Source: Candidatus Zixiibacteriota bacterium (lineage in GTDB: Bacteria > Zixibacteria > MSB-5A5 > WJJR01). Taken from it: a DNA stretch of 64,000 bases. Shown here one piece after another: positions 1 through 64,000 of the stretch. The notes beneath the pieces were generated by a model that had not been told where the DNA came from, searched no databases, and saw nothing but the letters and a program-made list of their open reading frames with translations. Made by a program: the position numbers and the translations under genes. The DNA lies in NCBI GenBank assembly GCA_040752595.1, contig JBFMGX010000050.1, positions 2,149 through 66,148 on the forward strand, in the 5' to 3' direction. Position 1 is the stretch's first letter; each line of letters starts with the position of its first letter.

Positions 1-85
1 CCCCAAGTGGTAAGATCACGAATCCCTCGAACCCCTCGCGATCTACTTCACATGCAGCCGTAGGGTGGATCCTCTGCACCCGCCC

Positions 86-1912
86 CTACTCCACCGTCAC
101 ACTCTTGGCCAGGTTGCGCGGCTGGTCGACGTCGCAGCCGCGCAGGACGGCCATGTGGTAGGCCAGCAGTTGCAGCGGAATGATCGACAGGAGCGGGGTG
201 AGGCATTCGAGCGTCTCGGGGACATAGATCACATGGTCGACGTGCTCCTGAATCGTGCTGTCGCCCTCGGTGGCGATGGCGATCAAGGTCCCCCGGCGCG
301 CCTTCACCTGCTGGATGTTGTTGATCACCTTGTCATAGACCGAATCGCGCAGCGCCATCACCACCACCGGCATGCGTTCGTCGATCAAGGCGATCGGGCC
401 GTGCTTCATCTCGGCGGCGGGATATCCCTCGGCGTGGATGTAGGAAATCTCCTTGAGCTTGAGCGCGCCTTCCAGCGCGACCGGGAAGTTGTAGCCGCGT
501 CCCAGGTAGAGAAAGTTGTCTTTGCGGAAGTAGTCGGCGGCCAGACCGCGAATGTCCTCCTCGCGGTCAAGGATGGACTGAATCTGATCGGGGATGCGGT
601 CCAACGCCTGGAGCATCTTCATCCCGCGCTCGTATGACATCTCGCGCTGTCGTCCCAACAGCAGCGAGATCAACGCCAGCACGGTCACCTGCGATGTAAA
701 TGCCTTGGTCGAGGCCACACCGATCTCCGGCCCGGCGTGGATGTAGACACCGCCGTCGGACTCGCGCGCGATGGTCGAGCCGACAACATTGCAAATGCCG
801 AGCGCCGTGGCGCCCTTACGCTGCGCCTCGCGCATCGCCGCCAACGTGTCGGCGGTCTCGCCCGACTGCGAGATCACGAAGACCGCGGTCCCCGGACGGA
901 TCACCGGCGAGCGGTAGCGGAACTCGGAGGCATATTCGACTTCGACCGGGATGCGCGCCAGATCCTCGATCATGTACTCGCCGATCAACGCCGCGTGCCA
1001 CGAGGTCCCGCAGGCGGTGAAGATCACCCGGTCGATCTGCCCCAGCTCATCGAGGTGGCGTTTGATGCCGTTGAGACGCGAGGTTCCCTCATCGGGATTG
1101 AGACGGCCGCGCATGGCGTTCTTCACCGTGGTCGGCTGCTCGTGGATCTCCTTCTGCATGAAATGGGCGTAGCCGCCCTTTTCGATCTCCTCCAGCGACC
1201 ACTCGATCGCCTGGATTTCACGCGTCACTTGGGTCCGGTCGATCTTGAAGATCTCGGAATCGTCGCGCGTCACCGCCGCCATCTCCAAGTCCTCGAGATA
1301 GACGACCTGATTGGTGTGGCGAATCAGCGCCGCGACGTCGGAGGCGACAAAGTTCTCATCGTTGCCGCGCCCGATCACGAGCGGCGATCCATGTCGCGCC
1401 GCCACGATCAATCCGGGATTGCCGACCGCCGCCACGGCGATCCCATAGGTTCCCTGCACCTGCATGAGCGCCAGACGCGTTGCCTCGACGAGATTACCGT
1501 CATAGTACTCGGCGATCAGTTGCACGAGGATCTCGGTGTCGGTTTCGGTGGCGAACTGATGCCCTTGGCGCACCAGCCACTCGCGCAAGGTGGCGTAGTT
1601 CTCGATGATGCCGTTGTGGACCAATGCGATCCGTCCGGTATCGTCGATGTGGGGATGCGCATTGCGATCGACCGGTTCGCCGTGTGTGGCCCAGCGCGTG
1701 TGCGCAATCCCGCACGTGCCGGGGTAGTTCTTCCCCGTGATCTCCTGCTCCAACCGCGCGATCTTGCCGGCGAACTTCTCCGCCACCAGACCCTGGGGGC
1801 TGAACAGCGCGAATCCCGCCGAGTCGTACCCGCGGTATTCCATCCGCTTGAGCCCCTCGATCAGGATCGGGAGCGCTTCTTGATTACCGACATAGCCGAT
1901 GATTCCGCACAT
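86..1912 (-). CDS. glmS: Glutamine--fructose-6-phosphate aminotransferase (isomerizing)
   Basis: Makes glucosamine-6-phosphate from fructose-6-phosphate and glutamine, the entry step to UDP-GlcNAc for peptidoglycan and LPS. The 608-residue protein starts at MCGIIGYVG, which places the N-terminal nucleophile Cys directly after the initiator Met; the reading frame stays open 11 codons further upstream, but that start would bury the Cys. An Ntn glutaminase domain (about 1-220, with the HTRWATHG motif) is followed by two SIS sugar-isomerase domains and the family C-terminus LAKSVTVE. It lies downstream of glmM and a lipoprotein on the same strand, consistent with an amino-sugar operon. No glmS ribozyme leader can fit, because the lipoprotein gene ends 26 bases upstream. 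Confidence 0.97.
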   Translation of the reverse strand: MCGIIGYVGNQEALPILIEGLKRMEYRGYDSAGFALFSPQGLVAEKFAGKIARLEQEITGKNYPGTCGIAHTRWATHGEPVDRNAHPHIDDTGRIALVHNGIIENYATLREWLVRQGHQFATETDTEILVQLIAEYYDGNLVEATRLALMQVQGTYGIAVAAVGNPGLIVAARHGSPLVIGRGNDENFVASDVAALIRHTNQVVYLEDLEMAAVTRDDSEIFKIDRTQVTREIQAIEWSLEEIEKGGYAHFMQKEIHEQPTTVKNAMRGRLNPDEGTSRLNGIKRHLDELGQIDRVIFTACGTSWHAALIGEYMIEDLARIPVEVEYASEFRYRSPVIRPGTAVFVISQSGETADTLAAMREAQRKGATALGICNVVGSTIARESDGGVYIHAGPEIGVASTKAFTSQVTVLALISLLLGRQREMSYERGMKMLQALDRIPDQIQSILDREEDIRGLAADYFRKDNFLYLGRGYNFPVALEGALKLKEISYIHAEGYPAAEMKHGPIALIDERMPVVVMALRDSVYDKVINNIQQVKARRGTLIAIATEGDSTIQEHVDHVIYVPETLECLTPLLSIIPLQLLAYHMAVLRGCDVDQPRNLAKSVTVE

Positions 1913-1938
1913 ATGATCCTCTGCATTCGCACCAAGCG

Positions 1939-2706
1939 TCAGCATCCGTCCTTGGAGGAACTCCCCTTGGGGAGACTCACCGTGGGGACAGTGACCCTGA
2001 CCAGTTCTTCACGCGTCCCGTTCGTGAGATCCACGGTCAGCAACGGTCCGATGCCCGGGAAGTAGTACTTGTTCTCGTTCACGTCCGGCTCAAGGGGTGT
2101 GAAGTCACGGGTCCTCAGGCAGTTGGTGAACGTCCCGAAGGGAACATCGGCGGAGGCGTTCAGATCAAGGACTTCCCCCATGTCCTCGGCGACACAAGCA
2201 TAGTACTCCTGCCGATACTGCTGCCCGACCGACGGATGTGATGGAATCAGGATCCCCGGCTGGGCGCCATCGACACCGGCCTCCCAGGAACCCTTGGTGC
2301 TCACAACATGTCCGCCCGACATCTCCTTGGTATCCTCGCCGAAGTACCAGACCGCGCCCGCCGTGTCCTGAGCAAACCAGTCATAGGTATCCTCGATTAC
2401 CTCTGTTCCCGATCTCAGGACATCGTGGACGATGGTGCACGACACCCCGAGGATCGTTTTCTTTTCCGCCAGCACGGTCACCTCGACCGTGTCCTCGCCT
2501 TCGGCGTAAACGAACACGGTTCCCGGCTGCAACGGGAATAGCGGATTGGTGACCGCGGCGACGAACGCACCGGCGTTGATGCTGGGATTATACGATGTGT
2601 CGACTTTGCACTTGCTGTCGGTACTGCTGCAACCGGCTGACAATGCGGCGAGGAGCAACGGCAGCATGACCGCGCATCGGGATCGCTTGTGGGGTTTGAT
2701 CGCCAT
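1939..2706 (-). CDS. Predicted lipoprotein of unknown function
   Basis: A 255-residue secreted protein. The start is chosen at MAIKPHKRSR because AGAAGGAG lies six bases upstream. A basic N-region, a hydrophobic stretch and the lipobox LSAGC predict lipidation at the Cys near residue 26. The mature part is beta-rich, with a segment on 'FPLQPGTVFVY' and 'EDTYDWFAQD' like that seen in exported proteins of environmental bacteria; I do not recognise a named family. It sits between glmM and glmS on the same strand (26 bases before glmS), so it is probably co-transcribed, but nothing in the sequence ties it to amino-sugar chemistry. Confidence 0.85.
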   Translation of the reverse strand: MAIKPHKRSRCAVMLPLLLAALSAGCSSTDSKCKVDTSYNPSINAGAFVAAVTNPLFPLQPGTVFVYAEGEDTVEVTVLAEKKTILGVSCTIVHDVLRSGTEVIEDTYDWFAQDTAGAVWYFGEDTKEMSGGHVVSTKGSWEAGVDGAQPGILIPSHPSVGQQYRQEYYACVAEDMGEVLDLNASADVPFGTFTNCLRTRDFTPLEPDVNENKYYFPGIGPLLTVDLTNGTREELVRVTVPTVSLPKGSSSKDGC

Positions 2707-2787
2707 GTTCATCTCCTTCTGGCAGACACTTACGTCTCGAGCCACCATGGGCACTGCCCGCCAGAGGCGGACAAGCACGCCGTGCCC

Positions 2788-4131
2788 TTACAAACGATAT
2801 CCCAATGCGCCGATGGCCTCCTGCAACAGGATGTTGGCTTCTCGCGATGTCCTCGCCTCGGTGGCAATGCGAACAATCGGTTCCGTGTTGGAATGCCGTG
2901 CGTGAATCGACGCCTCAGGCAGGATGACTTTGACTCCGTCACGGGTGTCCTGTTGCTTTTCTATGAAGTGGCGCGCGAAACGTTCCAGCCGTTGGGTCCA
3001 GTCAACGGGTCTCGGTAGTGTCTTCTTCGCGGCGAAGTAGCGTGGAAGAGCGGTGTCAATCTCTGAAATCGGCACGTCGGAGCGCGCCAGAAGTGAGAGA
3101 ACCAGCGCCATGCCGAGTAACGCATCGCGTCCGGGATGCAACGCGGGCATGATCACGCCGCCGTTTCCTTCGCCGCCGATTGCTGCCCGTTTGGCTTTCA
3201 TCATCATGGCGACGTTGATTTCGCCCACTTGGGCCGTGCGACACCGCTGCCCGAATGACTCGGCGACATCGGCGACGGCCTGCGATGTGGAGAGATTCAC
3301 CACCACCGGGCCGGGCTTCTGCGAGAGTACCCAGTAGGTGGCCAGGACTAACGTCCGTTCCTCACCCAAAGGCCGACCGTGTTCATCGACAATGGCCAGA
3401 CGGTCGCTGTCGGGGTCCGCGGCGAAGCCGACGTCGGCACGGGAACGTCGAACCGCGGCGCCCAGCGGCCTGAGATTCGCTGGGACCGGCTCCGGCCCAC
3501 GGGGGAAGGTCCCATCGGGCCGGCAATACAGCCGCTGTACATGGCATCCGAGTCGCTCCAGAAGCGTGGGGCCATAAATGGCGGCCGCCCCGCCGCCGGC
3601 ATCAAAGACAACTCTGGGCTGACGGCGGCGGATCGCTCCGACATCGATCACCGGGAATTGCATGATCCTCTTGATGTGGACGTCCAGCATTGCCGTACTG
3701 GCGCTGCATCTCCCGATCCGATCCCAGCGCTTGTAGGCCAGTTTGCCGGTATCCGCAAGGCGGTAGATCTTCTCCAGCATCGTCGGGGGGAAAACCGCCC
3801 GCGAAGAACCCAGGAACTTCAAGGCGTTCCAATCAATCGGATTGTGTGAGGCCGTGATGGCCAGCCCCGCCCGTGCCCGGAAGTGGGTCACCGCCAACGG
3901 GACAGTCGGCGTCGGCGCCACGCCGATGTCAATCACATCGCAGCCGACCGCCAGCAGACCTGCGATCGCGGCTTCTTTGATGATTGGCCCGGTCGGGCGC
4001 GTGTCCGAGGCGACAATGACCCGCCCGCCATGGAGCATCGTCCCGAATGCCGCCGCATGGCGCGCGGCGATCTCCGGCGTCAGATCGACGCCGACGATCC
4101 CGCGAACCCCTGACACCGAGCGCAACAACAT
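2788..4131 (-). CDS. glmM: Phosphoglucosamine mutase-like phosphohexomutase
   Basis: Alpha-D-phosphohexomutase family, most likely converting glucosamine-6-P to glucosamine-1-P, the step after GlmS. Seen: N-terminal SVSGVRGIVG, phosphoserine loop TASHNP (Ser about 95), metal loop DPDSDRLAIVD, and the C-terminal phosphate-binding RHSNTEPIVRI. At 447 residues it is the usual size. I chose the start at MLLRSVSGVRG, with GGGGGA close upstream; an upstream in-frame ATG at 4170 would add 13 residues. Because family members also act on mannose or glucose phosphates, the glucosamine assignment leans on the neighbouring glmS. Confidence 0.88.
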   Translation of the reverse strand: MLLRSVSGVRGIVGVDLTPEIAARHAAAFGTMLHGGRVIVASDTRPTGPIIKEAAIAGLLAVGCDVIDIGVAPTPTVPLAVTHFRARAGLAITASHNPIDWNALKFLGSSRAVFPPTMLEKIYRLADTGKLAYKRWDRIGRCSASTAMLDVHIKRIMQFPVIDVGAIRRRQPRVVFDAGGGAAAIYGPTLLERLGCHVQRLYCRPDGTFPRGPEPVPANLRPLGAAVRRSRADVGFAADPDSDRLAIVDEHGRPLGEERTLVLATYWVLSQKPGPVVVNLSTSQAVADVAESFGQRCRTAQVGEINVAMMMKAKRAAIGGEGNGGVIMPALHPGRDALLGMALVLSLLARSDVPISEIDTALPRYFAAKKTLPRPVDWTQRLERFARHFIEKQQDTRDGVKVILPEASIHARHSNTEPIVRIATEARTSREANILLQEAIGALGYRL

Positions 4132-4183
4132 CCATCCCCCATGGAACCGCCGAACAACGTGTTGTTCCACCGTGCGGTTGGCA

Positions 4184-4245
4184 GGTGGGCAGAGCCCACC
4201 CTACAAGAACAAGGCAACTCTCACGTAGGGTGGGCTCCGCCCACC
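4184..4245. repeat. Paired inverted copies of a GTAGGGTGGGC-type palindromic repeat
   Basis: Two copies of a 21-base imperfect palindrome lie head to head (4184-4204 and 4225-4245) in the divergent space between glmM and the M23 peptidase. Each has GGTGGGC and GCCCACC arms and a CCCTAC flank. Related copies occur at 14520, 50049 and 54671. Confidence 0.85.
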
Positions 4246-4356
4246 GTGGAAAGATACACACTCCCGGCCGGGTCGAACCACCGCGAAGTGATGGCACAAA
4301 TCCCATGCCGCGGGCCCGTCGGCGCGGTATACTTTATGCGCTCGCAGGGGAACGCC

Positions 4357-5199
4357 ATGGGCCGACAGCGCATCAATCTGATGATCATGACCCCCGGTGC
4401 GCCGGAACGGCCGGTGCGGTCATACTCCCTCCCGTCGTACCTGCCGCGACTTCTGATTGTGGTCGGATCGGTGTTTGGGGTGGTGCTCGTCGCCACGTGC
4501 ATCATGACCGTGTATTACTTCCGGTCGATCCAACTGATCGAGGCGCTGAAGAGTGAGAACGAGACGCTGAAGAAGGCCATGGCACAAGTTTCGCGTCTGC
4601 AGACCGAACTGGAATACCACCGCGACTTCACCCGCCGCGTGGCGGAAATGCTGGGGATCTCAGTCCCGGACTTCGCCGATTCGGCGCAGGTGGCCTTGGC
4701 GGCCAGCGAGGAGGCGAGTCTGGGAGCGAATGTCGCCGCCGCGACGACGGGGGACCATCAGACTCCGGGTTCGCTGATCCCCGGGATTCTGGTCAGCGAT
4801 TGTTCCCCCGATCCGGACAATCGCCCGCGCGGCATGCCGGTGAATGGCCCTCTGTCACGCGGCTTTGCCCCGTCCGCCGCCAATCCCGAGTTGCGGCACA
4901 GCGGGATCGATTTCGCCGTTCGCGAAGGGACATCGGTTCTCGCCACCGCCGATGGCCAAGTCGAGTACGCCGGCGCCGACAGCGTTTATGGTTTCTTGAT
5001 CGTGATCAATCATGCCAACGGCTTCAAGACGACGTACGGTCACAACTCGGTGATCCTGGTTGCGACCGGCGATCATGTCCAGCGCGGCGACCGCATCGCC
5101 TTCTCCGGCAACACCGGCGTGTCCACCGCGCCGCATCTGCATTACGAGATCGTCGAGAACGGTCAGCCGGTCGATCCGACCAAGTTCCTCGGTAAATAA
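4357..5199 (+). CDS. Membrane-anchored M23 metallopeptidase (murein endopeptidase type)
   Basis: A 280-residue protein. One transmembrane helix (about 31-54) is followed by a coiled-coil segment (about 57-90), a low-complexity linker and a C-terminal LytM/M23 domain (about 180-278). The zinc ligands look intact: HSGID supplies His and Asp, and HLHYE supplies the HxH. This architecture is typical of periplasmic peptidoglycan hydrolases or of EnvC/NlpD-like activators; the complete site favours an active enzyme. The start is the ATG preceded by AGGGGA; a possible -10 element TATACT lies at 4328-4333. It diverges from glmM. Confidence 0.93.
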   Translation: MGRQRINLMIMTPGAPERPVRSYSLPSYLPRLLIVVGSVFGVVLVATCIMTVYYFRSIQLIEALKSENETLKKAMAQVSRLQTELEYHRDFTRRVAEMLGISVPDFADSAQVALAASEEASLGANVAAATTGDHQTPGSLIPGILVSDCSPDPDNRPRGMPVNGPLSRGFAPSAANPELRHSGIDFAVREGTSVLATADGQVEYAGADSVYGFLIVINHANGFKTTYGHNSVILVATGDHVQRGDRIAFSGNTGVSTAPHLHYEIVENGQPVDPTKFLGK

Positions 5200-5333
5200 C
5201 CCTCGTCTGTCCCGTCGCGGCACGTGGGATTGTCAAAATCCCCCCGCGGTGGTTGGTGTTCCTTGAACACCAGGGGTATCTTGGTGTGTCGAACACAGCA
5301 ATCCGTGCATCGGACCATGGGAGGGAACAGGGG

Positions 5334-5747
5334 ATGAAGGCATCAGAGCTCATTGAGCACTTGCAGGTCGATCTGGCCGACGAGTTGGCGGCGATCACGC
5401 AGTACATGTATCACCACGTCATGGTCACCGGTGCGCAGGCGCCGGCGATCACCGATCTGTTTCGCAAAGTCTCCATCGATGAGATGAAGCACGCCGAGCG
5501 GCTGGCGGAGCGCATCTGCGAGCTGGGTGGGGTCCCGACTGTGAAACCCACGGAGATCAAGGTTGGCGGCGACTGGATGCAGATGGTTAGAGAGGACCTC
5601 GAGGGCGAGCTACGCGCCATCGAGACATATCGCAAGCAGATCAAGATGATCGGCGACGACAACCCGATCACGCGGCGTCTGTTGGAGGACCTGCTGATCG
5701 ACGAGAACCGTCATGCCGAGCAGTGGAAGACGGTGCTGGGGAAGTAG
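5334..5747 (+). CDS. Ferritin-like diiron protein (bacterioferritin/DPS-like)
   Basis: A 137-residue four-helix-bundle protein, likely oxidising and storing iron. It shows the paired diiron pattern of the ferritin-like superfamily: DELAAITQY then DEMKHAE (ExxH) in the first half, and EGELRAIETY then DENRHAEQW (ExxH) in the second. The start is fixed by GGGAGGGAA upstream of ATG. It is shorter than classical bacterioferritin (about 155-160 aa), and no haem-ligand Met is obvious, so it could be a simpler Bfr-like or rubrerythrin-domain protein. It stands alone between the M23 gene and the toxin-antitoxin pair. Confidence 0.88.
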   Translation: MKASELIEHLQVDLADELAAITQYMYHHVMVTGAQAPAITDLFRKVSIDEMKHAERLAERICELGGVPTVKPTEIKVGGDWMQMVREDLEGELRAIETYRKQIKMIGDDNPITRRLLEDLLIDENRHAEQWKTVLGK

Positions 5748-5843
5748 ACCGCATTCCGAGGCAGGTCCTCATGCCGAGGAACGGAAGGCCGCGAAATGGT
5801 CTCGCGAAGGCGGGGGCCTGTTGGGTAGCGCTTGGATTTGCTC

Positions 5844-5870
5844 AAACAAATGTTTAACGGAATCCGTTAA
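5844..5870 (+). promoter_or_regulatory. Two adjacent inverted repeats, putative operator of the toxin-antitoxin operon
   Basis: TTAACGG-AAT-CCGTTAA (5854-5870) is a perfect 7-bp-arm palindrome. It abuts, and overlaps by two bases, a second palindrome AAACA-AA-TGTTT (5844-5855). They lie 30-56 bases before the toxin start, where an HTH antitoxin would bind for autorepression. Confidence 0.6.
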
Positions 5871-5899
5871 CAGTTTACCAGCAGGCGCAACGGGACACA

Positions 5900-6229
5900 A
5901 TGGACGTCTACTTCAAGTCTGAGCGCCTCATGGTGGCATGCAATGAGAAGCAGAAGGGAATCAGAGCCTACGGGGATCGGAGGTTTCGCCTGATCCGTCG
6001 ACGACTGGACGACTTGACCGCAGCGCTGCGACTCAGCGACATGCGGGGTATCGGGAATTGCCACGAGCTCAAAGGCGACCGTAAGGGTCAGTTGGCAGTG
6101 GACTTGGACAAAGGGTGGCGATTGCTCTTTGTCCCCGCCCAAGATCCAGCTCCGATCAAGCCTGACGGAGGTCTCGACTGGTCGAAGGTCACGTCTGTTT
6201 CTATCGTAGATGTGGAGGACTACCAGTGA
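5900..6229 (+). CDS. HigB/RelE-family toxin (type II toxin-antitoxin)
   Basis: A 109-residue basic protein resembling the plasmid-maintenance killer HigB group of RelE-fold mRNA interferases. Seen: 'RRLDDLTAALRLSDMRG' followed by 'HELKGDRKGQLAVDLDKGWRLLF', the beta-sheet pattern of this family, which usually blocks translation by cutting mRNA at the ribosome. It lies directly upstream of an HTH antitoxin and overlaps it by four bases (GTGA). This stretch is visibly less GC-rich than its neighbours, consistent with acquisition by transfer. The family assignment is by pattern; the catalytic residues were not checked individually. Confidence 0.85.
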   Translation: MDVYFKSERLMVACNEKQKGIRAYGDRRFRLIRRRLDDLTAALRLSDMRGIGNCHELKGDRKGQLAVDLDKGWRLLFVPAQDPAPIKPDGGLDWSKVTSVSIVDVEDYQ

Positions 6230-7344
6230 CTGGGAACCCAACCTACCGATACGCTCCCGACTCTGTCACTCGCCCAGGAGAGACCCTTCGAGACGTGCTG
6301 AATTCAGTCGGAATGACCCAGAGAGACCTGGCGCGACGCACGGGTCGGCCACTCAAGACGATTAACCAAATCGTCATGGGCAAGACGGCAATCACGTCCG
6401 AAACTGCACTCCAGTTCGAGCGTGTCTTGGGAGTTTCTGCTGCGTTCTGGGTGAGCAGAGAGGCGCACTATCGGACGTATCTCGAGCTTGATCAGGAGAG
6501 CCGGCGGCTGGAGGTAAGTGTCGATTGGGCGAGGCGCTTCCCAATCAAGGAGATGACTAAGCACGAGTGGTTGCCAGCTGCCAACACCGCTGTGCAGAAG
6601 CTCCAGGGACTACTGAACTTCTTCGGCATCGCATCACCGCAGGAGTTTGACCGCGTCTGCTTGCCAAGTGCGTCTTTCCGCATGCCCGCAAAGCTCGCCG
6701 CTGACAAGTACTCCCTATCCGCGTGGTTGCGTAAAGGGGAAATCGAGGCACAAGCCATTGAGTGTGAGCCGTTCGACGCCGAGCGCTTCCGGCAGGCCCT
6801 GCAGGAGGCGCGCGCGTTGACCGTCAAGCCACCACAGGTGTTCCTTATCGAACTGCGCCGCCTCTGCTCCGCAGCCGGAGTTGCCGTAGTTTTGGTACGC
6901 GAGCTGCCCAAAATGCGCGCAAGCGGCGCCACACGATGGCTTTCGCCTCAAAAGTCGCTAATTCAATTGTGCCTTCGTGGCAGGTATGCTGACATCTTCT
7001 GGTTTAGCTTCTTCCACGAGGCGGCTCACATACTGCGCCACGGGAAGCGAGAAGCCTTCTTGGATGATCTCTGTGCAGGAATCGTCAAGGACGACGGACA
7101 GAAATCGCAAAAGGAAATTGAAGCCGACGAGTTTGCCTCAAACCACCTGATTCCACGTCTTCAGTTGCAGGATTTCAAACAATCCCAGAAACGTAGCGCG
7201 AACGCCGTACGGGCTTTTGCTGGCGATTTGAGGATCAGTCCTGGGATCGTGGTGGGGCGCCTTCAGCATGAGGGATACATCCCACACAGCCACCTGAATA
7301 ACCTGCGTGTGCGCATGACGTGGACGGACCCTGGGTGCGAGTAG
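6226..7344 (+). CDS. HigA-like antitoxin fused to an ImmA/IrrE metallopeptidase domain
   Basis: A 372-residue protein with a GTG start inside the toxin stop codon. Residues about 15-75 are an Xre/HigA helix-turn-helix (MTQRDLARRTG, then TINQIVMGKTAIT), expected to bind the palindromes at 5844-5870. The C-terminal half is an ImmA/IrrE (COG2856) domain with zinc motif FHEAAHILRHG and downstream EADEFASNHLIP. The fusion is known in HigA-type antitoxins and may allow self- or partner cleavage under stress; that role is inference. Like the toxin, it is less GC-rich than its surroundings. Confidence 0.88.
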   Translation: MTGNPTYRYAPDSVTRPGETLRDVLNSVGMTQRDLARRTGRPLKTINQIVMGKTAITSETALQFERVLGVSAAFWVSREAHYRTYLELDQESRRLEVSVDWARRFPIKEMTKHEWLPAANTAVQKLQGLLNFFGIASPQEFDRVCLPSASFRMPAKLAADKYSLSAWLRKGEIEAQAIECEPFDAERFRQALQEARALTVKPPQVFLIELRRLCSAAGVAVVLVRELPKMRASGATRWLSPQKSLIQLCLRGRYADIFWFSFFHEAAHILRHGKREAFLDDLCAGIVKDDGQKSQKEIEADEFASNHLIPRLQLQDFKQSQKRSANAVRAFAGDLRISPGIVVGRLQHEGYIPHSHLNNLRVRMTWTDPGCE

Positions 7345-7414
7345 ATCTCATCGACGCTCGCAAGGGTCCCCTCGGTCGTGGCGCCCGAGCTACTACCCTC
7401 TCGCCCCAAATACA

Positions 7415-7440
7415 AACCCCCGCCGACATCGGCGGGGGTT
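7415..7440. terminator. Rho-independent terminator, probably bidirectional
   Basis: A perfect 11-bp stem (AACCCCCGCCG with CGGCGGGGGTT) around a four-base loop lies between the convergent antitoxin gene and the Cys-rich protein gene. The minus strand continues TTTGTATTT. Confidence 0.85.
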
Positions 7441-7470
7441 CATGTTGATCAGAATCGTCGAACAGTCGGA

Positions 7471-8352
7471 TTAGTGCGAGCTGCCCGAACCGGACGCCTC
7501 GGCAGAGGTCGTCGTCGTGCTCGCCTTCTTGGCGCAGCATCCGGCGCCGGCGGCCTTGGCGTGGCCGACACAACCCGAACCGGCACCAGCAGTCGTCACC
7601 GCCGCCTCGGCGGTCATCCCGTCCTTCTCGCACTTGGCCACATGCGCTTCGGCCGCCTCACGGGTCATCCCCTTGGCCACCAAGGCATCAACACACGCCT
7701 CGCGCGACGGAACCGGAGTGGTCTCGATCGCGGCGGCGGTGGTGATCCCATGGGAACACTGCTTCCCAGAGGCCTTGTCGGCCTGGCACTTGGCCCAGCA
7801 GGCCTCGGCTTCGGCACGGGTGTATCCCTTTTCCTTCATGCACTTGGCGATGCAGGTCTCTTTGTCGCCGCAGTCCTTGCCCGATGTCTGGGTCGCGACC
7901 GCCGCCGTGGCCGTAGCGTGCGGGCACGCTGAGGTCGAGGTGGCTGCCGCGGTGGTCAGGTTCCCGTGCGCGCTCTTGCAGTTCGCCTCGTAGTAGGCCT
8001 CGGCCTGCTCACGGGTCATCCCCTTCTCGGTCATGAGGGACTTGATGCACTCATCCTTGGAACAGGTCTTGCCGTCAGCATGTGCGGCGCAGGTCTTGCC
8101 ATCGGCCTGCGTGGCGTTCGCTTGGGTCGCCTTGGCGCCGGCGGCACAAGCCGCGGCCGTCTTGGCATCGCACTTGGCCTTGGCTTCTGCACTGCACCCC
8201 GGACCGGCAAAGGCGGTCGAGGCGGAGAACAACCCGCTCAATGGGCAGTTGGCGCCGCAGTTCGGCCCCGAACAGACATAGGCCGCACCGGCGAAGAGGG
8301 CCAGCGCCGCGACAACCGCGACACTGGTTTGGTGACGCTCGAGAAACGACAT
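7471..8352 (-). CDS. Exported Cys-rich protein with three KG(M/Y)TRxxAEA repeats
   Basis: No family recognised. The 293-residue protein has an N-terminal hydrophobic segment (about 9-27, signal or anchor) after MSFLERHQTS. Three copies of a roughly 24-residue unit begin and end in Cys around a KGMTREQAEA-like core: about 102-125, 167-189 and 220-241. They are separated by Ala/Thr-rich linkers and further Cys- and His-containing pieces (GKTCAAHADGKTC, SACPHA, CVGHA, GCCAKK). The Cys/His content suggests metal binding. It is divergent from a metal exporter of the NicO/RcnA type, which strengthens a metal-homeostasis idea, but function is unproven. Upstream in-frame codons lack a better ribosome site. 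Confidence 0.8.
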   Translation of the reverse strand: MSFLERHQTSVAVVAALALFAGAAYVCSGPNCGANCPLSGLFSASTAFAGPGCSAEAKAKCDAKTAAACAAGAKATQANATQADGKTCAAHADGKTCSKDECIKSLMTEKGMTREQAEAYYEANCKSAHGNLTTAAATSTSACPHATATAAVATQTSGKDCGDKETCIAKCMKEKGYTRAEAEACWAKCQADKASGKQCSHGITTAAAIETTPVPSREACVDALVAKGMTREAAEAHVAKCEKDGMTAEAAVTTAGAGSGCVGHAKAAGAGCCAKKASTTTTSAEASGSGSSH

Positions 8353-8816
8353 TCCTTCCTCCCTTGCAGAACCGTTATCCCTGCTACTCTTGTCTTCTTG
8401 TCGGCACAATCACCAGGCCGTCGACCGTGGCCGATGACACTGGCAATTAAACACTCCGGCGAGGAATTGGGTCCCGATTTTTGCCCGCGCCTTCGAATTT
8501 CTACAAGATAAGTCTCGTCTTGCAACCGGGCAAAACCCACCGGTAACGGCAGGTATACCACATTCTGTCCCAATATGTTTGGGAAAAAAGACTGTCATGA
8601 AACGGAATTCCTGCCGTCTCCGGGCATGACAAGCACAGTCCCACGACCGGGATGGAATGGAACCCTCAGGTTGGTGAATCGTTCCAATGGAGCAGGGCGG
8701 CCTGTCCATTACCCCCGCCCCTGGAGACGATTTTGAGGTGTAACCTGTTGATTCCCGTAACGGTGCGTTGTAGCTACTCTTCATGGGATGCATCACCTTC
8801 ACGAAAGACTGACCGT
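8353..8816. other. Divergent intergenic region, no gene seen
   Basis: This 464-base space between the Cys-rich repeat protein and the NicO-like exporter should hold both promoters. I see no convincing ORF, no canonical -35/-10 pair and no riboswitch class that I recognise. Confidence 0.5.
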
Positions 8817-9530
8817 ATGACCCCTGATCTCTCGTTGCTGCTCGGTACCGCGGCGACCATCGGATTTGTCCACACCGTCCTCGGACCCGACCACTATCTC
8901 CCGTTCGTGGCGATGGCCAAGGCGCGGAACTGGTCGATGGCGCGCATGTCGGTCATCCTGCTGGCCTGCGGCGTGGGTCATGTCGGCAGCTCGGTCGTGA
9001 TCGGGATTCTGGGAATCGCGCTGGGCTGGGCCTTGGGCGGAATGGAGGCCTTTGAGGCGGCGCGCGGCGCTTGGGCGGCGTGGGGATTGATCGGTTTCGG
9101 TCTCGCCTACGGCACTTGGGGCGTATGGCGTGCACTGCGAGGCCGGGCACATATGCATCTGCATGTCCACGGCGACGGCACGGTGCACGATCACACGCAC
9201 GGGCATGCCGATGCCCACGCCCACGCGCACACGACAGCCGGGAAGGTCAACATCACACCGTGGATTCTCTTTACGATCTTTGTCTTCGGCCCCTGCGAGC
9301 CGCTGATCCCGCTTCTCATGGTCCCGGCGGCGCAGCACAGTTGGTGGGGATTGGCGCTGGTCACGCTGGTTTTCGGCGCCGTGACCATCACGACGATGGC
9401 GGCGCTGTCGTTGGCGCTCACGTTCGGTCTGAATGTCCTGCCGCTGGGGCGTTTGGAGCGTTGGAGCCATGCCCTGGCGGGTTTCGCCCTCTTCGCCTGC
9501 GGCGCGGCGATCCAGTGGCTGGGGTTGTGA
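8817..9530 (+). CDS. NicO/RcnA-like nickel/cobalt efflux membrane protein
   Basis: A 237-residue polytopic membrane protein. The first helix carries HTVLGPDHYLPF, the HxxxxxDH signature of the NicO/HupE transporter group. A central cytoplasmic or periplasmic loop is extremely His-rich (HMHLHVHGDGTVHDHTHGH and onwards), typical of metal-sensing or delivery loops in RcnA-like exporters. About six helices are predicted. Ni/Co or another divalent cation is the likely substrate; the sequence does not settle which one. It is divergent from a Cys-rich protein. The start codon follows only a weak ribosome site (ACGAAAG). Confidence 0.8.
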   Translation: MTPDLSLLLGTAATIGFVHTVLGPDHYLPFVAMAKARNWSMARMSVILLACGVGHVGSSVVIGILGIALGWALGGMEAFEAARGAWAAWGLIGFGLAYGTWGVWRALRGRAHMHLHVHGDGTVHDHTHGHADAHAHAHTTAGKVNITPWILFTIFVFGPCEPLIPLLMVPAAQHSWWGLALVTLVFGAVTITTMAALSLALTFGLNVLPLGRLERWSHALAGFALFACGAAIQWLGL

Positions 9531-9559
9531 ATCGAGGGCCGAGCGGATGGTATTCACAA

Positions 9560-9690
9560 CACCCTCACCCGATCCGCCTGCGGCGGATCGACCTCTCCCC
9601 TTCGACTTCGCTCAGGCCGAGCCGGAGGGAGAGGTTATGTGGGTAACGCCGGGTGCCCACACCCGGCGCGACAGTGGTGTGGGTATCCGA
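9560..9690. repeat. Dispersed repeat (CCTCACCCGATCCGCC type) plus a short hairpin
   Basis: Contains 'cctcacccgatccgcc', a CGATCCGCC/GGCGGATCG palindrome and 'cggagggagaggtta'. The same elements recur near 17266-17357 and 32935-33033. A second hairpin (CGCCGGGTG/CACCCGGCG) follows. Together these fill most of the 318-base gap between the exporter and the NYN gene. Confidence 0.85.
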
Positions 9691-9848
9691 CCGCACTGGT
9701 GACGAGTTCGAGATTGATCGAGAATCTGGCAGAAAGGAGGACTGAGCATAGAGTTGGTCAGTTGCACGGGCCACACGTCGCCCACGGGATAGAATCTGGT
9801 TGTCGGCTCTGATTCTCTGACGTCCGTACGAGTTTACAGGAGATTGAT

Positions 9849-10940
9849 ATGGCGAAGATCATGCTATTCATCGATGGCACTTGGCTCTACTCGAACATGC
9901 CGCGTCTGGCCGAGTCGTACATCCGCCCCGATTTCCACATCGATTTCGGCAAGCTGCCGCGTGTCCTCTCCGGTGAAGTGGGGACCCGCATGGGCGGCGA
10001 TACGGTTGGATTGGACGTCGTGCGTACCTACCTGTTCGGCAGCTACGCCGCCAACTACGATCTGCGCGATGATGAAGCGGTGCAACGGCGGCTCGACTTC
10101 TTCGCCATGCTGAAAGAGGACTACCACTACGAGGTGGAGACCTTTCCGATCAATTTCCGTGGGCGGCGTCTGCGCGCCGTCGACCGCGACATCCACGATT
10201 CGTTCGAGCCCAAGGAGAAGTGCGTCGACATCGCCCTGGCCACGCACATGGTCCAGATGGCGGCGACCAATGCCTATGACATCGGCATCGGCGTGATGGG
10301 CGATGAGGATTTCCGTCCGGCGCTGCAACTGGTGCGGCGTCTGGGCAAACGCGTCGCGATCGCCTCGATCAAGAGTAGTTGCAGCCCGGCCTTGGCCGAT
10401 CCGCGCGACGATGCCCGCGTGAAGGACTTCGACATCATCTGGCTGGATGATTTGCGCAATCAACTCGAGTTACGCTATGAACCGCACATGCTGGAGTGCG
10501 AGTCACCGATTCACAAAGGCGAGCGCAAAGTCTGGACGACCTTCTATCCGCGCCGCGGCAAGAAATTCTACTGCGACGTCTGCCGCGGGGAATTCGCGCG
10601 TCAGAAAGACGAAGAGCAGCGCGAGTTGGTGAGCTCCGGTGTCGAATCCGAGACAAGCGAGACGGTGGAGATGCCCAGCATGGTGGGGCAGACGCTCTCC
10701 GGGCGTGTGGCGCGCAAGTTCCAGGAAAAGGGATATGGGTTCCTGCAGACCAACGATGGGCGCTCATACTTCTTCCACATCACCGATCTGAAGAACGGTC
10801 TCGATTTCGATGCCATCGACGAGGGGTGGCACCTCGACTTTGAAGTCAAGCGCGACCCCGGTCCCGACAAGGCCGGCGCCGCGCAGAATGTCCGTCCCCA
10901 CGCCGAGCAACCTGCCCCGGGGGAGGCGGTGGCGACGTAG
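9849..10940 (+). CDS. NYN-domain (PIN-like) putative RNase fused to a cold-shock domain
   Basis: A 363-residue protein. Residues about 1-205 form a NYN/DUF88 (LabA-like) domain with conserved acidic positions in LFIDGTWLY and GVMGDEDFRPAL. Next come a short Cys segment (LECESPIH, then YCDVC) that may hold zinc and an acidic linker. A C-terminal cold-shock-like OB fold (about 280-345) shows GRVARKFQEKGYGFLQT and SYFFHI in place of RNP1 and RNP2. An RNA-cleaving domain coupled to an RNA-binding domain suggests RNA processing or decay. AGGAG lies before the ATG. It is monocistronic or leads into the membrane protein downstream. Confidence 0.88.
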   Translation: MAKIMLFIDGTWLYSNMPRLAESYIRPDFHIDFGKLPRVLSGEVGTRMGGDTVGLDVVRTYLFGSYAANYDLRDDEAVQRRLDFFAMLKEDYHYEVETFPINFRGRRLRAVDRDIHDSFEPKEKCVDIALATHMVQMAATNAYDIGIGVMGDEDFRPALQLVRRLGKRVAIASIKSSCSPALADPRDDARVKDFDIIWLDDLRNQLELRYEPHMLECESPIHKGERKVWTTFYPRRGKKFYCDVCRGEFARQKDEEQRELVSSGVESETSETVEMPSMVGQTLSGRVARKFQEKGYGFLQTNDGRSYFFHITDLKNGLDFDAIDEGWHLDFEVKRDPGPDKAGAAQNVRPHAEQPAPGEAVAT

Positions 10941-10995
10941 ACAGAGCACGCACCCGGCTGACAGGTCCGTCCAGCCGGGCAAAGAGAGAGTTAAG

Positions 10996-11550
10996 ATGTG
11001 GGCAAACAGAGCACTCGATGCCGCGCTCATGTTGGTCGCATGGCTCGTTATTCCGGTTCAGCTTGTCACGACCTTTGTGCTTGGCATTCTGGTCTCAGTG
11101 ACATTTGGTCTGCTCTTGTTCCCCATGAGCTTGATTTGGATCGTCTGCTTTCTAGGGCCACTTCTTGGCTTATCGTGGATTTGGGAGAAAGCGCCTCTCC
11201 TGAGAATCCCACTTGCTGTGGTTGGGATTCCTTTAGCTTTCGTCGGGAATATCTACGCCTGCCTGATGCCCTCCATGGGTGAACTCGACAGCCGGGTCAG
11301 CAAGCTGCTCCTCTCCGAATCGTGGCCTTACTCCCTTGATTGTTGGCGTTTGATTAAGACCAAGTCGTTGCCTGAAAGTCCTGGAGCAGAGCAGTTCCGT
11401 CGGATCTTGGCTGAGGTCTCACAGAAGAATCGACCGTATCTGCAATATCTTGAGAGTCTCGGCGTGATGGCGCCCCTTGCTCCTACTCAACAAGCCGAGA
11501 TAGCGCCCAAAGTCGAAGATGAGCTTGACAGCGAACTAGAAAGCTCGTAG
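10996..11550 (+). CDS. Small multi-TM membrane protein, unknown function
   Basis: A 184-residue protein. The first ~95 residues are very hydrophobic (about three helices, e.g. FVLGILVSVTFGLLLFPMS). The hydrophilic C-terminal half ends in an acidic tail (EDELDSELESS). No family recognised. GAGAG precedes the ATG, and a CCCGGCTG/CAGCCGGG hairpin (10953-10979) without a T-run lies just upstream. Base composition is less GC-rich than the flanking genes, hinting at different origin. Confidence 0.7.
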   Translation: MWANRALDAALMLVAWLVIPVQLVTTFVLGILVSVTFGLLLFPMSLIWIVCFLGPLLGLSWIWEKAPLLRIPLAVVGIPLAFVGNIYACLMPSMGELDSRVSKLLLSESWPYSLDCWRLIKTKSLPESPGAEQFRRILAEVSQKNRPYLQYLESLGVMAPLAPTQQAEIAPKVEDELDSELESS

Positions 11551-11599
11551 GACAGAAGCCCTGCATGCGGTGAGCCGGGTCGAACCGCGCTCCTAATGT

Positions 11600-12035
11600 T
11601 TTGTGGTGTGTGCGGGTCAGCCCTTGGGCTGACCGTCGTCGCGTAGCGACGAGCACCGTGCCACGGGGCTTCACACTCGTGACGATTCGGTGCACGGGTT
11701 TGAAAAACCGTGGCACAGAGACGCGATAGGAACGGGCCTACGGCCCGTAGGTCAGCCCAAGGGCTGACCCGCACTCATGTGCAAACGTGCACGGCCGGGT
11801 GGCTTGAATGACGGAAATGCGTGCCCGCGATCTCAGATCGCGGCCTGGCGATGGCAGACAAGAAGCCACTCCCGGTCCGGCAGGCCATCGGGCGAACGGA
11901 CGGACAGTTCACTTGGTTTAAGAGCTTCGCGAGAATTGGTTTCACAACACATACGGGACGCTGTGCCACGGGTCTTCAGACCCGTGCGTCTCGCCACCCC
12001 ACATCGGGGATTCACGGGTCTAAAGACCCGTGGCA
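11600..12035. repeat. Cluster of palindromic intergenic repeats
   Basis: A gene-free block built of short inverted repeats. GGTCAGCCC/GGGCTGACC occurs at 11615-11634 and again inverted at 11750-11770; ACGGGCC/GGCCCGT lies near 11742-11758; CCGCGATCT/AGATCGCGG near 11825-11843; and CACGGGTC/GACCCGTG occurs twice (11967-11986 and 12013-12032). Members of the CCGCGATC family also occur at 15716-15777. Confidence 0.85.
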
Positions 12036-12119
12036 CCAGGAGCTTGCATCCCGACCGAGGTTATGAAACCCATTGGAGGCGCGATCATCCGCCTGAGACG
12101 GTCATGCGCTGGCGAGCAA

Positions 12120-12227
12120 TCACTTGTTCTTTTTTTCTTGTTTCAGTTTTCGTTTTTCCTTGGGATCCAGCACGCTCTTCTTCCGCTCTTCTCTCTTGGC
12201 TTTGTCTTTTTTCCCCTTGTCACCCAT
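12120..12227 (-). CDS. 35-aa highly basic small protein
   Basis: Reads MGDKGKKDKAKREERKKS and ends KRKLKQEKKNK: about half Lys/Arg with scattered Asp/Glu, and no hydrophobic core. AAGGAG lies seven bases before the ATG on the minus strand. Very similar Lys-rich 'MGDK...' mini-proteins are, to my recollection, widespread and uncharacterised. A ribosome- or nucleic-acid-associated role would fit the charge, but is a guess. It stands alone, divergent from the GlmL operon. Confidence 0.75.
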   Translation of the reverse strand: MGDKGKKDKAKREERKKSVLDPKEKRKLKQEKKNK

Positions 12228-12487
12228 GGCGTGTCTCCTTGTGCGAAAACGATCTGAGTGTTTCGACCTGTTCCCGAAATTCGCGTTGATCCGCAGGAAG
12301 CCAGCACGGATCGTACGAAAAATATGCGCGGTCGCCCGATGCGCAATATCGTAATCTGGGAGATTCCTGGCGGGAAGTGCTGTCCCCGGATTCCCGCCGG
12401 GCACGGGGATTCGATGTTCACCTTTCTGATTCCTGAGACTCATGCCGTGTGCGCCGTGTGGCGAATGGGACAACAGGTCGGTAACGG

Positions 12488-12516
12488 TTGGAATCGGGAG
12501 CCGGCAGGGGTATAAT
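12488..12516 (+). promoter_or_regulatory. Sigma-70-type promoter of the GlmL-led operon
   Basis: TTGGAA (12488-12493), a 17-base spacer and a perfect TATAAT (12511-12516) lie about 50 bases before the GlmL-family start codon at 12570. Confidence 0.75.
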
Positions 12517-12569
12517 GAACGTTTGTGTTCGGACAATCCCCGGACGCAGGCGCGACTTCAGAGGACGCA

Positions 12570-14423
12570 ATGTCTGAGAAGAACCTTACCCCCGACCAGG
12601 TCAACGTCATCCTGGCGACCGATTGCGGGTCGACCACGACGAAGGCGATCCTGATCGAGAAACGCGGCGAGGAGTACCGTCTGATCGTCCGCGGCGAAGC
12701 GCCGACCACGGTCGAGGCGCCCTTCGAGGATGTCACGATGGGTGTCCTGAATGCGGTCGGCGAGGTCGAAGAACTGGCGGGACGCAAGCTCCTCGACGAG
12801 AATGGGCGGATCATTTCTCCGGCCAATGGCAATGTCGGCACCGATATCTACATCTCGACATCCTCAGCGGGCGGCGGCCTGCAGATGATGGTCGCTGGCG
12901 TGGTCCGCTCGATGACTGCCGAGTCGGCCGAACGCGCCGCTTTGGGCGCGGGCGCCATTGTGATGGATGTGATCGCCTCCAACGACAAGCGGCTCCCGCA
13001 TGAGCAGATCGAACGCATCCGCCGTCTGCGGCCGGACATGATTCTCCTCTCGGGCGGCATCGATGGCGGCACGACCACGCATGTGGTCGAAATCGCCGAG
13101 CTGATCTCGGCGGCCGATCCGAGGCCACGTCTCGGCACCGGCTACAAGCTCCCGATCATCTACGCGGGGAACAAGGATGCCGCCGGGGCGGTGAAGGAGA
13201 CGCTCGACGCGAAGACCGATTTGTCGGTCGTCGACAATCTGCGTCCGGTTCTCGAACGCGAGAACCTTCTCCCGGCGCGCGAACGCATTCATGATCTGTT
13301 CATGGAACATGTGATGGCGCAGGCGCCGGGGTACAAGAAGCTGATGTCGTGGACCGATGCGCCGATCATGCCGACCCCGGGTGCGGTCGGCTCGATCATG
13401 AAACGGGTCGCCGACATCAAGAAGATTGAAGTGGTCGGGGTCGACATCGGCGGCGCCACGACCGACATCTTTTCCGTCTTCCAGGGGATCTTCAATCGCA
13501 CCGTCTCCGCGAATCTCGGCATGTCGTATTCGATCTCCAATGTCTTCGCCGAGGCGGGGCTGGACAATGTCATGCGCTGGGTGCCGTTCCACATGGATGA
13601 ACGTGATCTGCGCAACCGGGTCAAGAACAAGATGATCCGCCCCACCACGATCCCGCAGATGATGGAGGAGTTGATCTTCGAGCAGGCGATCGCCAAGGAG
13701 GCGTTGCGGCTGGCCTTCATTCAGCACAAGTCGTTTGCGACTGTACTCAAGGGGGTGCAGCAGCAACGGACCATCGCCGACGCCTTCGAGCAGTCGGCGT
13801 CGGGGGCGACACTGGTCAACATGATGACGCTCGACATGCTGATCGGCTCCGGCGGAGTCCTCTCGCACGCGCCGCGCCGTCAACAGGCCGCGTTGATGCT
13901 GATCGATGCCTTCCTCCCTGAAGGCGTGACCCGTCTGGCGGTCGATTCGATCTTCATGATGCCGCAGTTGGGCGTGCTCGCCGATGTGCATCCGAAAGCG
14001 GCGACAGAGGTCTTCAACAAGGATTGCCTGATTCATCTCGGCACCTGCGTGGCACCATCGGGAGAGTCGAAATCGGGAAAGGGTTCGATCCTCGATTACA
14101 CGATTGAATTCCCCGGTGGCCGTGTGGAAAAGGGCCCGCTCGAATGGGGCACGATGAAGCTCTTCCCGCTGGGCATCGATGAGAAGTCCAACCTGCCATT
14201 GACGGCCAAGGCGACGTTGGAGCCGCACCGTGCCTTCGACATCGGCGCTGGGAAGGGTGTCAAGCGCGAGTGCAAAGTCCACGGCGGTGTGGTCGGGATC
14301 ATTCTCGATGGCCGCGGCCGTCCGTTTGTCCTCCCGACCGACGACAAGGTCCGCGTGGCGAAGTTGAAAGAGTGGATGAACGAGCTGGACATCTACCCAC
14401 GCGAGGCGCTGGAGCGGGGGTAG
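12570..14423 (+). CDS. GlmL/MutL-family ATPase (glutamate-mutase-reactivator-like)
   Basis: A 617-residue ASKHA-fold protein of the glmL family, whose named members are associated with B12-dependent glutamate mutase. Seen: an N-terminal phosphate loop ATDCGSTTTKAILI (about 16-29) and a second actin-like phosphate motif VVGVDIGGATTDIFSV (about 289). It has the full family length. AGAGGA precedes the ATG, and the upstream frame extension is not needed. No mutase S or E subunit is encoded nearby; the following genes are membrane proteins. The role may therefore be to energise or assemble that system. This last point is inference. Confidence 0.85.
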   Translation: MSEKNLTPDQVNVILATDCGSTTTKAILIEKRGEEYRLIVRGEAPTTVEAPFEDVTMGVLNAVGEVEELAGRKLLDENGRIISPANGNVGTDIYISTSSAGGGLQMMVAGVVRSMTAESAERAALGAGAIVMDVIASNDKRLPHEQIERIRRLRPDMILLSGGIDGGTTTHVVEIAELISAADPRPRLGTGYKLPIIYAGNKDAAGAVKETLDAKTDLSVVDNLRPVLERENLLPARERIHDLFMEHVMAQAPGYKKLMSWTDAPIMPTPGAVGSIMKRVADIKKIEVVGVDIGGATTDIFSVFQGIFNRTVSANLGMSYSISNVFAEAGLDNVMRWVPFHMDERDLRNRVKNKMIRPTTIPQMMEELIFEQAIAKEALRLAFIQHKSFATVLKGVQQQRTIADAFEQSASGATLVNMMTLDMLIGSGGVLSHAPRRQQAALMLIDAFLPEGVTRLAVDSIFMMPQLGVLADVHPKAATEVFNKDCLIHLGTCVAPSGESKSGKGSILDYTIEFPGGRVEKGPLEWGTMKLFPLGIDEKSNLPLTAKATLEPHRAFDIGAGKGVKRECKVHGGVVGIILDGRGRPFVLPTDDKVRVAKLKEWMNELDIYPREALERG

Positions 14424-14540
14424 GGGCGACCCGGTGGGTCGCCCACGGGTACGGCACGCCGTGCCCCGACAGAATTTGTGGGGCGGGCTTCGCCCGCCAA
14501 CATGAGTGAAACACAGAACGGTGGGCAGAGCCCACCCTAC
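14424..14540. repeat. Run of palindromic repeats between the GlmL-like gene and the next gene
   Basis: The gap is almost wholly composed of hairpins: GGCGACCC/GGGTCGCC, GGCACG/CGTGCC, GGGGCGGGC/GCCCGCC (14479-14498) and a GTAGGGTGGGC-family copy at 14520-14540. The repeat forms the leader of the next gene, ending nine bases before its ATG. Confidence 0.8.
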
Positions 14541-14549
14541 AAAGACACC

Positions 14550-15674
14550 ATGGCCCACGCGTACACACCGGGACTGAAGGTCACCGCGCAGATGCGGATC
14601 GTCAAGGAGCGCATCCTGCCGCTCAAGGGTGATGTGCTGGTCCGGAAAGGGGATCCGGTCGAGCCCGATACGGTCGTGGCGCAGACGCATCTCCCCGGTC
14701 CGGTCGAGCCGGTCAATGTCGCCAACATTCTCGGCGTGCCGCCGGAGGATGTCCCCGAGTGCATGCTTAAGAAGGAAGGCGAGGCGATCAAGCCAGGCGA
14801 GGTGATTGCGCGCTCGTCGTCGTTCTTCGGGCTGTTCAGGTCCGAATGCAAATCCAAGATCGAAGGCACAATCGAGAATGTCTCCCACATCACGGGCCAG
14901 GTGCTCCTGCGCGGTCTGCCGCTGCCGGTGCAGGTTAAAGCATACTTGAAAGGAGAAGTGACCGATGTCCATCCCCGCGAGGGCGTGACCGTGGCCTGCC
15001 TCGGCGCCTTCGTGCAGGGGATCTTCGGCATCGGCGGCGAGACGCACGGGCCGCTGCGAGTCCTCTCTAGAGATCACAATGAAGTGCTCGACGAGGCGCA
15101 CGTTCCCTCTGACTGCAGAGGTCAGGTGCTCGTCGGCGGCTCACTGGTCACGGCAGCGGCGATGAAGAAGGCGATTGCCGCTGGAGCGCGGGGGATTGTC
15201 GTTGGTGGCTTCGGCGACCGCGACCTGCGCGATTTCCTTGGTTACGATCTCGGCGTGGCGATCACCGGCTCGGAGGAACTGGGAATCACGCTCGTGGTCA
15301 CGGAGGGATTCGGGCAGATTGCGATGGCGGCGAAGACATTTCAGTTGCTAAAACGCCATGAAGGGGAGATGGCCTGCATCAACGGCGCCACGCAGATTCG
15401 CGCCGGTGTGATCCGCCCCGAAGTCGTCATTCCCAGAGTCACGAAGTCGGTCGATCAGGTCGCCGAACCGCAGATTGCCGGGCTGGCGGTTGGTTCTCCC
15501 GTACGTGTCATCCGGCAACCATACTTCGGCCAACTCGGCATCGTGACCGATCTACCCGCGCCGCTTCAGAAGCTCGAATCGGAATCGCACGCGCGTGTCC
15601 TCGAAGTCAGGCTCGACAGTGGCCAACAGGTGACTGTGCCGCGCGCCAATGTCGAGATGATCGAGGAGACCTGA
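14550..15674 (+). CDS. GlmL-operon protein with hybrid-motif segments and a KOW-like C-terminus
   Basis: A 374-residue soluble protein of no named family. The N-terminal part holds Gly-turn beta segments (LPLKGDVLVRKGDPVEPDTV, then EGEAIKPGEVIAR) reminiscent of barrel-sandwich hybrid (lipoyl/RnfC-like) folds. The middle has an alpha/beta section (GARGIVVGGFGDRDLRDFLG). The C-terminus (GSPVRVIRQPYFGQLGIV, then VTVPRANVEMIE) looks like a KOW beta-barrel. It directly follows the GlmL homologue and precedes the membrane cassette. The ATG at 14550 is preferred because upstream in-frame codons would translate the palindromic repeat. Confidence 0.75.
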   Translation: MAHAYTPGLKVTAQMRIVKERILPLKGDVLVRKGDPVEPDTVVAQTHLPGPVEPVNVANILGVPPEDVPECMLKKEGEAIKPGEVIARSSSFFGLFRSECKSKIEGTIENVSHITGQVLLRGLPLPVQVKAYLKGEVTDVHPREGVTVACLGAFVQGIFGIGGETHGPLRVLSRDHNEVLDEAHVPSDCRGQVLVGGSLVTAAAMKKAIAAGARGIVVGGFGDRDLRDFLGYDLGVAITGSEELGITLVVTEGFGQIAMAAKTFQLLKRHEGEMACINGATQIRAGVIRPEVVIPRVTKSVDQVAEPQIAGLAVGSPVRVIRQPYFGQLGIVTDLPAPLQKLESESHARVLEVRLDSGQQVTVPRANVEMIEET

Positions 15675-15708
15675 TTCCGCCGCCTCTCCATACTTGTTCT
15701 TGTGTTTG

Positions 15709-15777
15709 AGTTCCGCGCTCAGAGATCGCGGGCACACAACATCGACAGCAGTGCGTGGCCGCGATCTGTGATCGCGG
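15709..15777. repeat. CCGCGATC-family palindromic repeats
   Basis: A half copy (CAGAGATCGCGGGC) is followed by the full palindrome CCGCGATCT/GATCGCGG at 15759-15777. It is related to the copy near 11825. Confidence 0.75.
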
Positions 15778-15909
15778 TGTGCCGCGGGCGCACATTGCAC
15801 TTGACTCCGATGCGTCGGCCGGGATAGGTTCCAACGGTCGTTGTCCCGCCTCAGGGACAGGTCGAATCCACAGGAAGTCAGAGATTTCGCATCGTCGAGT
15901 AACCATCCC

Positions 15910-17205
15910 GTGCCCAGGCAGAAATCCCCGGTACCACTGAGGATCTCATGGCTGCTGACGGCATTTGTCGTCTGTGTGGCCGTTGTCGTTCTCCCGGCAC
16001 CGGTCTGGAGCCAGTCCGATTCACCTTCCGTGTCGGCGCCGATCATCGCTCAAGTGCCGCCGCCGCGTCCGCCTATCGATGTGCGTGGTGTCGATGTTCC
16101 CAATGACGACGGCGGCGCGATCACGGTGCACTGGGGCAGGTCCCCCGACGACGGCGCCGGAGCCAACGGCGTCACGGCGTACAAGATTCTGCGCGCCCCA
16201 TCGACCGCCGGACCATTCGATACGATCGGGACGGCGGCGGCCGGGCAGACATCGTTCATCGACGCATCGGCGCAGACAAGCACGTCTTACGTCTACGAAG
16301 TCGCCGCCGTCGCGATGGTTCCGACGCTGAGTGGGGAGCGGGCGGCACTGCTGGTCCCTTCCGATCCGTCGCCGGTCGCTCATGCGACCGCGCAGTGGTT
16401 CCATCGCGGGCGGCTCAATGCCCTGATTGCGGTCATCATTCTGTGCTCGGCGATCTTGTACTTCATCGCGCAGGCCAAGGGCGGACGGCCGCTGTTCATC
16501 CGCAAGATCGCCGGGCTGGAGGCGGTCGATGAGGCGGTCGGACGCGCCACCGAGATGGGACGGAAGATCTTCTACATCCCCGGCACGCAGGACATGGATG
16601 AAGTTCAGACGCTGGCCGGGATCACGATCCTGGGGCGGGTCGCCAAGGTCGCCGCCGCCTACGGCGCCGATCTGGAGATTCCGGTGTCGCGCTCATTGGT
16701 CATGGTGACCTGCCGCGAAGTGGTCAAGGAGTCCTACTCCGATGCCGGGCATCCCGACGCCTACAAAGAAGACAGCATCTACTACCTCACCGATGAACAG
16801 TGGGGCTATGCCGCGGGGATCGATGGGCTGGTGATTCGACACAAGCCCGCGACGATGTTCTTCATGGGAGCGTTCTACGCCGAATCGCTGCTTCTGGCGG
16901 AGACGGCCAATTCAGTCGGCGCCATCCAGATCGCCGGCACCGCCATGCCCGCGCAGTTGCCGTTCTTTGTCGCCGCCTGCGACTACACGCTGATCGGCGA
17001 GGAGCTGTTCGCCGCCTCCGCCTACTTGTCCAAAGAACCGAAGCTGCTCGGAAGTCTGAAAGGCCAGGATGTCGGCAAAGCCATCATCCTGTTCATCATT
17101 CTGATAGGCGTCATTCTGACCAGCATCGGCGCCCTGACTCTGCAGACCAGCGATCCGGACACGCTGGGCTGGTTCAACATCGGACGGCTTTTCGACGTGC
17201 AGTAG
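15910..17205 (+). CDS. FN3-DUF6754-type membrane protein, cassette copy A gene 1
   Basis: A 431-residue protein from a GTG start that gives a clean signal peptide (LLTAFVVCVAVVVLPAPVWS); a TTG at 15841 would extend it. The domain order is signal, a Pro-rich linker, a fibronectin type III domain (about 55-150), a TM helix (about 168-186), a conserved alpha/beta domain (about 195-390), and a C-terminal TM helix. The conserved domain carries VDEAVGRATEMGRK and CDYTLIGEELFAASAY, both kept in the second copy at 20227. I associate this with DUF6754; function unknown. It follows the GlmL-like and KOW-like genes and heads a four-gene set. Confidence 0.78.
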   Translation: MPRQKSPVPLRISWLLTAFVVCVAVVVLPAPVWSQSDSPSVSAPIIAQVPPPRPPIDVRGVDVPNDDGGAITVHWGRSPDDGAGANGVTAYKILRAPSTAGPFDTIGTAAAGQTSFIDASAQTSTSYVYEVAAVAMVPTLSGERAALLVPSDPSPVAHATAQWFHRGRLNALIAVIILCSAILYFIAQAKGGRPLFIRKIAGLEAVDEAVGRATEMGRKIFYIPGTQDMDEVQTLAGITILGRVAKVAAAYGADLEIPVSRSLVMVTCREVVKESYSDAGHPDAYKEDSIYYLTDEQWGYAAGIDGLVIRHKPATMFFMGAFYAESLLLAETANSVGAIQIAGTAMPAQLPFFVAACDYTLIGEELFAASAYLSKEPKLLGSLKGQDVGKAIILFIILIGVILTSIGALTLQTSDPDTLGWFNIGRLFDVQ

Positions 17206-17265
17206 CGGCAATCTGTGCCGGTGTGACGAGAACATGCGAATTGGCGTGAGAGCAATTGGCGTATC

Positions 17266-17357
17266 ACCCCTCACCCTACTCTCTCCCAAGTGGGGAGAGG
17301 GGAAGTTAACCTCTCCCTCCGGGAGAGGTCGATCCGCCGCAGGCGGATCGGGTGAGG
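17266..17357. repeat. Dispersed CTCTCCC/GGCGGATCG repeat
   Basis: Contains 'cctcaccctactctctccc', the CTCTCCC/GGGAGAG hairpin, then CGATCCGCC/GGCGGATCG and 'gggtgaggga'. It is the inverted arrangement of the repeat near 9560, and lies between genes 1 and 2 of cassette copy A. Confidence 0.85.
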
Positions 17358-17418
17358 GAATCGTGCCCTTGGCCTGTTACGCGGAGAGTCTTAGAGACAC
17401 CGGGTGAGACTTCCACTC

Positions 17419-18075
17419 ATGCGCCGCGAAATCCCAACATTCATCGCCCTCGTTGTCGGCATCATCTGCATCATCCAGTTCTTCATTCCCCATTGGCCGT
17501 TCGGGCGCATGGTGGACACCTTTGCGGACTGGTTCACGATCATGCAGGCGGTGGCCATCTGGCTGGGGGCGCTGAACCTGCTCAAGATCAGCTTCCAGAA
17601 GGTCACGCGGAAGAAGGGGCACGACCGCTGGTACGGGGCCGTCGTTATTCTGTCCTTTATGTTGATGGCGATCACCGGCCTGCTTTTGTCCGGCGGGCGC
17701 CGCTTCCAGATGCCGGGGACACGGTTTGATTGGTTGTACATCAACATGTTTGCGCCGTTGGCCTCGACCATGTTTGCGCTCTTGGTGTTCTTCGTGGCCT
17801 CGGCATCCTATCGCGCGTTCCGGGCTCGCAGTTGGGAAGCCGGTTTACTGCTGGTGGCGGCGTTTCTGGTGATGTTGGGGCGCGCCCCCGTGGGCGATTC
17901 CATGACCGGGTTCATGCCGCCGGGGTACCAACTGTCCGATGTGGCCAGTTGGATCATGAACTATCCGCAGTTGGCGGGTCAGCGCGCCATCATGATCGGC
18001 ATCGCGCTGGGGGTGGCCTCGGCCTCCCTGCGGCTCATTCTCGGTCTGGAGCGGTCATATCTCGGCGGCCAGTAG
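17419..18075 (+). CDS. Multi-TM membrane protein, cassette copy A gene 2
   Basis: A 218-residue integral membrane protein with about six helices. Signature stretches shared with the copy at 21579 are PL(A/S)STM(F/Y)ALL and YRAFR(A/V)RS, and the C-terminal GLERSYLGG (IERSYLGRD in copy B). No named family recognised. The start at MRREIPTF mirrors MKRYLPIL in copy B; a GTG five codons upstream is possible. It ends six bases before gene 3, so translation is probably coupled. Confidence 0.78.
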   Translation: MRREIPTFIALVVGIICIIQFFIPHWPFGRMVDTFADWFTIMQAVAIWLGALNLLKISFQKVTRKKGHDRWYGAVVILSFMLMAITGLLLSGGRRFQMPGTRFDWLYINMFAPLASTMFALLVFFVASASYRAFRARSWEAGLLLVAAFLVMLGRAPVGDSMTGFMPPGYQLSDVASWIMNYPQLAGQRAIMIGIALGVASASLRLILGLERSYLGGQ

Positions 18076-18081
18076 CGTGCG

Positions 18082-18951
18082 ATGACGGCGACCAACGATA
18101 CAGCGACGCGGACCGTGTGGGAACGGTTGTTGACGATCGACCGCCGCATCGTGTTCGTATTCGTCGGCATTGCTCTGGTGGTTCCGTTCTTCCTCGGCGT
18201 TTCTCAGAAGATGCCGGTCTCGCGCGAGGTCCGGATGATGGCCGATGCGATGGAGCGGGTCCCGGATGGCGCACTTGTGCTCATTTCCACCGACTACGAT
18301 CCGCCGACGACGCCGGAGTTACAGCCGATGTCGGTGGTGTGCATGAAGTATGCGCTCAAGCGGAAGTGGCGCGTGGTGATTTGCGGTCTGTATCCGATGG
18401 GAGCGGTGCAGGGGAACATCGCCTGGGATATTGCCGTGCGCGATGAGCAGTTCCGCGACCGGCGACCCGTCTATGGCACCGACTACGTCAACCTCGGCTT
18501 TCAATCGGGGAACGAGGCCGTCATCCAGAAGATGGGGTCCGACATCCACTCGACGTTCACGCGCGACTATCGCGGCACTCCCATCGGGGAGATCCCGATC
18601 ATGCGCGGGGTGACCAACCTGGGCAATCTCGATTTCATGGTGAATGTGTCCTCGGGGTATCCGGGAACGCGCGAGTGGGTGCAGTTCGGCGTGGACCGTT
18701 TCGGTCTGAAGATGGTCGCCGGCAACACGGCCGTGCAGACCACCGAGATGACGCCCTATGTCGGCAAGCAACTGCTGGGGATGGCCGGGGGCATGCGGGG
18801 CGCCGCCGAGCTCGAACAGGCCCTCGGTTTTCCCGGCAAGGCGGGGAAGTACATGGTCTGCCAGTCGGTCGCCCATGTGATTGTGATCGCCTTCATCGTG
18901 ATCGGAAACATCGCCTATTTCGCCACCGGCCGGCGTCGGCGGGGAGACTGA
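18082..18951 (+). CDS. Bitopic alpha/beta protein, cassette copy A gene 3
   Basis: A 289-residue protein. An N-terminal TM helix (about 23-41) after a cytoplasmic start, a roughly 210-residue soluble domain, and a C-terminal TM helix (VIVIAFIVIGNIAYFA) leave both ends membrane-anchored. Motifs shared with the copy at 22418 include DYDP followed by ELQPM, and RDY(R/Y)G(T/V)P with a following GxxGAAE. No known family recognised. Spacing to both neighbours is six bases. Confidence 0.77.
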   Translation: MTATNDTATRTVWERLLTIDRRIVFVFVGIALVVPFFLGVSQKMPVSREVRMMADAMERVPDGALVLISTDYDPPTTPELQPMSVVCMKYALKRKWRVVICGLYPMGAVQGNIAWDIAVRDEQFRDRRPVYGTDYVNLGFQSGNEAVIQKMGSDIHSTFTRDYRGTPIGEIPIMRGVTNLGNLDFMVNVSSGYPGTREWVQFGVDRFGLKMVAGNTAVQTTEMTPYVGKQLLGMAGGMRGAAELEQALGFPGKAGKYMVCQSVAHVIVIAFIVIGNIAYFATGRRRRGD

Positions 18952-18957
18952 CACGTC

Positions 18958-19650
18958 ATGTGGATGGACCATCCGGGCTGGGTTGTTTTCGGCACATGGG
19001 TCGCCGCGCTGCTGACGCTGGGGATCATTTCGTTTCTCTACCGAGACAATCCTGTCTACAAGTTCTGCGAGGCGCTCTTCGTTGGGCTCTCCGCCGGGTA
19101 CTGGTTCGTCAGCTACTTCTGGCAAACGCTCCTGCCGCGGCAGTGGGACCCGCTGGCGGACGCCTTTGGGGTGCTGTTCAGCGGGCGGGCGGTGCCGTGG
19201 GGGGAGTTTGTGCTGTTGATCCCCGCGACCTTGGGTATCATGATGCTCCTGCGTCTGATCCCCGGTGCCGGCTGGCTCTCCCGCTGGCCGTTGGCGTTCG
19301 TTGTTGGTTTTACGGCCGGGTTACGTCTGATCACGTTTCTGCAATCGAATGCCATCGCCCAGTTGCACAACTCCGTGCAACCGGTGCTGGCCTACGATGG
19401 ATCGGGCGGATTCCTGCTGTGGAACTCCTTCAATCTCCTCTTAGTCACCGTGGGAACATTCGCGGGGCTTTTCTACTTCTTCTTCTCGAAGGAGCACAAG
19501 GGCGCCTTCGGACGCGTTGCCCGGTTGGGGACGTGGTTCCTGATGGTGACCTTCGGCGCGGCGTTCGGATACACGGTCATGGGACGTATGTCGCTCCTGA
19601 TCGGCCGCATCGACTTCCTCTTGGTCAATTGGCTGCACGTGGCACAGTGA
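18958..19650 (+). CDS. Multi-TM membrane protein, cassette copy A gene 4
   Basis: A 230-residue hydrophobic protein with about six helices. It shares SFLYRDNP(V/F)YK near the N-terminus and FFFSKEHKGA near the C-terminus with its counterpart at 23278. The charged SKEHKG loop before the last two helices is the most conserved point and may contact a partner. Function unknown. It is the last gene of copy A; a promoter and cold-shock gene follow. Confidence 0.77.
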   Translation: MWMDHPGWVVFGTWVAALLTLGIISFLYRDNPVYKFCEALFVGLSAGYWFVSYFWQTLLPRQWDPLADAFGVLFSGRAVPWGEFVLLIPATLGIMMLLRLIPGAGWLSRWPLAFVVGFTAGLRLITFLQSNAIAQLHNSVQPVLAYDGSGGFLLWNSFNLLLVTVGTFAGLFYFFFSKEHKGAFGRVARLGTWFLMVTFGAAFGYTVMGRMSLLIGRIDFLLVNWLHVAQ

Positions 19651-19708
19651 TCGGGATCCTGGGAACCGCACGGCACCGTACGTCGTGCGGAGAGGCGACA
19701 GAATCCCC

Positions 19709-19737
19709 TTGACCGTTCTGGGTGGGATGACGATATT
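19709..19737 (+). promoter_or_regulatory. Putative promoter of the cold-shock gene with long leader
   Basis: TTGACC (19709-19714), 17 bases and GATATT (19732-19737), followed by AT-rich sequence. The start codon lies about 150 bases downstream, giving the long 5' leader typical of cspA-type genes. Confidence 0.5.
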
Positions 19738-19892
19738 AAATAATGTAGCTTGAAACAGCGGACTTGGATAGGAACACTCCCCACAGCAGCACGCATCGAA
19801 CACCTAAAAGAGGACCGATCTGTTTCACCGGCCATAATGGCCAACGGACGTGGGACACCGTTTCGTCCCAAGGCTGGTAAAGGAAGTGAATC

Positions 19893-20093
19893 ATGGCGGA
19901 AGGTACCGTCAAATGGTTCGACGACAGCAAGGGTTATGGCTTCATCTCACAGGATGGCGGCAAGGACGTGTTCGTCCACTACACCGCGATCCAGCGTGAG
20001 GGGTTCCGTTCCCTCGCCGAGGGTGACCGGGTCACCTTCGAAGTGGTCGATGGCCCGAAGGGGCCGCAGGCTGCCAATGTGAAGAAGGTCTGA
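19893..20093 (+). CDS. Cold-shock protein (CspA family)
   Basis: A 66-residue single cold-shock domain, the family's usual size, binding single-stranded RNA/DNA as an RNA chaperone. RNP1 is KGYGFI and RNP2 is VFVHY; it begins [26 protein letters not shown] precedes the ATG. It has its own promoter and terminator and sits between the two copies of the membrane cassette, which it interrupts without obvious functional link. Confidence 0.96.
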
Positions 20094-20119
20094 CCCTTTG
20101 GACACTTGGTAGGACCCGA

Positions 20120-20153
20120 CCCCGGCGCGACGACCGCGCCGGGGTTTCCTTTT
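20120..20153 (+). terminator. Rho-independent terminator after the cold-shock gene
   Basis: Perfect 10-bp stem CCCCGGCGCG/CGCGCCGGGG with a five-base loop, followed by TTTCCTTTT. Confidence 0.9.
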
Positions 20154-20226
20154 GGATGGCGCTGGCGAAAGGCGTTGCGCGCCTGTGACCCCGGCGGTAA
20201 GTTGCGCGGCGAACGGGCAGACGACG

Positions 20227-21567
20227 ATGCGACGCTCCCGCTTCAGCACACCGGTGCATTTTCTTCTGTGGCTGCCCATGGCGGCCCTCGTTCTTGTAGT
20301 CCTCTTGCCGTCCGCTGTCCTCGCGCAGGCATCCGTGACGGGTGGGCCGCAGCCGCCGGCGTCGCCCACGGCGGTGACGGCGTTCGATGCCCCCGATGAC
20401 CACGGGCATGCCATCATCGTGCATTGGAAGCTGTCTTGGGACGATGGGCAGGGGCGCGAGAATGTCGTTTCCTATAAGATCCTGCGAACGCCGCGCCTGA
20501 TGGGACCATGGCCGCCCGATTCGGTGCGCGCCGATCGCCCTGATGTCCGCTTGTTCCAGTCTGCTCCCTACCATGTCGCGGCTTGGCAGTTTGTGGACGG
20601 GGAATGGGACACAGTCGGTCTGGCCCCGCCCGGTGAACCGCAGTTCGAGGACCGGGGCGGCAAGCTGCGTGACGCGGCCGACTTCCTTCCCGATCACGTG
20701 GACTTCCGTTATCGGGTGATCGCTGTCGCGTCTGACGGCGGAATGGCGACGTCGGAGATCTCCGCCCCCGCCCAGGCCGGGGGCCAGGTCATCCACTGGG
20801 GGAGAGTCGGGCACATCGGGATTCCCGTGGTGTTGTTCGTCGTTCTGGTGTTGAGTTTCGTCTCGGTGGCTCAGAAGGGGCGGGAACTCTACATTCGTCC
20901 ATTGGCGGGCATCAATGCCGTGGACGATGCCATCGGGCGCGCCACCGAGATGAACCGTCCCATTCTCTATATCCTGGGTCTGGGTGCCGCCGATGAGATG
21001 CCGACGATCGCGTCGCTGACGATCCTCTCGCGCGTGGCCAAGAAGGTCGCCGAGCATCGCACCGAGTTACTGGTGCCTTGCTTTGACCCGGTGGTCATGT
21101 CGGTGGCCCAGGAAACGGTCAAGCAGGCGTATTGGGATGCCGGTCGACCGGATGAGTACAGAGACGGCATTGTGCACTACGTAACGCAGGAGCAATGGGC
21201 CTATGTGGCGGCGGTGAACGGCCTGATGGTGCGTCGGCAAACGGCCGCCAATTTCTACCTCGGTTTCTTTCAGGCCGAATCGCTGGTGCTCGCGGAGACC
21301 GGCGCCCAGACGGGCGCGATCCAGATCGCCGGCACGGACCGAACGTCGCAGATCCCGTTCTTTGTGGTGGCCTGCGACTACACTCTGATAGGTGAGGAGC
21401 TGTATGCCGCCTCCGCCTACCTCGGACGTGAGCCGAAGCTCGTCGGAACGTTGAAAGCGCAGGACTGGGCCAAGGTCGTCTTGCTCGCGGTCATGTCCTT
21501 GGGCGTTCTGGCCGCGGCGATCAATCCCGGCATCCTGCGCGCCATTTTCACGATGCACATCGATTGA
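20227..21567 (+). CDS. FN3-DUF6754-type membrane protein, cassette copy B gene 1
   Basis: A 446-residue paralogue of the protein at 15910. It has a signal segment (LVVLLPSAVLAQ), an FN3-like domain enlarged by about 40 residues (ENVVSYKILRTP, then FRYRVIAVASDGG), a TM helix, the conserved domain (VDDAIGRATEMNR, then CDYTLIGEELYAASAY) and a C-terminal TM helix. It starts a second full set of four genes in the same order as copy A. The larger extracytoplasmic insert suggests the two copies face different ligands or partners (inference). Confidence 0.78.
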   Translation: MRRSRFSTPVHFLLWLPMAALVLVVLLPSAVLAQASVTGGPQPPASPTAVTAFDAPDDHGHAIIVHWKLSWDDGQGRENVVSYKILRTPRLMGPWPPDSVRADRPDVRLFQSAPYHVAAWQFVDGEWDTVGLAPPGEPQFEDRGGKLRDAADFLPDHVDFRYRVIAVASDGGMATSEISAPAQAGGQVIHWGRVGHIGIPVVLFVVLVLSFVSVAQKGRELYIRPLAGINAVDDAIGRATEMNRPILYILGLGAADEMPTIASLTILSRVAKKVAEHRTELLVPCFDPVVMSVAQETVKQAYWDAGRPDEYRDGIVHYVTQEQWAYVAAVNGLMVRRQTAANFYLGFFQAESLVLAETGAQTGAIQIAGTDRTSQIPFFVVACDYTLIGEELYAASAYLGREPKLVGTLKAQDWAKVVLLAVMSLGVLAAAINPGILRAIFTMHID

Positions 21568-21578
21568 ATGCACTTCCA

Positions 21579-22202
21579 ATGAAACGATATCTGCCCATTC
21601 TTCTGGTCCTGCTCAGCGGGGCTTTTCTGGTGTTCCAGTACTTCGTTCCCCACGAGACCTCTGAATTTGTCTACGAATACGCGCTCGATTGGGCACCGAT
21701 CATCGGGATCTTTGCGATGACGCTGGGACTCGTTTCGCTGGCACGTGTCTCGTGGAGTCGGGTGCGCAAGCGCGAGGCGAATTGGCCCTATGCGCTTGTC
21801 ACCCTGGCGGGACTGGCGTCGATCCTGGTGGCCGGTCTTTGGCCGGGGGGCGGGGGCCTGCAGGCCCCTGTCGTCGCCTGGGAGTACAGCTATCTGATGC
21901 TACCGCTTTCATCGACGATGTACGCCCTTCTGGCGTTCTTTATCGCGTCGGCGACCTATCGGGCCTTCCGGGTCCGCTCGGTCCTGGCAACCCTGCTGCT
22001 ATTGGCGGCGGTCATCGTCATGTTGCGTTTCTTCCCTCTGGGGCCGCTCACGGGTCCGATCGGCGGCATGGCAGACTGGATTTTGTATGTTCCGAACTTG
22101 GCTGCGAAGCGCGCGATTCTGATCGGTGTCGGGCTTGGGGTCGTGGCCACGGCGATGAAGATCGTGCTGGGAATCGAGCGGTCGTACTTGGGACGCGATT
22201 AG
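21579..22202 (+). CDS. Multi-TM membrane protein, cassette copy B gene 2
   Basis: A 207-residue, roughly six-helix protein paralogous to 17419-18075, sharing PLSSTMYALLAFF, YRAFRVRS and the C-terminal IERSYLGRD. It starts 11 bases after gene 1 (ATG preferred; a TTG overlapping the previous stop is an alternative). Function unknown. Confidence 0.77.
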   Translation: MKRYLPILLVLLSGAFLVFQYFVPHETSEFVYEYALDWAPIIGIFAMTLGLVSLARVSWSRVRKREANWPYALVTLAGLASILVAGLWPGGGGLQAPVVAWEYSYLMLPLSSTMYALLAFFIASATYRAFRVRSVLATLLLLAAVIVMLRFFPLGPLTGPIGGMADWILYVPNLAAKRAILIGVGLGVVATAMKIVLGIERSYLGRD

Positions 22203-22239
22203 CAGGTTGCTGAAGAACGCGGGAAAACGCGGATGAATG

Positions 22240-22362
22240 GCACCATTGTCATCCTGAGTGACCTGTCCCGAGCGAACGCGAGGGAAGCGAAGGATCTGCT
22301 GTTTCTCCCGATGAAACGAACAGCAGGTTCTTCGCCCCGCCAAAGAACGGCGGGGCTCAGAA
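22240..22362. repeat. Dispersed TCATCCTGAG-type repeat
   Basis: Begins 'tgtcatcctgagtgacctgt', contains 'gaaggatctgctgtttctc' and an inverted 'gaacagcaggttcttcgccc' arm. The family resembles common TCATTCCGAG..GGATCT intergenic repeats; another member lies at 44150-44236. It separates copy B genes 2 and 3. Confidence 0.7.
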
Positions 22363-22417
22363 TGAAATTGATTGCCCAGGTCCAGCGGCATGGTGGATGT
22401 CCGTTCGGTGGATCGGC

Positions 22418-23269
22418 ATGAGCATCTGGGAAAAGATGTTCGCCCTCGACCGGCGCTGGGTCTTTCTGGTCCTCGTCGTGGCACTTCTGGTTTCTCTGAA
22501 GATTCCCTTCCGCGTCTCCGTCCCCATTTCGAACGAGGCGCGTAGTATCCATGACTTCGTCGATCACCTCAAACCGGGGGATGTCATTCACCTCGCCATG
22601 GACTACGATCCCGCGGCCATGGCGGAATTGCAGCCGATGATGCTGGCGGTCCTGAAACAGTGTTTCGAGAAAGACATCAAGATCGTGATGACGGCGTTGC
22701 ACCAGTACGGACCCGCCCTGGCGGCAGCGACCATCGATACCGCCATCGCCCGCCACGAGGCGCGCACCGGCGTCCGCAAGAAGAGCGGCATCGACTATGC
22801 TTACCTGGGGTACCAACCGTACGCCATTCTGATCATCCTCGGCATGGGACAGAACTACCGCATCCCGTTCCCGCGTGACTACTACGGCGTCCCCCTGGAC
22901 TCGCTGCCGATGATGGCCCACATCCAGAACTTCCGCGACGTCAAGGCGGTGCTGAACATCTCGAGCACCAACGCGACGGACTTCTGGATCGCGTACGGCA
23001 ACGGGCGATACGGTGTGCCGCTGGCGATCGGCGTGACCGGCGTCATGACCCCCGAGTACTACCCGTACCTGCAGACGGGACAGATCTTCGGCATCCTCGG
23101 CGGCCTGAAGGGCGCGGCGGAATACGAGACATTGGTGGGAACACCCGGCCCGGCGGTCGACGGCATGAAGGGGCAGATCGTGGCGCATGCGGTGATCATC
23201 CTCTTCATCATCATCGGGAACATCGGCTACTTCGCCGTCCGACGCGGGAAATCCGCCCGCGCCACTTAG
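22418..23269 (+). CDS. Bitopic alpha/beta protein, cassette copy B gene 3
   Basis: A 283-residue paralogue of 18082-18951. It has an N-terminal TM helix (FLVLVVALLVSL), a soluble domain with DYDP then ELQPMM, PRDYYGVPLDSLPMM, and LGGLKGAAEYE, and a C-terminal helix (IILFIIIGNIGYFA). The start at MSIWEKMFALDRRW matches the copy A region VWERLLTIDRRIVF. Function unknown. Confidence 0.77.
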   Translation: MSIWEKMFALDRRWVFLVLVVALLVSLKIPFRVSVPISNEARSIHDFVDHLKPGDVIHLAMDYDPAAMAELQPMMLAVLKQCFEKDIKIVMTALHQYGPALAAATIDTAIARHEARTGVRKKSGIDYAYLGYQPYAILIILGMGQNYRIPFPRDYYGVPLDSLPMMAHIQNFRDVKAVLNISSTNATDFWIAYGNGRYGVPLAIGVTGVMTPEYYPYLQTGQIFGILGGLKGAAEYETLVGTPGPAVDGMKGQIVAHAVIILFIIIGNIGYFAVRRGKSARAT

Positions 23270-23277
23270 AGGTCCTG

Positions 23278-23916
23278 GTGGATTGGGGCACGACCATATC
23301 GACGACCATCGCGGCGCTGTTGACGCTGGCGGTGTTCTCCTTCCTGTATCGCGACAATCCCTTCTACAAGATCGCGGAGCATCTGGTCGTCGGTGTGTCG
23401 GCGGGGTACTGGATGTTGATCCTCTACCACCAGACCCTGAAACAGAAGGCGATAGAGAAGATCTTCACCGACCATCAGTGGTGGTATGTCGTCCCCCTGG
23501 TACTCGGAATCATGATGTTGACGCGTCTGGTGCCCAAGTGGAGCTGGGTTTCGCGCTACCCGCTGGCCATCGTCATCGGGATCGGGGCGGGTGTGGCCAT
23601 CCCCTTGGAGATGAAGGCCAAGGTCATCGAGCAGCTCAACGGCACGGTTGACATCGTTTCCCAGATGCACGATCCGCGGTCGACGCTCGTGACGGGCATC
23701 AACGGCGTCATCGTCATCGCTGGAATCATGACCTCGCTGGTCTACTTCTTCTTCTCCAAGGAACACAAAGGCGCCACCGGCTTTCTGGCACGGATCGGGA
23801 TCGCCGTGTTGATGGTCGGTTTTGGTGCCTCGTTCGGCTTCACGGTGATGGCCCGGGTTGCGCTCTTGATCCAGCGTCTGCAGTTTCTGATATACGATTG
23901 GCTTCACTGGACCTGA
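23278..23916 (+). CDS. Multi-TM membrane protein, cassette copy B gene 4
   Basis: A 212-residue paralogue of 18958-19650, with SFLYRDNPFYK and FFFSKEHKGATGF conserved. It has a GTG start with GAGG upstream, eight bases after gene 3. It lacks about 18 residues of the loop seen in copy A. It completes the second cassette. Confidence 0.77.
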   Translation: MDWGTTISTTIAALLTLAVFSFLYRDNPFYKIAEHLVVGVSAGYWMLILYHQTLKQKAIEKIFTDHQWWYVVPLVLGIMMLTRLVPKWSWVSRYPLAIVIGIGAGVAIPLEMKAKVIEQLNGTVDIVSQMHDPRSTLVTGINGVIVIAGIMTSLVYFFFSKEHKGATGFLARIGIAVLMVGFGASFGFTVMARVALLIQRLQFLIYDWLHWT

Positions 23917-23982
23917 GCCCCCGGGTCAGGTCCGGGGTAGAATGGAACGGTTGCGGGGTCACACGCGGCAGATCAGTGAACA

Positions 23983-24621
23983 ATGAGGCCACGGTATTCG
24001 CGGGCAGTTCTTGTCTGGGCCATCGCCCTTGGCCTCGTCTCGGTCCGACCGGCAAGGAGTGCGGTACCGGAAGATATCTCGCTGCTGCATGCTGGGGCGC
24101 CGTCGCCGATTGGGGCCGATGTGGACTCGTTGCGCGACCGAGCCACGAGGGCACCCGGCACACAGCCGAGTACAACTGGCGATACTCGTTCAGATTCCGG
24201 TGTCGTCAAGACCAGAAGAGGAGTCGACGGGCCCGGCTTCTTTGCCTCGCCGACGGGTGCGCTCCTCAAGTCGGTGGCGTTCCCCGGCTGGGGTCAATGG
24301 TCCAATGGGAAGAAACAGAAAGCGGCCGTCTACTTCGGGATCGAGGGATATTTCATCACCAAGTCGCTGATTTGGCGGCACCGGGCGCTGCAGAGCAACG
24401 TCGACTTCACCACCGTCAGTCACGCGCGTGACCGGCGCAACTACTTTTATTGGCTGACCGGACTGACGGTCTTCATCTCGATGTTCGACGCCTACGCCGA
24501 TCGTTACCTGCTGACATTGGAGCAGACGCGCGGACGCCCCGATGACTATTGGGGTGGAGAGACCCTGTCGGGATCCACAGATGACAGCGGCTGGCGACTA
24601 TTGGTCGGATGGCGATTTTGA
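23983..24621 (+). CDS. DUF5683-domain exported membrane protein
   Basis: A 212-residue protein with an N-terminal signal (AVLVWAIALGLVSVRPARS), a low-complexity linker (about 45-85) and a membrane domain whose start, ALLKSVAFPGWGQWSNGKKQ, matches the DUF5683 signature (P-G-W-G-Q-x-x-N-x-K). Members are widespread in FCB bacteria; function unknown. It follows copy B of the membrane cassette on the same strand and may belong to the same transcript. Confidence 0.82.
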   Translation: MRPRYSRAVLVWAIALGLVSVRPARSAVPEDISLLHAGAPSPIGADVDSLRDRATRAPGTQPSTTGDTRSDSGVVKTRRGVDGPGFFASPTGALLKSVAFPGWGQWSNGKKQKAAVYFGIEGYFITKSLIWRHRALQSNVDFTTVSHARDRRNYFYWLTGLTVFISMFDAYADRYLLTLEQTRGRPDDYWGGETLSGSTDDSGWRLLVGWRF

Positions 24622-24622
24622 G

Positions 24623-24671
24623 GCCGACCGATCGCGTCGCGATGTCGGGTTCGTCCGGCCACCGTTTTTTT
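24623..24671 (+). terminator. Possible terminator after the DUF5683 gene
   Basis: A CCGAC..ATCGC-GTC-GCGAT-GTCGG stem, or a larger GGCC-closed fold, is followed by eight consecutive T at 24664-24671. The tight hairpin and the T-run are about 14 bases apart, so this is uncertain. Confidence 0.4.
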
Positions 24672-24725
24672 TGCGGCGGGCGCGTATAAGAGACTTGGCG
24701 CCCGTGCGGGCGGTTGAGGAGGAAG

Positions 24726-26024
24726 ATGTTTCGTAGATCGAAAGGACAATGCGCGGGGTCAGTGGTGATCTTGTGCATGGCGGTCATGCTGTTGTTGACC
24801 CCGTGGGTGTCGGCGGTTGCCGACATGCTCCTGATCCCGATGGACGGGGAGCAGACCGATCATCTGAAAGCGTACGGCGTGGCCTTTCACTGCCTGACGC
24901 GGGGGGTGAAGGTCGAGTGGCTGCTGAATTATCGTGCCGGATCGTTTCTCGCCAACTACTATCAGGACATCGCCGACACCTGCAACGTGCGCGGCGTGCG
25001 GTATGAGCGGATCGGCGACGCGGCGGTCGCCGACATCCGCGCCACGATCGAGAACCAGAACATGGAGTCGGTGCTGTTGGAGAAGGCCCCGGCCATCGCC
25101 GTGTATGTTCCGCCCACGAATGAGCCATGGGATGACGCGGTGACACTGGTCTTGAATTATGCCCAGATCGACTACAAGACGTTGTGGGATGAGGAGGTCC
25201 TGCGGGGCGATCTGGCGCAGTATGACTGGCTGCACTTGCACCACGAGGACTTCACGGGGCAGTACGGCAAGTTCTATGGTTCCTACCGCGACGCACTTTG
25301 GTACCGTCAGGACCAGCAGATGTGCGAAGAGACGGCACGCCGGTTGGGTTTTCGGAAAGTCTCCGACGAGAAGAAGGCGGTGGCGCTGGCGATCAAGGAC
25401 TATGTGTCGCGGGGCGGTTTCCTCTTTGCGATGTGCTCGGCGCCGGAGACGCTCGACATCGCTCTGGCGGCGGGGGACGTGGACGTTGTTCCGGCCCAGT
25501 TCGACGGTGACCCGCCCGATCCGGACTGTCAGAAGAAACTCGACTACAGCCGCAGCATGGCGTTCACCGACTTCACACTGTCGTTAGATCCCTTCGAATA
25601 CTCGCACTCGGACATCGACACGTCCCCCGACCGTATCGCCTCCCGCTACGGTCCCGAGGGGGACTACTTCACCCTCTTCGACTTCTCGGCGAAGCTGGAC
25701 CCGGTGCCGACCATGTTGGTTCAGTGCCATGTCGACGTGGTCAAGGGGTTCATGGGGCAGACGACGGCCTTTCGCAAGACGCTGGTGAAGAAGTACGCCA
25801 CCCTATTGGGTGAGAACGAGGGACAGAACGAAGTCCGTTACCTCCACGGCAATCTCGATCGGGGGACGATTACGTTTCTGGGCGGGCACGATCCGGAAGA
25901 CTACCAGCACATGATCTACGACCCGCCGACGGATCTGGCCTTGCACAAGAACTCGCCCGGGTATCGGTTGTTGCTCAACAACGTTCTGTTTCCGGCTGCC
26001 CGCAAGAAGGAGCGCAAGACCTGA
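24726..26024 (+). CDS. Exported protein of the mis-named 'asparagine synthetase B-like' family
   Basis: A 432-residue secreted protein: signal peptide (VVILCMAVMLLLTPWVSA), then MLLIPMDGEQTDHLKAYGVA and VEWLLNYRAGSF. Sequences with this opening are often annotated as asparagine synthetase B in FCB genomes, but I see no N-terminal Cys glutaminase or PP-loop, so that name looks wrong. The body has conserved acidic and Trp/Tyr-rich segments (YDWLHLHHEDFTGQ, then LGGHDPEDYQH) suggesting a periplasmic sensor or enzyme. GAGGAGGA precedes the ATG; a TATAAG box lies at 24685. Function unknown. Confidence 0.75.
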   Translation: MFRRSKGQCAGSVVILCMAVMLLLTPWVSAVADMLLIPMDGEQTDHLKAYGVAFHCLTRGVKVEWLLNYRAGSFLANYYQDIADTCNVRGVRYERIGDAAVADIRATIENQNMESVLLEKAPAIAVYVPPTNEPWDDAVTLVLNYAQIDYKTLWDEEVLRGDLAQYDWLHLHHEDFTGQYGKFYGSYRDALWYRQDQQMCEETARRLGFRKVSDEKKAVALAIKDYVSRGGFLFAMCSAPETLDIALAAGDVDVVPAQFDGDPPDPDCQKKLDYSRSMAFTDFTLSLDPFEYSHSDIDTSPDRIASRYGPEGDYFTLFDFSAKLDPVPTMLVQCHVDVVKGFMGQTTAFRKTLVKKYATLLGENEGQNEVRYLHGNLDRGTITFLGGHDPEDYQHMIYDPPTDLALHKNSPGYRLLLNNVLFPAARKKERKT

Positions 26025-26400
26025 TGGGCAACACCTTCGCGCCGTTCCACTTCGGTGCCGACATCAGGGGCGGGGCCACGGCGAGGTCTGTCTCTGGTCG
26101 GTTTGTCCTAAGGGCTTGCATGTGCGGCGTCGACGTGTATATTGCGTGTGTCCAGACTCCGATGTGCCGCGGTGATATAGGCCGGCATCGGTATGGGCCT
26201 GCGGTGTCGACCGGGGGGATGTCGGCACTGCCAGCGGTTCGTAATACGTGACCGACTGCCTCGGGTTGGTAGAGCATTCGGCTCCGGAGCCAGACAGGCA
26301 TTTCAGGTAGGGCGGAACCTTCGCCTCACGGCTGCGTTCATGGCCTTGGAGGGCGCAATTTGAGTGTGGCCGGGACTGTCCCTGGCAAAGGTACTCTGAC
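26025..26400. other. Intergenic region without a supported gene
   Basis: A 376-base gap. A 75-codon reading frame touches the preceding stop, but shows no ribosome site and biased, non-coding-like composition. A tRNA-like string near 26255-26290 (GGTTGGTAGAGCA followed by a CCGG loop) lacks a T-arm. I see nothing firm here. Confidence 0.4.
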
Positions 26401-27105
26401 GTGAAGACCCTGACCATCGTGGCCGACAATCTCCTGGTCGACACGCCGATTGTGCGGTTGTTGCAGGCGCGCGGTGTGCAGGTGACGCCGGCCAATCTCA
26501 CGGCCGGGCACTACATGGTGACCGGCAAGTGCGCCATCTTGCATGTCTATTCGGAGGAGTTTGCCCGATGGACGGTCGAAAAGAGCGTCTATCGGCGCAT
26601 CACCGAGTTCAAGCGCACCGTCAGTGAGCCGGTTGTCATCGTCGAGGGACGACAACCGATGGTCGCCGCGCCGGCCTCGCCGAGCGCTCTGCGTGGCGCA
26701 CTGGCCTTTGTCGCCGTGCACAATCGCGTTCCGATCTTGTTTGCCGTCGACGAGAATGAGACGGCGGATTTCATCTACGCGATGGCGAACCAGACACAGA
26801 ACGGCATGGGACAGAGCATCGAGGCGCCATCCAACATGCAATCGCCCCATGATGAGGGGCCGTCCACACAGGTTTCCGGGGGCAATGGCGACACGCCGTC
26901 TGAGGATCCGACGACCTTGGTTGAGCACATCGTACGGTTGATTCCCGACGTTGGGCCCGTCACAGCACGGGCACTGCTCAAGCGCTTCGGCAATCTGCGC
27001 GCTCTGTTCGCTGCCACCGCCAATGAGCTGACCAAGATCGACGGCATCGGCCCCAAGAAAGCCAAGAAGATGGCCGCCTTCTTCGGCGGCAAGAACTTGC
27101 GTTAG
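26401..27105 (+). CDS. ERCC4/XPF-like nuclease-fold protein with tandem HhH, altered active site
   Basis: A 234-residue protein from a GTG start. Residues about 1-130 follow the ERCC4 nuclease fold (EPVVIVEG, ALRGALAFVAV, ENETADFIYAMA). Residues about 172-230 are a helix-hairpin-helix pair (IPDVGPVTARALLKRFG, then IDGIGPKKAKKM) binding DNA. The canonical GDY and ERKxxxD signature is not intact: GHY and an ILHVYSEEF stretch stand at those places. This is therefore either a divergent structure-specific nuclease or a non-catalytic DNA-binding relative. No helicase is fused or adjacent. It is followed by the STAS module but separated by a promoter. Confidence 0.78.
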   Translation: MKTLTIVADNLLVDTPIVRLLQARGVQVTPANLTAGHYMVTGKCAILHVYSEEFARWTVEKSVYRRITEFKRTVSEPVVIVEGRQPMVAAPASPSALRGALAFVAVHNRVPILFAVDENETADFIYAMANQTQNGMGQSIEAPSNMQSPHDEGPSTQVSGGNGDTPSEDPTTLVEHIVRLIPDVGPVTARALLKRFGNLRALFAATANELTKIDGIGPKKAKKMAAFFGGKNLR

Positions 27106-27297
27106 CTTGGTCGTCCGGGTTCGCTTGCGCCACAAGCAGACGAAACCAGGTATTCCAGCAGACGCGGAACCAGATGAATCCCCGTCTTAGTGGGGAATCG
27201 GGTCGTCTGGCTCCGCGGCCTCCCCTCCACCGCCACAGGGAGTCGCCTCGCGCCCCAGGCGAGGCGGGCGAAGCCGGTTCTGGAGTACCCAAAGTGC

Positions 27298-27326
27298 TTG
27301 GTTCACCATACGTGTTCCTCTATATT
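27298..27326 (+). promoter_or_regulatory. Promoter of the partner-switching operon
   Basis: TTGGTT (27298-27303), 17 bases and TATATT (27321-27326), about 80 bases before the STAS gene. The rest of the 300-base gap has only a GTCGCCTCGC/GCGAGGCGGG hairpin near 27240. Confidence 0.6.
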
Positions 27327-27405
27327 CGGCGCTTAGCGGCATGCCCCGCCCTGCAATCAAGGCGGGGACATAAGGTTGTTTGGTCCGAGCCACGAGAGGA
27401 TATCG

Positions 27406-27741
27406 ATGAAGCTGAGCCACCGCGAGCAAACCGGGGTGATCATCCTGGAGCCCAAGGGGAAGATCATGGGCGGCCCGGATGCGACGTTGTTGCACGACCA
27501 GATCCACGAGCTCATCGCCCAGAAGAAACTGCGGGTTGTCATCGACCTGTCCAAGGTGGACTGGATGAACTCGACGGGGCTGGGCATTCTGATTGCCGGG
27601 CTGACAACGCTGCGGGACAATCACGGCGATCTGAAACTCGCCTCCGTGACCGAGAAGATCCAGAGTCTGCTGACGATCACGAAGCTGATCACCGTCTTTG
27701 AGGCGTACGACACGGTGGATCAGGCCATCGCCAGCTTCTGA
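27406..27741 (+). CDS. STAS-domain anti-sigma-factor antagonist
   Basis: A 111-residue SpoIIAA/RsbV-like protein. DLSKVDWMNSTGLGILIAG holds the Ser normally phosphorylated by the partner kinase. In partner switching, the unphosphorylated form binds the HATPase regulator encoded next and releases its target. AGAGGA precedes the ATG. It is the first gene of a STAS-HATPase-SpoIIE set; no sigma factor is adjacent. Confidence 0.93.
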   Translation: MKLSHREQTGVIILEPKGKIMGGPDATLLHDQIHELIAQKKLRVVIDLSKVDWMNSTGLGILIAGLTTLRDNHGDLKLASVTEKIQSLLTITKLITVFEAYDTVDQAIASF

Positions 27742-27785
27742 CCTTGGGGCGCCCCCTCAGCGCGGGGTCGCCGTGCCGGATTGAG

Positions 27786-28217
27786 ATGACTCCGCCCTCC
27801 CAGGACACGGCGCGGTTGGTCATTCCCAGCGACCCCAAGCGGATCGCCGAAGCGGACGAATTCCTCGAAGATCTGCTCCGTCGCCATGGGATCCCCGAAT
27901 CCCTGGTGATGGACCTGGCCATTGTCACATCCGAGTTGGTCAACAACGCCATTGTGCACGGCAACCGGGGAGACGCCGCCAAGACGGTCAGTCTGTCGGT
28001 GAAGATCAACCGCGATAAGGTCGTGATCCGCGTCTCCGACGAGGGCGAGGGATTCGATCCGGCGGCGATTCCCGACCCATTGGCCAACGAGAATCTCCTG
28101 CGGGAGGTCGGCCGCGGTGTGTTCATTGTCCGATCGCTGATGGATGATGTGCGATTCGAACGGGGCCCGGCCGGCCAAACGACTGTCGAGGTCAGCAAGC
28201 GCCTGACGTCCGACTGA
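27786..28217 (+). CDS. RsbW/SpoIIAB-like anti-sigma regulatory kinase (HATPase_c_2)
   Basis: A 143-residue GHKL kinase. The N box is ELVNNAIVHGN, G1 is VSDEGEGFDP and G2 is GRGVFIV. Expected to phosphorylate the STAS protein encoded 44 bases upstream and to hold a target protein or sigma factor when free. No His phosphorylation site, as usual for this family. The start at MTPPSQDTARL has only a weak ribosome site, and coupling to the upstream gene is likely. Confidence 0.92.
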   Translation: MTPPSQDTARLVIPSDPKRIAEADEFLEDLLRRHGIPESLVMDLAIVTSELVNNAIVHGNRGDAAKTVSLSVKINRDKVVIRVSDEGEGFDPAAIPDPLANENLLREVGRGVFIVRSLMDDVRFERGPAGQTTVEVSKRLTSD

Positions 28218-28266
28218 GCAGCGGCAAGAGGCGCGACCCGGCCCAGGGCACAGGGGGTGCCGACGG

Positions 28267-30501
28267 GTGACCTGGCACATTGCCATCGCAGTTCTGTACT
28301 TCGCCCTTGGGGCGGTCCTGGTTTGGCTGGGGGCCGTCATCCTGCGGGAGAATCCCCGGAGCCGCATCAACCGGGTCACCGCCCTGATGTTGCTTTTGGC
28401 GGGGCTGGGGCCGGTGTTCGCGTCGGTCGGCAGGGCCATGGAAACCCAGGGACCGCCGTCGCCGATCTCCAGCGTCCCGTTTCCGTATAGTCTGTTTTAC
28501 ATCTGGGAGTTGTTCTTTCCGCAACTGCTGTTGTTCGCCCTCGTGTTCCCCTCCGAGCGTCGGTGGGTCTCGCGCTTCCCGCGGCTCAAGTTCCTGATCT
28601 ATGCGCCCTACGTGTTCCACGTGGTCTGGGTCGCCTTCCTGGCGCGCCCAGGGTACGTCCGCCTGTCCGTTGCGGCCGAGTCCGATCTCCTCCAAGCACT
28701 GCTCGTGCCCCTGAACATGGGATTGCGCTTCCTCTCGTTCTTGCTGGCGCTCTTGTTTGACGTGCACGTGAAGTTCTTTTCGCTGATCAACCTGGTGTAC
28801 ATCGTGGCGGCCGTCTGGGCGTTGCGCGGCGGGTACAAGGAAGTCACGAACCGCCGGATCCGGGACCAGGTCCGCATCATCATCCGCGGCATCCGGGTGG
28901 CCGTCGGTCTCTATGCGATTGCCTTTATCGCCCCGACACTGGGCATCGTCCAGGTCGCCGCCCCGTTGCGTGAAGGGCTCACCGTCCTGGCCCTTCTGGT
29001 GGGCTCTGCGTCCATTGCCTGGTCGATCATCCGGTATCAGTTTCTTGACATCCGGTTGATCGTCCGACAGTCGGTCGTCTTCACGGTCACGTCGGCGCTG
29101 CTGGTCGGCGTGTACCTGCTTCTGGTGACCGAGGTGTCGACCATCGTCAAGAAAGTCCTCGAGGTCGAGACACCGGCCATCGACATCGCCTTTGTCGTGC
29201 TCGTGCTGCTGTTCTTCCAACCGGTGAAGCAGCGTGCTGACAATCTGATCACGCGGTTGTTTCTGCGCGATCAGGCCGATCCGCGGACGATTCTCGAATC
29301 ATTTTCCGCCCAGATCGCCTCGGTGTTTGAGGTCCCGGATCTGAAGCAACGGATGCTCTCGGTCGTCACGGAGCAGATGTTGGTGGAGCAGGCGTTCTTT
29401 GCCGTACGTCATCCCAACGAGAACCGATTCGTGCTGGAACTGGCCGGGCTCCAGGGTGAGACACTCCCGGCCAATGACACGTTCTTTCTGGAGGCGCAAA
29501 GGCGGGGACGGCCGACCGTCTTCGAGGATTTCGTCGTCGATCAGGCCCTGACGCCGGTGACCGAGATTCTGGGGCGATGGGGATGCCGTCTGGTCGTCCC
29601 GATCGTCGAGCGGGGAACCCTGACAGCGGTCCTGTTTTTGGGGGAGAAGATCTCGGGGTACAGATACATGCCCGAAGACGCCAATCTGCTGGCGACCCTG
29701 GCCAATCAGATGGCGGTGGCGATGACGAACGCCGGGCTGTACCGCGAGGCGCTGGAGAAGCAGAAGCTGGAGGATGAGCTGGACGTGGCCCGTCGCATCC
29801 AGATGCGGCTGCTGCCGCGCCAGATGCCGTGTGGGCCGGATTACCATGTCGCGGCCTTCACGCAGCCGTCGCGACAGGTCGGCGGCGACTACTATGACTT
29901 CTTTCCGTCTCCGGATGGCCGGCTGGGGCTGGTGATTGCCGATGTCTCGGGCAAGGGTCTGGGGGCGGCACTGCTCGTGTCGCAGTTGCAGGCGATTCTC
30001 AAGTCCGAAGTCCGGGGCAAACGGTCGCTCCGAGAGTGCGTGGCCAACGCCAACGTCCTGATCGCGGAGGCGACGTCGCCTGAGCAGTTCGCGACCCTGG
30101 TGTACGCGGAATTCGATCCCAAGACCCGCGTACTGTCCTACACCAATGCCGGCCACAACTACCCGATTTTAGTTCGCGCCGACGGGCGTCACGAGCACCT
30201 GGATTCCGGAGGGCTGGTCCTGGGCGTCCTGAGACACGCTGTCTACGAGGTCGGGCAGGTCCATTTGCAGCAGCAGGACACAGTGTTCTTCTATACCGAC
30301 GGGCTCTGTGACCTGCAGAATCCTGCGGGCGACGATTTCGGCGAGCGACGTATCCTCGAGTTGGTCCGCGATCACCGGCATCTGACGGCGGATGGACTGA
30401 AGGATGAAGTCGTGCGGCAGGTGACCGCGTTTGCCGCCGGTGAACGGGGGGGAGACGACCTCACAGTCATGGTGTTGAAAGCCGCGCCGCCTGTGGTATA
30501 G
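28267..30501 (+). CDS. Multi-TM SpoIIE/RsbU-type PP2C phosphatase with GAF domain
   Basis: A 744-residue protein from a GTG start with AGGGGGTG upstream. The N-terminal ~320 residues contain about eight to ten TM helices. A GAF-like sensor follows (about 340-490), then a linker helix (LEDELDVARRIQMRLLPRQ) and a SpoIIE/PP2C domain (about 530-740) with GGDYYDFF, IADVSGKG and GGDDLTVMVLK metal-binding motifs. It should dephosphorylate the STAS protein in response to a membrane or GAF signal, closing the partner switch formed by the two preceding genes. Confidence 0.93.
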   Translation: MTWHIAIAVLYFALGAVLVWLGAVILRENPRSRINRVTALMLLLAGLGPVFASVGRAMETQGPPSPISSVPFPYSLFYIWELFFPQLLLFALVFPSERRWVSRFPRLKFLIYAPYVFHVVWVAFLARPGYVRLSVAAESDLLQALLVPLNMGLRFLSFLLALLFDVHVKFFSLINLVYIVAAVWALRGGYKEVTNRRIRDQVRIIIRGIRVAVGLYAIAFIAPTLGIVQVAAPLREGLTVLALLVGSASIAWSIIRYQFLDIRLIVRQSVVFTVTSALLVGVYLLLVTEVSTIVKKVLEVETPAIDIAFVVLVLLFFQPVKQRADNLITRLFLRDQADPRTILESFSAQIASVFEVPDLKQRMLSVVTEQMLVEQAFFAVRHPNENRFVLELAGLQGETLPANDTFFLEAQRRGRPTVFEDFVVDQALTPVTEILGRWGCRLVVPIVERGTLTAVLFLGEKISGYRYMPEDANLLATLANQMAVAMTNAGLYREALEKQKLEDELDVARRIQMRLLPRQMPCGPDYHVAAFTQPSRQVGGDYYDFFPSPDGRLGLVIADVSGKGLGAALLVSQLQAILKSEVRGKRSLRECVANANVLIAEATSPEQFATLVYAEFDPKTRVLSYTNAGHNYPILVRADGRHEHLDSGGLVLGVLRHAVYEVGQVHLQQQDTVFFYTDGLCDLQNPAGDDFGERRILELVRDHRHLTADGLKDEVVRQVTAFAAGERGGDDLTVMVLKAAPPVV

Positions 30502-30609
30502 CGTGCCCTCCGCAGATTGCGGCACAGGCCGAGTGGCCTTTTCGCGTGTCGGGGAGGGATGATTCGGATTATAATCATGAAGACGCCGCCGCGTGCCGGA
30601 GAATCGACT

Positions 30610-31170
30610 ATGACCGACGAGAATCGACGCCATGATCCCGGGAACTACCGCTTCTGTCCTTACTGTCGGGCGGCCTTGGTCCGACGGCAAGACGGCGCGC
30701 ATGAACGACTGCGCTGCCCGGACTGCGACTTCGTCTATTACCACAACCCGGTCCCGGCGGCCGGAGGAGTGATCCACCGGAATGGCGCGATTTGCCTGGT
30801 CCGCCGTGCCGTGGAGCCGCGCAAAGGGCACTGGTCCTTGCCGGCCGGGTTCATGGAGTACAATGAGGCGCCGCGCGAGTGCGCGCGTCGCGAGATCCGT
30901 GAGGAGACCGGTCTGGATGTCACTGTGGGCGACGTGCTCGGGGTCTATTGCGGCTTCGATGATCCCCGACAGCATGCCGTGTTGATCGTGTTCTGGACAC
31001 GAGAGCTGACATGGCAGGCACCTGTGGCAGGCGATGATGCCGATGCGATCGAGTTCTTCCCGCCCAGTGCGATACCGGACGACATCGCCTTCCGGGCTCA
31101 CAGAGAGGCGTTGCAGGATGTGCTCAGATCGGGGCGTGTGTCGCCCGCGCCCGGGCAGGAGACGACTTGA
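30610..31170 (+). CDS. Nudix hydrolase with N-terminal zinc ribbon
   Basis: A 186-residue protein. Two CxxC pairs (FCPYC and RCPDC) form a zinc ribbon, followed by a complete Nudix box, GFMEYNEAPRECARREIREE plus TGL. The ribbon-Nudix layout resembles NudC-like NAD(H)/ADP-ribose pyrophosphatases, but the NudC-specific SQPWPFPxS motif is absent, so substrate is open. CGGAGAA precedes the chosen ATG; in-frame upstream ATGs exist. Its stop overlaps the start of the next gene by one base. Confidence 0.9.
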   Translation: MTDENRRHDPGNYRFCPYCRAALVRRQDGAHERLRCPDCDFVYYHNPVPAAGGVIHRNGAICLVRRAVEPRKGHWSLPAGFMEYNEAPRECARREIREETGLDVTVGDVLGVYCGFDDPRQHAVLIVFWTRELTWQAPVAGDDADAIEFFPPSAIPDDIAFRAHREALQDVLRSGRVSPAPGQETT

Positions 31171-32897
31171 TGGATACGGTGCTGCATGAGTTGAGGCGTC
31201 ACGCAACCGTCTGTGGCGGCGTCGCGTGGGTCATCGGTTTGCTGTGTTCTGCGTCTGTCTCGTCGGCTCGCGTGGTCACCGAAGTGGCCACACTCACGGC
31301 GGATCGCCGCACCTTCGTGTTCCACCCGACAGCCGGCGAGGTTGTCCAGGGCGGACATGATGAACTCGGTTTGACACCCAGCGCGCGGGACACTCTGCGG
31401 GCCGTCTTTGACGACTCCGGCCTGATCTCAGGCGGCCGCTTGATCGCGCCCGAGAGCCTCTATGTCGTGACACAGGTCAGCGATCCGACCCATGTGACCC
31501 TCTCGTTTGTGACATCCGATTCACTGCCCCTTGGGGGCACGTCTCTGCGCTGGCGTGTGCGTCAGACGGTCGATGTGGGTGCGGAGGAGTTTTGGCCCGG
31601 GGCTCTGTTTGTTTTCGATGGCACGGTTTCCATTCGGGGGGAAGTGGGCGGTGACGTCATCGCCGTCGGCGCGGACGTCACCATCGGCGAGGCCGCCACG
31701 GTGCGTGGGGCGGTCGTCGTCATCGGAGGCATTTTGCGGCAGCGGGGTGACGCCAAGATCTATGGTCCGGTCTTTGCGCCCGGTGGTCATCGTCGCCCCC
31801 GACTGTCGGTGACGCGGGCTTGGGAATTCGAGGAGCGCGGTTTCCACTGGGCGCCGACATTCTCCTACGACCGAGTCGACGGCGCGCGTCCGGGAGTCAC
31901 CTTGGACGTGAAGCGCTCGCCGTATACGCCACACCTGGGACTCGCCGGGGCCTATGCCGTTGCCTCCGAGACGTGGCAGTACAAGCTGGACATCCGTCAG
32001 CGCCTGTCGCGTAAGATCGACCTGACGGCCAGTGTGACGATCTTCCGCTTGACGCGAACGGACGACGAGTATTGGGTCGGCCGTACTCCGAACACCGTCT
32101 ACGCGCTGGTGGTCGGTTCCGATTTTCGGGACTACTACGGTGCCGACGGCGGTGGCGTATCGCTGACCTACAAGTACCGTGAGCGCGGCGTGCTGTCGGT
32201 GACCTATGAGAATGCCGATTACCGCCCGCTGGAGGCTCATCCCGAGCTCTGGCACCTCTTTCGTCCGGATCGTGATTTCCGGGAGAACTTCAGCACGTTG
32301 GACGTCGCCGCCCGTGAGTTGCTTCCCGAAGCGCTGGCGGGGCGCAACCGCGCCGTGACCCTGAAGCTGGCGGTGGAGCCGATTCAAGCCGGCCGTCCCG
32401 AATCCGGGTTCAACGGGGCGGGATCGGTGGCATTGGAGACCGCCGGCGGCGGGCTCGGGGGCGATTACGAATACGACCGATGGACCATGCAAGTGAAGGG
32501 GTGGTGGAAGAACGGCTGGTCGCACCGGGCCGCCGTGCGCGCGTTCTACGGTATCTGCCGCCACGATCCTCCCCCCAACAAACTGTTCTATCTCGGCGGG
32601 GTTGGCTCGCTGCCGGGATACTCACAGAAAGTGCTTTACGGTGACGAGGCCTTTCTCCTGAACCTGGAATATCGCTTCAACTACTGGGCGACCCGGATGT
32701 TCGATGGCGGCGTGATTCTGTTCTTCGATGTGGGACGCGCAGCTCCCAGCCGCCGCTTCTGGGAGTTGAATGAGTTCAAGCCCGACATCGGCCTGGGGAT
32801 GGCCCTTGGTGAGGAGTTCCGGTTGGACGTCGCCAAGGGACTCGATCATTCCGACCGGGAGTTTCGCGTCCGACTCCTGGTGGGCGACTCCTTCTAA
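31170..32897 (+). CDS. Omp85/BamA-like outer-membrane barrel protein
   Basis: A 575-residue exported protein. A signal peptide (VIGLLCSASVSSA) precedes an N-terminal beta region with a polymer-like 'EVGGDVIAVGADVTIGEA' repeat segment (about 150-205, bactofilin-like). A C-terminal half of alternating strands ends in F. GGVGSLPGYSQKVLYGDEA and NLEYRF resemble the Omp85 loop-6 region, and DREFRVRLLVGDSF a barrel end. No POTRA domains are evident, so this is a shorter patatin/D15-like relative and probably not BamA itself. CAGGAGA precedes the ATG, which overlaps the Nudix stop. Confidence 0.78.
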   Translation: MDTVLHELRRHATVCGGVAWVIGLLCSASVSSARVVTEVATLTADRRTFVFHPTAGEVVQGGHDELGLTPSARDTLRAVFDDSGLISGGRLIAPESLYVVTQVSDPTHVTLSFVTSDSLPLGGTSLRWRVRQTVDVGAEEFWPGALFVFDGTVSIRGEVGGDVIAVGADVTIGEAATVRGAVVVIGGILRQRGDAKIYGPVFAPGGHRRPRLSVTRAWEFEERGFHWAPTFSYDRVDGARPGVTLDVKRSPYTPHLGLAGAYAVASETWQYKLDIRQRLSRKIDLTASVTIFRLTRTDDEYWVGRTPNTVYALVVGSDFRDYYGADGGGVSLTYKYRERGVLSVTYENADYRPLEAHPELWHLFRPDRDFRENFSTLDVAARELLPEALAGRNRAVTLKLAVEPIQAGRPESGFNGAGSVALETAGGGLGGDYEYDRWTMQVKGWWKNGWSHRAAVRAFYGICRHDPPPNKLFYLGGVGSLPGYSQKVLYGDEAFLLNLEYRFNYWATRMFDGGVILFFDVGRAAPSRRFWELNEFKPDIGLGMALGEEFRLDVAKGLDHSDREFRVRLLVGDSF

Positions 32898-32934
32898 GGG
32901 CGTCTGAGAAGACGGGCACGCGTCAGAGCTCCCT

Positions 32935-33033
32935 CACCCGATCCGCCTGCGGCGCCGTGCCTGCCGGCAGGCAGGGATCGACCTCTCCCGGAGGGAGAGG
33001 TTAGACTTCCCCTCTCCCCTGTGGGGAAGGGTG
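32935..33033. repeat. Dispersed CCTCACCCGATCCGCC repeat, with internal insertion
   Basis: The same family as near 9560 and 17266, but with 'cgtgcctgccggcaggcag' inserted into the palindrome, then CTCTCCCGG/CCGGGAG-type arms and 'gggaagggtgaggg'. Confidence 0.85.
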
Positions 33034-33332
33034 AGGGTTGCTACCCGTGCACGGCACATGCCGATGCCACATCGCACATTGAACCTCTCATTGTGTTAGA
33101 TGCTCTGACTGAGGCAACCCACCGTTCCAGGGCACGCTGCACCTGTCGGTGTAGTGACGCGGGTCGCCGACCTGCCTGCCCCACATGTGCTGGCGGTTGG
33201 TCGGCGATCTCCCCTGAGTACGAGACTGTCAGGCCGGTGCGGTGCAGCAGTGGGGTTGCCTCCGGCGTGTCGCCGCCTCGGCTTCGAGAGGACCGGCATC
33301 GAGCCCCTGCCATAGTCGGCGACGTCTTCCTG

Positions 33333-33374
33333 AGGCGGCCGTGAGGCCGCCTCCCGTTCCCCCTCTTTTTCCGT
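33333..33374 (+). terminator. Hairpin in the gap before the histidine kinase gene
   Basis: AGGCGGCC-GTGA-GGCCGCCT (33333-33352), then a C/T-rich run with TTTTT. It may terminate the upstream transcript or act in the leader of the kinase. The remainder of 33041-33450 shows no gene that I can support. Confidence 0.4.
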
Positions 33375-33450
33375 GGGCAACCACCATTAAGGCGCAGGAC
33401 ACATGTGACGATATAGCAAGGGGGAGTAGTGCCCACCGGCGCAAGACCCT

Positions 33451-35229
33451 ATGGGCGAAGAGAATATGGGTGAAGTCAAAGAAAAAGGCGGGAAGAGCAG
33501 CGCCCTGAAACGTGCGGGCGCCCCGGATAGTTGGGCGACGGATACCGATCGTGTCCCCACGATCTTCGACTCGCTGGCCGAACCGGTCGATGCCCTTGCT
33601 TCTGACGTGGACAGCGACCGGCCGAGAGCGCGCAATCTGGAAGCGCTCCTGGATGTATCCAAGGCGATCAATTCCACACTCGTCCTGGATGACATCCTGA
33701 AGCGGGTGATGCGGCACGCGATCGCGCTCCTCAATGCCGAACGCGGCTTTCTGATGTTGCTGGACGACAACGGACAATTGCAGGTCCGCACCGCCCACAA
33801 CATCAACAAGGAAACGTTCACGACGGCCGAAGATTTCCTGATCTCGCGTTCCGTCGCCAACCGAGTGGCCGCGCGCGGCCAGTCAGAGTATACCTCCAAC
33901 GCCCAGGAGGACCCCCGTTACGCCCACCAGCAGTCGGTGGCCGAATTGAACCTGCGCTTCATTATCTGCGTGCCGCTCAAGATCAAGGATACGGTGATCG
34001 GCGTCTGCTATCTGGACAACCAGTCGCGCGCCGGACTGTTCGGCAAGAGTGACCTGCGACTCTTCGAGTTGTTTGCCGAACAAGCGGCCATCGCCATCGA
34101 GAATGCCAAGCTGTACGAGCGGCTGCTCTCCTTGACGCGTTACAACGAGAATGTGGTCAACAAGACCCCGGTCGGGATTTGTGTGCTGGACTACCAACTG
34201 CGAATCCTGACATTCAACGCCGCCGCCGAGCAGATCTTCCATGCGCCCGAGGACACGTGGACGGCCGGTTCGCTGGTCCAGGAGCACCGGCTGCTGGTGG
34301 AAATTCTCCCCCCCTCGGAGCGGGAGTGGTGGGATCGGACTCTGACCGAGGTTGTTCGTAGTCACAAGCCGCTGGCCAAGGACAAGTACTTCATCACGAT
34401 CGGCGGCTGCGAGACGGTCCTGTCGCTGAAAATCTCCCCTTTGAACGGCATCCCCGGCGAGCCGCCGAAGGTGATCGTCGTGGCCGAAGAGATCACCGAC
34501 CAGGTGATGCTCGAGAAGTATGTCATTCTCTCGGAGAAGATGGTGGCCAAAGGCGAGATGGCGGCCGCCATCGGCCACGAGCTCAACAATCACCTGGAGA
34601 TTCTCCAGGCGCACTCCGAGCTTCTGCCGATCCATCTTCGGGGCAGCCGTCTGGACAAGCTCTCCGAAAGCTGCGCCCGCATTCAAGACTCCATCGAGAA
34701 CATGGCGCGGTTCACCCGGGGGTTGATGGATTACACGCAGATCGACACCGAGTTGGTCGAGCACGACATCAAGGACCTGGTCGAAGAGCACCTGTTCACG
34801 ATCCGTCCGCTACGGCTGTTCAGCAGCGTGCGTTTCACCTGTGATTTCGCTCCGGGACTGCCGCCGGTGAAACTGGACGCCGGGCAATTGCAGTCGGTCC
34901 TGCTGAATCTCTACAACAACGCCGTTGACGCCACGCCCTCCGGCGAGACCTGCGCCATTCACATTCAGGCGCGGCACCGATCCGAGTCCCAGACCGTGGA
35001 GCTTTCGATCCGCGACAATGGACCCGGTATTGCCCCCGAGCATCTGACGCGCGTCTTCGAGCCGCGCTTCACCACCAAACGCGGCGGGCATGGACTCGGG
35101 CTGTCCAACTGCCGGACGATCATCCAGAATCACGGCGGGACCATTCGCGTCGAGAGCACACCCGGCCACGGAGCGACGTTCTCCATCGAGTTGCCCGCGC
35201 ACCGTCCCTACTCGTCGTTCGGAAGCTGA
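33451..35229 (+). CDS. Sensor histidine kinase (GAF-PAS-HisKA-HATPase)
   Basis: A 592-residue soluble kinase. A GAF domain (about 60-225: LNAERGFLMLLDDNG, IAIENAKLYERL) is followed by a PAS domain (about 235-350), a HisKA-like segment with phosphoacceptor GHELNNHLEIL, and an ATPase domain with N box LLNLYNNAVDA, G1 DNGPGI, F box FTTK and G2 GHGLGLS. No TM helix, so it senses a cytoplasmic signal. No response regulator is adjacent; a Ser/Thr kinase gene follows 52 bases later. The first ATG is used; a second at codon 6 is equally possible. Confidence 0.92.
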   Translation: MGEENMGEVKEKGGKSSALKRAGAPDSWATDTDRVPTIFDSLAEPVDALASDVDSDRPRARNLEALLDVSKAINSTLVLDDILKRVMRHAIALLNAERGFLMLLDDNGQLQVRTAHNINKETFTTAEDFLISRSVANRVAARGQSEYTSNAQEDPRYAHQQSVAELNLRFIICVPLKIKDTVIGVCYLDNQSRAGLFGKSDLRLFELFAEQAAIAIENAKLYERLLSLTRYNENVVNKTPVGICVLDYQLRILTFNAAAEQIFHAPEDTWTAGSLVQEHRLLVEILPPSEREWWDRTLTEVVRSHKPLAKDKYFITIGGCETVLSLKISPLNGIPGEPPKVIVVAEEITDQVMLEKYVILSEKMVAKGEMAAAIGHELNNHLEILQAHSELLPIHLRGSRLDKLSESCARIQDSIENMARFTRGLMDYTQIDTELVEHDIKDLVEEHLFTIRPLRLFSSVRFTCDFAPGLPPVKLDAGQLQSVLLNLYNNAVDATPSGETCAIHIQARHRSESQTVELSIRDNGPGIAPEHLTRVFEPRFTTKRGGHGLGLSNCRTIIQNHGGTIRVESTPGHGATFSIELPAHRPYSSFGS

Positions 35230-35281
35230 CACGTGGTTTGTTGAATCGCCATCGGTCCTGGGGTCTTGGTGGACCCTTGCC

Positions 35282-38200
35282 ATGTCTGCGGCTTCCATCC
35301 CGATCGGACCCTATCGTGGCGTCGCCGTTGGTCACGGCGGCTTCGCCGGCGTCTATCAGGTCGCCGATGTCTCGGGCCGGCCGCGAGCCCTGAAGTGGGC
35401 GGATGCGTCGGCGGATCCGGCCTTGACGACGGCGCTGGAGCGCGAATACGAGATCCTGTCGCAATTGGTGTTCCCCCAGTTACCGCGGGCATGGGATTTC
35501 GGTGTCGCCGAGGGCCGTCCGTACATGGTGAATGATTGGATCGGGGGTCCGTTGCTGTGGGACCGCTTCACGTCCCCGACCGCCGATGATTTCGTGCATG
35601 TCCTCCGGGAGATGTCCACCGTTCTCCTCTTCCTACATCGGCGCGGGTGGGTGCACGGGGATCTGAAGCCCGACAATTTCCGTTGGCGCCCGCCACAGCC
35701 ATCCCACGTCGCTTCGGAGATTTCGGATACGCTCTGCCTGCTGGATTTTGGTCTGGCCCGTCCAGTGGGTGATCCGGGTCGGCCCCGCGGGGCGGGCACG
35801 GTCGGCTACTGTGCCCCGGAGTTCCTGAAATGTGAACCGGCCGATGGACGCGCCGACTGGTACGCCGTCGGCGCCATTCTCTATGAATGGACCTATGGTC
35901 GCCGTCCCTTCGCCTCCTCGGAAACGGCTATGGAGGTAGCCGGGCACCTCGAGACGGCACCGGAGTTCAGTTTGCCACAGGTCAAACCGGCGCCGGAGTG
36001 GGCACAGACCGTTTTGGCGCGTCTGTTGGCCAAGAATCCCAACGAGCGGGGCCGCGACGACCTCGATCTCCTCCGGTGGCTGGCCGAGTATGACCCCGCA
36101 CTGGAGCTCGAAGCCCTTCTTAATTCGCAACTACCCTGGCATCTGCGCAGCGAAGAATGCCGCTGGGACGACCAAGAACGGCAGTTCGTGGAGCAATTGG
36201 TCGATGAAGCGGAAGCACGCCATCAGATACACTGGGCGGTTTGGGGGTGTGGTGACACCGCACCGCGATTGCCCCGCCAACTGGCCTTTGCCCTGAGCCG
36301 GAGAGGGTGGTCTGTCCGCTGCGTCCCCGGGGCCGATGCCGCGGACTCGTCCGCTGATGCCGTCCCGGTCGAGGCGACCATCGATGATTGCGGCGTGACG
36401 CGTCGCGTCGAATGCCACTGGTCGCCTGTCCCACAACCTGACGTCACGGACCCACCGGCTTCGGACACCACGCGGGCTGTCGACTTCCTGCCGTGGGACG
36501 TGCAACGTGTTCGCGAGTTCCTAACGCGGTTGACCGGCGATGAGGACTTCGCGGCCCGGACAGCGGCGACCGTGGCTGGCGCAACAGGCGGGATCCCTAC
36601 GGCAGTGTCGGCGCTCATCCGCTGCCTGATTGCGCAAGGGGACTTGCGTCTGTCTCAGGGTGATTGGAATCTCAATGAGAGCGGTGTGATCAGTTGGGCG
36701 GCGACAGACGATGCCGCGGCGCTGTTCCGCTCCGTGACCGGTGATCTGACGGATGCCGAAGCCCGCCTCATCGATTGGCTGGCGTTGGGACGGTCGTGCG
36801 GTCACCTTACCATCTTGAACGATCTTTGGGATAGACCCGGAGATGATCTGCTGTCGGTCGTCGATCGTCTCGCTCTGCGGGGCTTGATCATCTGCCAGAA
36901 TCTGGCCCCAGAGGAGCCCTGCTTCGATGTCCGCCTGCGCTTTCCCGGGTGGGATGTGGTCCGGCGGGCCGGGATGTCCGCCGGCGAACGTGCACGGGAT
37001 TCTCTGGCGCTGGCCGAGGCCATCGAGGCGCGCCGACTGCGTCCCGATCTGCTGCGCGAGAGTGTGCTGGCCGATTGCTGCGCCGACGGCGGCGATTGGT
37101 CGAATGCGGCCCGGCACGCGCTCGCGGCGGCCGTCTTGGAGATCGACGACGACCAGCGCGATGCCGCACGCCGTCACATCGTCGCGGCGGAATTGGCGGC
37201 CCAGCGCATCGACGAACCCTCGCTGCGGACCCACTGGCAGGGGCGGGCCCGGATGGTGCAGGGGGATCTGGAGAAGGCCTCCGGCCACCTTGACGTTGCC
37301 CATCGCCTCTATCGCGAGATCCTCGTGTTGGGGCGCAAGAATGGTGATCTGCGCCTTCTGGCCGAGACGCTGAAGGACCTCGGCGATCTCTATCGGATCA
37401 CGCGCCGGTTCGAGAAGGGCGTGCGGGCGTTGAGGCGGGCACGACGGCTTTGGGAAGAGGTCGGCGACCGTCTGGAGCTTGCGCGAACGCTCACGAACAT
37501 TGGGAACATGTACTGGGTTGCCGCCGATATGGCGTCGGCCCAGCAGTACTACCAGGAGGCGCTCGCCATCCAACGGCAGGAGCCGGGGGGCGAGACGTTT
37601 GCCGCGGTGATCCTGACCAACCTCGGCGCGGTCAATCTGGTCCAATATGCCTACACCGAGGCGGAGGCGCACTTCCGTGAGGCGTTCTCCATTCACCAGC
37701 GTCTGAACGATCCGGTGGAAATGGCGCGCTCGTTGAACAACCTCGGTGCCTTGTTCTTCATGCAGGGATGGCTGGAAGATGCGGCGTCGCTGTTTGAGGC
37801 GGCGGCCGAACACAACCGCGGCGCCGACGCCAAGAGCGAGGAGTTGTTCAATCGTCGAAACCTCATTGAAGTCGCTTTGGAGCGTGGGGACCTCCGCCAT
37901 GCAGTGACCTTGGGAGTTGCCGTTTTGGAACGGGCCGACGACCTCGGCGATATCGCCACCGGAGCCGAGGTGGCCGCGTTGCTGGCGGAGGCCCATCTGC
38001 GTGCCGGTGACTTCCGCACCGCGCAGACATATGTCGCACGGGGAGAGCAGGCGCTGGAATCGATCAAGAATGACGATCTGCGGATCGGCTTGGCGTTGGT
38101 GGCAGCATCGCGACGGCACCGACTCGGCGACCAGCGGGGGGCTCTCGCGGTGCTTGATGCGGTGGTTCCGCGCGGGACGTCACTGGCGAACGGTCACCTC

Positions 38201-38761
38201 CACGTCGACTGCCTGATCTTGAGACTGAGCGCGGCGGTTGCGATGCGGGATGAGTCGGCGGGGGCGTTGTGGCAGGAGGGACGCGCGGCCGCCGAGCGAG
38301 TCGGCGCCCCTCACAAGGCCGCCCATTTGGCCTTCGCGCGCCTGGCAGAGCATTCCACTGGGGGGGTCGATGACGCAGCACGTCGCCACGTTGAGGAATT
38401 CCTGGATCGGTCGCCGCGTTGGCACTGGGCGGCCGCCTTTCAGGTCTGGCGGGCGCAGTGGCAGGCGCGGCAGGGCGATGCGCATGCTGCCCTGTCAACA
38501 GTCAGTCGCGCCATCGCGCAATTGCGTCGCGATGGGAACTGGGACACGCTCTGGCGTGCATTGGTGGTGCAGGGACATCTGTTGCATGACCAGGCCGACT
38601 ATGAGCCGGCACTGCGGTCGCTGAATGAGGCGGCGCGTATTCTCAAGGCGATCACACAGACGATCGACTCGACCGGAGACCACGCGCAGTATGAGGGGCA
38701 GCCGCTGGCGTGTATGCTGTCTGAAACGGCCCGGCGCATTCGGGAACTGGTGGCGTGTTAG
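35282..38761 (+). CDS. Ser/Thr protein kinase with C-terminal TPR array
   Basis: A 1159-residue protein. The Hanks-type kinase domain (about 8-265) has Gly loop GHGGFAGVYQV, Lys about 38 (ALKWAD), catalytic loop HGDLKPDN (Gly for the Arg of HRD), DFG (LLDFGLA) and GTVGYCAPE. The central part (about 330-640) recalls the ATPase module of STAND-type kinases, but I see no P-loop. From about 640 on, TPR repeats follow (AETLKDLGDLYRITRRFEKG, LTNIGNMYW, LNNLGALFFMQG). GGTGGA precedes the start. Probably works with the GAF-PAS kinase directly upstream; targets unknown. Confidence 0.9.
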   Translation: MSAASIPIGPYRGVAVGHGGFAGVYQVADVSGRPRALKWADASADPALTTALEREYEILSQLVFPQLPRAWDFGVAEGRPYMVNDWIGGPLLWDRFTSPTADDFVHVLREMSTVLLFLHRRGWVHGDLKPDNFRWRPPQPSHVASEISDTLCLLDFGLARPVGDPGRPRGAGTVGYCAPEFLKCEPADGRADWYAVGAILYEWTYGRRPFASSETAMEVAGHLETAPEFSLPQVKPAPEWAQTVLARLLAKNPNERGRDDLDLLRWLAEYDPALELEALLNSQLPWHLRSEECRWDDQERQFVEQLVDEAEARHQIHWAVWGCGDTAPRLPRQLAFALSRRGWSVRCVPGADAADSSADAVPVEATIDDCGVTRRVECHWSPVPQPDVTDPPASDTTRAVDFLPWDVQRVREFLTRLTGDEDFAARTAATVAGATGGIPTAVSALIRCLIAQGDLRLSQGDWNLNESGVISWAATDDAAALFRSVTGDLTDAEARLIDWLALGRSCGHLTILNDLWDRPGDDLLSVVDRLALRGLIICQNLAPEEPCFDVRLRFPGWDVVRRAGMSAGERARDSLALAEAIEARRLRPDLLRESVLADCCADGGDWSNAARHALAAAVLEIDDDQRDAARRHIVAAELAAQRIDEPSLRTHWQGRARMVQGDLEKASGHLDVAHRLYREILVLGRKNGDLRLLAETLKDLGDLYRITRRFEKGVRALRRARRLWEEVGDRLELARTLTNIGNMYWVAADMASAQQYYQEALAIQRQEPGGETFAAVILTNLGAVNLVQYAYTEAEAHFREAFSIHQRLNDPVEMARSLNNLGALFFMQGWLEDAASLFEAAAEHNRGADAKSEELFNRRNLIEVALERGDLRHAVTLGVAVLERADDLGDIATGAEVAALLAEAHLRAGDFRTAQTYVARGEQALESIKNDDLRIGLALVAASRRHRLGDQRGALAVLDAVVPRGTSLANGHLHVDCLILRLSAAVAMRDESAGALWQEGRAAAERVGAPHKAAHLAFARLAEHSTGGVDDAARRHVEEFLDRSPRWHWAAAFQVWRAQWQARQGDAHAALSTVSRAIAQLRRDGNWDTLWRALVVQGHLLHDQADYEPALRSLNEAARILKAITQTIDSTGDHAQYEGQPLACMLSETARRIRELVAC

Positions 38762-38810
38762 AGTGTCTCCTACTGTGTGACCGTGTCTACCGATATCTGC
38801 ACCAGAGTAC

Positions 38811-38846
38811 GAAAAAGAAACGGCCGCCGCTTGGGGCGACGGCCGT
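38811..38846 (-). terminator. Rho-independent terminator of the 25-aa peptide gene
   Basis: On the minus strand, ACGGCCGTCGC and GCGGCGGCCGT form an 11-bp stem (one G-U pair) around CCCAA, followed by TTCTTTTTC. On the plus strand the same position is a C-A mismatch with no T-run, so the signal is directional. Confidence 0.85.
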
Positions 38847-38865
38847 CGGTTCCGGGGGTTGAGAC

Positions 38866-38943
38866 TCAACCGCCGCCGACACTGATGCCGATCGGAGCGA
38901 GCTTGTCCTCGAGGACCTCAACCTCCAAGGTGTAAACCTCCAT
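38866..38943 (-). CDS. 25-aa peptide gene, candidate RiPP precursor or secreted peptide
   Basis: Encodes MEVYTLEVEVLEDKLAPIG followed by ISVGGG: an acidic, amphipathic first half and a small Pro/Gly-rich, Gly-Gly-Gly-ending tail, the leader/core look of a ribosomal peptide precursor. Translation is well supported by GGGAGGTGAG five bases before the ATG. Transcription is supported by a consensus promoter (39240-39268) and a directional terminator 20 bases after the stop. The nearest same-strand gene is a PqqD-M50-HlyD fusion that could bind, cut or export it. No modifying enzyme such as a radical SAM protein is visible in the window, so modification is speculative. Confidence 0.7.
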   Translation of the reverse strand: MEVYTLEVEVLEDKLAPIGISVGGG

Positions 38944-38984
38944 CAACTCACCTCCCTTCTCCGGGTTACTGCCGGTGGTTGACT

Positions 38985-39017
38985 GGGCCGGGCACCACCC
39001 CGGCCCGATCTTTTTTC
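38985..39017 (+). terminator. Plus-strand terminator, probably for the Ser/Thr kinase transcript
   Basis: GGGCCGGG/CCCGGCCC stem (38985-38992 and 38999-39006), then GATCTTTTTTCTTCT. It lies beyond the peptide gene, so a plus-strand transcript from the kinase gene would run antisense through that gene before stopping. Confidence 0.75.
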
Positions 39018-39198
39018 TTCTCAGTGTATCAGATCATCGTTGCGGGGTGTGTTCACGCCCGCTTGACATACCTTCCCTGGCTTAGGGCCTCACATCCTGT
39101 ACTCTCTGATCAGACTATTCACACAGCCATACTGGCCGTCGTCCACGCGTCCATGCGGGTAAGCAAAGCGAGTAAACGCAGCAGGGCATTGGTCTTTC

Positions 39199-39225
39199 CG
39201 GGATGAACGGCTGCAGGTTCATCCC
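39199..39225 (-). promoter_or_regulatory. Stable hairpin in the leader of the peptide gene
   Basis: GGGATGAAC/GTTCATCCC, 9-bp stem with a seven-base loop, just downstream of the predicted start of transcription in a leader of about 290 bases. The rest of 38944-39418 holds no convincing ORF. Confidence 0.55.
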
Positions 39226-39239
39226 ACCGACCTGAGTCT

Positions 39240-39268
39240 ATTCTAGCCGACAAAAACCGTCATGTCAA
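39240..39268 (-). promoter_or_regulatory. Consensus sigma-70 promoter reading towards the 25-aa peptide gene
   Basis: On the minus strand: perfect TTGACA (39268-39263), 17-base spacer, TAGAAT (39245-39240). Transcription would begin near 39233, about 290 bases before the peptide start. Confidence 0.8.
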
Positions 39269-39418
39269 GCGAAAGTCGCTGTTTGCCACAGGATTAGGCG
39301 GACGGAAAGCATGTGACCACAGTATCTTGAGTTGCGCCCAATCGATCATACAAGATGTTGAGTGGAACATGACGACGGCTCGCGCAATTCGGCGGTCCAT
39401 GCAACTGGCTCTTTCGCG

Positions 39419-41749
39419 CTACCACCACGACCAGAATTCCACGCGGAAGAACTGGATGACGCGGCGGGCCAGAAGAGCGAGAATCGGACGGCGGCCGCAG
39501 GCGATCTTGGCATAGCCGCTCATTCCCGGCTTGAGGATATTTTCGAGATTGCTAATCTCCGTAGTTACAAGGAAGCGACGGCGCGAGCCGATCGTGTCGG
39601 CATCGGCGGCGATCTCGGCGACGCGGCCGCGAAACTGTGTGAACGGCAGCGGCCGGACCTTCAGGGCCACGGGGGCACCGGCACGGACGTCGGCGATGTC
39701 GTTCTCGTCGACCCAGAGTTGCAGGCGGACGGGATCGAGGTCGGCGACCTCCACCAGGATGCCGGTGCGCTCGACGCGGGTCACAATCCCGTCGATCGGA
39801 GCGATCAGTGTCGAGGCGGCAATCTGGGCGCGCAGGAAGTCGATCTGGGAATCGAGGGCGGCGATCTCGGCCTCCTTCACGGCGATTTCCTCCGCCTTCG
39901 GCTCCGAGATCAAAAGCGCCAGGGCGGAGTTCTTGGCGTCCTTTTGCGCCTTGGCCTTCTCCATGTCGGCGCGCTTGGCCTGCAGTTCGGCCTCGGAAAT
40001 CAGATTGCGCTCGTACATTCTGCGGCCGCGTTCCAACTCCAGCTCCCGGTTCTCCAACTGCGCCTGTGCCTCCGCCAGTTGCGCCCGCAACTCCAGTACC
40101 GCGTCCTTCTTGGGACCGGAGAACAGCAGGTTGAGCTCGGCGCGCGTGCGATTCTGCTCGGCGATTCGTGTTGCCAGTTGTGCCCGGTACCGATTGGAAG
40201 ACATGACCACCAGCGTGTCGCCGACATGGACGCTGTCGCCCTCGCGCACGCGCAGGTCATAGGCCACGACGGAGAACTCCGAAGTCGTGGCCTGGAGCAC
40301 CGAGCGCTCCCGTCGGGTCGTCGGCCGGCCATTCCCGGATGTTCCGCCGACATACAATGTCGCTTCGAGCGTGCCGCCGGTCGGCGAGGTCACCGTGTAG
40401 CGGGAGACGGCCTCCACCTCGCAGGCGGAGCCGACACGTCGCTCCAGCCGGATGATCGCCGACAGGACGATGATGACGACGAGCGTGCTCCAGAAGAACA
40501 GCGGCTTGCGCGAACGTCGTGGGTGCGTTGTCACTTCCGCTCCTCGGTCATCTTCCGATGTGGCTGACCCCGACGGTGCGAGCGCCGTGAAGGCGAGGAT
40601 GCCGATGAGGGCATACAGAATCACGACACCGGCGCCGCCCCAGTGAGCATATGCAAGAAGGGTGGCATGGTAGAGTATCACGCCGACCAGCGCGGTCGTG
40701 TAGAGGGCCGCGAACAGGCCATACCAGAAGTAGATTCGCCGTGCACGCGGTGCGGCCGGTGATGCCACATCGGCCCCGCCGATGATCCAGCGGCGAAGGA
40801 TACCCCGCCAGTGGGCAAAGGCCCGGGCACGCAGATTGGGCATCCGCAACCAATCCACGAGCAGGTAGTAGCCGTCCAGTTTGATCAGCGGGTTGAGATT
40901 GAACAGCACCAGAGCCAGGGAGACGGTCACCAGCACCTGCAGGAAGTGCGACGCCGCCGTGGCCGGTTCGAGCAGGCGCCAGAGGAGGATCGCCACCGCC
41001 GTGAGAAGCCCCTGGAAGAACAGACCGGCAAGACCGACGTGCAGGCGCCAGTTGCGTCGGGGTAGAAGATAGGAGTCACTGATATTGGAGTAGACGCACG
41101 GTTGGAAGTAGAGCAGCAGGAAACCCATCTCGTGCACCGAACCACCATAGTACTTCAACGTCAGTGCATGTCCGAATTCGTGCACGTAGGCGATCACGCC
41201 GATGGCCGCCAGCAACATCGGGATCGATGCAAAATGCCACAGGCCGGCGCTCCCCAACCGCCAGGCGGTGCCTTGCGCCGTGAGGGTCAGCGTGGCCCCT
41301 GCCATGACGATGAGGGCCGTCGCGACGGTGAGCGGCCGAAACATCAGACGCAGGACGGGCAACCACCGAGTCAGCAGTCGATCGGGGTCGAAGGCGGCGA
41401 TGGGGATGGTCCAGACGGAAGCACGGCGCCGTCCCCGTACAGTCCGTGCCAGTTGTCCGGTGACGCGCTCGATGGCGGGCCCCTCGAAGAAGAGCAGACG
41501 CTCCATCCGTGCGAAGAAGGCGGCGGCGGCCTCGTGGCCCAGTTGGATGTTAAATCGCTCTTCGGTCTGGCGGATCGCCTCAGCCAGGGATATCTGGCCG
41601 TCGGCGCGTGTCAGCAGGTAGTGCTCGGGGGCGCGCAGGCGAAAGAAGCGTCCGGTGAGCGGATCTTTGATGATGTAGACCGGCTGCGGGCTCCCACCTT
41701 CGACGTGGACAACCAGATCGGAGCGCAGCCGGGGCAGGGTGTCGGTCAT
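39419..41749 (-). CDS. PqqD-like/M50 zinc metalloprotease/HlyD fusion protein
   Basis: A 776-residue protein. A PqqD-like peptide-recognition domain (about 10-90: YIIKDPLTGRFFRLRAPEHY, TRADGQISL) is followed by a multi-TM site-2-protease domain with zinc motif HEFGH (190-194), PCVYSNISDSYLLPRR and the second motif NPLIKLDG (286-293). The C-terminal part (about 420-770) is a HlyD/RND adaptor with a long coiled coil and half-lipoyl segments (VREGDSVHVGDTL, then STLIAPIDGIV). Such 'peptide zinc metalloprotease' proteins accompany ribosomal peptides and act in processing or export (YydH-like). GAGGGG precedes the ATG. The 25-aa peptide gene lies downstream on the same strand. Confidence 0.9.
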   Translation of the reverse strand: MTDTLPRLRSDLVVHVEGGSPQPVYIIKDPLTGRFFRLRAPEHYLLTRADGQISLAEAIRQTEERFNIQLGHEAAAAFFARMERLLFFEGPAIERVTGQLARTVRGRRRASVWTIPIAAFDPDRLLTRWLPVLRLMFRPLTVATALIVMAGATLTLTAQGTAWRLGSAGLWHFASIPMLLAAIGVIAYVHEFGHALTLKYYGGSVHEMGFLLLYFQPCVYSNISDSYLLPRRNWRLHVGLAGLFFQGLLTAVAILLWRLLEPATAASHFLQVLVTVSLALVLFNLNPLIKLDGYYLLVDWLRMPNLRARAFAHWRGILRRWIIGGADVASPAAPRARRIYFWYGLFAALYTTALVGVILYHATLLAYAHWGGAGVVILYALIGILAFTALAPSGSATSEDDRGAEVTTHPRRSRKPLFFWSTLVVIIVLSAIIRLERRVGSACEVEAVSRYTVTSPTGGTLEATLYVGGTSGNGRPTTRRERSVLQATTSEFSVVAYDLRVREGDSVHVGDTLVVMSSNRYRAQLATRIAEQNRTRAELNLLFSGPKKDAVLELRAQLAEAQAQLENRELELERGRRMYERNLISEAELQAKRADMEKAKAQKDAKNSALALLISEPKAEEIAVKEAEIAALDSQIDFLRAQIAASTLIAPIDGIVTRVERTGILVEVADLDPVRLQLWVDENDIADVRAGAPVALKVRPLPFTQFRGRVAEIAADADTIGSRRRFLVTTEISNLENILKPGMSGYAKIACGRRPILALLARRVIQFFRVEFWSWW

Positions 41750-41819
41750 GGGCCGCCCCTCGTTCACACCGCAGATTACCACTCTTGCGACCGGGGCGGC
41801 AAGGACGAATCGGCCTCAG

Positions 41820-41895
41820 AGGGCGATCACAAGGATCGCCCCTACGAGCAATCGGGCGAGAATCCGTAGGGGCGAAGCTTGTCTTCGCCCGGGAC
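41820..41895. repeat. GGGCGATC / TAGGGGCGA palindromic repeats
   Basis: GGGCGATC/GGATCGCCC hairpin, then 'gtaggggcgaagcttgtctt' with a GGGCGAAG/CTTCGCCC arm. It fills the gap between the nitrilase stop and the M50 start. Confidence 0.75.
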
Positions 41896-41899
41896 GGTC

Positions 41900-42739
41900 T
41901 CAGGGTGAGCCAATGTCCACGTGGTTGGGTGTTCGCACCGGCCGCAAGGCGGGGAGCGTATGCGGCAGATCGTCGGCCAGACCGGCGGGGTCCATCAGAC
42001 GCTTGAACTCACGAATCTCCTCGATGTCCAGATGCTCCGCGAGGATCATCTTACGATCTTCACCGTCGGGATTCACGCGATCGAGTATTCCCCATGGGGC
42101 GAATATCCCCGAGCGCCCCTGCAACCGTCCGCCGAAGAGCGTGCCCACACCGCAGGTCTTGACCACGTAGGCGCGGGCTTTCTGGGCTCCGGCGACGAAG
42201 ATCTCGGCGTCGCGGCGGTCCTTCTCCGTGATCGTGTCGGTCTCACGAAACGGCGACACCGTCGGCACGAAGATTACTTCGGCGCCGAGCCGATGCATGG
42301 CGGCGAAGGCCTCTGCGGACAAGACGTCGGCGCAGATCAGGACGCCGATGCGGACGCCGCCGAGGACGAACACGCGGTATTCCCGGCCGGGGACGATCCC
42401 GCGTTCCTCTTCGCGGCCGTAGGGATTCACTTTCTGATAGGATCCGGCGACTTCGCCACGGTCGAAGATCGTCGTCGTGTTCGCATAGCCGCCGTCTGTC
42501 GCTTGCGGCATCGAGCCGCCGATCACCACGCACTGTAACTCCTGCGACAATCGCGCCAGCTCGGCCCGGCGTTGCGCCGCACAGCGCTCGGCCTCGCGCA
42601 ACGTGCGATCGGCCGCGCGGACGGGGAAATACTCGGGGAGACACACGAAATCCGGCCGCCGCCGGAACAGATGCAGCTTGTCCTCCAGGGTGATCGGCCC
42701 GCCCAGGGGGTATTGCAGCGCGGCGACGCAGATGACCAT
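41900..42739 (-). CDS. Carbon-nitrogen hydrolase (nitrilase superfamily)
   Basis: A 279-residue protein with the Glu-Lys-Cys triad visible: LPEYFPV (Glu near 36), YQKVNPYGREEERG (Lys) and VLICADVLSAE (Cys). These enzymes hydrolyse amides, nitriles or carbamoyl groups; the substrate cannot be named from sequence. GAGGAG lies nine bases before the ATG, and a TTG three codons upstream would leave no spacing. It lies upstream of and parallel to the PqqD-M50-HlyD gene across a repeat-filled 150-base gap, so co-transcription is possible. Confidence 0.92.
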   Translation of the reverse strand: MVICVAALQYPLGGPITLEDKLHLFRRRPDFVCLPEYFPVRAADRTLREAERCAAQRRAELARLSQELQCVVIGGSMPQATDGGYANTTTIFDRGEVAGSYQKVNPYGREEERGIVPGREYRVFVLGGVRIGVLICADVLSAEAFAAMHRLGAEVIFVPTVSPFRETDTITEKDRRDAEIFVAGAQKARAYVVKTCGVGTLFGGRLQGRSGIFAPWGILDRVNPDGEDRKMILAEHLDIEEIREFKRLMDPAGLADDLPHTLPALRPVRTPNHVDIGSP

Positions 42740-42905
42740 GGTTGTCAACTCCTCGACAGCGCGGTTGCGGGCACGAGGGGTGGGCGCTCGCGCACGCGGG
42801 GATGCTTGTTACACGTTTGGCGGGGCGGAGAGTTTCAGCGGGGACGGAGATTGAGGATACGGGTGTGGCGTTACTGAGTAGGGGCGTATTGCCATACGCC
42901 CCCAT

Positions 42906-44051
42906 TCATCCATGCTTGATCAACCCGCGCGCGATCACGAGGCGTTGGATCTCGGATGTTCCTTCGAACAACTCGGTGATGCGGGCGTCGCGATAGAGCC
43001 GCTCGACTTCGTATTCGCGGATATAGCCATACCCGCCGAGAATCTGCATGGCGCGGTGGGTCACGAATGTCGCCATCTCCGAGGCGACGAGCTTGGCGGT
43101 GGCGGCCTCGGTCGTGTAATCGCGGCCCTGATCCTTGGTCCAGGCCGCATGATAGACCAGGTAGCGGGCGGACTGCAGACGGCAGTGCATGTCGGCCAGA
43201 TGCGCCTGCACCAGTTGGAACGAGCTGATCGGCTGGCCGAATTGACGCCGTTCCTTTGAGTATTTCAGGGCCAATTCGAAGGCGCGTTGCCCGAGCCCTA
43301 CGGCATTGGCGGCCACCGAAATGCGGCCGCAGTCGAGCGATGCCAGAGCGATGCGGAATCCCTGGCCCGGTTTGCCGAGGACGTTTTCGGCAGGAACACG
43401 CAGATCCTCCAGGACCAACTCGGTCGTCGGCGAGGCGTGCAGACCCATCTTCTCCTCGATGTGTCCAATGGAGAAGCCGGGCATCTCCTTGTGCACGAGG
43501 AAGGCGGTCATGCTGCGGGCACCGGCGCGGCGGTCGATCTTGGCCATGATAATGATATAGTCGGCGAAGGCACCATTGCTGACGAATATCTTGTTACCAT
43601 TGAGGACATAGTGGTCGCCATTGCGCGTCGCCACGGTCTCGATGCCGCCCGCATCGGAACCGGCATTCGGCTCGGTCAGGGAAAACGCGCCGAATTTCTC
43701 GCCGGAGCAGACCGGCGGCAGATATCGGCGTTTCTGTTCTTCGTTGCCGTATTCTGAGATCGGATACCCGAACAGGGAATTGTGCGCGCCGACGAGCGTG
43801 GAATGCGACGTGCAGCCGCGTCCCAGCTCCTCCATCACGATGGCATAGGCGAGCGTGTCCAGCCCGGCGCCGCCGTATGCCTCGGGTATGATCACGCCGA
43901 GGAAGCCGGCCTCGCCCATCTGGCGGGCCAGATCGAAGTCCATCTTCCCGGTCCGGTCGAACTCATCGGCGCGCGGGATCAGTTTCTTCTCGGTGAACTC
44001 GCGGGCGACCTCGCGGATCGCCGCATGTTCATCGGACAGGGCAAAGTCCAT
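42906..44051 (-). CDS. Acyl-CoA dehydrogenase (short/medium-chain type)
   Basis: A 381-residue flavoenzyme introducing the alpha-beta double bond into acyl-CoA. Family signatures: [16 protein letters not shown] (FAD/substrate loop), [12 protein letters not shown] and the C-terminal [20 protein letters not shown], where the Glu of FEGTSE is the usual catalytic base. A perfect GGAGGTGA lies before the ATG. With the enoyl-CoA hydratase and 3-hydroxyacyl-CoA dehydrogenase genes upstream on the same strand, it forms a beta-oxidation or butyryl-CoA set. No electron-transfer flavoprotein or thiolase is adjacent. Confidence 0.95.
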
Positions 44052-44099
44052 CTGTCACCTCCAAATGTGCATCTCGTACCTCATCGCCTTGCCTGAGGG

Positions 44100-44236
44100 C
44101 AAGGGGCTTAAGCCCCTTGTTGGCCAGGTTGTGGTCGCAGAGCGACGCCTGTCATTCCGAGTCCGCCGCGGCGGACGAGGAATCCGCTGTTTCTCACAAA
44201 CAACAAAGCAGATCCCTCGCTTCGCTCGGGATGACA
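44100..44236. repeat. CAAGGGGCTTAAGCCCCTTG palindrome plus TCATTCCGAG-type repeat
   Basis: A perfect 20-base palindrome at 44100-44119 is followed by 'tgtcattccgagtccgccgc', a 'gaggaatccgctgtttctca' arm and 'tcgctcgggatgaca'. The palindrome recurs at 45077, 46768 and (one base changed per arm) 54708. Confidence 0.85.
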
Positions 44237-44260
44237 GATGCGTAAACCCGCCACTGTTGA

Positions 44261-45046
44261 TTACTTTCCTTTGAACTGCGCGGGCCGCTTTTCCAGGAAC
44301 GCCCCGCACCCCTCGGTCTTGTCCTCGGTCGCGCACACAACGCCGAACTGGGTCGCCTCGTACGCCAGCCCGCTGTCCAGATCGATGTCCATGCCGCGAT
44401 TGATGGCGTCTTTGGCAATAGCAACGGCGATCGGCCCCTTGGCGGCGATCTTCTGGGCCATCTCCCGTGCCCGGTCCATCAACTCGGCGGCGGGGTAGAT
44501 CTCATCGACCAGGCCGATGCGGTGCGCCTCGGCGGCGCCAATCATATCGCCGGTGAGAATCAACTGCTTGGCCTTGCCCCGTCCGACCAGACGCGGCAGC
44601 CGTTGTGTGCCGCCATAGCCGGGGATGATTCCCAAGTTCACCTCGGGCTGGCCCAATCGCGCCGTGTCGGCGGCCAGACGGATGTCGCAGGCCATCGCCA
44701 GCTCACAGCCGCCACCCAGAGCGAAGCCATTGATGGCGGCGATCACAATCAGGCGCGAGGTTTCGATGCGCTTGGTGAGCGCCTGGCCGGTCGTGATCTT
44801 GGTGATGCCGCGGAAGACATCACAGGCCTTCAACTCGCCGATGTCGGCCCCGGCGACAAAGGCCTTCGGACCCGCGCCGGTGAGAATGACGACGCGGATC
44901 GTCGCGTCGGCCGACAACGCCGCAAAGGCGGAGTCGAGCTCCGCAATCGTCTGATCATTGAGTGCGTTGAGCACCGCGGAGCGGTTGATCGTGACCGTCG
45001 CCAGAGGCGGGGCGCTGTCGATCAGCAGGGTTTCATAGTCAGCCAT
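44261..45046 (-). CDS. Enoyl-CoA hydratase (crotonase family)
   Basis: A 261-residue crotonase hydrating enoyl-CoA to 3-hydroxyacyl-CoA. Oxyanion-hole segments FVAGADIGEL and NGFALGGGCELAMACD, and the second catalytic Glu in QPEVNLGIIPGYGGTQRL, are all present. The start at MADYETLLID follows GGGAGA nine bases upstream. It lies between the dehydrogenases of the same pathway; spacing is filled by palindromic repeats. Confidence 0.95.
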   Translation of the reverse strand: MADYETLLIDSAPPLATVTINRSAVLNALNDQTIAELDSAFAALSADATIRVVILTGAGPKAFVAGADIGELKACDVFRGITKITTGQALTKRIETSRLIVIAAINGFALGGGCELAMACDIRLAADTARLGQPEVNLGIIPGYGGTQRLPRLVGRGKAKQLILTGDMIGAAEAHRIGLVDEIYPAAELMDRAREMAQKIAAKGPIAVAIAKDAINRGMDIDLDSGLAYEATQFGVVCATEDKTEGCGAFLEKRPAQFKGK

Positions 45047-45076
45047 AATCCAAAATCTCCCATCACCACAGGGAAA

Positions 45077-45096
45077 CAAGGGGCTTAAGCCCCTTG
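45077..45096. repeat. CAAGGGGCTTAAGCCCCTTG palindrome
   Basis: A perfect 20-base palindrome identical to the copies at 44100 and 46768, between the hydratase and hydroxyacyl-CoA dehydrogenase genes. Confidence 0.9.
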
Positions 45097-45133
45097 TCCG
45101 CGATCGCGTGCGGTTCTGTCCGAAGAGGATCTA

Positions 45134-45991
45134 TCACTTCGCCGGGTACTCATAGAACCCGCGTCCGGACTTCTTGCCGAGATATCCCGCTTGTACCAGC
45201 CGGCGCAACAGCGGCGGCGCGGCGCAACGGGCGTCCTTGAATTCCATGAACATGATGTCGGCGATGTACAGGGTCGTGTCGAGACCGATGAAGTCGGTCA
45301 ACGCCAGAGGGCCCATCGGGTGCCCGCACCCAAGCATCATGCCGTTGTCGATGTCCTCGCGGGTGGCGACCCCGGACTCATAGGCACGGATGGCGTCCAA
45401 GAGATAGGGGATCAACAGACGGTTGACGATGAATCCGGGGGAGTCCTTGGCGGTCACGACCGTCTTGCCCACCGACTCCGCAAACTCCCGCGCCGCGCGG
45501 TAGGTCTCATCCGACGTGTCGATGGTGCGGACGACTTCGACCAGCTTCATCATCGGTACGGGATTGAAGAAGTGCAGGCCGCAGCAGCGGTCGGGGCGTT
45601 TGGTCGCGGCGGCCATGTCGCCGATCGACAACGAGGACGTATTCGAGGCGAAGACCGTCGCCGGGCCGCACAGAGCATCGAGTTCGCGGAAGATCTTCAC
45701 TTTCTCATCGAAGTTCTCAATGGCGGCCTCGATCACAAGGTCGCAGTCCTTCATTTCATTCAAGGCCGTCGTCCCGGAGATGCGTTTCAACGCGGCATCG
45801 CGATCGGCGGCGCTCAGCTTCTGTTTTTCCACAAACTTCGCCAGTGAGCCCTCGATGCGCTTGAAGCCGCGCTCGAAGAGGTCCATGGTCACTTCGCGGA
45901 TCTTCACATCGTAGCCGGATTGCGCCGCCGCCTGCGCGATCCCGGAACCCATCTGACCGCAGCCGACAATCCCGATTTTGCGTATCGCCAT
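45134..45991 (-). CDS. 3-hydroxybutyryl/3-hydroxyacyl-CoA dehydrogenase
   Basis: A 285-residue enzyme oxidising 3-hydroxyacyl-CoA with NAD(P). N-terminal Rossmann motif GIVGCGQMGSGIAQ, then FASNTSSLSI, HFFNPVPMMKLVEVV with the catalytic His, and KDSPGFIVNRLL. Single-domain-pair length matches Hbd/PaaH. AAGGAG lies nine bases before the ATG. It heads the minus-strand beta-oxidation group. Confidence 0.95.
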   Translation of the reverse strand: MAIRKIGIVGCGQMGSGIAQAAAQSGYDVKIREVTMDLFERGFKRIEGSLAKFVEKQKLSAADRDAALKRISGTTALNEMKDCDLVIEAAIENFDEKVKIFRELDALCGPATVFASNTSSLSIGDMAAATKRPDRCCGLHFFNPVPMMKLVEVVRTIDTSDETYRAAREFAESVGKTVVTAKDSPGFIVNRLLIPYLLDAIRAYESGVATREDIDNGMMLGCGHPMGPLALTDFIGLDTTLYIADIMFMEFKDARCAAPPLLRRLVQAGYLGKKSGRGFYEYPAK

Positions 45992-46178
45992 CTGTGCCGC
46001 TCCTTTTGTCGATTCGTGTGCCCAGCGCCGACCGTCCGACCGGCACCAAGACACGCCATGATACAAAATTCGCGAGCTTTGGTGCGAGTTTAGTTGCTGG
46101 CGGAGGATGGCCTCTGCCGGCGGCCCACGCCATGGGGCCGTGGTCCAACCGTGCCGTGAACTGCCGGATCGGCTCGGA

Positions 46179-46742
46179 CTACTTCCTCCGATACTTCCCC
46201 ATCAACTGCGCCTCGGCCAGGATGTGCTTGTCCATCGCCCCCAGGAGATCGGCCTTGGTCACGCGCCCCGTGAGATTCAACGCGGTGTCCAGCGCGTAGA
46301 GCTTGAAGTAATAGCGGTGCGTTCCTCCGGGTGGGCAGGGGCCGCCATAACCGACCTTGCGGAAATCATTGGTTCCCTGCCACGTTCCATTCGGGAGAGT
46401 CGAATCCGGCGGTACTTTTTCCGGTAGACCGGCGGAATCGGGCGGGACGTTGAAGATCACCCAGTGGACCCAGGTTCCCGCCGGCGCATCGGGGTCGTCA
46501 CAGATCAGCGCCAGACTCTTCGCTTCCTTGGGTACACCGTTCCAAGACAGCGGCGGCGAGATGTCGGCGCCGTCACAGGTGTACTTCGCCGGAATCATGC
46601 CGCCTTCGGTGAAGGCGGTGCTGGTGATGGTGAGGAGCATCTGCTTACCTCCCTTGGTCGACTTTGCCGGGTCATCTGTCGCCCGGCAGGCCACTACGGC
46701 AACCATCAGCGTGAGCCACAAACAGGCAATGCGTCGTGCCAT
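46179..46742 (-). CDS. YbhB/YbcL-family (PEBP) lipoprotein
   Basis: A 187-residue phosphatidylethanolamine-binding-protein-like protein of the bacterial Raf-kinase-inhibitor-like group. The signal has lipobox VVAC, then IPAKYTCDGADISPPLSWNG, DDPDAPAGTWVHWVIFNVP and GYGGPCPPGGTHRYYFKLYA, the ligand-site motifs. Periplasmic, lipid-anchored; ligand unknown. GGGAGG precedes the ATG. It follows the hydroxyacyl-CoA dehydrogenase region without clear linkage. Confidence 0.93.
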   Translation of the reverse strand: MARRIACLWLTLMVAVVACRATDDPAKSTKGGKQMLLTITSTAFTEGGMIPAKYTCDGADISPPLSWNGVPKEAKSLALICDDPDAPAGTWVHWVIFNVPPDSAGLPEKVPPDSTLPNGTWQGTNDFRKVGYGGPCPPGGTHRYYFKLYALDTALNLTGRVTKADLLGAMDKHILAEAQLMGKYRRK

Positions 46743-46767
46743 GTGTCCCCCCTCCCTCACGAGCAGG

Positions 46768-46787
46768 CAAGGGGCTTAAGCCCCTTG
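46768..46787. repeat. CAAGGGGCTTAAGCCCCTTG palindrome
   Basis: A third perfect copy, just upstream of the PEBP lipoprotein gene. Confidence 0.9.
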
Positions 46788-46840
46788 TTCACCGGTATTG
46801 TGCCGAACGCGGTCGTCTTGCGCACAGTTATGCAACGCCC

Positions 46841-48097
46841 CTATTTCTTCTTGCGCGTATCCACCGGCGAGCTGCGGGGGACTTCGACCGGATGTCGGAA
46901 TGCCTGCGGCCCGCCGTAGATGCCGATGTCGCACGGCGACCCATCGGTGTCATTCAGTTCGAGGTTGCCTTTGTCGATTAGGGGTGACCCCGCTTGGGGC
47001 ATGAAGGTCAATGAGTCCCACATCGGATCGGCGTGGACATTGCCGTATTCATCGGTGTAGTCGGGCATATCGCGCCAGTCACCTTCGACATTGTCCCAGA
47101 GGACATTGTTGGTCATCGGGAATTGGATCGGATGGCCGTAATTCCACACGCCGACACGCGGGCAGACCCATTGCTCGCGCCAGCCGTTCTTCACGAAGAC
47201 GTTGTTGGTCAGCCGCCCGTGCACATCCGGTCCCCACAGGCCGAAACCACAATTGCCGCATTGGTAGACGATGTTGTTGGCACAATCCATGTATGAGGTT
47301 CCGGTGGCGATGAGTCCCCAGCCGAGCAGATTGAACACGATGTTGTTCTTGCAGACGACGCGGGTGGCGCCGAAGGAGCCGATCCCCTTCCAGAATCCCG
47401 AGACCCGGTTGCGCAGGACGGTCGCCGTGGCATCCCAGGTGATCCCGATCCCCGCGCCGCGGCCACCGGCGATCTCATTGTCGGCGATGTAGGCAGTGGC
47501 GCCGCGGTAGAGCGCGATCCCATCCCAGGTGTTGTTGGTGATGCGGTTGTCGATGATGAACAGCTCCGCGCCTTCGCGTCCCATCACGCCGCCGATGCCG
47601 ACGATGATCGAATCGGGGTACTCCGTGTTGTCCCGAATCCAGCAGTTCTCGACCACGAGACGCGTATGGCGCGCGACAATTCCGGCATCGGTCGCCATGC
47701 CGCAGGTGTCGCGTATGCCACCGGTGATCGCCAGATGGGAGATCCCCGATGTCCCGGCGTTGTCGAAGAAGACGCCATACCCCGCCTTGGTCACGAGGAT
47801 CGTCTTATCGGCACCGGCGCCGACGATCCACAGCGACTTGTCTTTCACATGGAATCCATGTGACGCCCGGTGCTTGGTCCGCTGGTCCTGGCAATTGCCG
47901 CAGAGGGAGTCGACGAATTCGACCGGTTTGGCTTCATAGGTGCCGGGTGCGAGAAGAATCGTGTCGCCTGTTACGGCATGTTCAAGCGCCGATTGCAGGT
48001 CACCAGAAATGTGGGTTGTCTTGGACTGCCCATCGGGCGGGTAGATGAGAATCCACAGGAGCCCGACAATCATGCCGACTGCGGTTCGCAATGTCAT
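46841..48097 (-). CDS. Secreted right-handed beta-helix (pectate-lyase-like/NosD-type) protein
   Basis: A 418-residue protein with a signal sequence (MIVGLLWILIYPP), then an opening 'ISGDLQSALEHAVTGDTILL' and 'APGTYEAKPV', followed by regularly spaced N-N-x-(I/V) turns (DNRITNNTWDGIALYRG, then KNNIVFNLLGWGL, NNVFVKNGW). This is a parallel beta-helix, usually carbohydrate-binding or -cleaving. Catalytic residues cannot be assigned. The last residues are basic (TRKKK). CGGAGGT precedes the ATG. Confidence 0.9.
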   Translation of the reverse strand: MTLRTAVGMIVGLLWILIYPPDGQSKTTHISGDLQSALEHAVTGDTILLAPGTYEAKPVEFVDSLCGNCQDQRTKHRASHGFHVKDKSLWIVGAGADKTILVTKAGYGVFFDNAGTSGISHLAITGGIRDTCGMATDAGIVARHTRLVVENCWIRDNTEYPDSIIVGIGGVMGREGAELFIIDNRITNNTWDGIALYRGATAYIADNEIAGGRGAGIGITWDATATVLRNRVSGFWKGIGSFGATRVVCKNNIVFNLLGWGLIATGTSYMDCANNIVYQCGNCGFGLWGPDVHGRLTNNVFVKNGWREQWVCPRVGVWNYGHPIQFPMTNNVLWDNVEGDWRDMPDYTDEYGNVHADPMWDSLTFMPQAGSPLIDKGNLELNDTDGSPCDIGIYGGPQAFRHPVEVPRSSPVDTRKKK

Positions 48098-48160
48098 GCC
48101 GACCTCCGTTCTGTCGAGCGTACTCAGTGCCCCACCCGCAGGGGGGGGAGGTCTTTCATT

Positions 48161-49372
48161 CTACGCCCCGAACTTGGCCAGTTTCTGCGCATGCGCCAAT
48201 GCCAGTGGCAGCAGGTGACGCATCGGCAGATGTCCCAGCCCCCCGCATTGACAGGCGCGCTCACCGAACGTCGGTGCATTGTCCGGACGGACCGTGCCGG
48301 GCGCATAGAGCAGCGCCGGGACCGGATGCCACGAGTGCGATTTCAGCGCCGCCGGCGTCGAATGATCACCAGTGATCACGAGCACATCGGGTTTCGATTT
48401 CATCAGGACCGGCAGATGCCGGTCGACCTCTTCGATGACCGAGACCTTGCGGTCGTAATCGCCGTCTTCACCTGCCTTGTCGGTGTATTTGATGTGCACA
48501 AATAGATAGTCGAACGAGGCGGGAACCGCTGCCGCGGCGGCCATGGTGGCGGCGAGGTCGCCCGGCGGATCGAGGACGGTCATACCGACCAGACGGGCGA
48601 TGCCGCGGTACATTGGATAGGTCGCAACGGCGGCGGCGTTGATTGGGAAGCGCTCGCCGATCTTGGGAATCGGCGGCCGCTTGTCGATGCCCCGTAGCAA
48701 CAGACCATTGGCCCTCGGTTCATCCTTCAGTGCTGCTTCGGCGGCGGCGACAAACTGGTCGAGAATCTTGGCGGTTGGTTGCGATTCGTTGTCCAGCGCC
48801 TGTGCCGGCAGCGGCGTCACGCCCTCTTTTTGAGGATCGGTATCGTTCACCCGGCCGCCAAGGTTACCGCCGCGCAGAACGACCAATCCGCGATGCTCCG
48901 AGACACTGCGCACGATCACTTCAACCGGGCCGGGAATGCGCACCATCGCGTTGAGTCTGTCCACCAAGCGCCGGTTGACGTCGTCGCCGATCCGTCCGGC
49001 ACGGCGGTCGGTGATGCGGCGTTGCGCATCCAGCGTGCAGAAGTTGAATCGAGCGGCAATGTCGTCATCGCCGAGCGGGAAGTCGATCCCCAATGCCTCC
49101 AGGACGCCGCGTCCGATCAGGTGGTTGCGTGGGTCATAGCCGAACAACCCGAGATGCCCCGGTCCCGAGCCGGGGGTGATCGCCGGTTCGACCGGATCGA
49201 ATAGGCCGGTCGTCGCCTGCGGCAGCAACGCGTCGATGTTCGGTTTGCGCGCCGCCTCCAACGGTGTTCGTGTGTGCGCGCCAAAGGGAATGTCACCCAG
49301 ACCATCCATCACCAGGAACACAATGCGTCGGTCGTTCTTGACCCCCAGTTGCTCGGCCAGATGTTCACTCAT
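48161..49372 (-). CDS. apgM: 2,3-bisphosphoglycerate-independent phosphoglycerate mutase, archaeal type
   Basis: A 403-residue alkaline-phosphatase-superfamily enzyme interconverting 3- and 2-phosphoglycerate. Metal and nucleophile positions are visible: FLVMDGLGD, TPGSGPGHLGLFGYDP (Ser nucleophile region) and VITGDHSTP, plus HSWHPVP. Length and order match ApgM and not the roughly 510-aa GpmI. AAGGAGG precedes the ATG. No other glycolytic genes are adjacent. Confidence 0.94.
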   Translation of the reverse strand: MSEHLAEQLGVKNDRRIVFLVMDGLGDIPFGAHTRTPLEAARKPNIDALLPQATTGLFDPVEPAITPGSGPGHLGLFGYDPRNHLIGRGVLEALGIDFPLGDDDIAARFNFCTLDAQRRITDRRAGRIGDDVNRRLVDRLNAMVRIPGPVEVIVRSVSEHRGLVVLRGGNLGGRVNDTDPQKEGVTPLPAQALDNESQPTAKILDQFVAAAEAALKDEPRANGLLLRGIDKRPPIPKIGERFPINAAAVATYPMYRGIARLVGMTVLDPPGDLAATMAAAAAVPASFDYLFVHIKYTDKAGEDGDYDRKVSVIEEVDRHLPVLMKSKPDVLVITGDHSTPAALKSHSWHPVPALLYAPGTVRPDNAPTFGERACQCGGLGHLPMRHLLPLALAHAQKLAKFGA

Positions 49373-49512
49373 GCCTTTGGCCTCCTTGGTTTGCCCGGTC
49401 GATCATAGTCGAAATCGGCGTAGTCGGCCAGCGGAATCTCGGCTATACTGAGTCCCAGCGGGAGACGTGCGTGCCCGCATGCCGGACTGGACGAACCGGG
49501 AGCGACAAGACG

Positions 49513-49935
49513 ATGGAGCGCTGGGTCGTGTTGGCGATCGTGGCGGGGGGCCTGGCGGGACTCTACCACGTGTTCACCAAACTGGCGGCGGGGAGAATCC
49601 CCGATGTCACGGCGGCATTCTGGCTGGAGGCGACGGCGATCATCGTCCTGGGGATATACCTCTCGGTCATCCGGGAGCAACCGTGGGGGCCCGCTGTCTC
49701 GCGCCCGGGGTTGGTGTATGCGGTGGCGGGAGGCATCTGCGTGGCCATCGCCGGCGTCCTCGGATTCGTCGTCTACCGCCAGGGGATGCTGTCGGTCGCG
49801 GCGCCGATCTTCGTCATGGGTTCGGTCCTCGTGCCGGTAATTGTGGGCATTGCTCTGCTGCACGAGCCGGTGACCTGGACCCGCGCCCTCGGCGTGGGTT
49901 TGGCCATCGTGTCCACCTGGCTGCTGTTGCGGTGA
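49513..49935 (+). CDS. Short EamA/DMT-type membrane protein
   Basis: A 140-residue protein with five predicted helices forming a single EamA repeat (full DMT transporters have two). C-terminal EPVTWTRALGVGLAIVSTWL is the typical EamA ending. Likely works as a homodimer or pairs with another half-transporter; substrate unknown. It diverges from apgM; ATG after GGGAGCGAC. Confidence 0.85.
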   Translation: MERWVVLAIVAGGLAGLYHVFTKLAAGRIPDVTAAFWLEATAIIVLGIYLSVIREQPWGPAVSRPGLVYAVAGGICVAIAGVLGFVVYRQGMLSVAAPIFVMGSVLVPVIVGIALLHEPVTWTRALGVGLAIVSTWLLLR

Positions 49936-50026
49936 GGATTCCGTTGTTGTCGTGTAGGGGTGCATCGTGATGCGCCCGCGGGCCGTTCGCGAACGGTCCC
50001 TACATGTGCGGGTCCATGTCGAGGAC

Positions 50027-50074
50027 AGGGGGCTTGTAGCCGCCTGTGGTGGGTGCGGAGCACCCACCCTACGA
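50027..50074. repeat. GGTGGGTGC palindromic repeat, forming the leader of the glycosylase gene
   Basis: CAGGGGGC with a diverged right arm, then GGTGGGTGC/GCACCCACC and CCTAC at 50049-50074, ending four bases before the next start codon. Confidence 0.75.
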
Positions 50075-50078
50075 ATCC

Positions 50079-51164
50079 ATGTCGGCAATCGCGTCCCCCG
50101 ATAACCGTGCCCTCTACACACGGCTGCGCCGCTGGTTTGGGCGTCATGCACGAACGTTGCCGTGGCGCGGTGAGACCGACCCCTACCGTATCTGGGTCTC
50201 TGAGATCCTCTTGGTCCAGACGACAGCTACAGTGGCGATGAAGCGCTACCTTCGGTTTCTGCAGCGGTTTCCCACATTGGCGTCGCTGTCGCGGGCCCCG
50301 TTGGGCAATGTAATGAAGGAATGGGAGGGACTGGGCTACTATCATCGCGCCCGCCATTTGCACCGCGCGGCGCGTCTGATCCAGACAGAACACGGCGGCT
50401 TGTTCCCGTCGACCGACACGGCGATTCGCGCCCTTCCCGGCGTCGGCGACTACGTGGCGGCGGCCATTATGAATTTCTGCTTCGGGAGACGGATTCCCCC
50501 GATCGACGCCAATGTGGCGCGGGTGGCGGCGCGTTTGTTCGCCATTCGCGGCGATGTGCGTTCGGGCGCAGTCCGCACGGCGATCCGCCGTCGATTGGAG
50601 CGGCTGATGACGATCGGGCGCGGGGCGCTCTGGACCGATGCGTTGATTGAAGTTGGCGCGTTGGTCTGTCTGCCGCGCCATCCGCGTTGTGGTGAATGCC
50701 CCTTGCGTGCAGACTGCCGCGCGCGGCACGTGGGGGACCCGACTGGGTATGGTCTGCCGCCGGGGCGACCGTTACGCCGCCATGTCAATGTCGCCTGCGG
50801 CATCATCCGCCGCGCCGACGGACGCATTCTGATTGCCCAGCGGCCGGAGGACGGGCTTCTCCCCGGGCTGTGGGAATTCCCCGGCGGCAAGCGCCAAGGG
50901 AACGAGTCGCTGGCCGAGACGTGCCGTCGTGAGATTCGCGAGGAATTGGGAATCACCGTGGCCGTCGGGGTCAAGCGCATGGTGATTCCCCATGCCTACA
51001 GCCACTACAATGTCAGACTGCATGTCTTTGAGTGCCGCTATCTGTCGGGCATCCCGCGCCCCCTGGGCTGCCAGCGTTTTCGTTGGGTCCGGCTCGGAGA
51101 GCTGGCCCGGTTGGCGTTTCCGGCGGCCAACCGGCAGATCATCGAGGCCATCATGGCCGGCTAA
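50079..51164 (+). CDS. mutY: MutY/MIG-type DNA glycosylase with C-terminal Nudix domain
   Basis: A 361-residue base-excision-repair enzyme. HhH-GPD domain with Glu42 (WVSEILL), LPGVGDYVAAAI and catalytic Asp143 (IDANVAR); iron-sulfur cluster C-x6-C-x2-C-x5-C near residues 199-215; C-terminal Nudix-like 8-oxoG-recognition domain (about 230-355, GGKRQGNESLAETCRREIRE). Two positions differ from adenine-specific MutY: LQQT is LVQT, and the Ser after GVGR is Tyr125 (GDYV), as in thymine-specific MIG enzymes. Specificity may therefore be mixed or for G:T mismatches. The ribosome site is replaced by a palindromic repeat. Confidence 0.88.
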   Translation: MSAIASPDNRALYTRLRRWFGRHARTLPWRGETDPYRIWVSEILLVQTTATVAMKRYLRFLQRFPTLASLSRAPLGNVMKEWEGLGYYHRARHLHRAARLIQTEHGGLFPSTDTAIRALPGVGDYVAAAIMNFCFGRRIPPIDANVARVAARLFAIRGDVRSGAVRTAIRRRLERLMTIGRGALWTDALIEVGALVCLPRHPRCGECPLRADCRARHVGDPTGYGLPPGRPLRRHVNVACGIIRRADGRILIAQRPEDGLLPGLWEFPGGKRQGNESLAETCRREIREELGITVAVGVKRMVIPHAYSHYNVRLHVFECRYLSGIPRPLGCQRFRWVRLGELARLAFPAANRQIIEAIMAG

Positions 51165-52642
51165 CGGAACATCTCTGCGGCCTTGACGATCCGCATGTTC
51201 TGAACCTGCCACGCGGGGCGGTACGACAGGTAGCGTTGATCCTGTGCGCGGATTCGCTCCCGATCGACGCCGGGCGGGTATGCGAGCGTGAGTTGTCCGT
51301 TCAGAAGTTGCGTCGCGAACGCCTGGCCATCGGGGACAATCGCGACGATCTGCAGCGTGCGTGGGTCGAGTGACTCTGAGGCGGCGCGATGCAGATCGGC
51401 GGCGGTGAGTTGCGCCATGCGGTCGGCAGTGTGTTCCGACCAGCGGGGCTTGCCAAGCCAGAGGTCGCACAAGCCGACGCGCATCCGCTCGACCGCCTGA
51501 CCGTCCGGCCACGGGGCGTTGCCGATAACGAATGAGCACGCCTTCTTGATGTCATCCCGTGCCAACCCCTGCCCAAACAGATCCGTCAACTCCCGCACCA
51601 CGATGTTGAGCACGAAGGCCAGATTCGTCGTTCGGGTCTGAGTGCCGAGGAACATGTAGTTCTGCTGGCGGGGAAAGGTCTCATCCGCCCATCCGATCCC
51701 GGTTGCCAACGGCCGATGTTCCACTGTGGCGAACACGCCGGCGGACAGCTTTCGGTCGAGTCGCAGCAGCCGGTCGAGACCGGACTTCGAGACGTCGCGG
51801 GCGGCGAGAAGGGCGATGTCAATCTGCAGGGGAAGGAACTCCCAATCGCCCCGCCGGCAGTCGATCGACCGACCCAGTGCCACTGTGGACCATTCCCGTC
51901 CCGGCCTCTCGATCATGGTGATTGACAGTCCAGCGGAGGACGAGTCCGGAAGCAGCGGGAGTTGCAGTCGTTTTCCACCCGGAAGTGCGCGGAGATCCTT
52001 CTGGAGCACTCCAGCGGCCTTGGACGGTATCTTTCCCGCCAGTCCGAGCACGTAATTGCCTTTCGTGTAGTGCTTCCGCCAGAATCGCCGTGCGTCGGCG
52101 ACCGTCAGGGTGCGAATCGTGCTATCGAATCCTTCCGGCGGGTGCCCATACGGGTGATGGCGATAGAGATAGTACTGCAGCGCCGCCTGGGAGAGGGCCA
52201 GATCATCAGAACGCACGCTGTCGAGAGCGGCGAGTTGGCGTTCGATGAGACGTTGGGCATCGAGTGATTCAAGGCGCGGGTGGGACAGGAGTTCGACGAG
52301 CCGTTGGGAGTATTCCGGCCAGGCCGCGGCCGGGCATTGTCCGTCGAAGACGGCGACATCGCGATCCACCAACACGCGAATGCCAGAGGGGCACGACGAG
52401 TCCGCGATCAGTGCCGATGCGGTGAAGTGGGCCAGACCCTCCTTCCCCGGTGGATCGAACGCCGACCCGGCACCGAAGATCAGCCGCACCCAGATGGTGT
52501 CGGTGGCGGGATCGGGCACGACCACGACGGGGCCCTGTGCATCTCCATGCGCCCGATCGATGGGAACCGCCAGCAACGTGATCGCGAGAGCGGCGAGGCG
52601 AACTCGCCGGCAGCCGGATGGTCTCAGAGATGCCACGTTCAC
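51161..52642 (-). CDS. M16-family peptidase homologue lacking the zinc motif
   Basis: A 493-residue exported protein (signal near residues 13-33) with the two-lobed M16 fold: WVRLIFGAGSAFDPPGKEGL, then RFWRKHYTKGNYVLGLAG. The active-site HxxEH is degenerate: AHFTAS stands where active enzymes have AHFLEH, keeping only the first His. It is probably non-catalytic, like the partner subunit of heterodimeric M16 proteases, but no active partner lies nearby. A GTG start overlaps the stop of the GNAT-like gene by four bases, and the gene's own stop overlaps the convergent glycosylase stop. Confidence 0.85.
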   Translation of the reverse strand: MNVASLRPSGCRRVRLAALAITLLAVPIDRAHGDAQGPVVVVPDPATDTIWVRLIFGAGSAFDPPGKEGLAHFTASALIADSSCPSGIRVLVDRDVAVFDGQCPAAAWPEYSQRLVELLSHPRLESLDAQRLIERQLAALDSVRSDDLALSQAALQYYLYRHHPYGHPPEGFDSTIRTLTVADARRFWRKHYTKGNYVLGLAGKIPSKAAGVLQKDLRALPGGKRLQLPLLPDSSSAGLSITMIERPGREWSTVALGRSIDCRRGDWEFLPLQIDIALLAARDVSKSGLDRLLRLDRKLSAGVFATVEHRPLATGIGWADETFPRQQNYMFLGTQTRTTNLAFVLNIVVRELTDLFGQGLARDDIKKACSFVIGNAPWPDGQAVERMRVGLCDLWLGKPRWSEHTADRMAQLTAADLHRAASESLDPRTLQIVAIVPDGQAFATQLLNGQLTLAYPPGVDRERIRAQDQRYLSYRPAWQVQNMRIVKAAEMFR

Positions 52643-53769
52643 GTGAGCGGCAGATCGTACATCCGGTACGTCTTATACCGGCGGGAGCCGAGGTTTTCAG
52701 CGGCGGCGACCATCTGCGTGTTGGTCTCCAGAATCCACGAGAACTCGCCTTCGCTATAGCCGACCGATGTGCCGCGCTGATACGTTTCGAAATACAGGAT
52801 GTTGTCAATCCCGCGTTTTTGGTACTCGGGGAGTATGCCCAAGACGAGCACGCGGGCGCGATGGACCACGCGACGGACTTTGAGCAGCCACAGGAGTTTA
52901 ACCAGTCCGAAGGGGAAGAGGCGTCCGCGCAAACGGATCAGGGCCTGATTGATGTCCGGCAGAGTGAGGGAGAAGCCCACGGGTTTGCTGTCGATCTCCG
53001 CGAAGAGGACAATACGCGGATCGACGATCTGCTTGAGGTCCTTGGCCATGTGGCGGAGTTCGGCGGGGTTCATCGGCACGAATCCCCAGTTGGGTGCCCA
53101 GGCGCCGTCATAGATCAGTTTGACGCGCGCAACTTCGTCGTCGAAGTGGGACATGTCGATCGTCCGAATCGTGACGCCGGTCCTCTTTCGAACGCGCTCC
53201 ATGATGCCGGCGATGCGAGGATCGAGCCCTTCCGCCTCGGTGAGGTGATAGGCGTAGAGGTCCATCGCGTTTCCCAGGCCGTAGCGCTCCGCAAACTCCG
53301 GATAGAAGCGGGGGTTGTATGTCATCATCAGGACCGGCGGCTGATCGAACCCATCGACCAGAAACCCCACTTCATGATTGGTCGTGAAGTTGGCCGGACC
53401 GCGCATCGTCTCCATGCCGCGCCCGCGCAGCCAGTCGCGAGCGGCATTCCAGAGCGCCTCGGCGATCGCATAATCGTTCTCGCATTCAAAGAAGCCGAAG
53501 AATCCGGTCTTCTCATTGTGCACGCGGTTGTGCGGGTGATAGACATGCGCCGAGATGCGTCCGACCCAACGCCGATTACATCGCGCCAAGAACAACTGCA
53601 CATCGGCATTGTCGAAAAACGGGTTCTTCCCAGGGTCAAAGAAATCGCGCCGTTCGATGCGCAGCGGACAGACCCAGTGGGGATCACCGGCATACAGCCG
53701 TTCCGGGAGACGGAGGAAGGCACGTTTCTCCGAAGTAGAGTCGACTGGGACGATCTCGATAGTGCTCAT
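52639..53769 (-). CDS. GNAT-fold N-acyltransferase-like protein
   Basis: A 376-residue cytoplasmic protein of the group starting 'MSTIEIVPVDS...FLRLPERLY..DPHWVCPL'. Two half domains are visible: an N-terminal segment (KNPFFDNADVQLFLARCNR) and a C-terminal GNAT-like core (VLVLGILPEYQKRGIDNILYF, where EYQKRGID resembles the acetyl-CoA loop). Substrate unknown. Its stop overlaps the start of the M16-like gene, implying translational coupling. Confidence 0.85.
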   Translation of the reverse strand: MSTIEIVPVDSTSEKRAFLRLPERLYAGDPHWVCPLRIERRDFFDPGKNPFFDNADVQLFLARCNRRWVGRISAHVYHPHNRVHNEKTGFFGFFECENDYAIAEALWNAARDWLRGRGMETMRGPANFTTNHEVGFLVDGFDQPPVLMMTYNPRFYPEFAERYGLGNAMDLYAYHLTEAEGLDPRIAGIMERVRKRTGVTIRTIDMSHFDDEVARVKLIYDGAWAPNWGFVPMNPAELRHMAKDLKQIVDPRIVLFAEIDSKPVGFSLTLPDINQALIRLRGRLFPFGLVKLLWLLKVRRVVHRARVLVLGILPEYQKRGIDNILYFETYQRGTSVGYSEGEFSWILETNTQMVAAAENLGSRRYKTYRMYDLPLT

Positions 53770-53987
53770 GGCGGTGAGTTGGGGCGTTCAGGTCGGTGCG
53801 ATGCCATACTGGGCCGGGCGCTAATACAAAGAATGGTCCGGCGGTTGTCCAGCGTGGAATGATGCCCCATCCACGGCTCGCACCCACCACGCGACCGATC
53901 GCCTCGGGGAGGGGATTCCGGCCAGCCCCCTGCCGGGGGTGATTTCCCAAGAGCCGTATCATATGAGGGTAGCGCGGGAGGTGTGGA

Positions 53988-54620
53988 ATGCCTGATTACA
54001 GAAACGGTGATGTCCTGGTCACCTATGGGACCGGTGGCATCTGGCCGCCGCGACGGCTCGTCCTGTGGCTCGTCTACCAGGCGATCCGAGCATACCAGAA
54101 GGTCAAATGGGGCGAGAGATCAGACTTTGGCCCGACTCATGTACGGGTCTGGATTGCGGGGCGGTTCTTTGAGATGACAACTCCGGTGGGGCAGTGGACC
54201 GACCTGGCGACTCTTAAGTTGGACAAGAAGAGATGGAAGGTGGGGCGCTACCGCCACCAATCGGCCACCGGGCTGGATGCGGATGCGATGCGGGCGACAG
54301 CCGATGCCATGGTCGGCAATCCGTATGACCGCGGCGACCTTCTGGACTTTGCGCTGGCCGGGTTAGTGGGGTTCTTCGCGCGCATCCTGCGCATTTTCGG
54401 CGACCGGCGGCACAAATACCGTGTCTGTTCAACCGCCGCAGCCAAGGTCCTCGTCGCCGGCGGCGCGCAGATGCGGATCTCCCACGCCGATCTTCTGCCC
54501 GACGCGGCCATCAATGCCGATCTGACCGCCGATGAGTCCATCCTGCCGGATGATGTGATCGACCCGGCCTACTTCGTCAACAATCGCTCGCACTGGGAAA
54601 TCGTGAGTTTGCGCATGTGA
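53988..54620 (+). CDS. Permuted papain-like (YiiX/NlpC-P60 type) amidase-fold protein
   Basis: A 210-residue protein. FGPTHVRVWIAG supplies a conserved His early and YRVCSTAAAKVL a Cys late: the His-before-Cys order of circularly permuted NlpC/P60 (YiiX-like) enzymes, which cleave amide or ester bonds in murein, lipids or proteins. No signal peptide; a hydrophobic stretch around 120-137 may contact membrane. A strong GGAGGTG precedes the ATG. Function is by fold pattern only. Confidence 0.7.
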   Translation: MPDYRNGDVLVTYGTGGIWPPRRLVLWLVYQAIRAYQKVKWGERSDFGPTHVRVWIAGRFFEMTTPVGQWTDLATLKLDKKRWKVGRYRHQSATGLDADAMRATADAMVGNPYDRGDLLDFALAGLVGFFARILRIFGDRRHKYRVCSTAAAKVLVAGGAQMRISHADLLPDAAINADLTADESILPDDVIDPAYFVNNRSHWEIVSLRM

Positions 54621-54670
54621 GTATCGCCACGGGCGGTTCGCAGACCGGAACGAGGTCCACACGTGGATTC

Positions 54671-54727
54671 GTAGGGTGGGTGCTTCGCACCCACCGTCAG
54701 GTTGCGGCAAGGGGCTGAAGCCCCTTG
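54671..54727. repeat. GTAGGGTGGGTGC palindrome and CAAGGGGCTGAAGCCCCTTG palindrome
   Basis: Members of two repeat families side by side: 54671-54695 (TAGGGTGGGTGC/GCACCCACC) and 54708-54727. Confidence 0.85.
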
Positions 54728-54823
54728 TTTGCCGTACTGAGGTACGGCACGCTGGTCAGTGCGCAATGTCAGGAGCCCGCCAAAGGCGGACAAGCACGGG
54801 GATCCTGACCTACGACGATGCCC

Positions 54824-54854
54824 AAACAAGACAGGGGGCCGAAAGCCCCCTGTC
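54824..54854 (-). terminator. Rho-independent terminator of hppA
   Basis: On the minus strand, GACAGGGGGC-TTTCG-GCCCCCTGTC forms a 10-bp stem followed by TTGTTT. It lies 25 bases after the hppA stop. Confidence 0.8.
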
Positions 54855-54878
54855 CGCAGAGAGATCGGATCCCGATTC

Positions 54879-57056
54879 CTAAATGAACAACGGCGCCAGC
54901 ACGAGCGTGATCGTCGAAAGCAGCTTGATCAGGACGTGCAGCGAGGGTCCGGCGGTGTCCTTGAAGGGATCGCCGACGGTGTCGCCGACGACCGCCGCCT
55001 TGTGAGCATCGGAGCGCTTGCCGCCGAACATTCCCGCCTCGATCCACTTCTTGGCATTGTCCCAAGCGCCGCCGCCGTTGTTGAGCATGGTCGCGACGAT
55101 GATACCGGCGATCGTCCCCACCATGAGCAGCGCCGCCACCGCCTCGGCGGCGATCAGACGATCCCCCTCGGTGATGAACATGCGGAAGATCACACCGACG
55201 GCGACCGGCATCCCCACTGCCAGAATCCCCGGAAGGATCATCTGCCTCAGAGCGCCGCGGGTGACGATGTCGACGCAGCGGCCATAGTCGGGCTTGTCGG
55301 TCCCCTGCAGAATGCCGGGCTTCTCCTTGAACTGGGCGCGGACGTCGTTGATGACGTAATAGGCCGCCTTGCCGACCGCCCGGATCGCCAACGCCGAGAA
55401 CAAGAAGACGAGCATGGCACCCAGAAGGGCGCCGATGAAGACCGCCGGCTTGGCGATGTCCACGCCGGGAAAGACCGCGCCGGTGTAGTTGGCGATCTCA
55501 TCCATGTAGGCATTGAACAGCAGAAACGCCGCCAGCGCCGCCGAGCCGATGGCGTACCCCTTGGTCAGCGCCTTGGTGGTGTTCCCCACGGCATCGAGAC
55601 GGTCGGTCTTCTTGCGGATCTCCTCCGGCTGATGGCTCATCTCAATGATCCCGCCGGCGTTGTCGGTGATCGGACCGAAGGTGTCCATGGCGAGAATGTA
55701 GGCGGCGGTGGCCAGCATCCCCATCGTCGCCACCGCGGTCCCGAAGAAGCCACCCCCCGGCAGAGCCGCCTCGCCGAGGAAGTAGGAGGCAAGGATCGCA
55801 ATCGAGATCGTGATCACCGGGAGCGCCGTACACTCCATCGCCACCGCCATCCCGGTGATGATGTTGGTGGCGGGGCCGGTCTGGGAGGCCTCGGCGATTT
55901 CCCGCACCGGCCGGTACTTGTATTCGGTGTAGTACTGGGTGATGTAGACGAAGGCGACGGAGGTCAAAACGCCGATCAGGCCGCTGGCAAAGAAGTACAG
56001 CCAGGCGTTCGGCCGGGCCTCGATGTGCAACAGCCAGCGGGAGGCGATCCCGAAGGCGATCATGGCTAGGACAACCGCGACCGAGTAGCCGCGATTGAGC
56101 GCCTTCATCGGATCCTCATTCTCGCGCGCTTTGACTACCATGATGCCGATGATCGAGGCGATGATCCCAAAAGCACGGGCGACCAGTGGGAAGAGCATCA
56201 CGCCGACCGCCCCGGCGGCAAAGGCGACCCCCTGCCGGGCGGCGGCCAGCGCCACACCGGCGCCGAGAATCATGGCGCCGATGTTCTCGGCCGCAGTCGA
56301 CTCGAAGAGGTCGGCGCCACGACCGGCACAGTCACCCACGTTGTCGCCGACCAAATCCGCGATCACGGCGGGATTGCGCGGATCATCCTCAGGAATCCCC
56401 GCCTCGACTTTCCCGACCAGATCAGCGCCGACATCGGCCGCTTTCGTGTAGATTCCACCGCCCAACTGGGCGAAGAGCGCCACGAAAGAAGCCCCGAATC
56501 CGTAGCCGACGATCATCAGGGGAATCTTCTCCAGCGCCACACTGGTCGTCGCCGACACCAGCCAGTACAATCCCCCGACTCCCAAGAGGCTCATCGCCAC
56601 GACCAGAAGCCCGGAGACGGCCCCGCCGCGCAAAGCCACGCGCAGCGCCTCATTCAGCGAGCGGGTCGAGGCGCTGGCGGCGCGGATGTTGGACCGGATC
56701 GAAATCCACATGCCGATAAAGCCGGCGATCCCGGAACAGAGCGCCCCCAGCACGAATGATAGCGTGATCCACCACGCCAGCGACAGCCGGGATTCGATCG
56801 GGTCGAAATCATGGTGGGCTCGGACGAACCCATACAGGACGAAGATGATCGCGGCGAGCACGACGCTCAGAAGCGCGATGGTCCCGTATTGCCGACGCAT
56901 GAACGCCTCGGCACCCTCACGGATGGCATCGGAGATCGCCCGCATCGCCGGCGTGCCGGTGTCGTGGCGCAAGACGTGTTTGGCCAGCCAAGCGACAAAC
57001 AACAGGGTGGCGACACTGATACCCAAGATCAGGAACATGTAACTGCTGACGCCCAT
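54879..57056 (-). CDS. hppA: Membrane-bound proton-translocating pyrophosphatase
   Basis: A 725-residue protein with 15-16 TM helices that hydrolyses PPi to pump cations. Active-site motifs: DVGADLVGKVE, DNVGDCAGRGADLFES, and the C-terminal KAAVVGDTVGDPFKDTAGPS. At the cation-dependence site it reads GNTTKALTKGYAIGS, with Lys where K+-dependent enzymes have Ala, so it belongs to the K+-independent, H+-pumping type by the known rule. AGGAGAAAGGA precedes the ATG; a consensus promoter lies at 57181-57209. Confidence 0.97.
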   Translation of the reverse strand: MGVSSYMFLILGISVATLLFVAWLAKHVLRHDTGTPAMRAISDAIREGAEAFMRRQYGTIALLSVVLAAIIFVLYGFVRAHHDFDPIESRLSLAWWITLSFVLGALCSGIAGFIGMWISIRSNIRAASASTRSLNEALRVALRGGAVSGLLVVAMSLLGVGGLYWLVSATTSVALEKIPLMIVGYGFGASFVALFAQLGGGIYTKAADVGADLVGKVEAGIPEDDPRNPAVIADLVGDNVGDCAGRGADLFESTAAENIGAMILGAGVALAAARQGVAFAAGAVGVMLFPLVARAFGIIASIIGIMVVKARENEDPMKALNRGYSVAVVLAMIAFGIASRWLLHIEARPNAWLYFFASGLIGVLTSVAFVYITQYYTEYKYRPVREIAEASQTGPATNIITGMAVAMECTALPVITISIAILASYFLGEAALPGGGFFGTAVATMGMLATAAYILAMDTFGPITDNAGGIIEMSHQPEEIRKKTDRLDAVGNTTKALTKGYAIGSAALAAFLLFNAYMDEIANYTGAVFPGVDIAKPAVFIGALLGAMLVFLFSALAIRAVGKAAYYVINDVRAQFKEKPGILQGTDKPDYGRCVDIVTRGALRQMILPGILAVGMPVAVGVIFRMFITEGDRLIAAEAVAALLMVGTIAGIIVATMLNNGGGAWDNAKKWIEAGMFGGKRSDAHKAAVVGDTVGDPFKDTAGPSLHVLIKLLSTITLVLAPLFI

Positions 57057-57180
57057 CGGTTCGGTCCTTTCTCCTATAGAGACAGCATTAGCGAATCATC
57101 GCTTGGGTATTCCTTCTCAATCTGGGTACGGCGAAGATGGATGGGGCTTGCGAGCACACGACCGTCAGCGCCGGTCGCCA

Positions 57181-57209
57181 ATGATACCTGATCCTCGCTG
57201 CCCTGTCAA
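57181..57209 (-). promoter_or_regulatory. Sigma-70 promoter of hppA
   Basis: On the minus strand: perfect TTGACA (57209-57204), 17-base spacer, TATCAT (57186-57181), giving a leader of about 115 bases. The rest of the 57057-57493 gap has only a CGAGCC/GGCTCG hairpin near 57434-57450, possibly the end of the yceI transcript. Confidence 0.8.
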
Positions 57210-57493
57210 AGAGCGAAATCCGGACGGCCATCTCGCCGTATCTTGTTGACCCACAGGGCGTTCAACGGAATCGCTACGTTTCGGAGAGCCAGCAGAGTCC
57301 GCAATGAACTGGACTATTTGTCAGACTCTTCCTCCTCGGCCTTCCGTGTTCGCGGGGAGGCAGCCCCGTCCTCACTCAGTTGAAAGGGAGGGTTGGAGGG
57401 AGGATGGCGACAGCCACGGCCACCAAAGTAACTGCGGCCGAGCCACTTGGCTCGACCGCACCGAATCTGTGACTGCCGGAAAACGTGGTACGG

Positions 57494-58084
57494 CTACTGC
57501 TTGGGGATAAACGCCTCAACTCCCAAGTCGATGGTGACCTCGTGGCCCACGACCAGCCCGCCTGCTTCCACGGTCCGATTCCAGCTCACGCCGTAGTCCA
57601 TGCGGTCAATCGTCGTTGTCGCGGCGAAGCCCAAGCGCTTGCCCATGCGCGGGTCTTCCATCGTGCCCAAAATCTCGGCGTTCAGGGTCACCGGTTTGGT
57701 GACGCCACGCATTGTGAGATTGCCGAGAACGTCGAACTTCCCGTTCCCCTTGGGCGTGACCTTGGTCGACTTGAACGTGATCAAAGGGAAGCTGTCGACG
57801 GCGAGGAAGTCGCCGCTGCGGAGGTGCTTGTCACGCGTCGAATCGCCGGTATTGATGCTGGCAGTGGTGATCTGGACATCCACCGCCCACTTGCTGGTAT
57901 CCTGGGGATCGTACTCAATCGTGCCGGAGAAGCCGGTGAAGTTCCCTGGGACACGACTGATCATCAGGTGGCGCACGGTGAAATCAACGTGCGAGTGCTT
58001 GGGGTCGATCTTGAAGGTCTCCCCGTGGGCGGCCAGTGCGGTGACCAAGATCGCGGATATAACAAGCGCGGGGCGTTTGAACAT
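57494..58084 (-). CDS. YceI-family periplasmic lipid-binding protein
   Basis: A 196-residue lipocalin-like protein with a signal peptide (VISAILVTALAAHG) and YceI hallmarks: FKIDPKHSHVDFTVRHLMIS, GDFLAVDSFPLITFKST, and DYGVSWN with HEVTIDLGVEAF. Members bind isoprenoid or other long lipids. AAGGAGG lies before the ATG. It lies downstream of the isc cluster on the same strand, but 188 bases away, so probably independent. Confidence 0.94.
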   Translation of the reverse strand: MFKRPALVISAILVTALAAHGETFKIDPKHSHVDFTVRHLMISRVPGNFTGFSGTIEYDPQDTSKWAVDVQITTASINTGDSTRDKHLRSGDFLAVDSFPLITFKSTKVTPKGNGKFDVLGNLTMRGVTKPVTLNAEILGTMEDPRMGKRLGFAATTTIDRMDYGVSWNRTVEAGGLVVGHEVTIDLGVEAFIPKQ

Positions 58085-58271
58085 TCGTTCCTCCTTGGTG
58101 GGAATTCCAGTTATTCAATACCGATGACAGTATAGGCGCGAACACGTATGCGTTCAACCGCCCAGCGAGTCACAGGTTCCCGTCTGTCGGGTCGATTGCA
58201 TCAGAGCAACCGCCTTGTGCCGAAGACACTTCGTCAGGGGAGCCGCCGGGTCTCACGCCAGACCAGCGCGG

Positions 58272-58586
58272 CTAACCGATTGCACGCCCGTGGCTTGCGC
58301 TGCCGGCGGTACTCGGAGTGGCGGCTTCTCCTGGCGTCGGTGTTGGCCGGATGAAGACAGTCATGGGAGCGCGCTCCTCGCCGAAGGTGATCCGACGGGC
58401 CACCAGGGCGAGGTGCGCCGCAGCCATCAGATAGAGCCAGGTCGGCACGACAGCGCTGCCGCAGCCGCGGACATGCACGGTCTTGCCACGGTACTTCTCC
58501 CAGTCCACAGCCGCGAATCGTTCGCGGACGCTCTGTTCACGGAAGACGCCGTCGTCGGCGAAGGACTCAAGGTCGAAGAGGGGCAT
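58272..58586 (-). CDS. DUF2480-like protein, shortened
   Basis: A 104-residue protein whose core VDWEKYRGKTVHVRGCGSAV and VPTWLYLMAAAHLA, then ARRITFGEE, follows the DUF2480 pattern (DW..Y..K.V...CSADAIVP.W..ML). Full members are about 165-170 aa; here the N-terminal third is short and the end is replaced by a Pro/Thr-rich tail. DUF2480 genes often accompany Fe-S assembly genes in FCB bacteria, as here (64 bases after iscA). Function unknown. Confidence 0.72.
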   Translation of the reverse strand: MPLFDLESFADDGVFREQSVRERFAAVDWEKYRGKTVHVRGCGSAVVPTWLYLMAAAHLALVARRITFGEERAPMTVFIRPTPTPGEAATPSTAGSASHGRAIG

Positions 58587-58650
58587 GGGAGCACGTGGCG
58601 AATCCCACCCTCCGGGTGGGGCACCTCAGGCCTGAACTACCGGATGTTCA

Positions 58651-59043
58651 TCACGCGGAAAACGACGTGCCGCAGCCGCACGACTTGGACGCGTTCGGGT
58701 TGCTGAACTTGAATCCCCCGCCGACGAGAGAATTCGCGTGGTCGATCACCGTGCCACGGAGGTACAGCGCGCTCTTCAGATCCACAATGATCTTGACCCC
58801 GCGGACTTCGAAGATCTTGTCGTGTGGGCCGATGTTGCTATCGAGGTCCATCAGGTAGCTCAACCCCGAACACCCGCCCCCCTGGACGCCGACTCGCAGA
58901 TAGACGTCCGTCAGACCGCGGGAATCGATCAATCGACGAACCTCCGCGGCCGCCGCCTCGGTCAGGTCGATGACTGGAACCGATGCATGGACGGTTGGAT
59001 CGGTCCTGTTGGTTGGGGATGTTGCTTCACCGGGTATTGGCAT
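58651..59043 (-). CDS. A-type iron-sulfur carrier (IscA/ErpA/HesB)
   Basis: A 130-residue protein with the three conserved cysteines: GGGCSG and the C-terminal SCGCG pair. A 20-residue N-terminal extension precedes the domain. It carries Fe-S clusters or iron to targets. GGGGGAAG lies before the ATG. It lies 98 bases after iscS on the same strand, with an inverted repeat in the gap. The subtype (IscA, SufA or ErpA) cannot be fixed from sequence alone. Confidence 0.92.
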   Translation of the reverse strand: MPIPGEATSPTNRTDPTVHASVPVIDLTEAAAAEVRRLIDSRGLTDVYLRVGVQGGGCSGLSYLMDLDSNIGPHDKIFEVRGVKIIVDLKSALYLRGTVIDHANSLVGGGFKFSNPNASKSCGCGTSFSA

Positions 59044-59098
59044 TCTGCTTCCCCCGCTTCCGGGAATCCGGGCGGCACATACGGCTCCGCGCCAAAAG

Positions 59099-59115
59099 CA
59101 GACTAATTACGTCTG
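59099..59115. promoter_or_regulatory. Inverted repeat between iscS and iscA
   Basis: CAGAC-TAATTAC-GTCTG: 5-bp arms around an AT-rich centre, about 55 bases before the iscA start. Could be a regulator site; no known IscR consensus is claimed. Confidence 0.35.
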
Positions 59116-59141
59116 ATTCACCGGTCCTGTTGTAGTTGAAT

Positions 59142-60326
59142 TCAGCGGGGCGGCTGGGAGATCCGGTAGAGAGGGGACATGCGCCGCAGCCGCTGGACGG
59201 TCTCGACGACCCGCCCGGCGACATAGTCGATTTCTTCGGCCGTGTTGGAGCGACCGAGCCCAAAGCGGACCGAGGCGTGGGCCAATTCCACGGTCAGGCC
59301 GATGGCGGCCAGGACATGGGAGGCTTCCGGGATGGCCGATGTGCAGGCCGAGCCCGAGGACAAGGCGACATCATCCTTCAGTCCCAAGAGGATCGCCTCG
59401 CCTTCCACCGAGGCAAACGACAGATTGAGATTGTTGGGCAGTCGGGGCGACAAGGCGCCGTTGAGACGAACGCCGTCGAGGTGCTCCATGATGGCGTGCA
59501 TCAGCCGGTCGCGCAGCCCGGCGAGACGCTGCGACTCTGCCGGCAATTCACCCATTGCGAATTCGACCGCGGCGCCGAAGCCGACCACCAACGGTACAGG
59601 GAGCGTGCCGGGGCGAAGTCCGCGCTCATGCCCGCCTCCGTCCATCAGCGGTGCCAGCCGTATGCGTGGCCTGCCGCCGCGGATGTACAGGGCGCCGACC
59701 CCTTTGGGACCATAGATCTTGTGCGCGGAGAGCGACAACAGGTCGATGCCGTCCGCCACCACATCCATGGGAATGCGGCCCAGCGACTGGGCAGCGTCGG
59801 TGTGGACAGGTATGCCGCGCTCATGCGCGATCCGACTGATGGCGCGTAGCGGCTGGATTACGCCAATCTCGTTGTTGGCATGGATGATGGAGATGAGCAC
59901 CGTGCGGTCGGTGATCGCCTCTCGCACGGCCTCGGGGTCGACCAAGCCGTCATGTCCCACCGGCAGGTAGGCGACCTTCGTCCCCTCCTCCTCCAGTCGG
60001 CGGGCACAGTCGAGAACGGCCTTGTGCTCGATCGCGGAGATGATCAAGTGGCTCCCCGGTCCGGCCGCGCGCATGATTCCCTTGAGGGCCAGGTTGTCGG
60101 CTTCGGTGGCGCCCGACGTGAAGATGATCTCCTTGGGTTGCGCGCCGATGGCGCCGGCGATCTGACGCCGTGCGGTTTCGACCGCTTCCTCCGCTTCCCA
60201 GCCGAAGGCGTGTGTCACGGAGGCCGCATTGCCGAACTTCTCGCCGAAGTATGGCATCATCGCCGCCAGCACCCGCGGATCGACGGGCGTCGTCGCATGG
60301 TGATCCATGTAGATGGGCAGTTTCAT
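59142..60326 (-). CDS. iscS: Cysteine desulfurase
   Basis: A 394-residue PLP enzyme releasing sulfur from cysteine for Fe-S assembly. It opens YMDHHATTPVDPRVL; the PLP-Lys is in SLSAHKIYGPKG; the catalytic Cys is in SSGSACTSA. The short Cys loop and overall length place it in the NifS/IscS group rather than SufS. It is first in an iscS-iscA-DUF2480 set; no IscU scaffold is present in the window. Only a weak ribosome site (GGAATGG) precedes the ATG. Confidence 0.95.
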   Translation of the reverse strand: MKLPIYMDHHATTPVDPRVLAAMMPYFGEKFGNAASVTHAFGWEAEEAVETARRQIAGAIGAQPKEIIFTSGATEADNLALKGIMRAAGPGSHLIISAIEHKAVLDCARRLEEEGTKVAYLPVGHDGLVDPEAVREAITDRTVLISIIHANNEIGVIQPLRAISRIAHERGIPVHTDAAQSLGRIPMDVVADGIDLLSLSAHKIYGPKGVGALYIRGGRPRIRLAPLMDGGGHERGLRPGTLPVPLVVGFGAAVEFAMGELPAESQRLAGLRDRLMHAIMEHLDGVRLNGALSPRLPNNLNLSFASVEGEAILLGLKDDVALSSGSACTSAIPEASHVLAAIGLTVELAHASVRFGLGRSNTAEEIDYVAGRVVETVQRLRRMSPLYRISQPPR

Positions 60327-60546
60327 TTCGTGGCCATTCCATTCATACGTCCGTACCTACGGGGCCGCGACGACGCCATTGGCGCCTTCCTTCAGGAGTG
60401 ACGAGCCCGGGATCCGATCGGAACGGGACGGATAATTCCCCGAGGACGACAGAGATCGACACGCCGGCGGACAGGGAACTCAGAACTGCGGTCGTCGCGG
60501 ATTGGAGACGATTCCTCCGCTGGGGGTTCGGGTCGTGCTCAAAGCC

Positions 60547-61398
60547 TCACCCCTGTGACGCGGTTGACGAGCTCTGAGTCTCGGATCGAGCCGAGCCATC
60601 GCGACCCCGTTTGCGCCGGAAGAACCGCCGCCGGTTCCGTCGGTTGCGACCCGCAGCTTTCTCGGTTGACTGGGTCTGCGCCTGCTTGGACTCAGGCTTC
60701 GGAGGAGCGGCCGCGGTTGCACTGGTGGCCGGGGCTGGTTGTTTTGCAGCACTGCCACGTCCGCGTCGCCGCTTGCGCCCCTTGTCTTCCGACCCGGGAG
60801 CGGGCCGTTCGGCGGCCGGCCGGGTCGGTGTGGTGGGAGCGGGAGTTGCGGCCGCTGCTCCCTTGCGTCCTGTTGTCTGGGCTGTACGGGCGGCGGGCGC
60901 GACCGTGGCCTTCTCACCCACTTCGCGCAAGTACGCCGCCAGGAAATCCGGAGAAAGCCCCGGGAGGCGTTGCTTCAGATCATCCAACAGAGCGTCAAGA
61001 CCGTCATTGTCGAACGAACGCAGGTATTGGCGGAATGAGCCATAGATTTGCCTGACCCGCCAGAAGGCCTCGGCCCAAGCGGCCAGGGAATCGGTCTTGT
61101 CTGCGAGTCGGGCTCCGAACTCCCCGCCGATTGTCGAAGTCGCCGTGGCGATCTCCTGACCGGAGAGATTGGCCAACCGGAAGATGTTCAAGCCGGCGAG
61201 CGTCTGCATGGCGCGCGGCCAGACTTCCTCGAAGTTGTTCAGCGGTGCGGGCTGTGACACGACCCGCAGGAGCAACAACTCGAAGAACGCCGCATCGGAC
61301 CGGGGGCGTTCCCCGGGAACGTAGTGTCGAAAGGGGGATTCCTCCTCCGACAGCACGGCGGACTGGTCGTCGGATGGTGATCCGGGTGCTTCTGCCAT
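60547..61398 (-). CDS. TAG-like (HhH-GPD) domain with long basic Arg/Lys-rich tail
   Basis: A roughly 283-residue protein of no firm family. Residues about 25-150 follow the DNA-3-methyladenine glycosylase I pattern (RSDAAFFELLLLRVVSQPAP, IYGSFRQYLRSF), but conserved Trp/Asp and zinc-site residues of Tag are not seen. The second half is a Pro/Ala linker and a basic tail (KGRKRRRGRG, NRRNRRRFFRRKRGRDG) likely to bind nucleic acid. It is probably a non-catalytic or repurposed relative. The start is uncertain between 61398 and 61410; neither has a clear ribosome site. Confidence 0.65.
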   Translation of the reverse strand: MAEAPGSPSDDQSAVLSEEESPFRHYVPGERPRSDAAFFELLLLRVVSQPAPLNNFEEVWPRAMQTLAGLNIFRLANLSGQEIATATSTIGGEFGARLADKTDSLAAWAEAFWRVRQIYGSFRQYLRSFDNDGLDALLDDLKQRLPGLSPDFLAAYLREVGEKATVAPAARTAQTTGRKGAAAATPAPTTPTRPAAERPAPGSEDKGRKRRRGRGSAAKQPAPATSATAAAPPKPESKQAQTQSTEKAAGRNRRNRRRFFRRKRGRDGSARSETQSSSTASQG

Positions 61399-61493
61399 GG
61401 TGCATTCCATATAACAAGATAGAGGCCCAGCCCGGCCTGGCGCAACACAAACCGCGGCCGCCCGCGTCTGGGTCGGTGACGGGGAATCGGTTG

Positions 61494-62339
61494 TTATAGC
61501 GTGTCGCGTCCGGCCAGTTGGGCCCGTTCGCTGAGGTCGATGTATCTCTTGAGGGAGAACTCATTGAGCACGACAATGGCCACGCGCCGATTGCGGGGAT
61601 CCTCGGGGTGATCCGGATAGCGCAGCGCATGATCGGCATAGGCACGGACGAGTTTGATCCGTGACGGGTCAATGCCATTGGTTTCCAAGACCCGGCGGGC
61701 GGTGTTGGCGCGGTCGGACGACAGCTCCCAATTGGTATAACCGCGTTTCCCGGCATACTGGCGGCTGTCGGTGTGTCCTTCGATGACGATCTCATGCCTC
61801 TGCGTCCCGAGCATCCGTCCGACGGTCGAGAGGACTTCCATGCCGCGGGGCGAGAGGGTGGAACTTCCGAGGTCGAAGAATGTGGAATCACCTGACTCCA
61901 TCAGTTGGATGCGCAGCCCTTCCTCGGTCAGTTCCACTTCGATCTGGTCTCCGATGTCGCTCAGTCCGGGGAGGGCCAACAGAGCATCGACCAGCTCCTT
62001 CCCTGTGCGGTTCAACTCGTCGCGGGTCCGTTCTTCGTCGCGACGACGCTGGGCCTCGGACTGTGCGCTTGGTTTCGGTGGGGTAATCGGAGACTGCGAA
62101 CCTTCCATCATGCCGGTGCCGACCTTCTCACTGAAGCCGACCGGATCGCGGAAATAACCGCCCACCGCGGACTTGACCTTTTCACTCTGCCCCACCAGCC
62201 ACAGGACCAGGAAGAACGCCATCATGGCGGTCACGAAGTCGGCATACGCCACCTTCCAGGCGCCGCCGTGATGCCCCTCGTGCCCGCCCGATTTCCTGAT
62301 GATCAGGACGGGGGCCTGGTTTTCGAGACCGGATTCCAT
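61494..62339 (-). CDS. motB: Flagellar motor stator protein MotB
   Basis: A 281-residue protein. A single TM helix contains the proton-carrying Asp34 (VAYADFVTAMMAFFLVLWLV), then a plug/linker region, and a C-terminal OmpA-like peptidoglycan-binding domain (IVIEGHTDSRQY, LSSDRANTARRVL, NRRVAIVV). With MotA it forms the stator around the flagellar rotor. The His-rich N-terminus (GGHEGHHGG) is common in this subfamily. It starts 33 bases after motA. Confidence 0.95.
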   Translation of the reverse strand: MESGLENQAPVLIIRKSGGHEGHHGGAWKVAYADFVTAMMAFFLVLWLVGQSEKVKSAVGGYFRDPVGFSEKVGTGMMEGSQSPITPPKPSAQSEAQRRRDEERTRDELNRTGKELVDALLALPGLSDIGDQIEVELTEEGLRIQLMESGDSTFFDLGSSTLSPRGMEVLSTVGRMLGTQRHEIVIEGHTDSRQYAGKRGYTNWELSSDRANTARRVLETNGIDPSRIKLVRAYADHALRYPDHPEDPRNRRVAIVVLNEFSLKRYIDLSERAQLAGRDTL

Positions 62340-62372
62340 GGCGCGCAAGTCACATCGGGGGTCAAACCGCCG

Positions 62373-63233
62373 CTATTGCCCGCGCGATGCGCGGCAGGCC
62401 TCTTCCAATTCCGTGAAGCCGGGGCGTACATCCGAAGGCAGAGTCCGTCGGGCGAATTCCACAGCAATGGCCGGAACCGAACCCTTGTGAAAGGCCAAAA
62501 GAACCTGTTTGAGCGCGACATAGTACTTCTGGTGTTCATCCGACTTGGCCGCGAGGTTGGCCGACATCGGCTGCACGAAACCGTAAGCGGCCAGCACACC
62601 GAGAAAGGTCCCGACCAGCGCCGCTCCCACATGGTGGCCGATCTCCTCCACCGGCCCGTCGATCGACTGCATCGTGATGATCACGCCCAACACCGCCGCC
62701 ACGATCCCCAGACCGGGGAGGGCATCGCCAATCACCTGTAGGACCCGCGACGGTTTGCTGTGTTCGTGATGATGGGTCTCATTGTCGACGTCCATGAGCG
62801 CTTCCAGATCATGCGATTGGATCCCCGATCCGGAGATGATCAAGCGCATCGTGTCGGCGAGGAAATCGACCGCATGGTGGTTCTGGGCGAAACTCGGGTA
62901 TTTGGAGATGATCTTGGATTCGTTGGGGTGTTCGATGTGCGTTTCCAGTGCCATCACTCCGTCCCGCCGCGCAATGGTCAAGAGCTCATAGCTCATCACC
63001 AGCAAGTCCAGATAGTCCTTCTTCGTCGGTCCCGGTTTGGGGAGATTCAGCACCTGCTGAATCAGGTTCTTGATCACGGTGGGACCGTTGGCGATCAACA
63101 GCGACCCCGCCGCGGCGCCGAGGATGACGATGTACTCCGCCGGCTGCATCAACACGAGCAACTTGCCGCCGGCGACCAAAAACCCTCCGATCACCGATAC
63201 GACCACGACGCCGATGCCCACGAATGCAATCAC
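62373..63233 (-). CDS. motA: Flagellar motor stator protein MotA
   Basis: A 286-residue protein with four TM helices and the large cytoplasmic loop between helices 2 and 3. Helices 3-4 show VIGDALPGLGIVAAVLGVI and VGAALVGTFLGVLAAYGF, the MotA/TolQ/ExbB pore region. The GTG start is supported by GGAGGG six bases upstream; the long upstream in-frame extension lacks family similarity. It pairs with motB directly downstream. No flagellar structural genes are in the window. Confidence 0.95.
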   Translation of the reverse strand: MIAFVGIGVVVVSVIGGFLVAGGKLLVLMQPAEYIVILGAAAGSLLIANGPTVIKNLIQQVLNLPKPGPTKKDYLDLLVMSYELLTIARRDGVMALETHIEHPNESKIISKYPSFAQNHHAVDFLADTMRLIISGSGIQSHDLEALMDVDNETHHHEHSKPSRVLQVIGDALPGLGIVAAVLGVIITMQSIDGPVEEIGHHVGAALVGTFLGVLAAYGFVQPMSANLAAKSDEHQKYYVALKQVLLAFHKGSVPAIAVEFARRTLPSDVRPGFTELEEACRASRGQ

Positions 63234-63346
63234 AGTTGTCCCTCCGGGGCGACGGTGGATTGTCGATCCCTCAGGGAGAATGTCGTCAGATCGTCGCCGA
63301 TCTTGAGCGCGTAGCCAGGCGTATCCCGATGGGCCCAAGCGGGCTG

Positions 63347-64000
63347 TCAGGATTCCTTTTCCAGGATTCGTTGCTGGCGGAGGCCGGGGGCGCGAGTCTC
63401 AAACAGCGGCGTACGGCCCTTGGGATCGAGGAGGACCGATTCGAGCGCCGCGGCGATCCGCTGACATTGCCGTCCTTCGCGCAACACCTGTGTCAGTGAG
63501 GCGGTCGTCATCGGCTGGCCGAGGAGGTGGCGTGTGCCGACAGGGAACTGCTGCCGGTGTTTGTTCCACCAGTCTTGGACCAAGACCGGATCGGGCCAGG
63601 GGAGGTTCTCGTCGGGATCAGGTGCAACGTTCTCGTCCTCCGGGGAATCGGTCGGTCCCGCGTTCGACTCCGGCGGGGGCTGCCCGGTGAGCTTGGCTTG
63701 TTCAAGATCGATTCCGGTGATGGATGTAAACGATTCACCGGCGAGGCGGGCCAAAGCCGGATCGGACATCCGGTCGATCAATTCGGGAGTCAGTATGGGA
63801 TCGCCGATGATGCTTGCTGCCATCACCGCTTCGCGCGCGCGTTGCGAATCGGCGGCGATCTCTTTGCGCCAGGCATGGGCTTGGGGAAGATCGAGGCAGC
63901 GCAGTGCCATGTCCATGGCCGCCGCTGCCAGGGGACTGTCGCCCATGGCCACCGATTGCAGCACGGGGACGAGACTTCGGTCGCCGAGCAATGCCGCCGA
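63347..64000 (-). CDS. TIGR02270-family (HEAT-like) protein, 5' end beyond the window
   Basis: The C-terminal ~217 residues are visible; the frame stays open to the right edge. The end, FPVGTRHLLGQPMT, LREGRQCQRIAAALE and LFETRAPGLRQQRIL, matches the conserved terminus that I recall for TIGR02270, a family of alpha-helical repeat proteins sometimes linked to type VI secretion. The visible N-part (AREAVMAASIIGDP, then MSDPALARLAGESF) is HEAT-like. Being upstream of motA, it could also be unrelated to secretion. Confidence 0.75.
   Translation of the reverse strand, partial: SAALLGDRSLVPVLQSVAMGDSPLAAAAMDMALRCLDLPQAHAWRKEIAADSQRAREAVMAASIIGDPILTPELIDRMSDPALARLAGESFTSITGIDLEQAKLTGQPPPESNAGPTDSPEDENVAPDPDENLPWPDPVLVQDWWNKHRQQFPVGTRHLLGQPMTTASLTQVLREGRQCQRIAAALESVLLDPKGRTPLFETRAPGLRQQRILEKES

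Follow-up and report, generated by a model that had tools for sequence, protein, structure and literature searches.

On the minus strand of the 64,000-nt stretch of Zixibacteria DNA analyzed here (the window), we have characterized a 25-codon gene for a small peptide, MEVYTLEVEVLEDKLAPIGISVGGG, which recurs throughout the phylum and is co-inherited with a gene encoding an RRE(PqqD)-M50 protease-HlyD fusion protein. According to our preferred reading, to which we assign a probability of roughly 0.6, the N-terminal leader of the peptide docks on the RRE domain of the fusion, the M50 protease cuts after an Ala-Pro pair, and the C-terminal core thus released leaves the cell, its most likely role being that of a signal. 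No published description of this peptide gene was found in the literature, and judging from the sequence comparisons it is probably a secreted signal peptide of a kind undescribed before in Zixibacteria.

A conserved peptide gene with its own control elements

A base-by-base check of positions 38811-39268 placed the promoter, leader, Shine-Dalgarno (SD) sequence, 25-codon frame and terminator all on the minus strand:

39240-39268, minus strand: sigma-70-type promoter, TTGACA-17-TAGAAT, 11 of 12 consensus bases
38944-39233, minus strand: 5' leader RNA of about 290 nt (transcription start inferred)
38984-39007, minus strand: G+C-rich hairpin 5' of the SD, an intrinsic terminator too when read on the plus strand
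38974-38982, minus strand: block TCAACCACC, complement of the SD region GGTGAGTTGA apart from a single bulge
38949-38959, minus strand: Shine-Dalgarno sequence GAAGGGAGGTG
38866-38943, minus strand: peptide gene, 25 codons plus stop (ATG at 38943, stop ending at 38866)
38893-38943, minus strand: predicted leader, residues 1-17 (MEVYTLEVEVLEDKLAP), ending in Ala-Pro
38869-38892, minus strand: predicted core IGISVGGG, residues 18-25
38819-38847, minus strand: intrinsic terminator of the peptide gene, a 12-pair stem with 9 G-C pairs followed by TCTTTTTCGT

The consensus promoter, near-perfect SD, 25-codon frame and terminator proposed in the first-pass annotation were all recovered, each of them on the minus strand, the strand having been left unstated. 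The promoter is the sole promoter-like site within 3 kb (0.3 expected in a shuffled 3 kb), and the leader of about 290 bases, described as structured, indeed folds better than its shuffled versions (z -3.15; 1 of 200 shuffles equally good). The best reading of this arrangement is a monocistronic gene with its own strong promoter and SD at one end and its own terminator at the other. An Rfam search of the whole window, leader included, returned no match above the gathering score, and Pfam and NCBIfam gave nothing above cutoff for the peptide; one homologue weakly matches the ammosamide/lymphostin leader model (15 of 30 bits, below cutoff).

Homologous frames were first noticed beside relatives of the upstream M50-HlyD gene. 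A profile of 16 peptides searched in 132 genomes (class-level and phylum-level sets equal in number) detected the peptide in approximately 104 of these Zixibacteria, mostly with E values below 1e-5; 105 genomes match at E 0.5 or better, one of which (G050, E 0.128, with an internal stop) was discounted. Most of the genomes are draft assemblies, and the ones that have named records are metagenome assemblies; the named contigs bearing the peptide, among the matches listed, are mostly assigned to 'Candidatus Zixiibacteriota' or 'candidate division GN15', which places the phylum as Zixibacteria. An unannotated gene of 21-35 residues is thus common across an uncultured phylum (FCB group). Its products share LExxxAP and usually carry SxGGQ at the C-terminus or close to it, with the consensus MxxYxLxVExLExKIAPxGxSxGGQ. 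The motif counts that follow refer to the best peptide of each of 95 genomes. L(-7), E(-6) and P(-1) are present in 95 of 95 and A(-2) in 93; the core statistics of the same peptides, on which our delineation of the core is based, give a median length of 8 residues, with Ser in all 95, GG in 82 and a C-terminal Thr in none.

The pattern of codon substitution argues for translation. Over 32 sister pairs, the pN/pS ratio is 0.11 for the 12 codons up to AP vs 0.47 in the tail, and it reaches 1.26 and 1.75 in the two wrong frames, so that purifying selection is seen in the proposed frame and is absent from the other two. The SD is conserved phylum-wide (79 of the 95 loci have 8 nt or more of AAGGAGGTGA ahead of the start), a sigma-70 site with at least 10 of 12 consensus bases lies upstream at 58 of 93 homologous loci (5.9 expected from shuffles), and a terminator-like stem, as judged by eye, follows the stop in nearly all relatives. 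Frame, start, SD, promoter and terminator are therefore all kept in relatives, and this combination is the pattern of a real micro-gene. The first-pass annotation had named a frame without conservation in close relatives as grounds for refutation; this check was run, and the proposed gene withstood it. We consider it virtually certain that the 25-residue frame is a genuine, translated gene; on this comparative evidence it is a micro-gene transcribed on its own, whose leader half is conserved while the tail varies more freely. The first-pass division into a leader-like half and an APIGISVGGG tail thus stands in outline, except that APIGISVGGG is probably not one tail: by analogy with daptides, AP would be the end of the leader and IGISVGGG the core.

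The RRE-M50-HlyD fusion as predicted protease and exporter

The gene upstream of the peptide encodes a protein combining three recognizable parts:

39419-41782, minus strand: RRE(PqqD)-M50 protease-HlyD fusion, 787 aa, M50 and HlyD assigned by Pfam
41489-41743, minus strand: RRE/PqqD-like domain, residues 14-98 (PF05402 recognized in 11 of 18 members, with 3.1e-5 as the best value; predicted bbb-aaa fold)
41168-41182, minus strand: zinc-protease motif HEFGH (HExxH), residues 201-205

The first ~100 residues match several NCBIfam PqqD models too, and the predicted structure of the N-terminus contains three strands followed by three helices, the elements of an RRE; a PDB search with the RRE profile produced marginal matches only, PqqD included at E 0.81. 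The HExxH motif and Asp303 are invariant in 58 homologues, and the C-terminal part resembles MacA and EmrA, the adaptors of tripartite pumps. The fusion scores 1.3e-61 against the daptide intramembrane protease model NF041824 (208.8 of 300 bits, below the family cutoff) and weakly against the EpeP-type model NF058609 (49.1 of 225 bits). Based on these features, we predict that it is both maturation protease and exporter.

The two genes are co-inherited. Among the 78 good genomes (completeness of 90% or more, contamination of 5% or less, with the M50 gene of G037, a contig-edge fragment, counted as present), peptide and M50-HlyD occur together in 64, neither occurs in 14, and no genome is discordant (Fisher p ~1e-15, the genomes being treated without regard to phylogeny); discordance is confined to genomes less than 90% complete. 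Since the genomes missing both belong to several families and genera, the two appear to have been lost jointly more than once. At 51 of 95 loci M50-HlyD is found upstream of the peptide at a distance of no more than 2.5 kb, and in several families the two are far apart in the genome. In genomic terms the exporter link is well supported by this co-inheritance, as translation is by selection, and the peptide is very probably the substrate of the RRE-M50-HlyD protein. This would make it a concrete candidate substrate for such fusion proteins.

In the mechanism that we propose, leader residues 1-17 would dock on the RRE (PqqD-like) domain through the alternating Y-L-V and LExxxAP. A leader bound to an RRE forms an additional beta strand (PMC7470986), and it is from the fit of YxLxV to this mode that we infer docking. 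The intramembrane M50 protease would then cut after Ala-Pro, freeing a Ser/Gly-rich core of ~8 residues. The assignment of this site, which we regard as rather likely, follows the conservation of L(-7), E(-6), A(-2) and P(-1) and the analogy with daptides, in which the leader reads ELExMEAP, an RRE is fused to an S2P protease, and the cut falls after Pro (PMC10036551). For export of the core IGISVGGG we propose passage via the HlyD adaptor and a TolC-type channel from an unlinked gene; the locus itself contains neither TolC nor ABC partners.

The comparison with daptides shows both shared and differing features. Daptide precursors (DapA/MpaA) are likewise short peptides with L(-7), E(-6), A(-2) and P(-1), but in Zixibacteria position -4 is K/R instead of M and position -3 is I/V instead of E. 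The daptide protease DapP/MpaP also has an RRE fused N-terminally to a site-2 (M50) protease, whereas the Zixibacteria protease carries in addition the HlyD fusion. The Zixibacteria cores, of ~8 residues, have no C-terminal Thr and are Gly-rich rather than aliphatic, and no set of oxidative decarboxylase, aminotransferase and methyltransferase (DapB/C/D/M) was noticed among the locus neighbors. As far as the sequences tell, the peptide would be daptide-like in leader recognition but, with no C-terminal Thr, it is not a daptide. The epipeptide YydF/EpeX, which is epimerized by a radical SAM enzyme, offers another parallel, as an M50 protease (EpeP, of the LiaK family) may act there as cutter and exporter of a small peptide, although that system is without an RRE-HlyD fusion. 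EpeP is thought to perform both of these steps itself (PMC10885120).

More distant relatives, PqqD-M50-HlyD genes with ~25-38% identity, are found on alphaproteobacterial plasmids (loci L202-L207 with L208-L212), where in several cases they adjoin genes for large or giant surface-type proteins. An LE.R-type motif is present in 3 of 5 such N-termini (IEPRILLSA, LEPRMMFDA and LEPRYVFDG), one of which NCBIfam calls LEPR-XLL. The LEPR-XLL/DUF4347 surface proteins therefore resemble our case in combining a distant RRE-M50-HlyD with an N-terminal LE.R-type motif in the candidate substrate. They differ in their length of hundreds to thousands of residues, in the presence of TolC and further adaptors in the operon, and in the residues that follow the motif (LL/MF/VF vs AP in Zixibacteria). 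These few cases give hints that LExR/LExxxAP N-termini might be a general docking signal for RRE-M50-HlyD exporters. The alphaproteobacterial pairs of PqqD-M50-HlyD and surface proteins could also represent a general secretion route.

The kinase pair and the role of the core

Downstream, two kinase genes run toward the peptide gene:

35282-38761, plus strand: Ser/Thr kinase-TPR protein, predicted sensor, convergent with the peptide gene
33451-35229, plus strand: GAF-PAS histidine kinase, upstream partner of the Ser/Thr kinase

At 84 of 95 loci the kinase-TPR gene faces the peptide gene in convergent orientation at a distance of no more than 3 kb, with a median gap of 50 nt; in most loci the GAF-PAS histidine kinase and an Omp85-like gene accompany it. 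This synteny persists where M50-HlyD sits tens of kb away or on another contig. The alignment of 63 homologues shows no variation at K38, E55, D127, N132 and D155 of the kinase or at several Asn positions of the TPR part, so the strict motif count, which found HGDLKPxN in just 47 of the 84 kinase neighbors, reflects too strict an expression. The protein has a kinase-(middle domain)-TPR layout and is modeled at pLDDT 91; Foldseek matches of this model are dominated by kinases and say nothing on the TPR ligand. Its PADLOC matches were set aside as generic kinase matches. The middle region (residues ~297-560, window positions ~36170-36961) is mixed alpha/beta and without a Pfam match; going by predicted secondary structure alone, it may be the remnant of a STAND-type NTPase. 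Genes for a GAF-SpoIIE phosphatase and an Omp85-like protein (28267-30501 and 31167-32897, plus strand) precede the two kinase genes, and similar ones recur near the peptide in many relatives.

In the last step of the proposed mechanism, the core would act as a signal between cells, or of a cell to itself, read by the kinase-TPR protein and the GAF-PAS histidine kinase. We hold the chances of this step to be evenly balanced; it is favored on account of the adjoining TPR kinase and the analogy with SHP/Rgg, in which the protease is Eep and the exporter PptAB (PMC7564271), and it is the weakest step of the mechanism. Both kinases look cytosolic, so that sensing would require the peptide to be taken up again, the route followed by RRNPP pheromones; a linked importer is not known. 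In Rgg/SHP, ComRS and other RRNPP systems, as at the 84 loci, a short peptide gene adjoins a TPR sensor gene, and an M50 intramembrane protease matures the C-terminal part into a short product, as predicted here. On the other hand, SHP precursors are hydrophobic and not RRE-guided, and RRNPP receptors join an N-terminal HTH or Rap domain to a C-terminal TPR, whereas the TPR of our candidate is attached to a kinase rather than to a DNA-binding regulator. By sequence comparison, then, the system is RRNPP-like in gene layout, with a receptor candidate that does not have the RRNPP architecture; we know of no peptide pheromone receptor built as a kinase-TPR/histidine-kinase pair. Most cores are nearly identical (SxGGQ), which counts against a pheromone role, since pheromones often diversify in sequence. 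The suggestion of a peptide signal made in the first-pass annotation nevertheless fits the conserved leader, the shorter and freer core, the co-inheritance with the exporter and the synteny with the TPR kinase. The full picture of a phylum-wide communication system, in which an octapeptide is guided by an RRE, cut by M50, exported through HlyD and sensed by the kinase-TPR/histidine-kinase pair, is more tentative, and we place it somewhat below even odds. RRNPP systems have been described from Firmicutes (PMC9765709). If the core is a signal, TPR-receptor peptide communication would extend beyond that group, with a testable ligand of ~8 residues.

The exceptions to the synteny are informative. 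Four genomes of one genus (g52; G071-G074) have altered cores (SRYGAE, SRWGAD, SKYGADG) and no kinase-TPR gene anywhere in the genome; in g52, then, the peptide does not depend on that kinase. Three of the four multiply the peptide gene, with up to 8 tandem copies (L131-L135), the copies being placed between the M50-HlyD and histidine kinase genes. Conversely, two genomes (G062 and G063) keep the kinase while peptide and M50-HlyD are absent. Taken together, these cases show a closer tie of the peptide with the protease-exporter than with the kinase.

They also bear on the possibility of a true RiPP, in which the kinase-TPR protein would phosphorylate the core Ser, as lanthipeptide kinases do, before leader removal and export. 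Such a role would account for a Ser that no core is without, and for the fact that the most constant neighbor encodes a Ser/Thr kinase whose active site is intact. The g52 cores, however, hold Ser in genomes without such a kinase, and the pairing of the kinase gene with a histidine kinase suits signaling. Near most loci the recurring gene families are the kinases, M50-HlyD and Omp85-like, with no other present, and lyases, cyclases and radical SAM enzymes are not among the constant neighbor families of the 95 loci. The first-pass suggestion of a RiPP precursor therefore survives in the leader/core pattern and the co-inherited RRE-M50-HlyD, but a constant modification enzyme at the locus is missing, unless it is the kinase; overall we find a true RiPP unlikely.

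We find it less likely still that the peptide is a secreted antimicrobial or effector of bacteriocin type with M50-HlyD as its exporter. The g52 tandem copies do recall arrays of bacteriocin precursors, and EpeP, an M50 protease, acts in the maturation of an antimicrobial epipeptide (PMC10885120). Against this, the core is tiny, neutral and Gly-rich, no immunity gene was recognized, and the sequence is near-constant over the phylum, unlike that of arms-race peptides. Our preferred reading remains that of an exported core, most likely a signal.

RNA features of the locus

A dual-function or purely regulatory small RNA, whose frame would merely control the RNA, appears improbable, and as the sole function it is largely refuted by the codon pattern, with its strong coding selection. 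It draws on a leader that folds better than chance and on complementarity between the SD and the 3' end in some families (f6 and f19, weakly f12), yet hairpin and leader length differ between families. A hairpin 5' of the SD is frequent in relatives but differs in sequence between lineages, and a leader of this length is not shared by all, the equivalent promoter of family f8 being placed mostly ~80-100 nt ahead of the start codon. The dual-function RNA proposed earlier thus finds little support. An attenuator-type leader ORF for a downstream gene, or a chance ORF, which a short and strongly equipped frame might suggest, is refuted by the phylum-wide conservation and coding selection, the terminator lying directly after the frame and the next gene being convergent.

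The block TCAACCACC is near-invariant in families f1 and f2, and its complementarity to the SD region has almost no covariation, the pairing being putative. Two further structures were considered and dropped: an H-type pseudoknot between the hairpin loop and AACCACC in f1, which is not kept in G007 and G008, and a general Hok-like sequestration of the SD by the 3' end, which is above chance clearly only in f6 and f19 and weak in f12. In family f19 (L111, L113, L115-L122) the SD stretch AACTTCAAAGGAG is mirrored right after the stop by CTCCTTTGAAAGTTG; judging from sequence, the 3' end probably sequesters the SD there (median z -2.55) and also in f6.

The hairpin at 38984-39007 being a terminator on the plus strand, the convergent kinase transcript may end within the leader of the peptide, antisense to the peptide gene. 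One genome (G023) has two peptide genes (L044 and L190), one adjoining M50-HlyD and the other alone ~180 kb off; their leaders are near-identical, and their cores differ at the last two residues.
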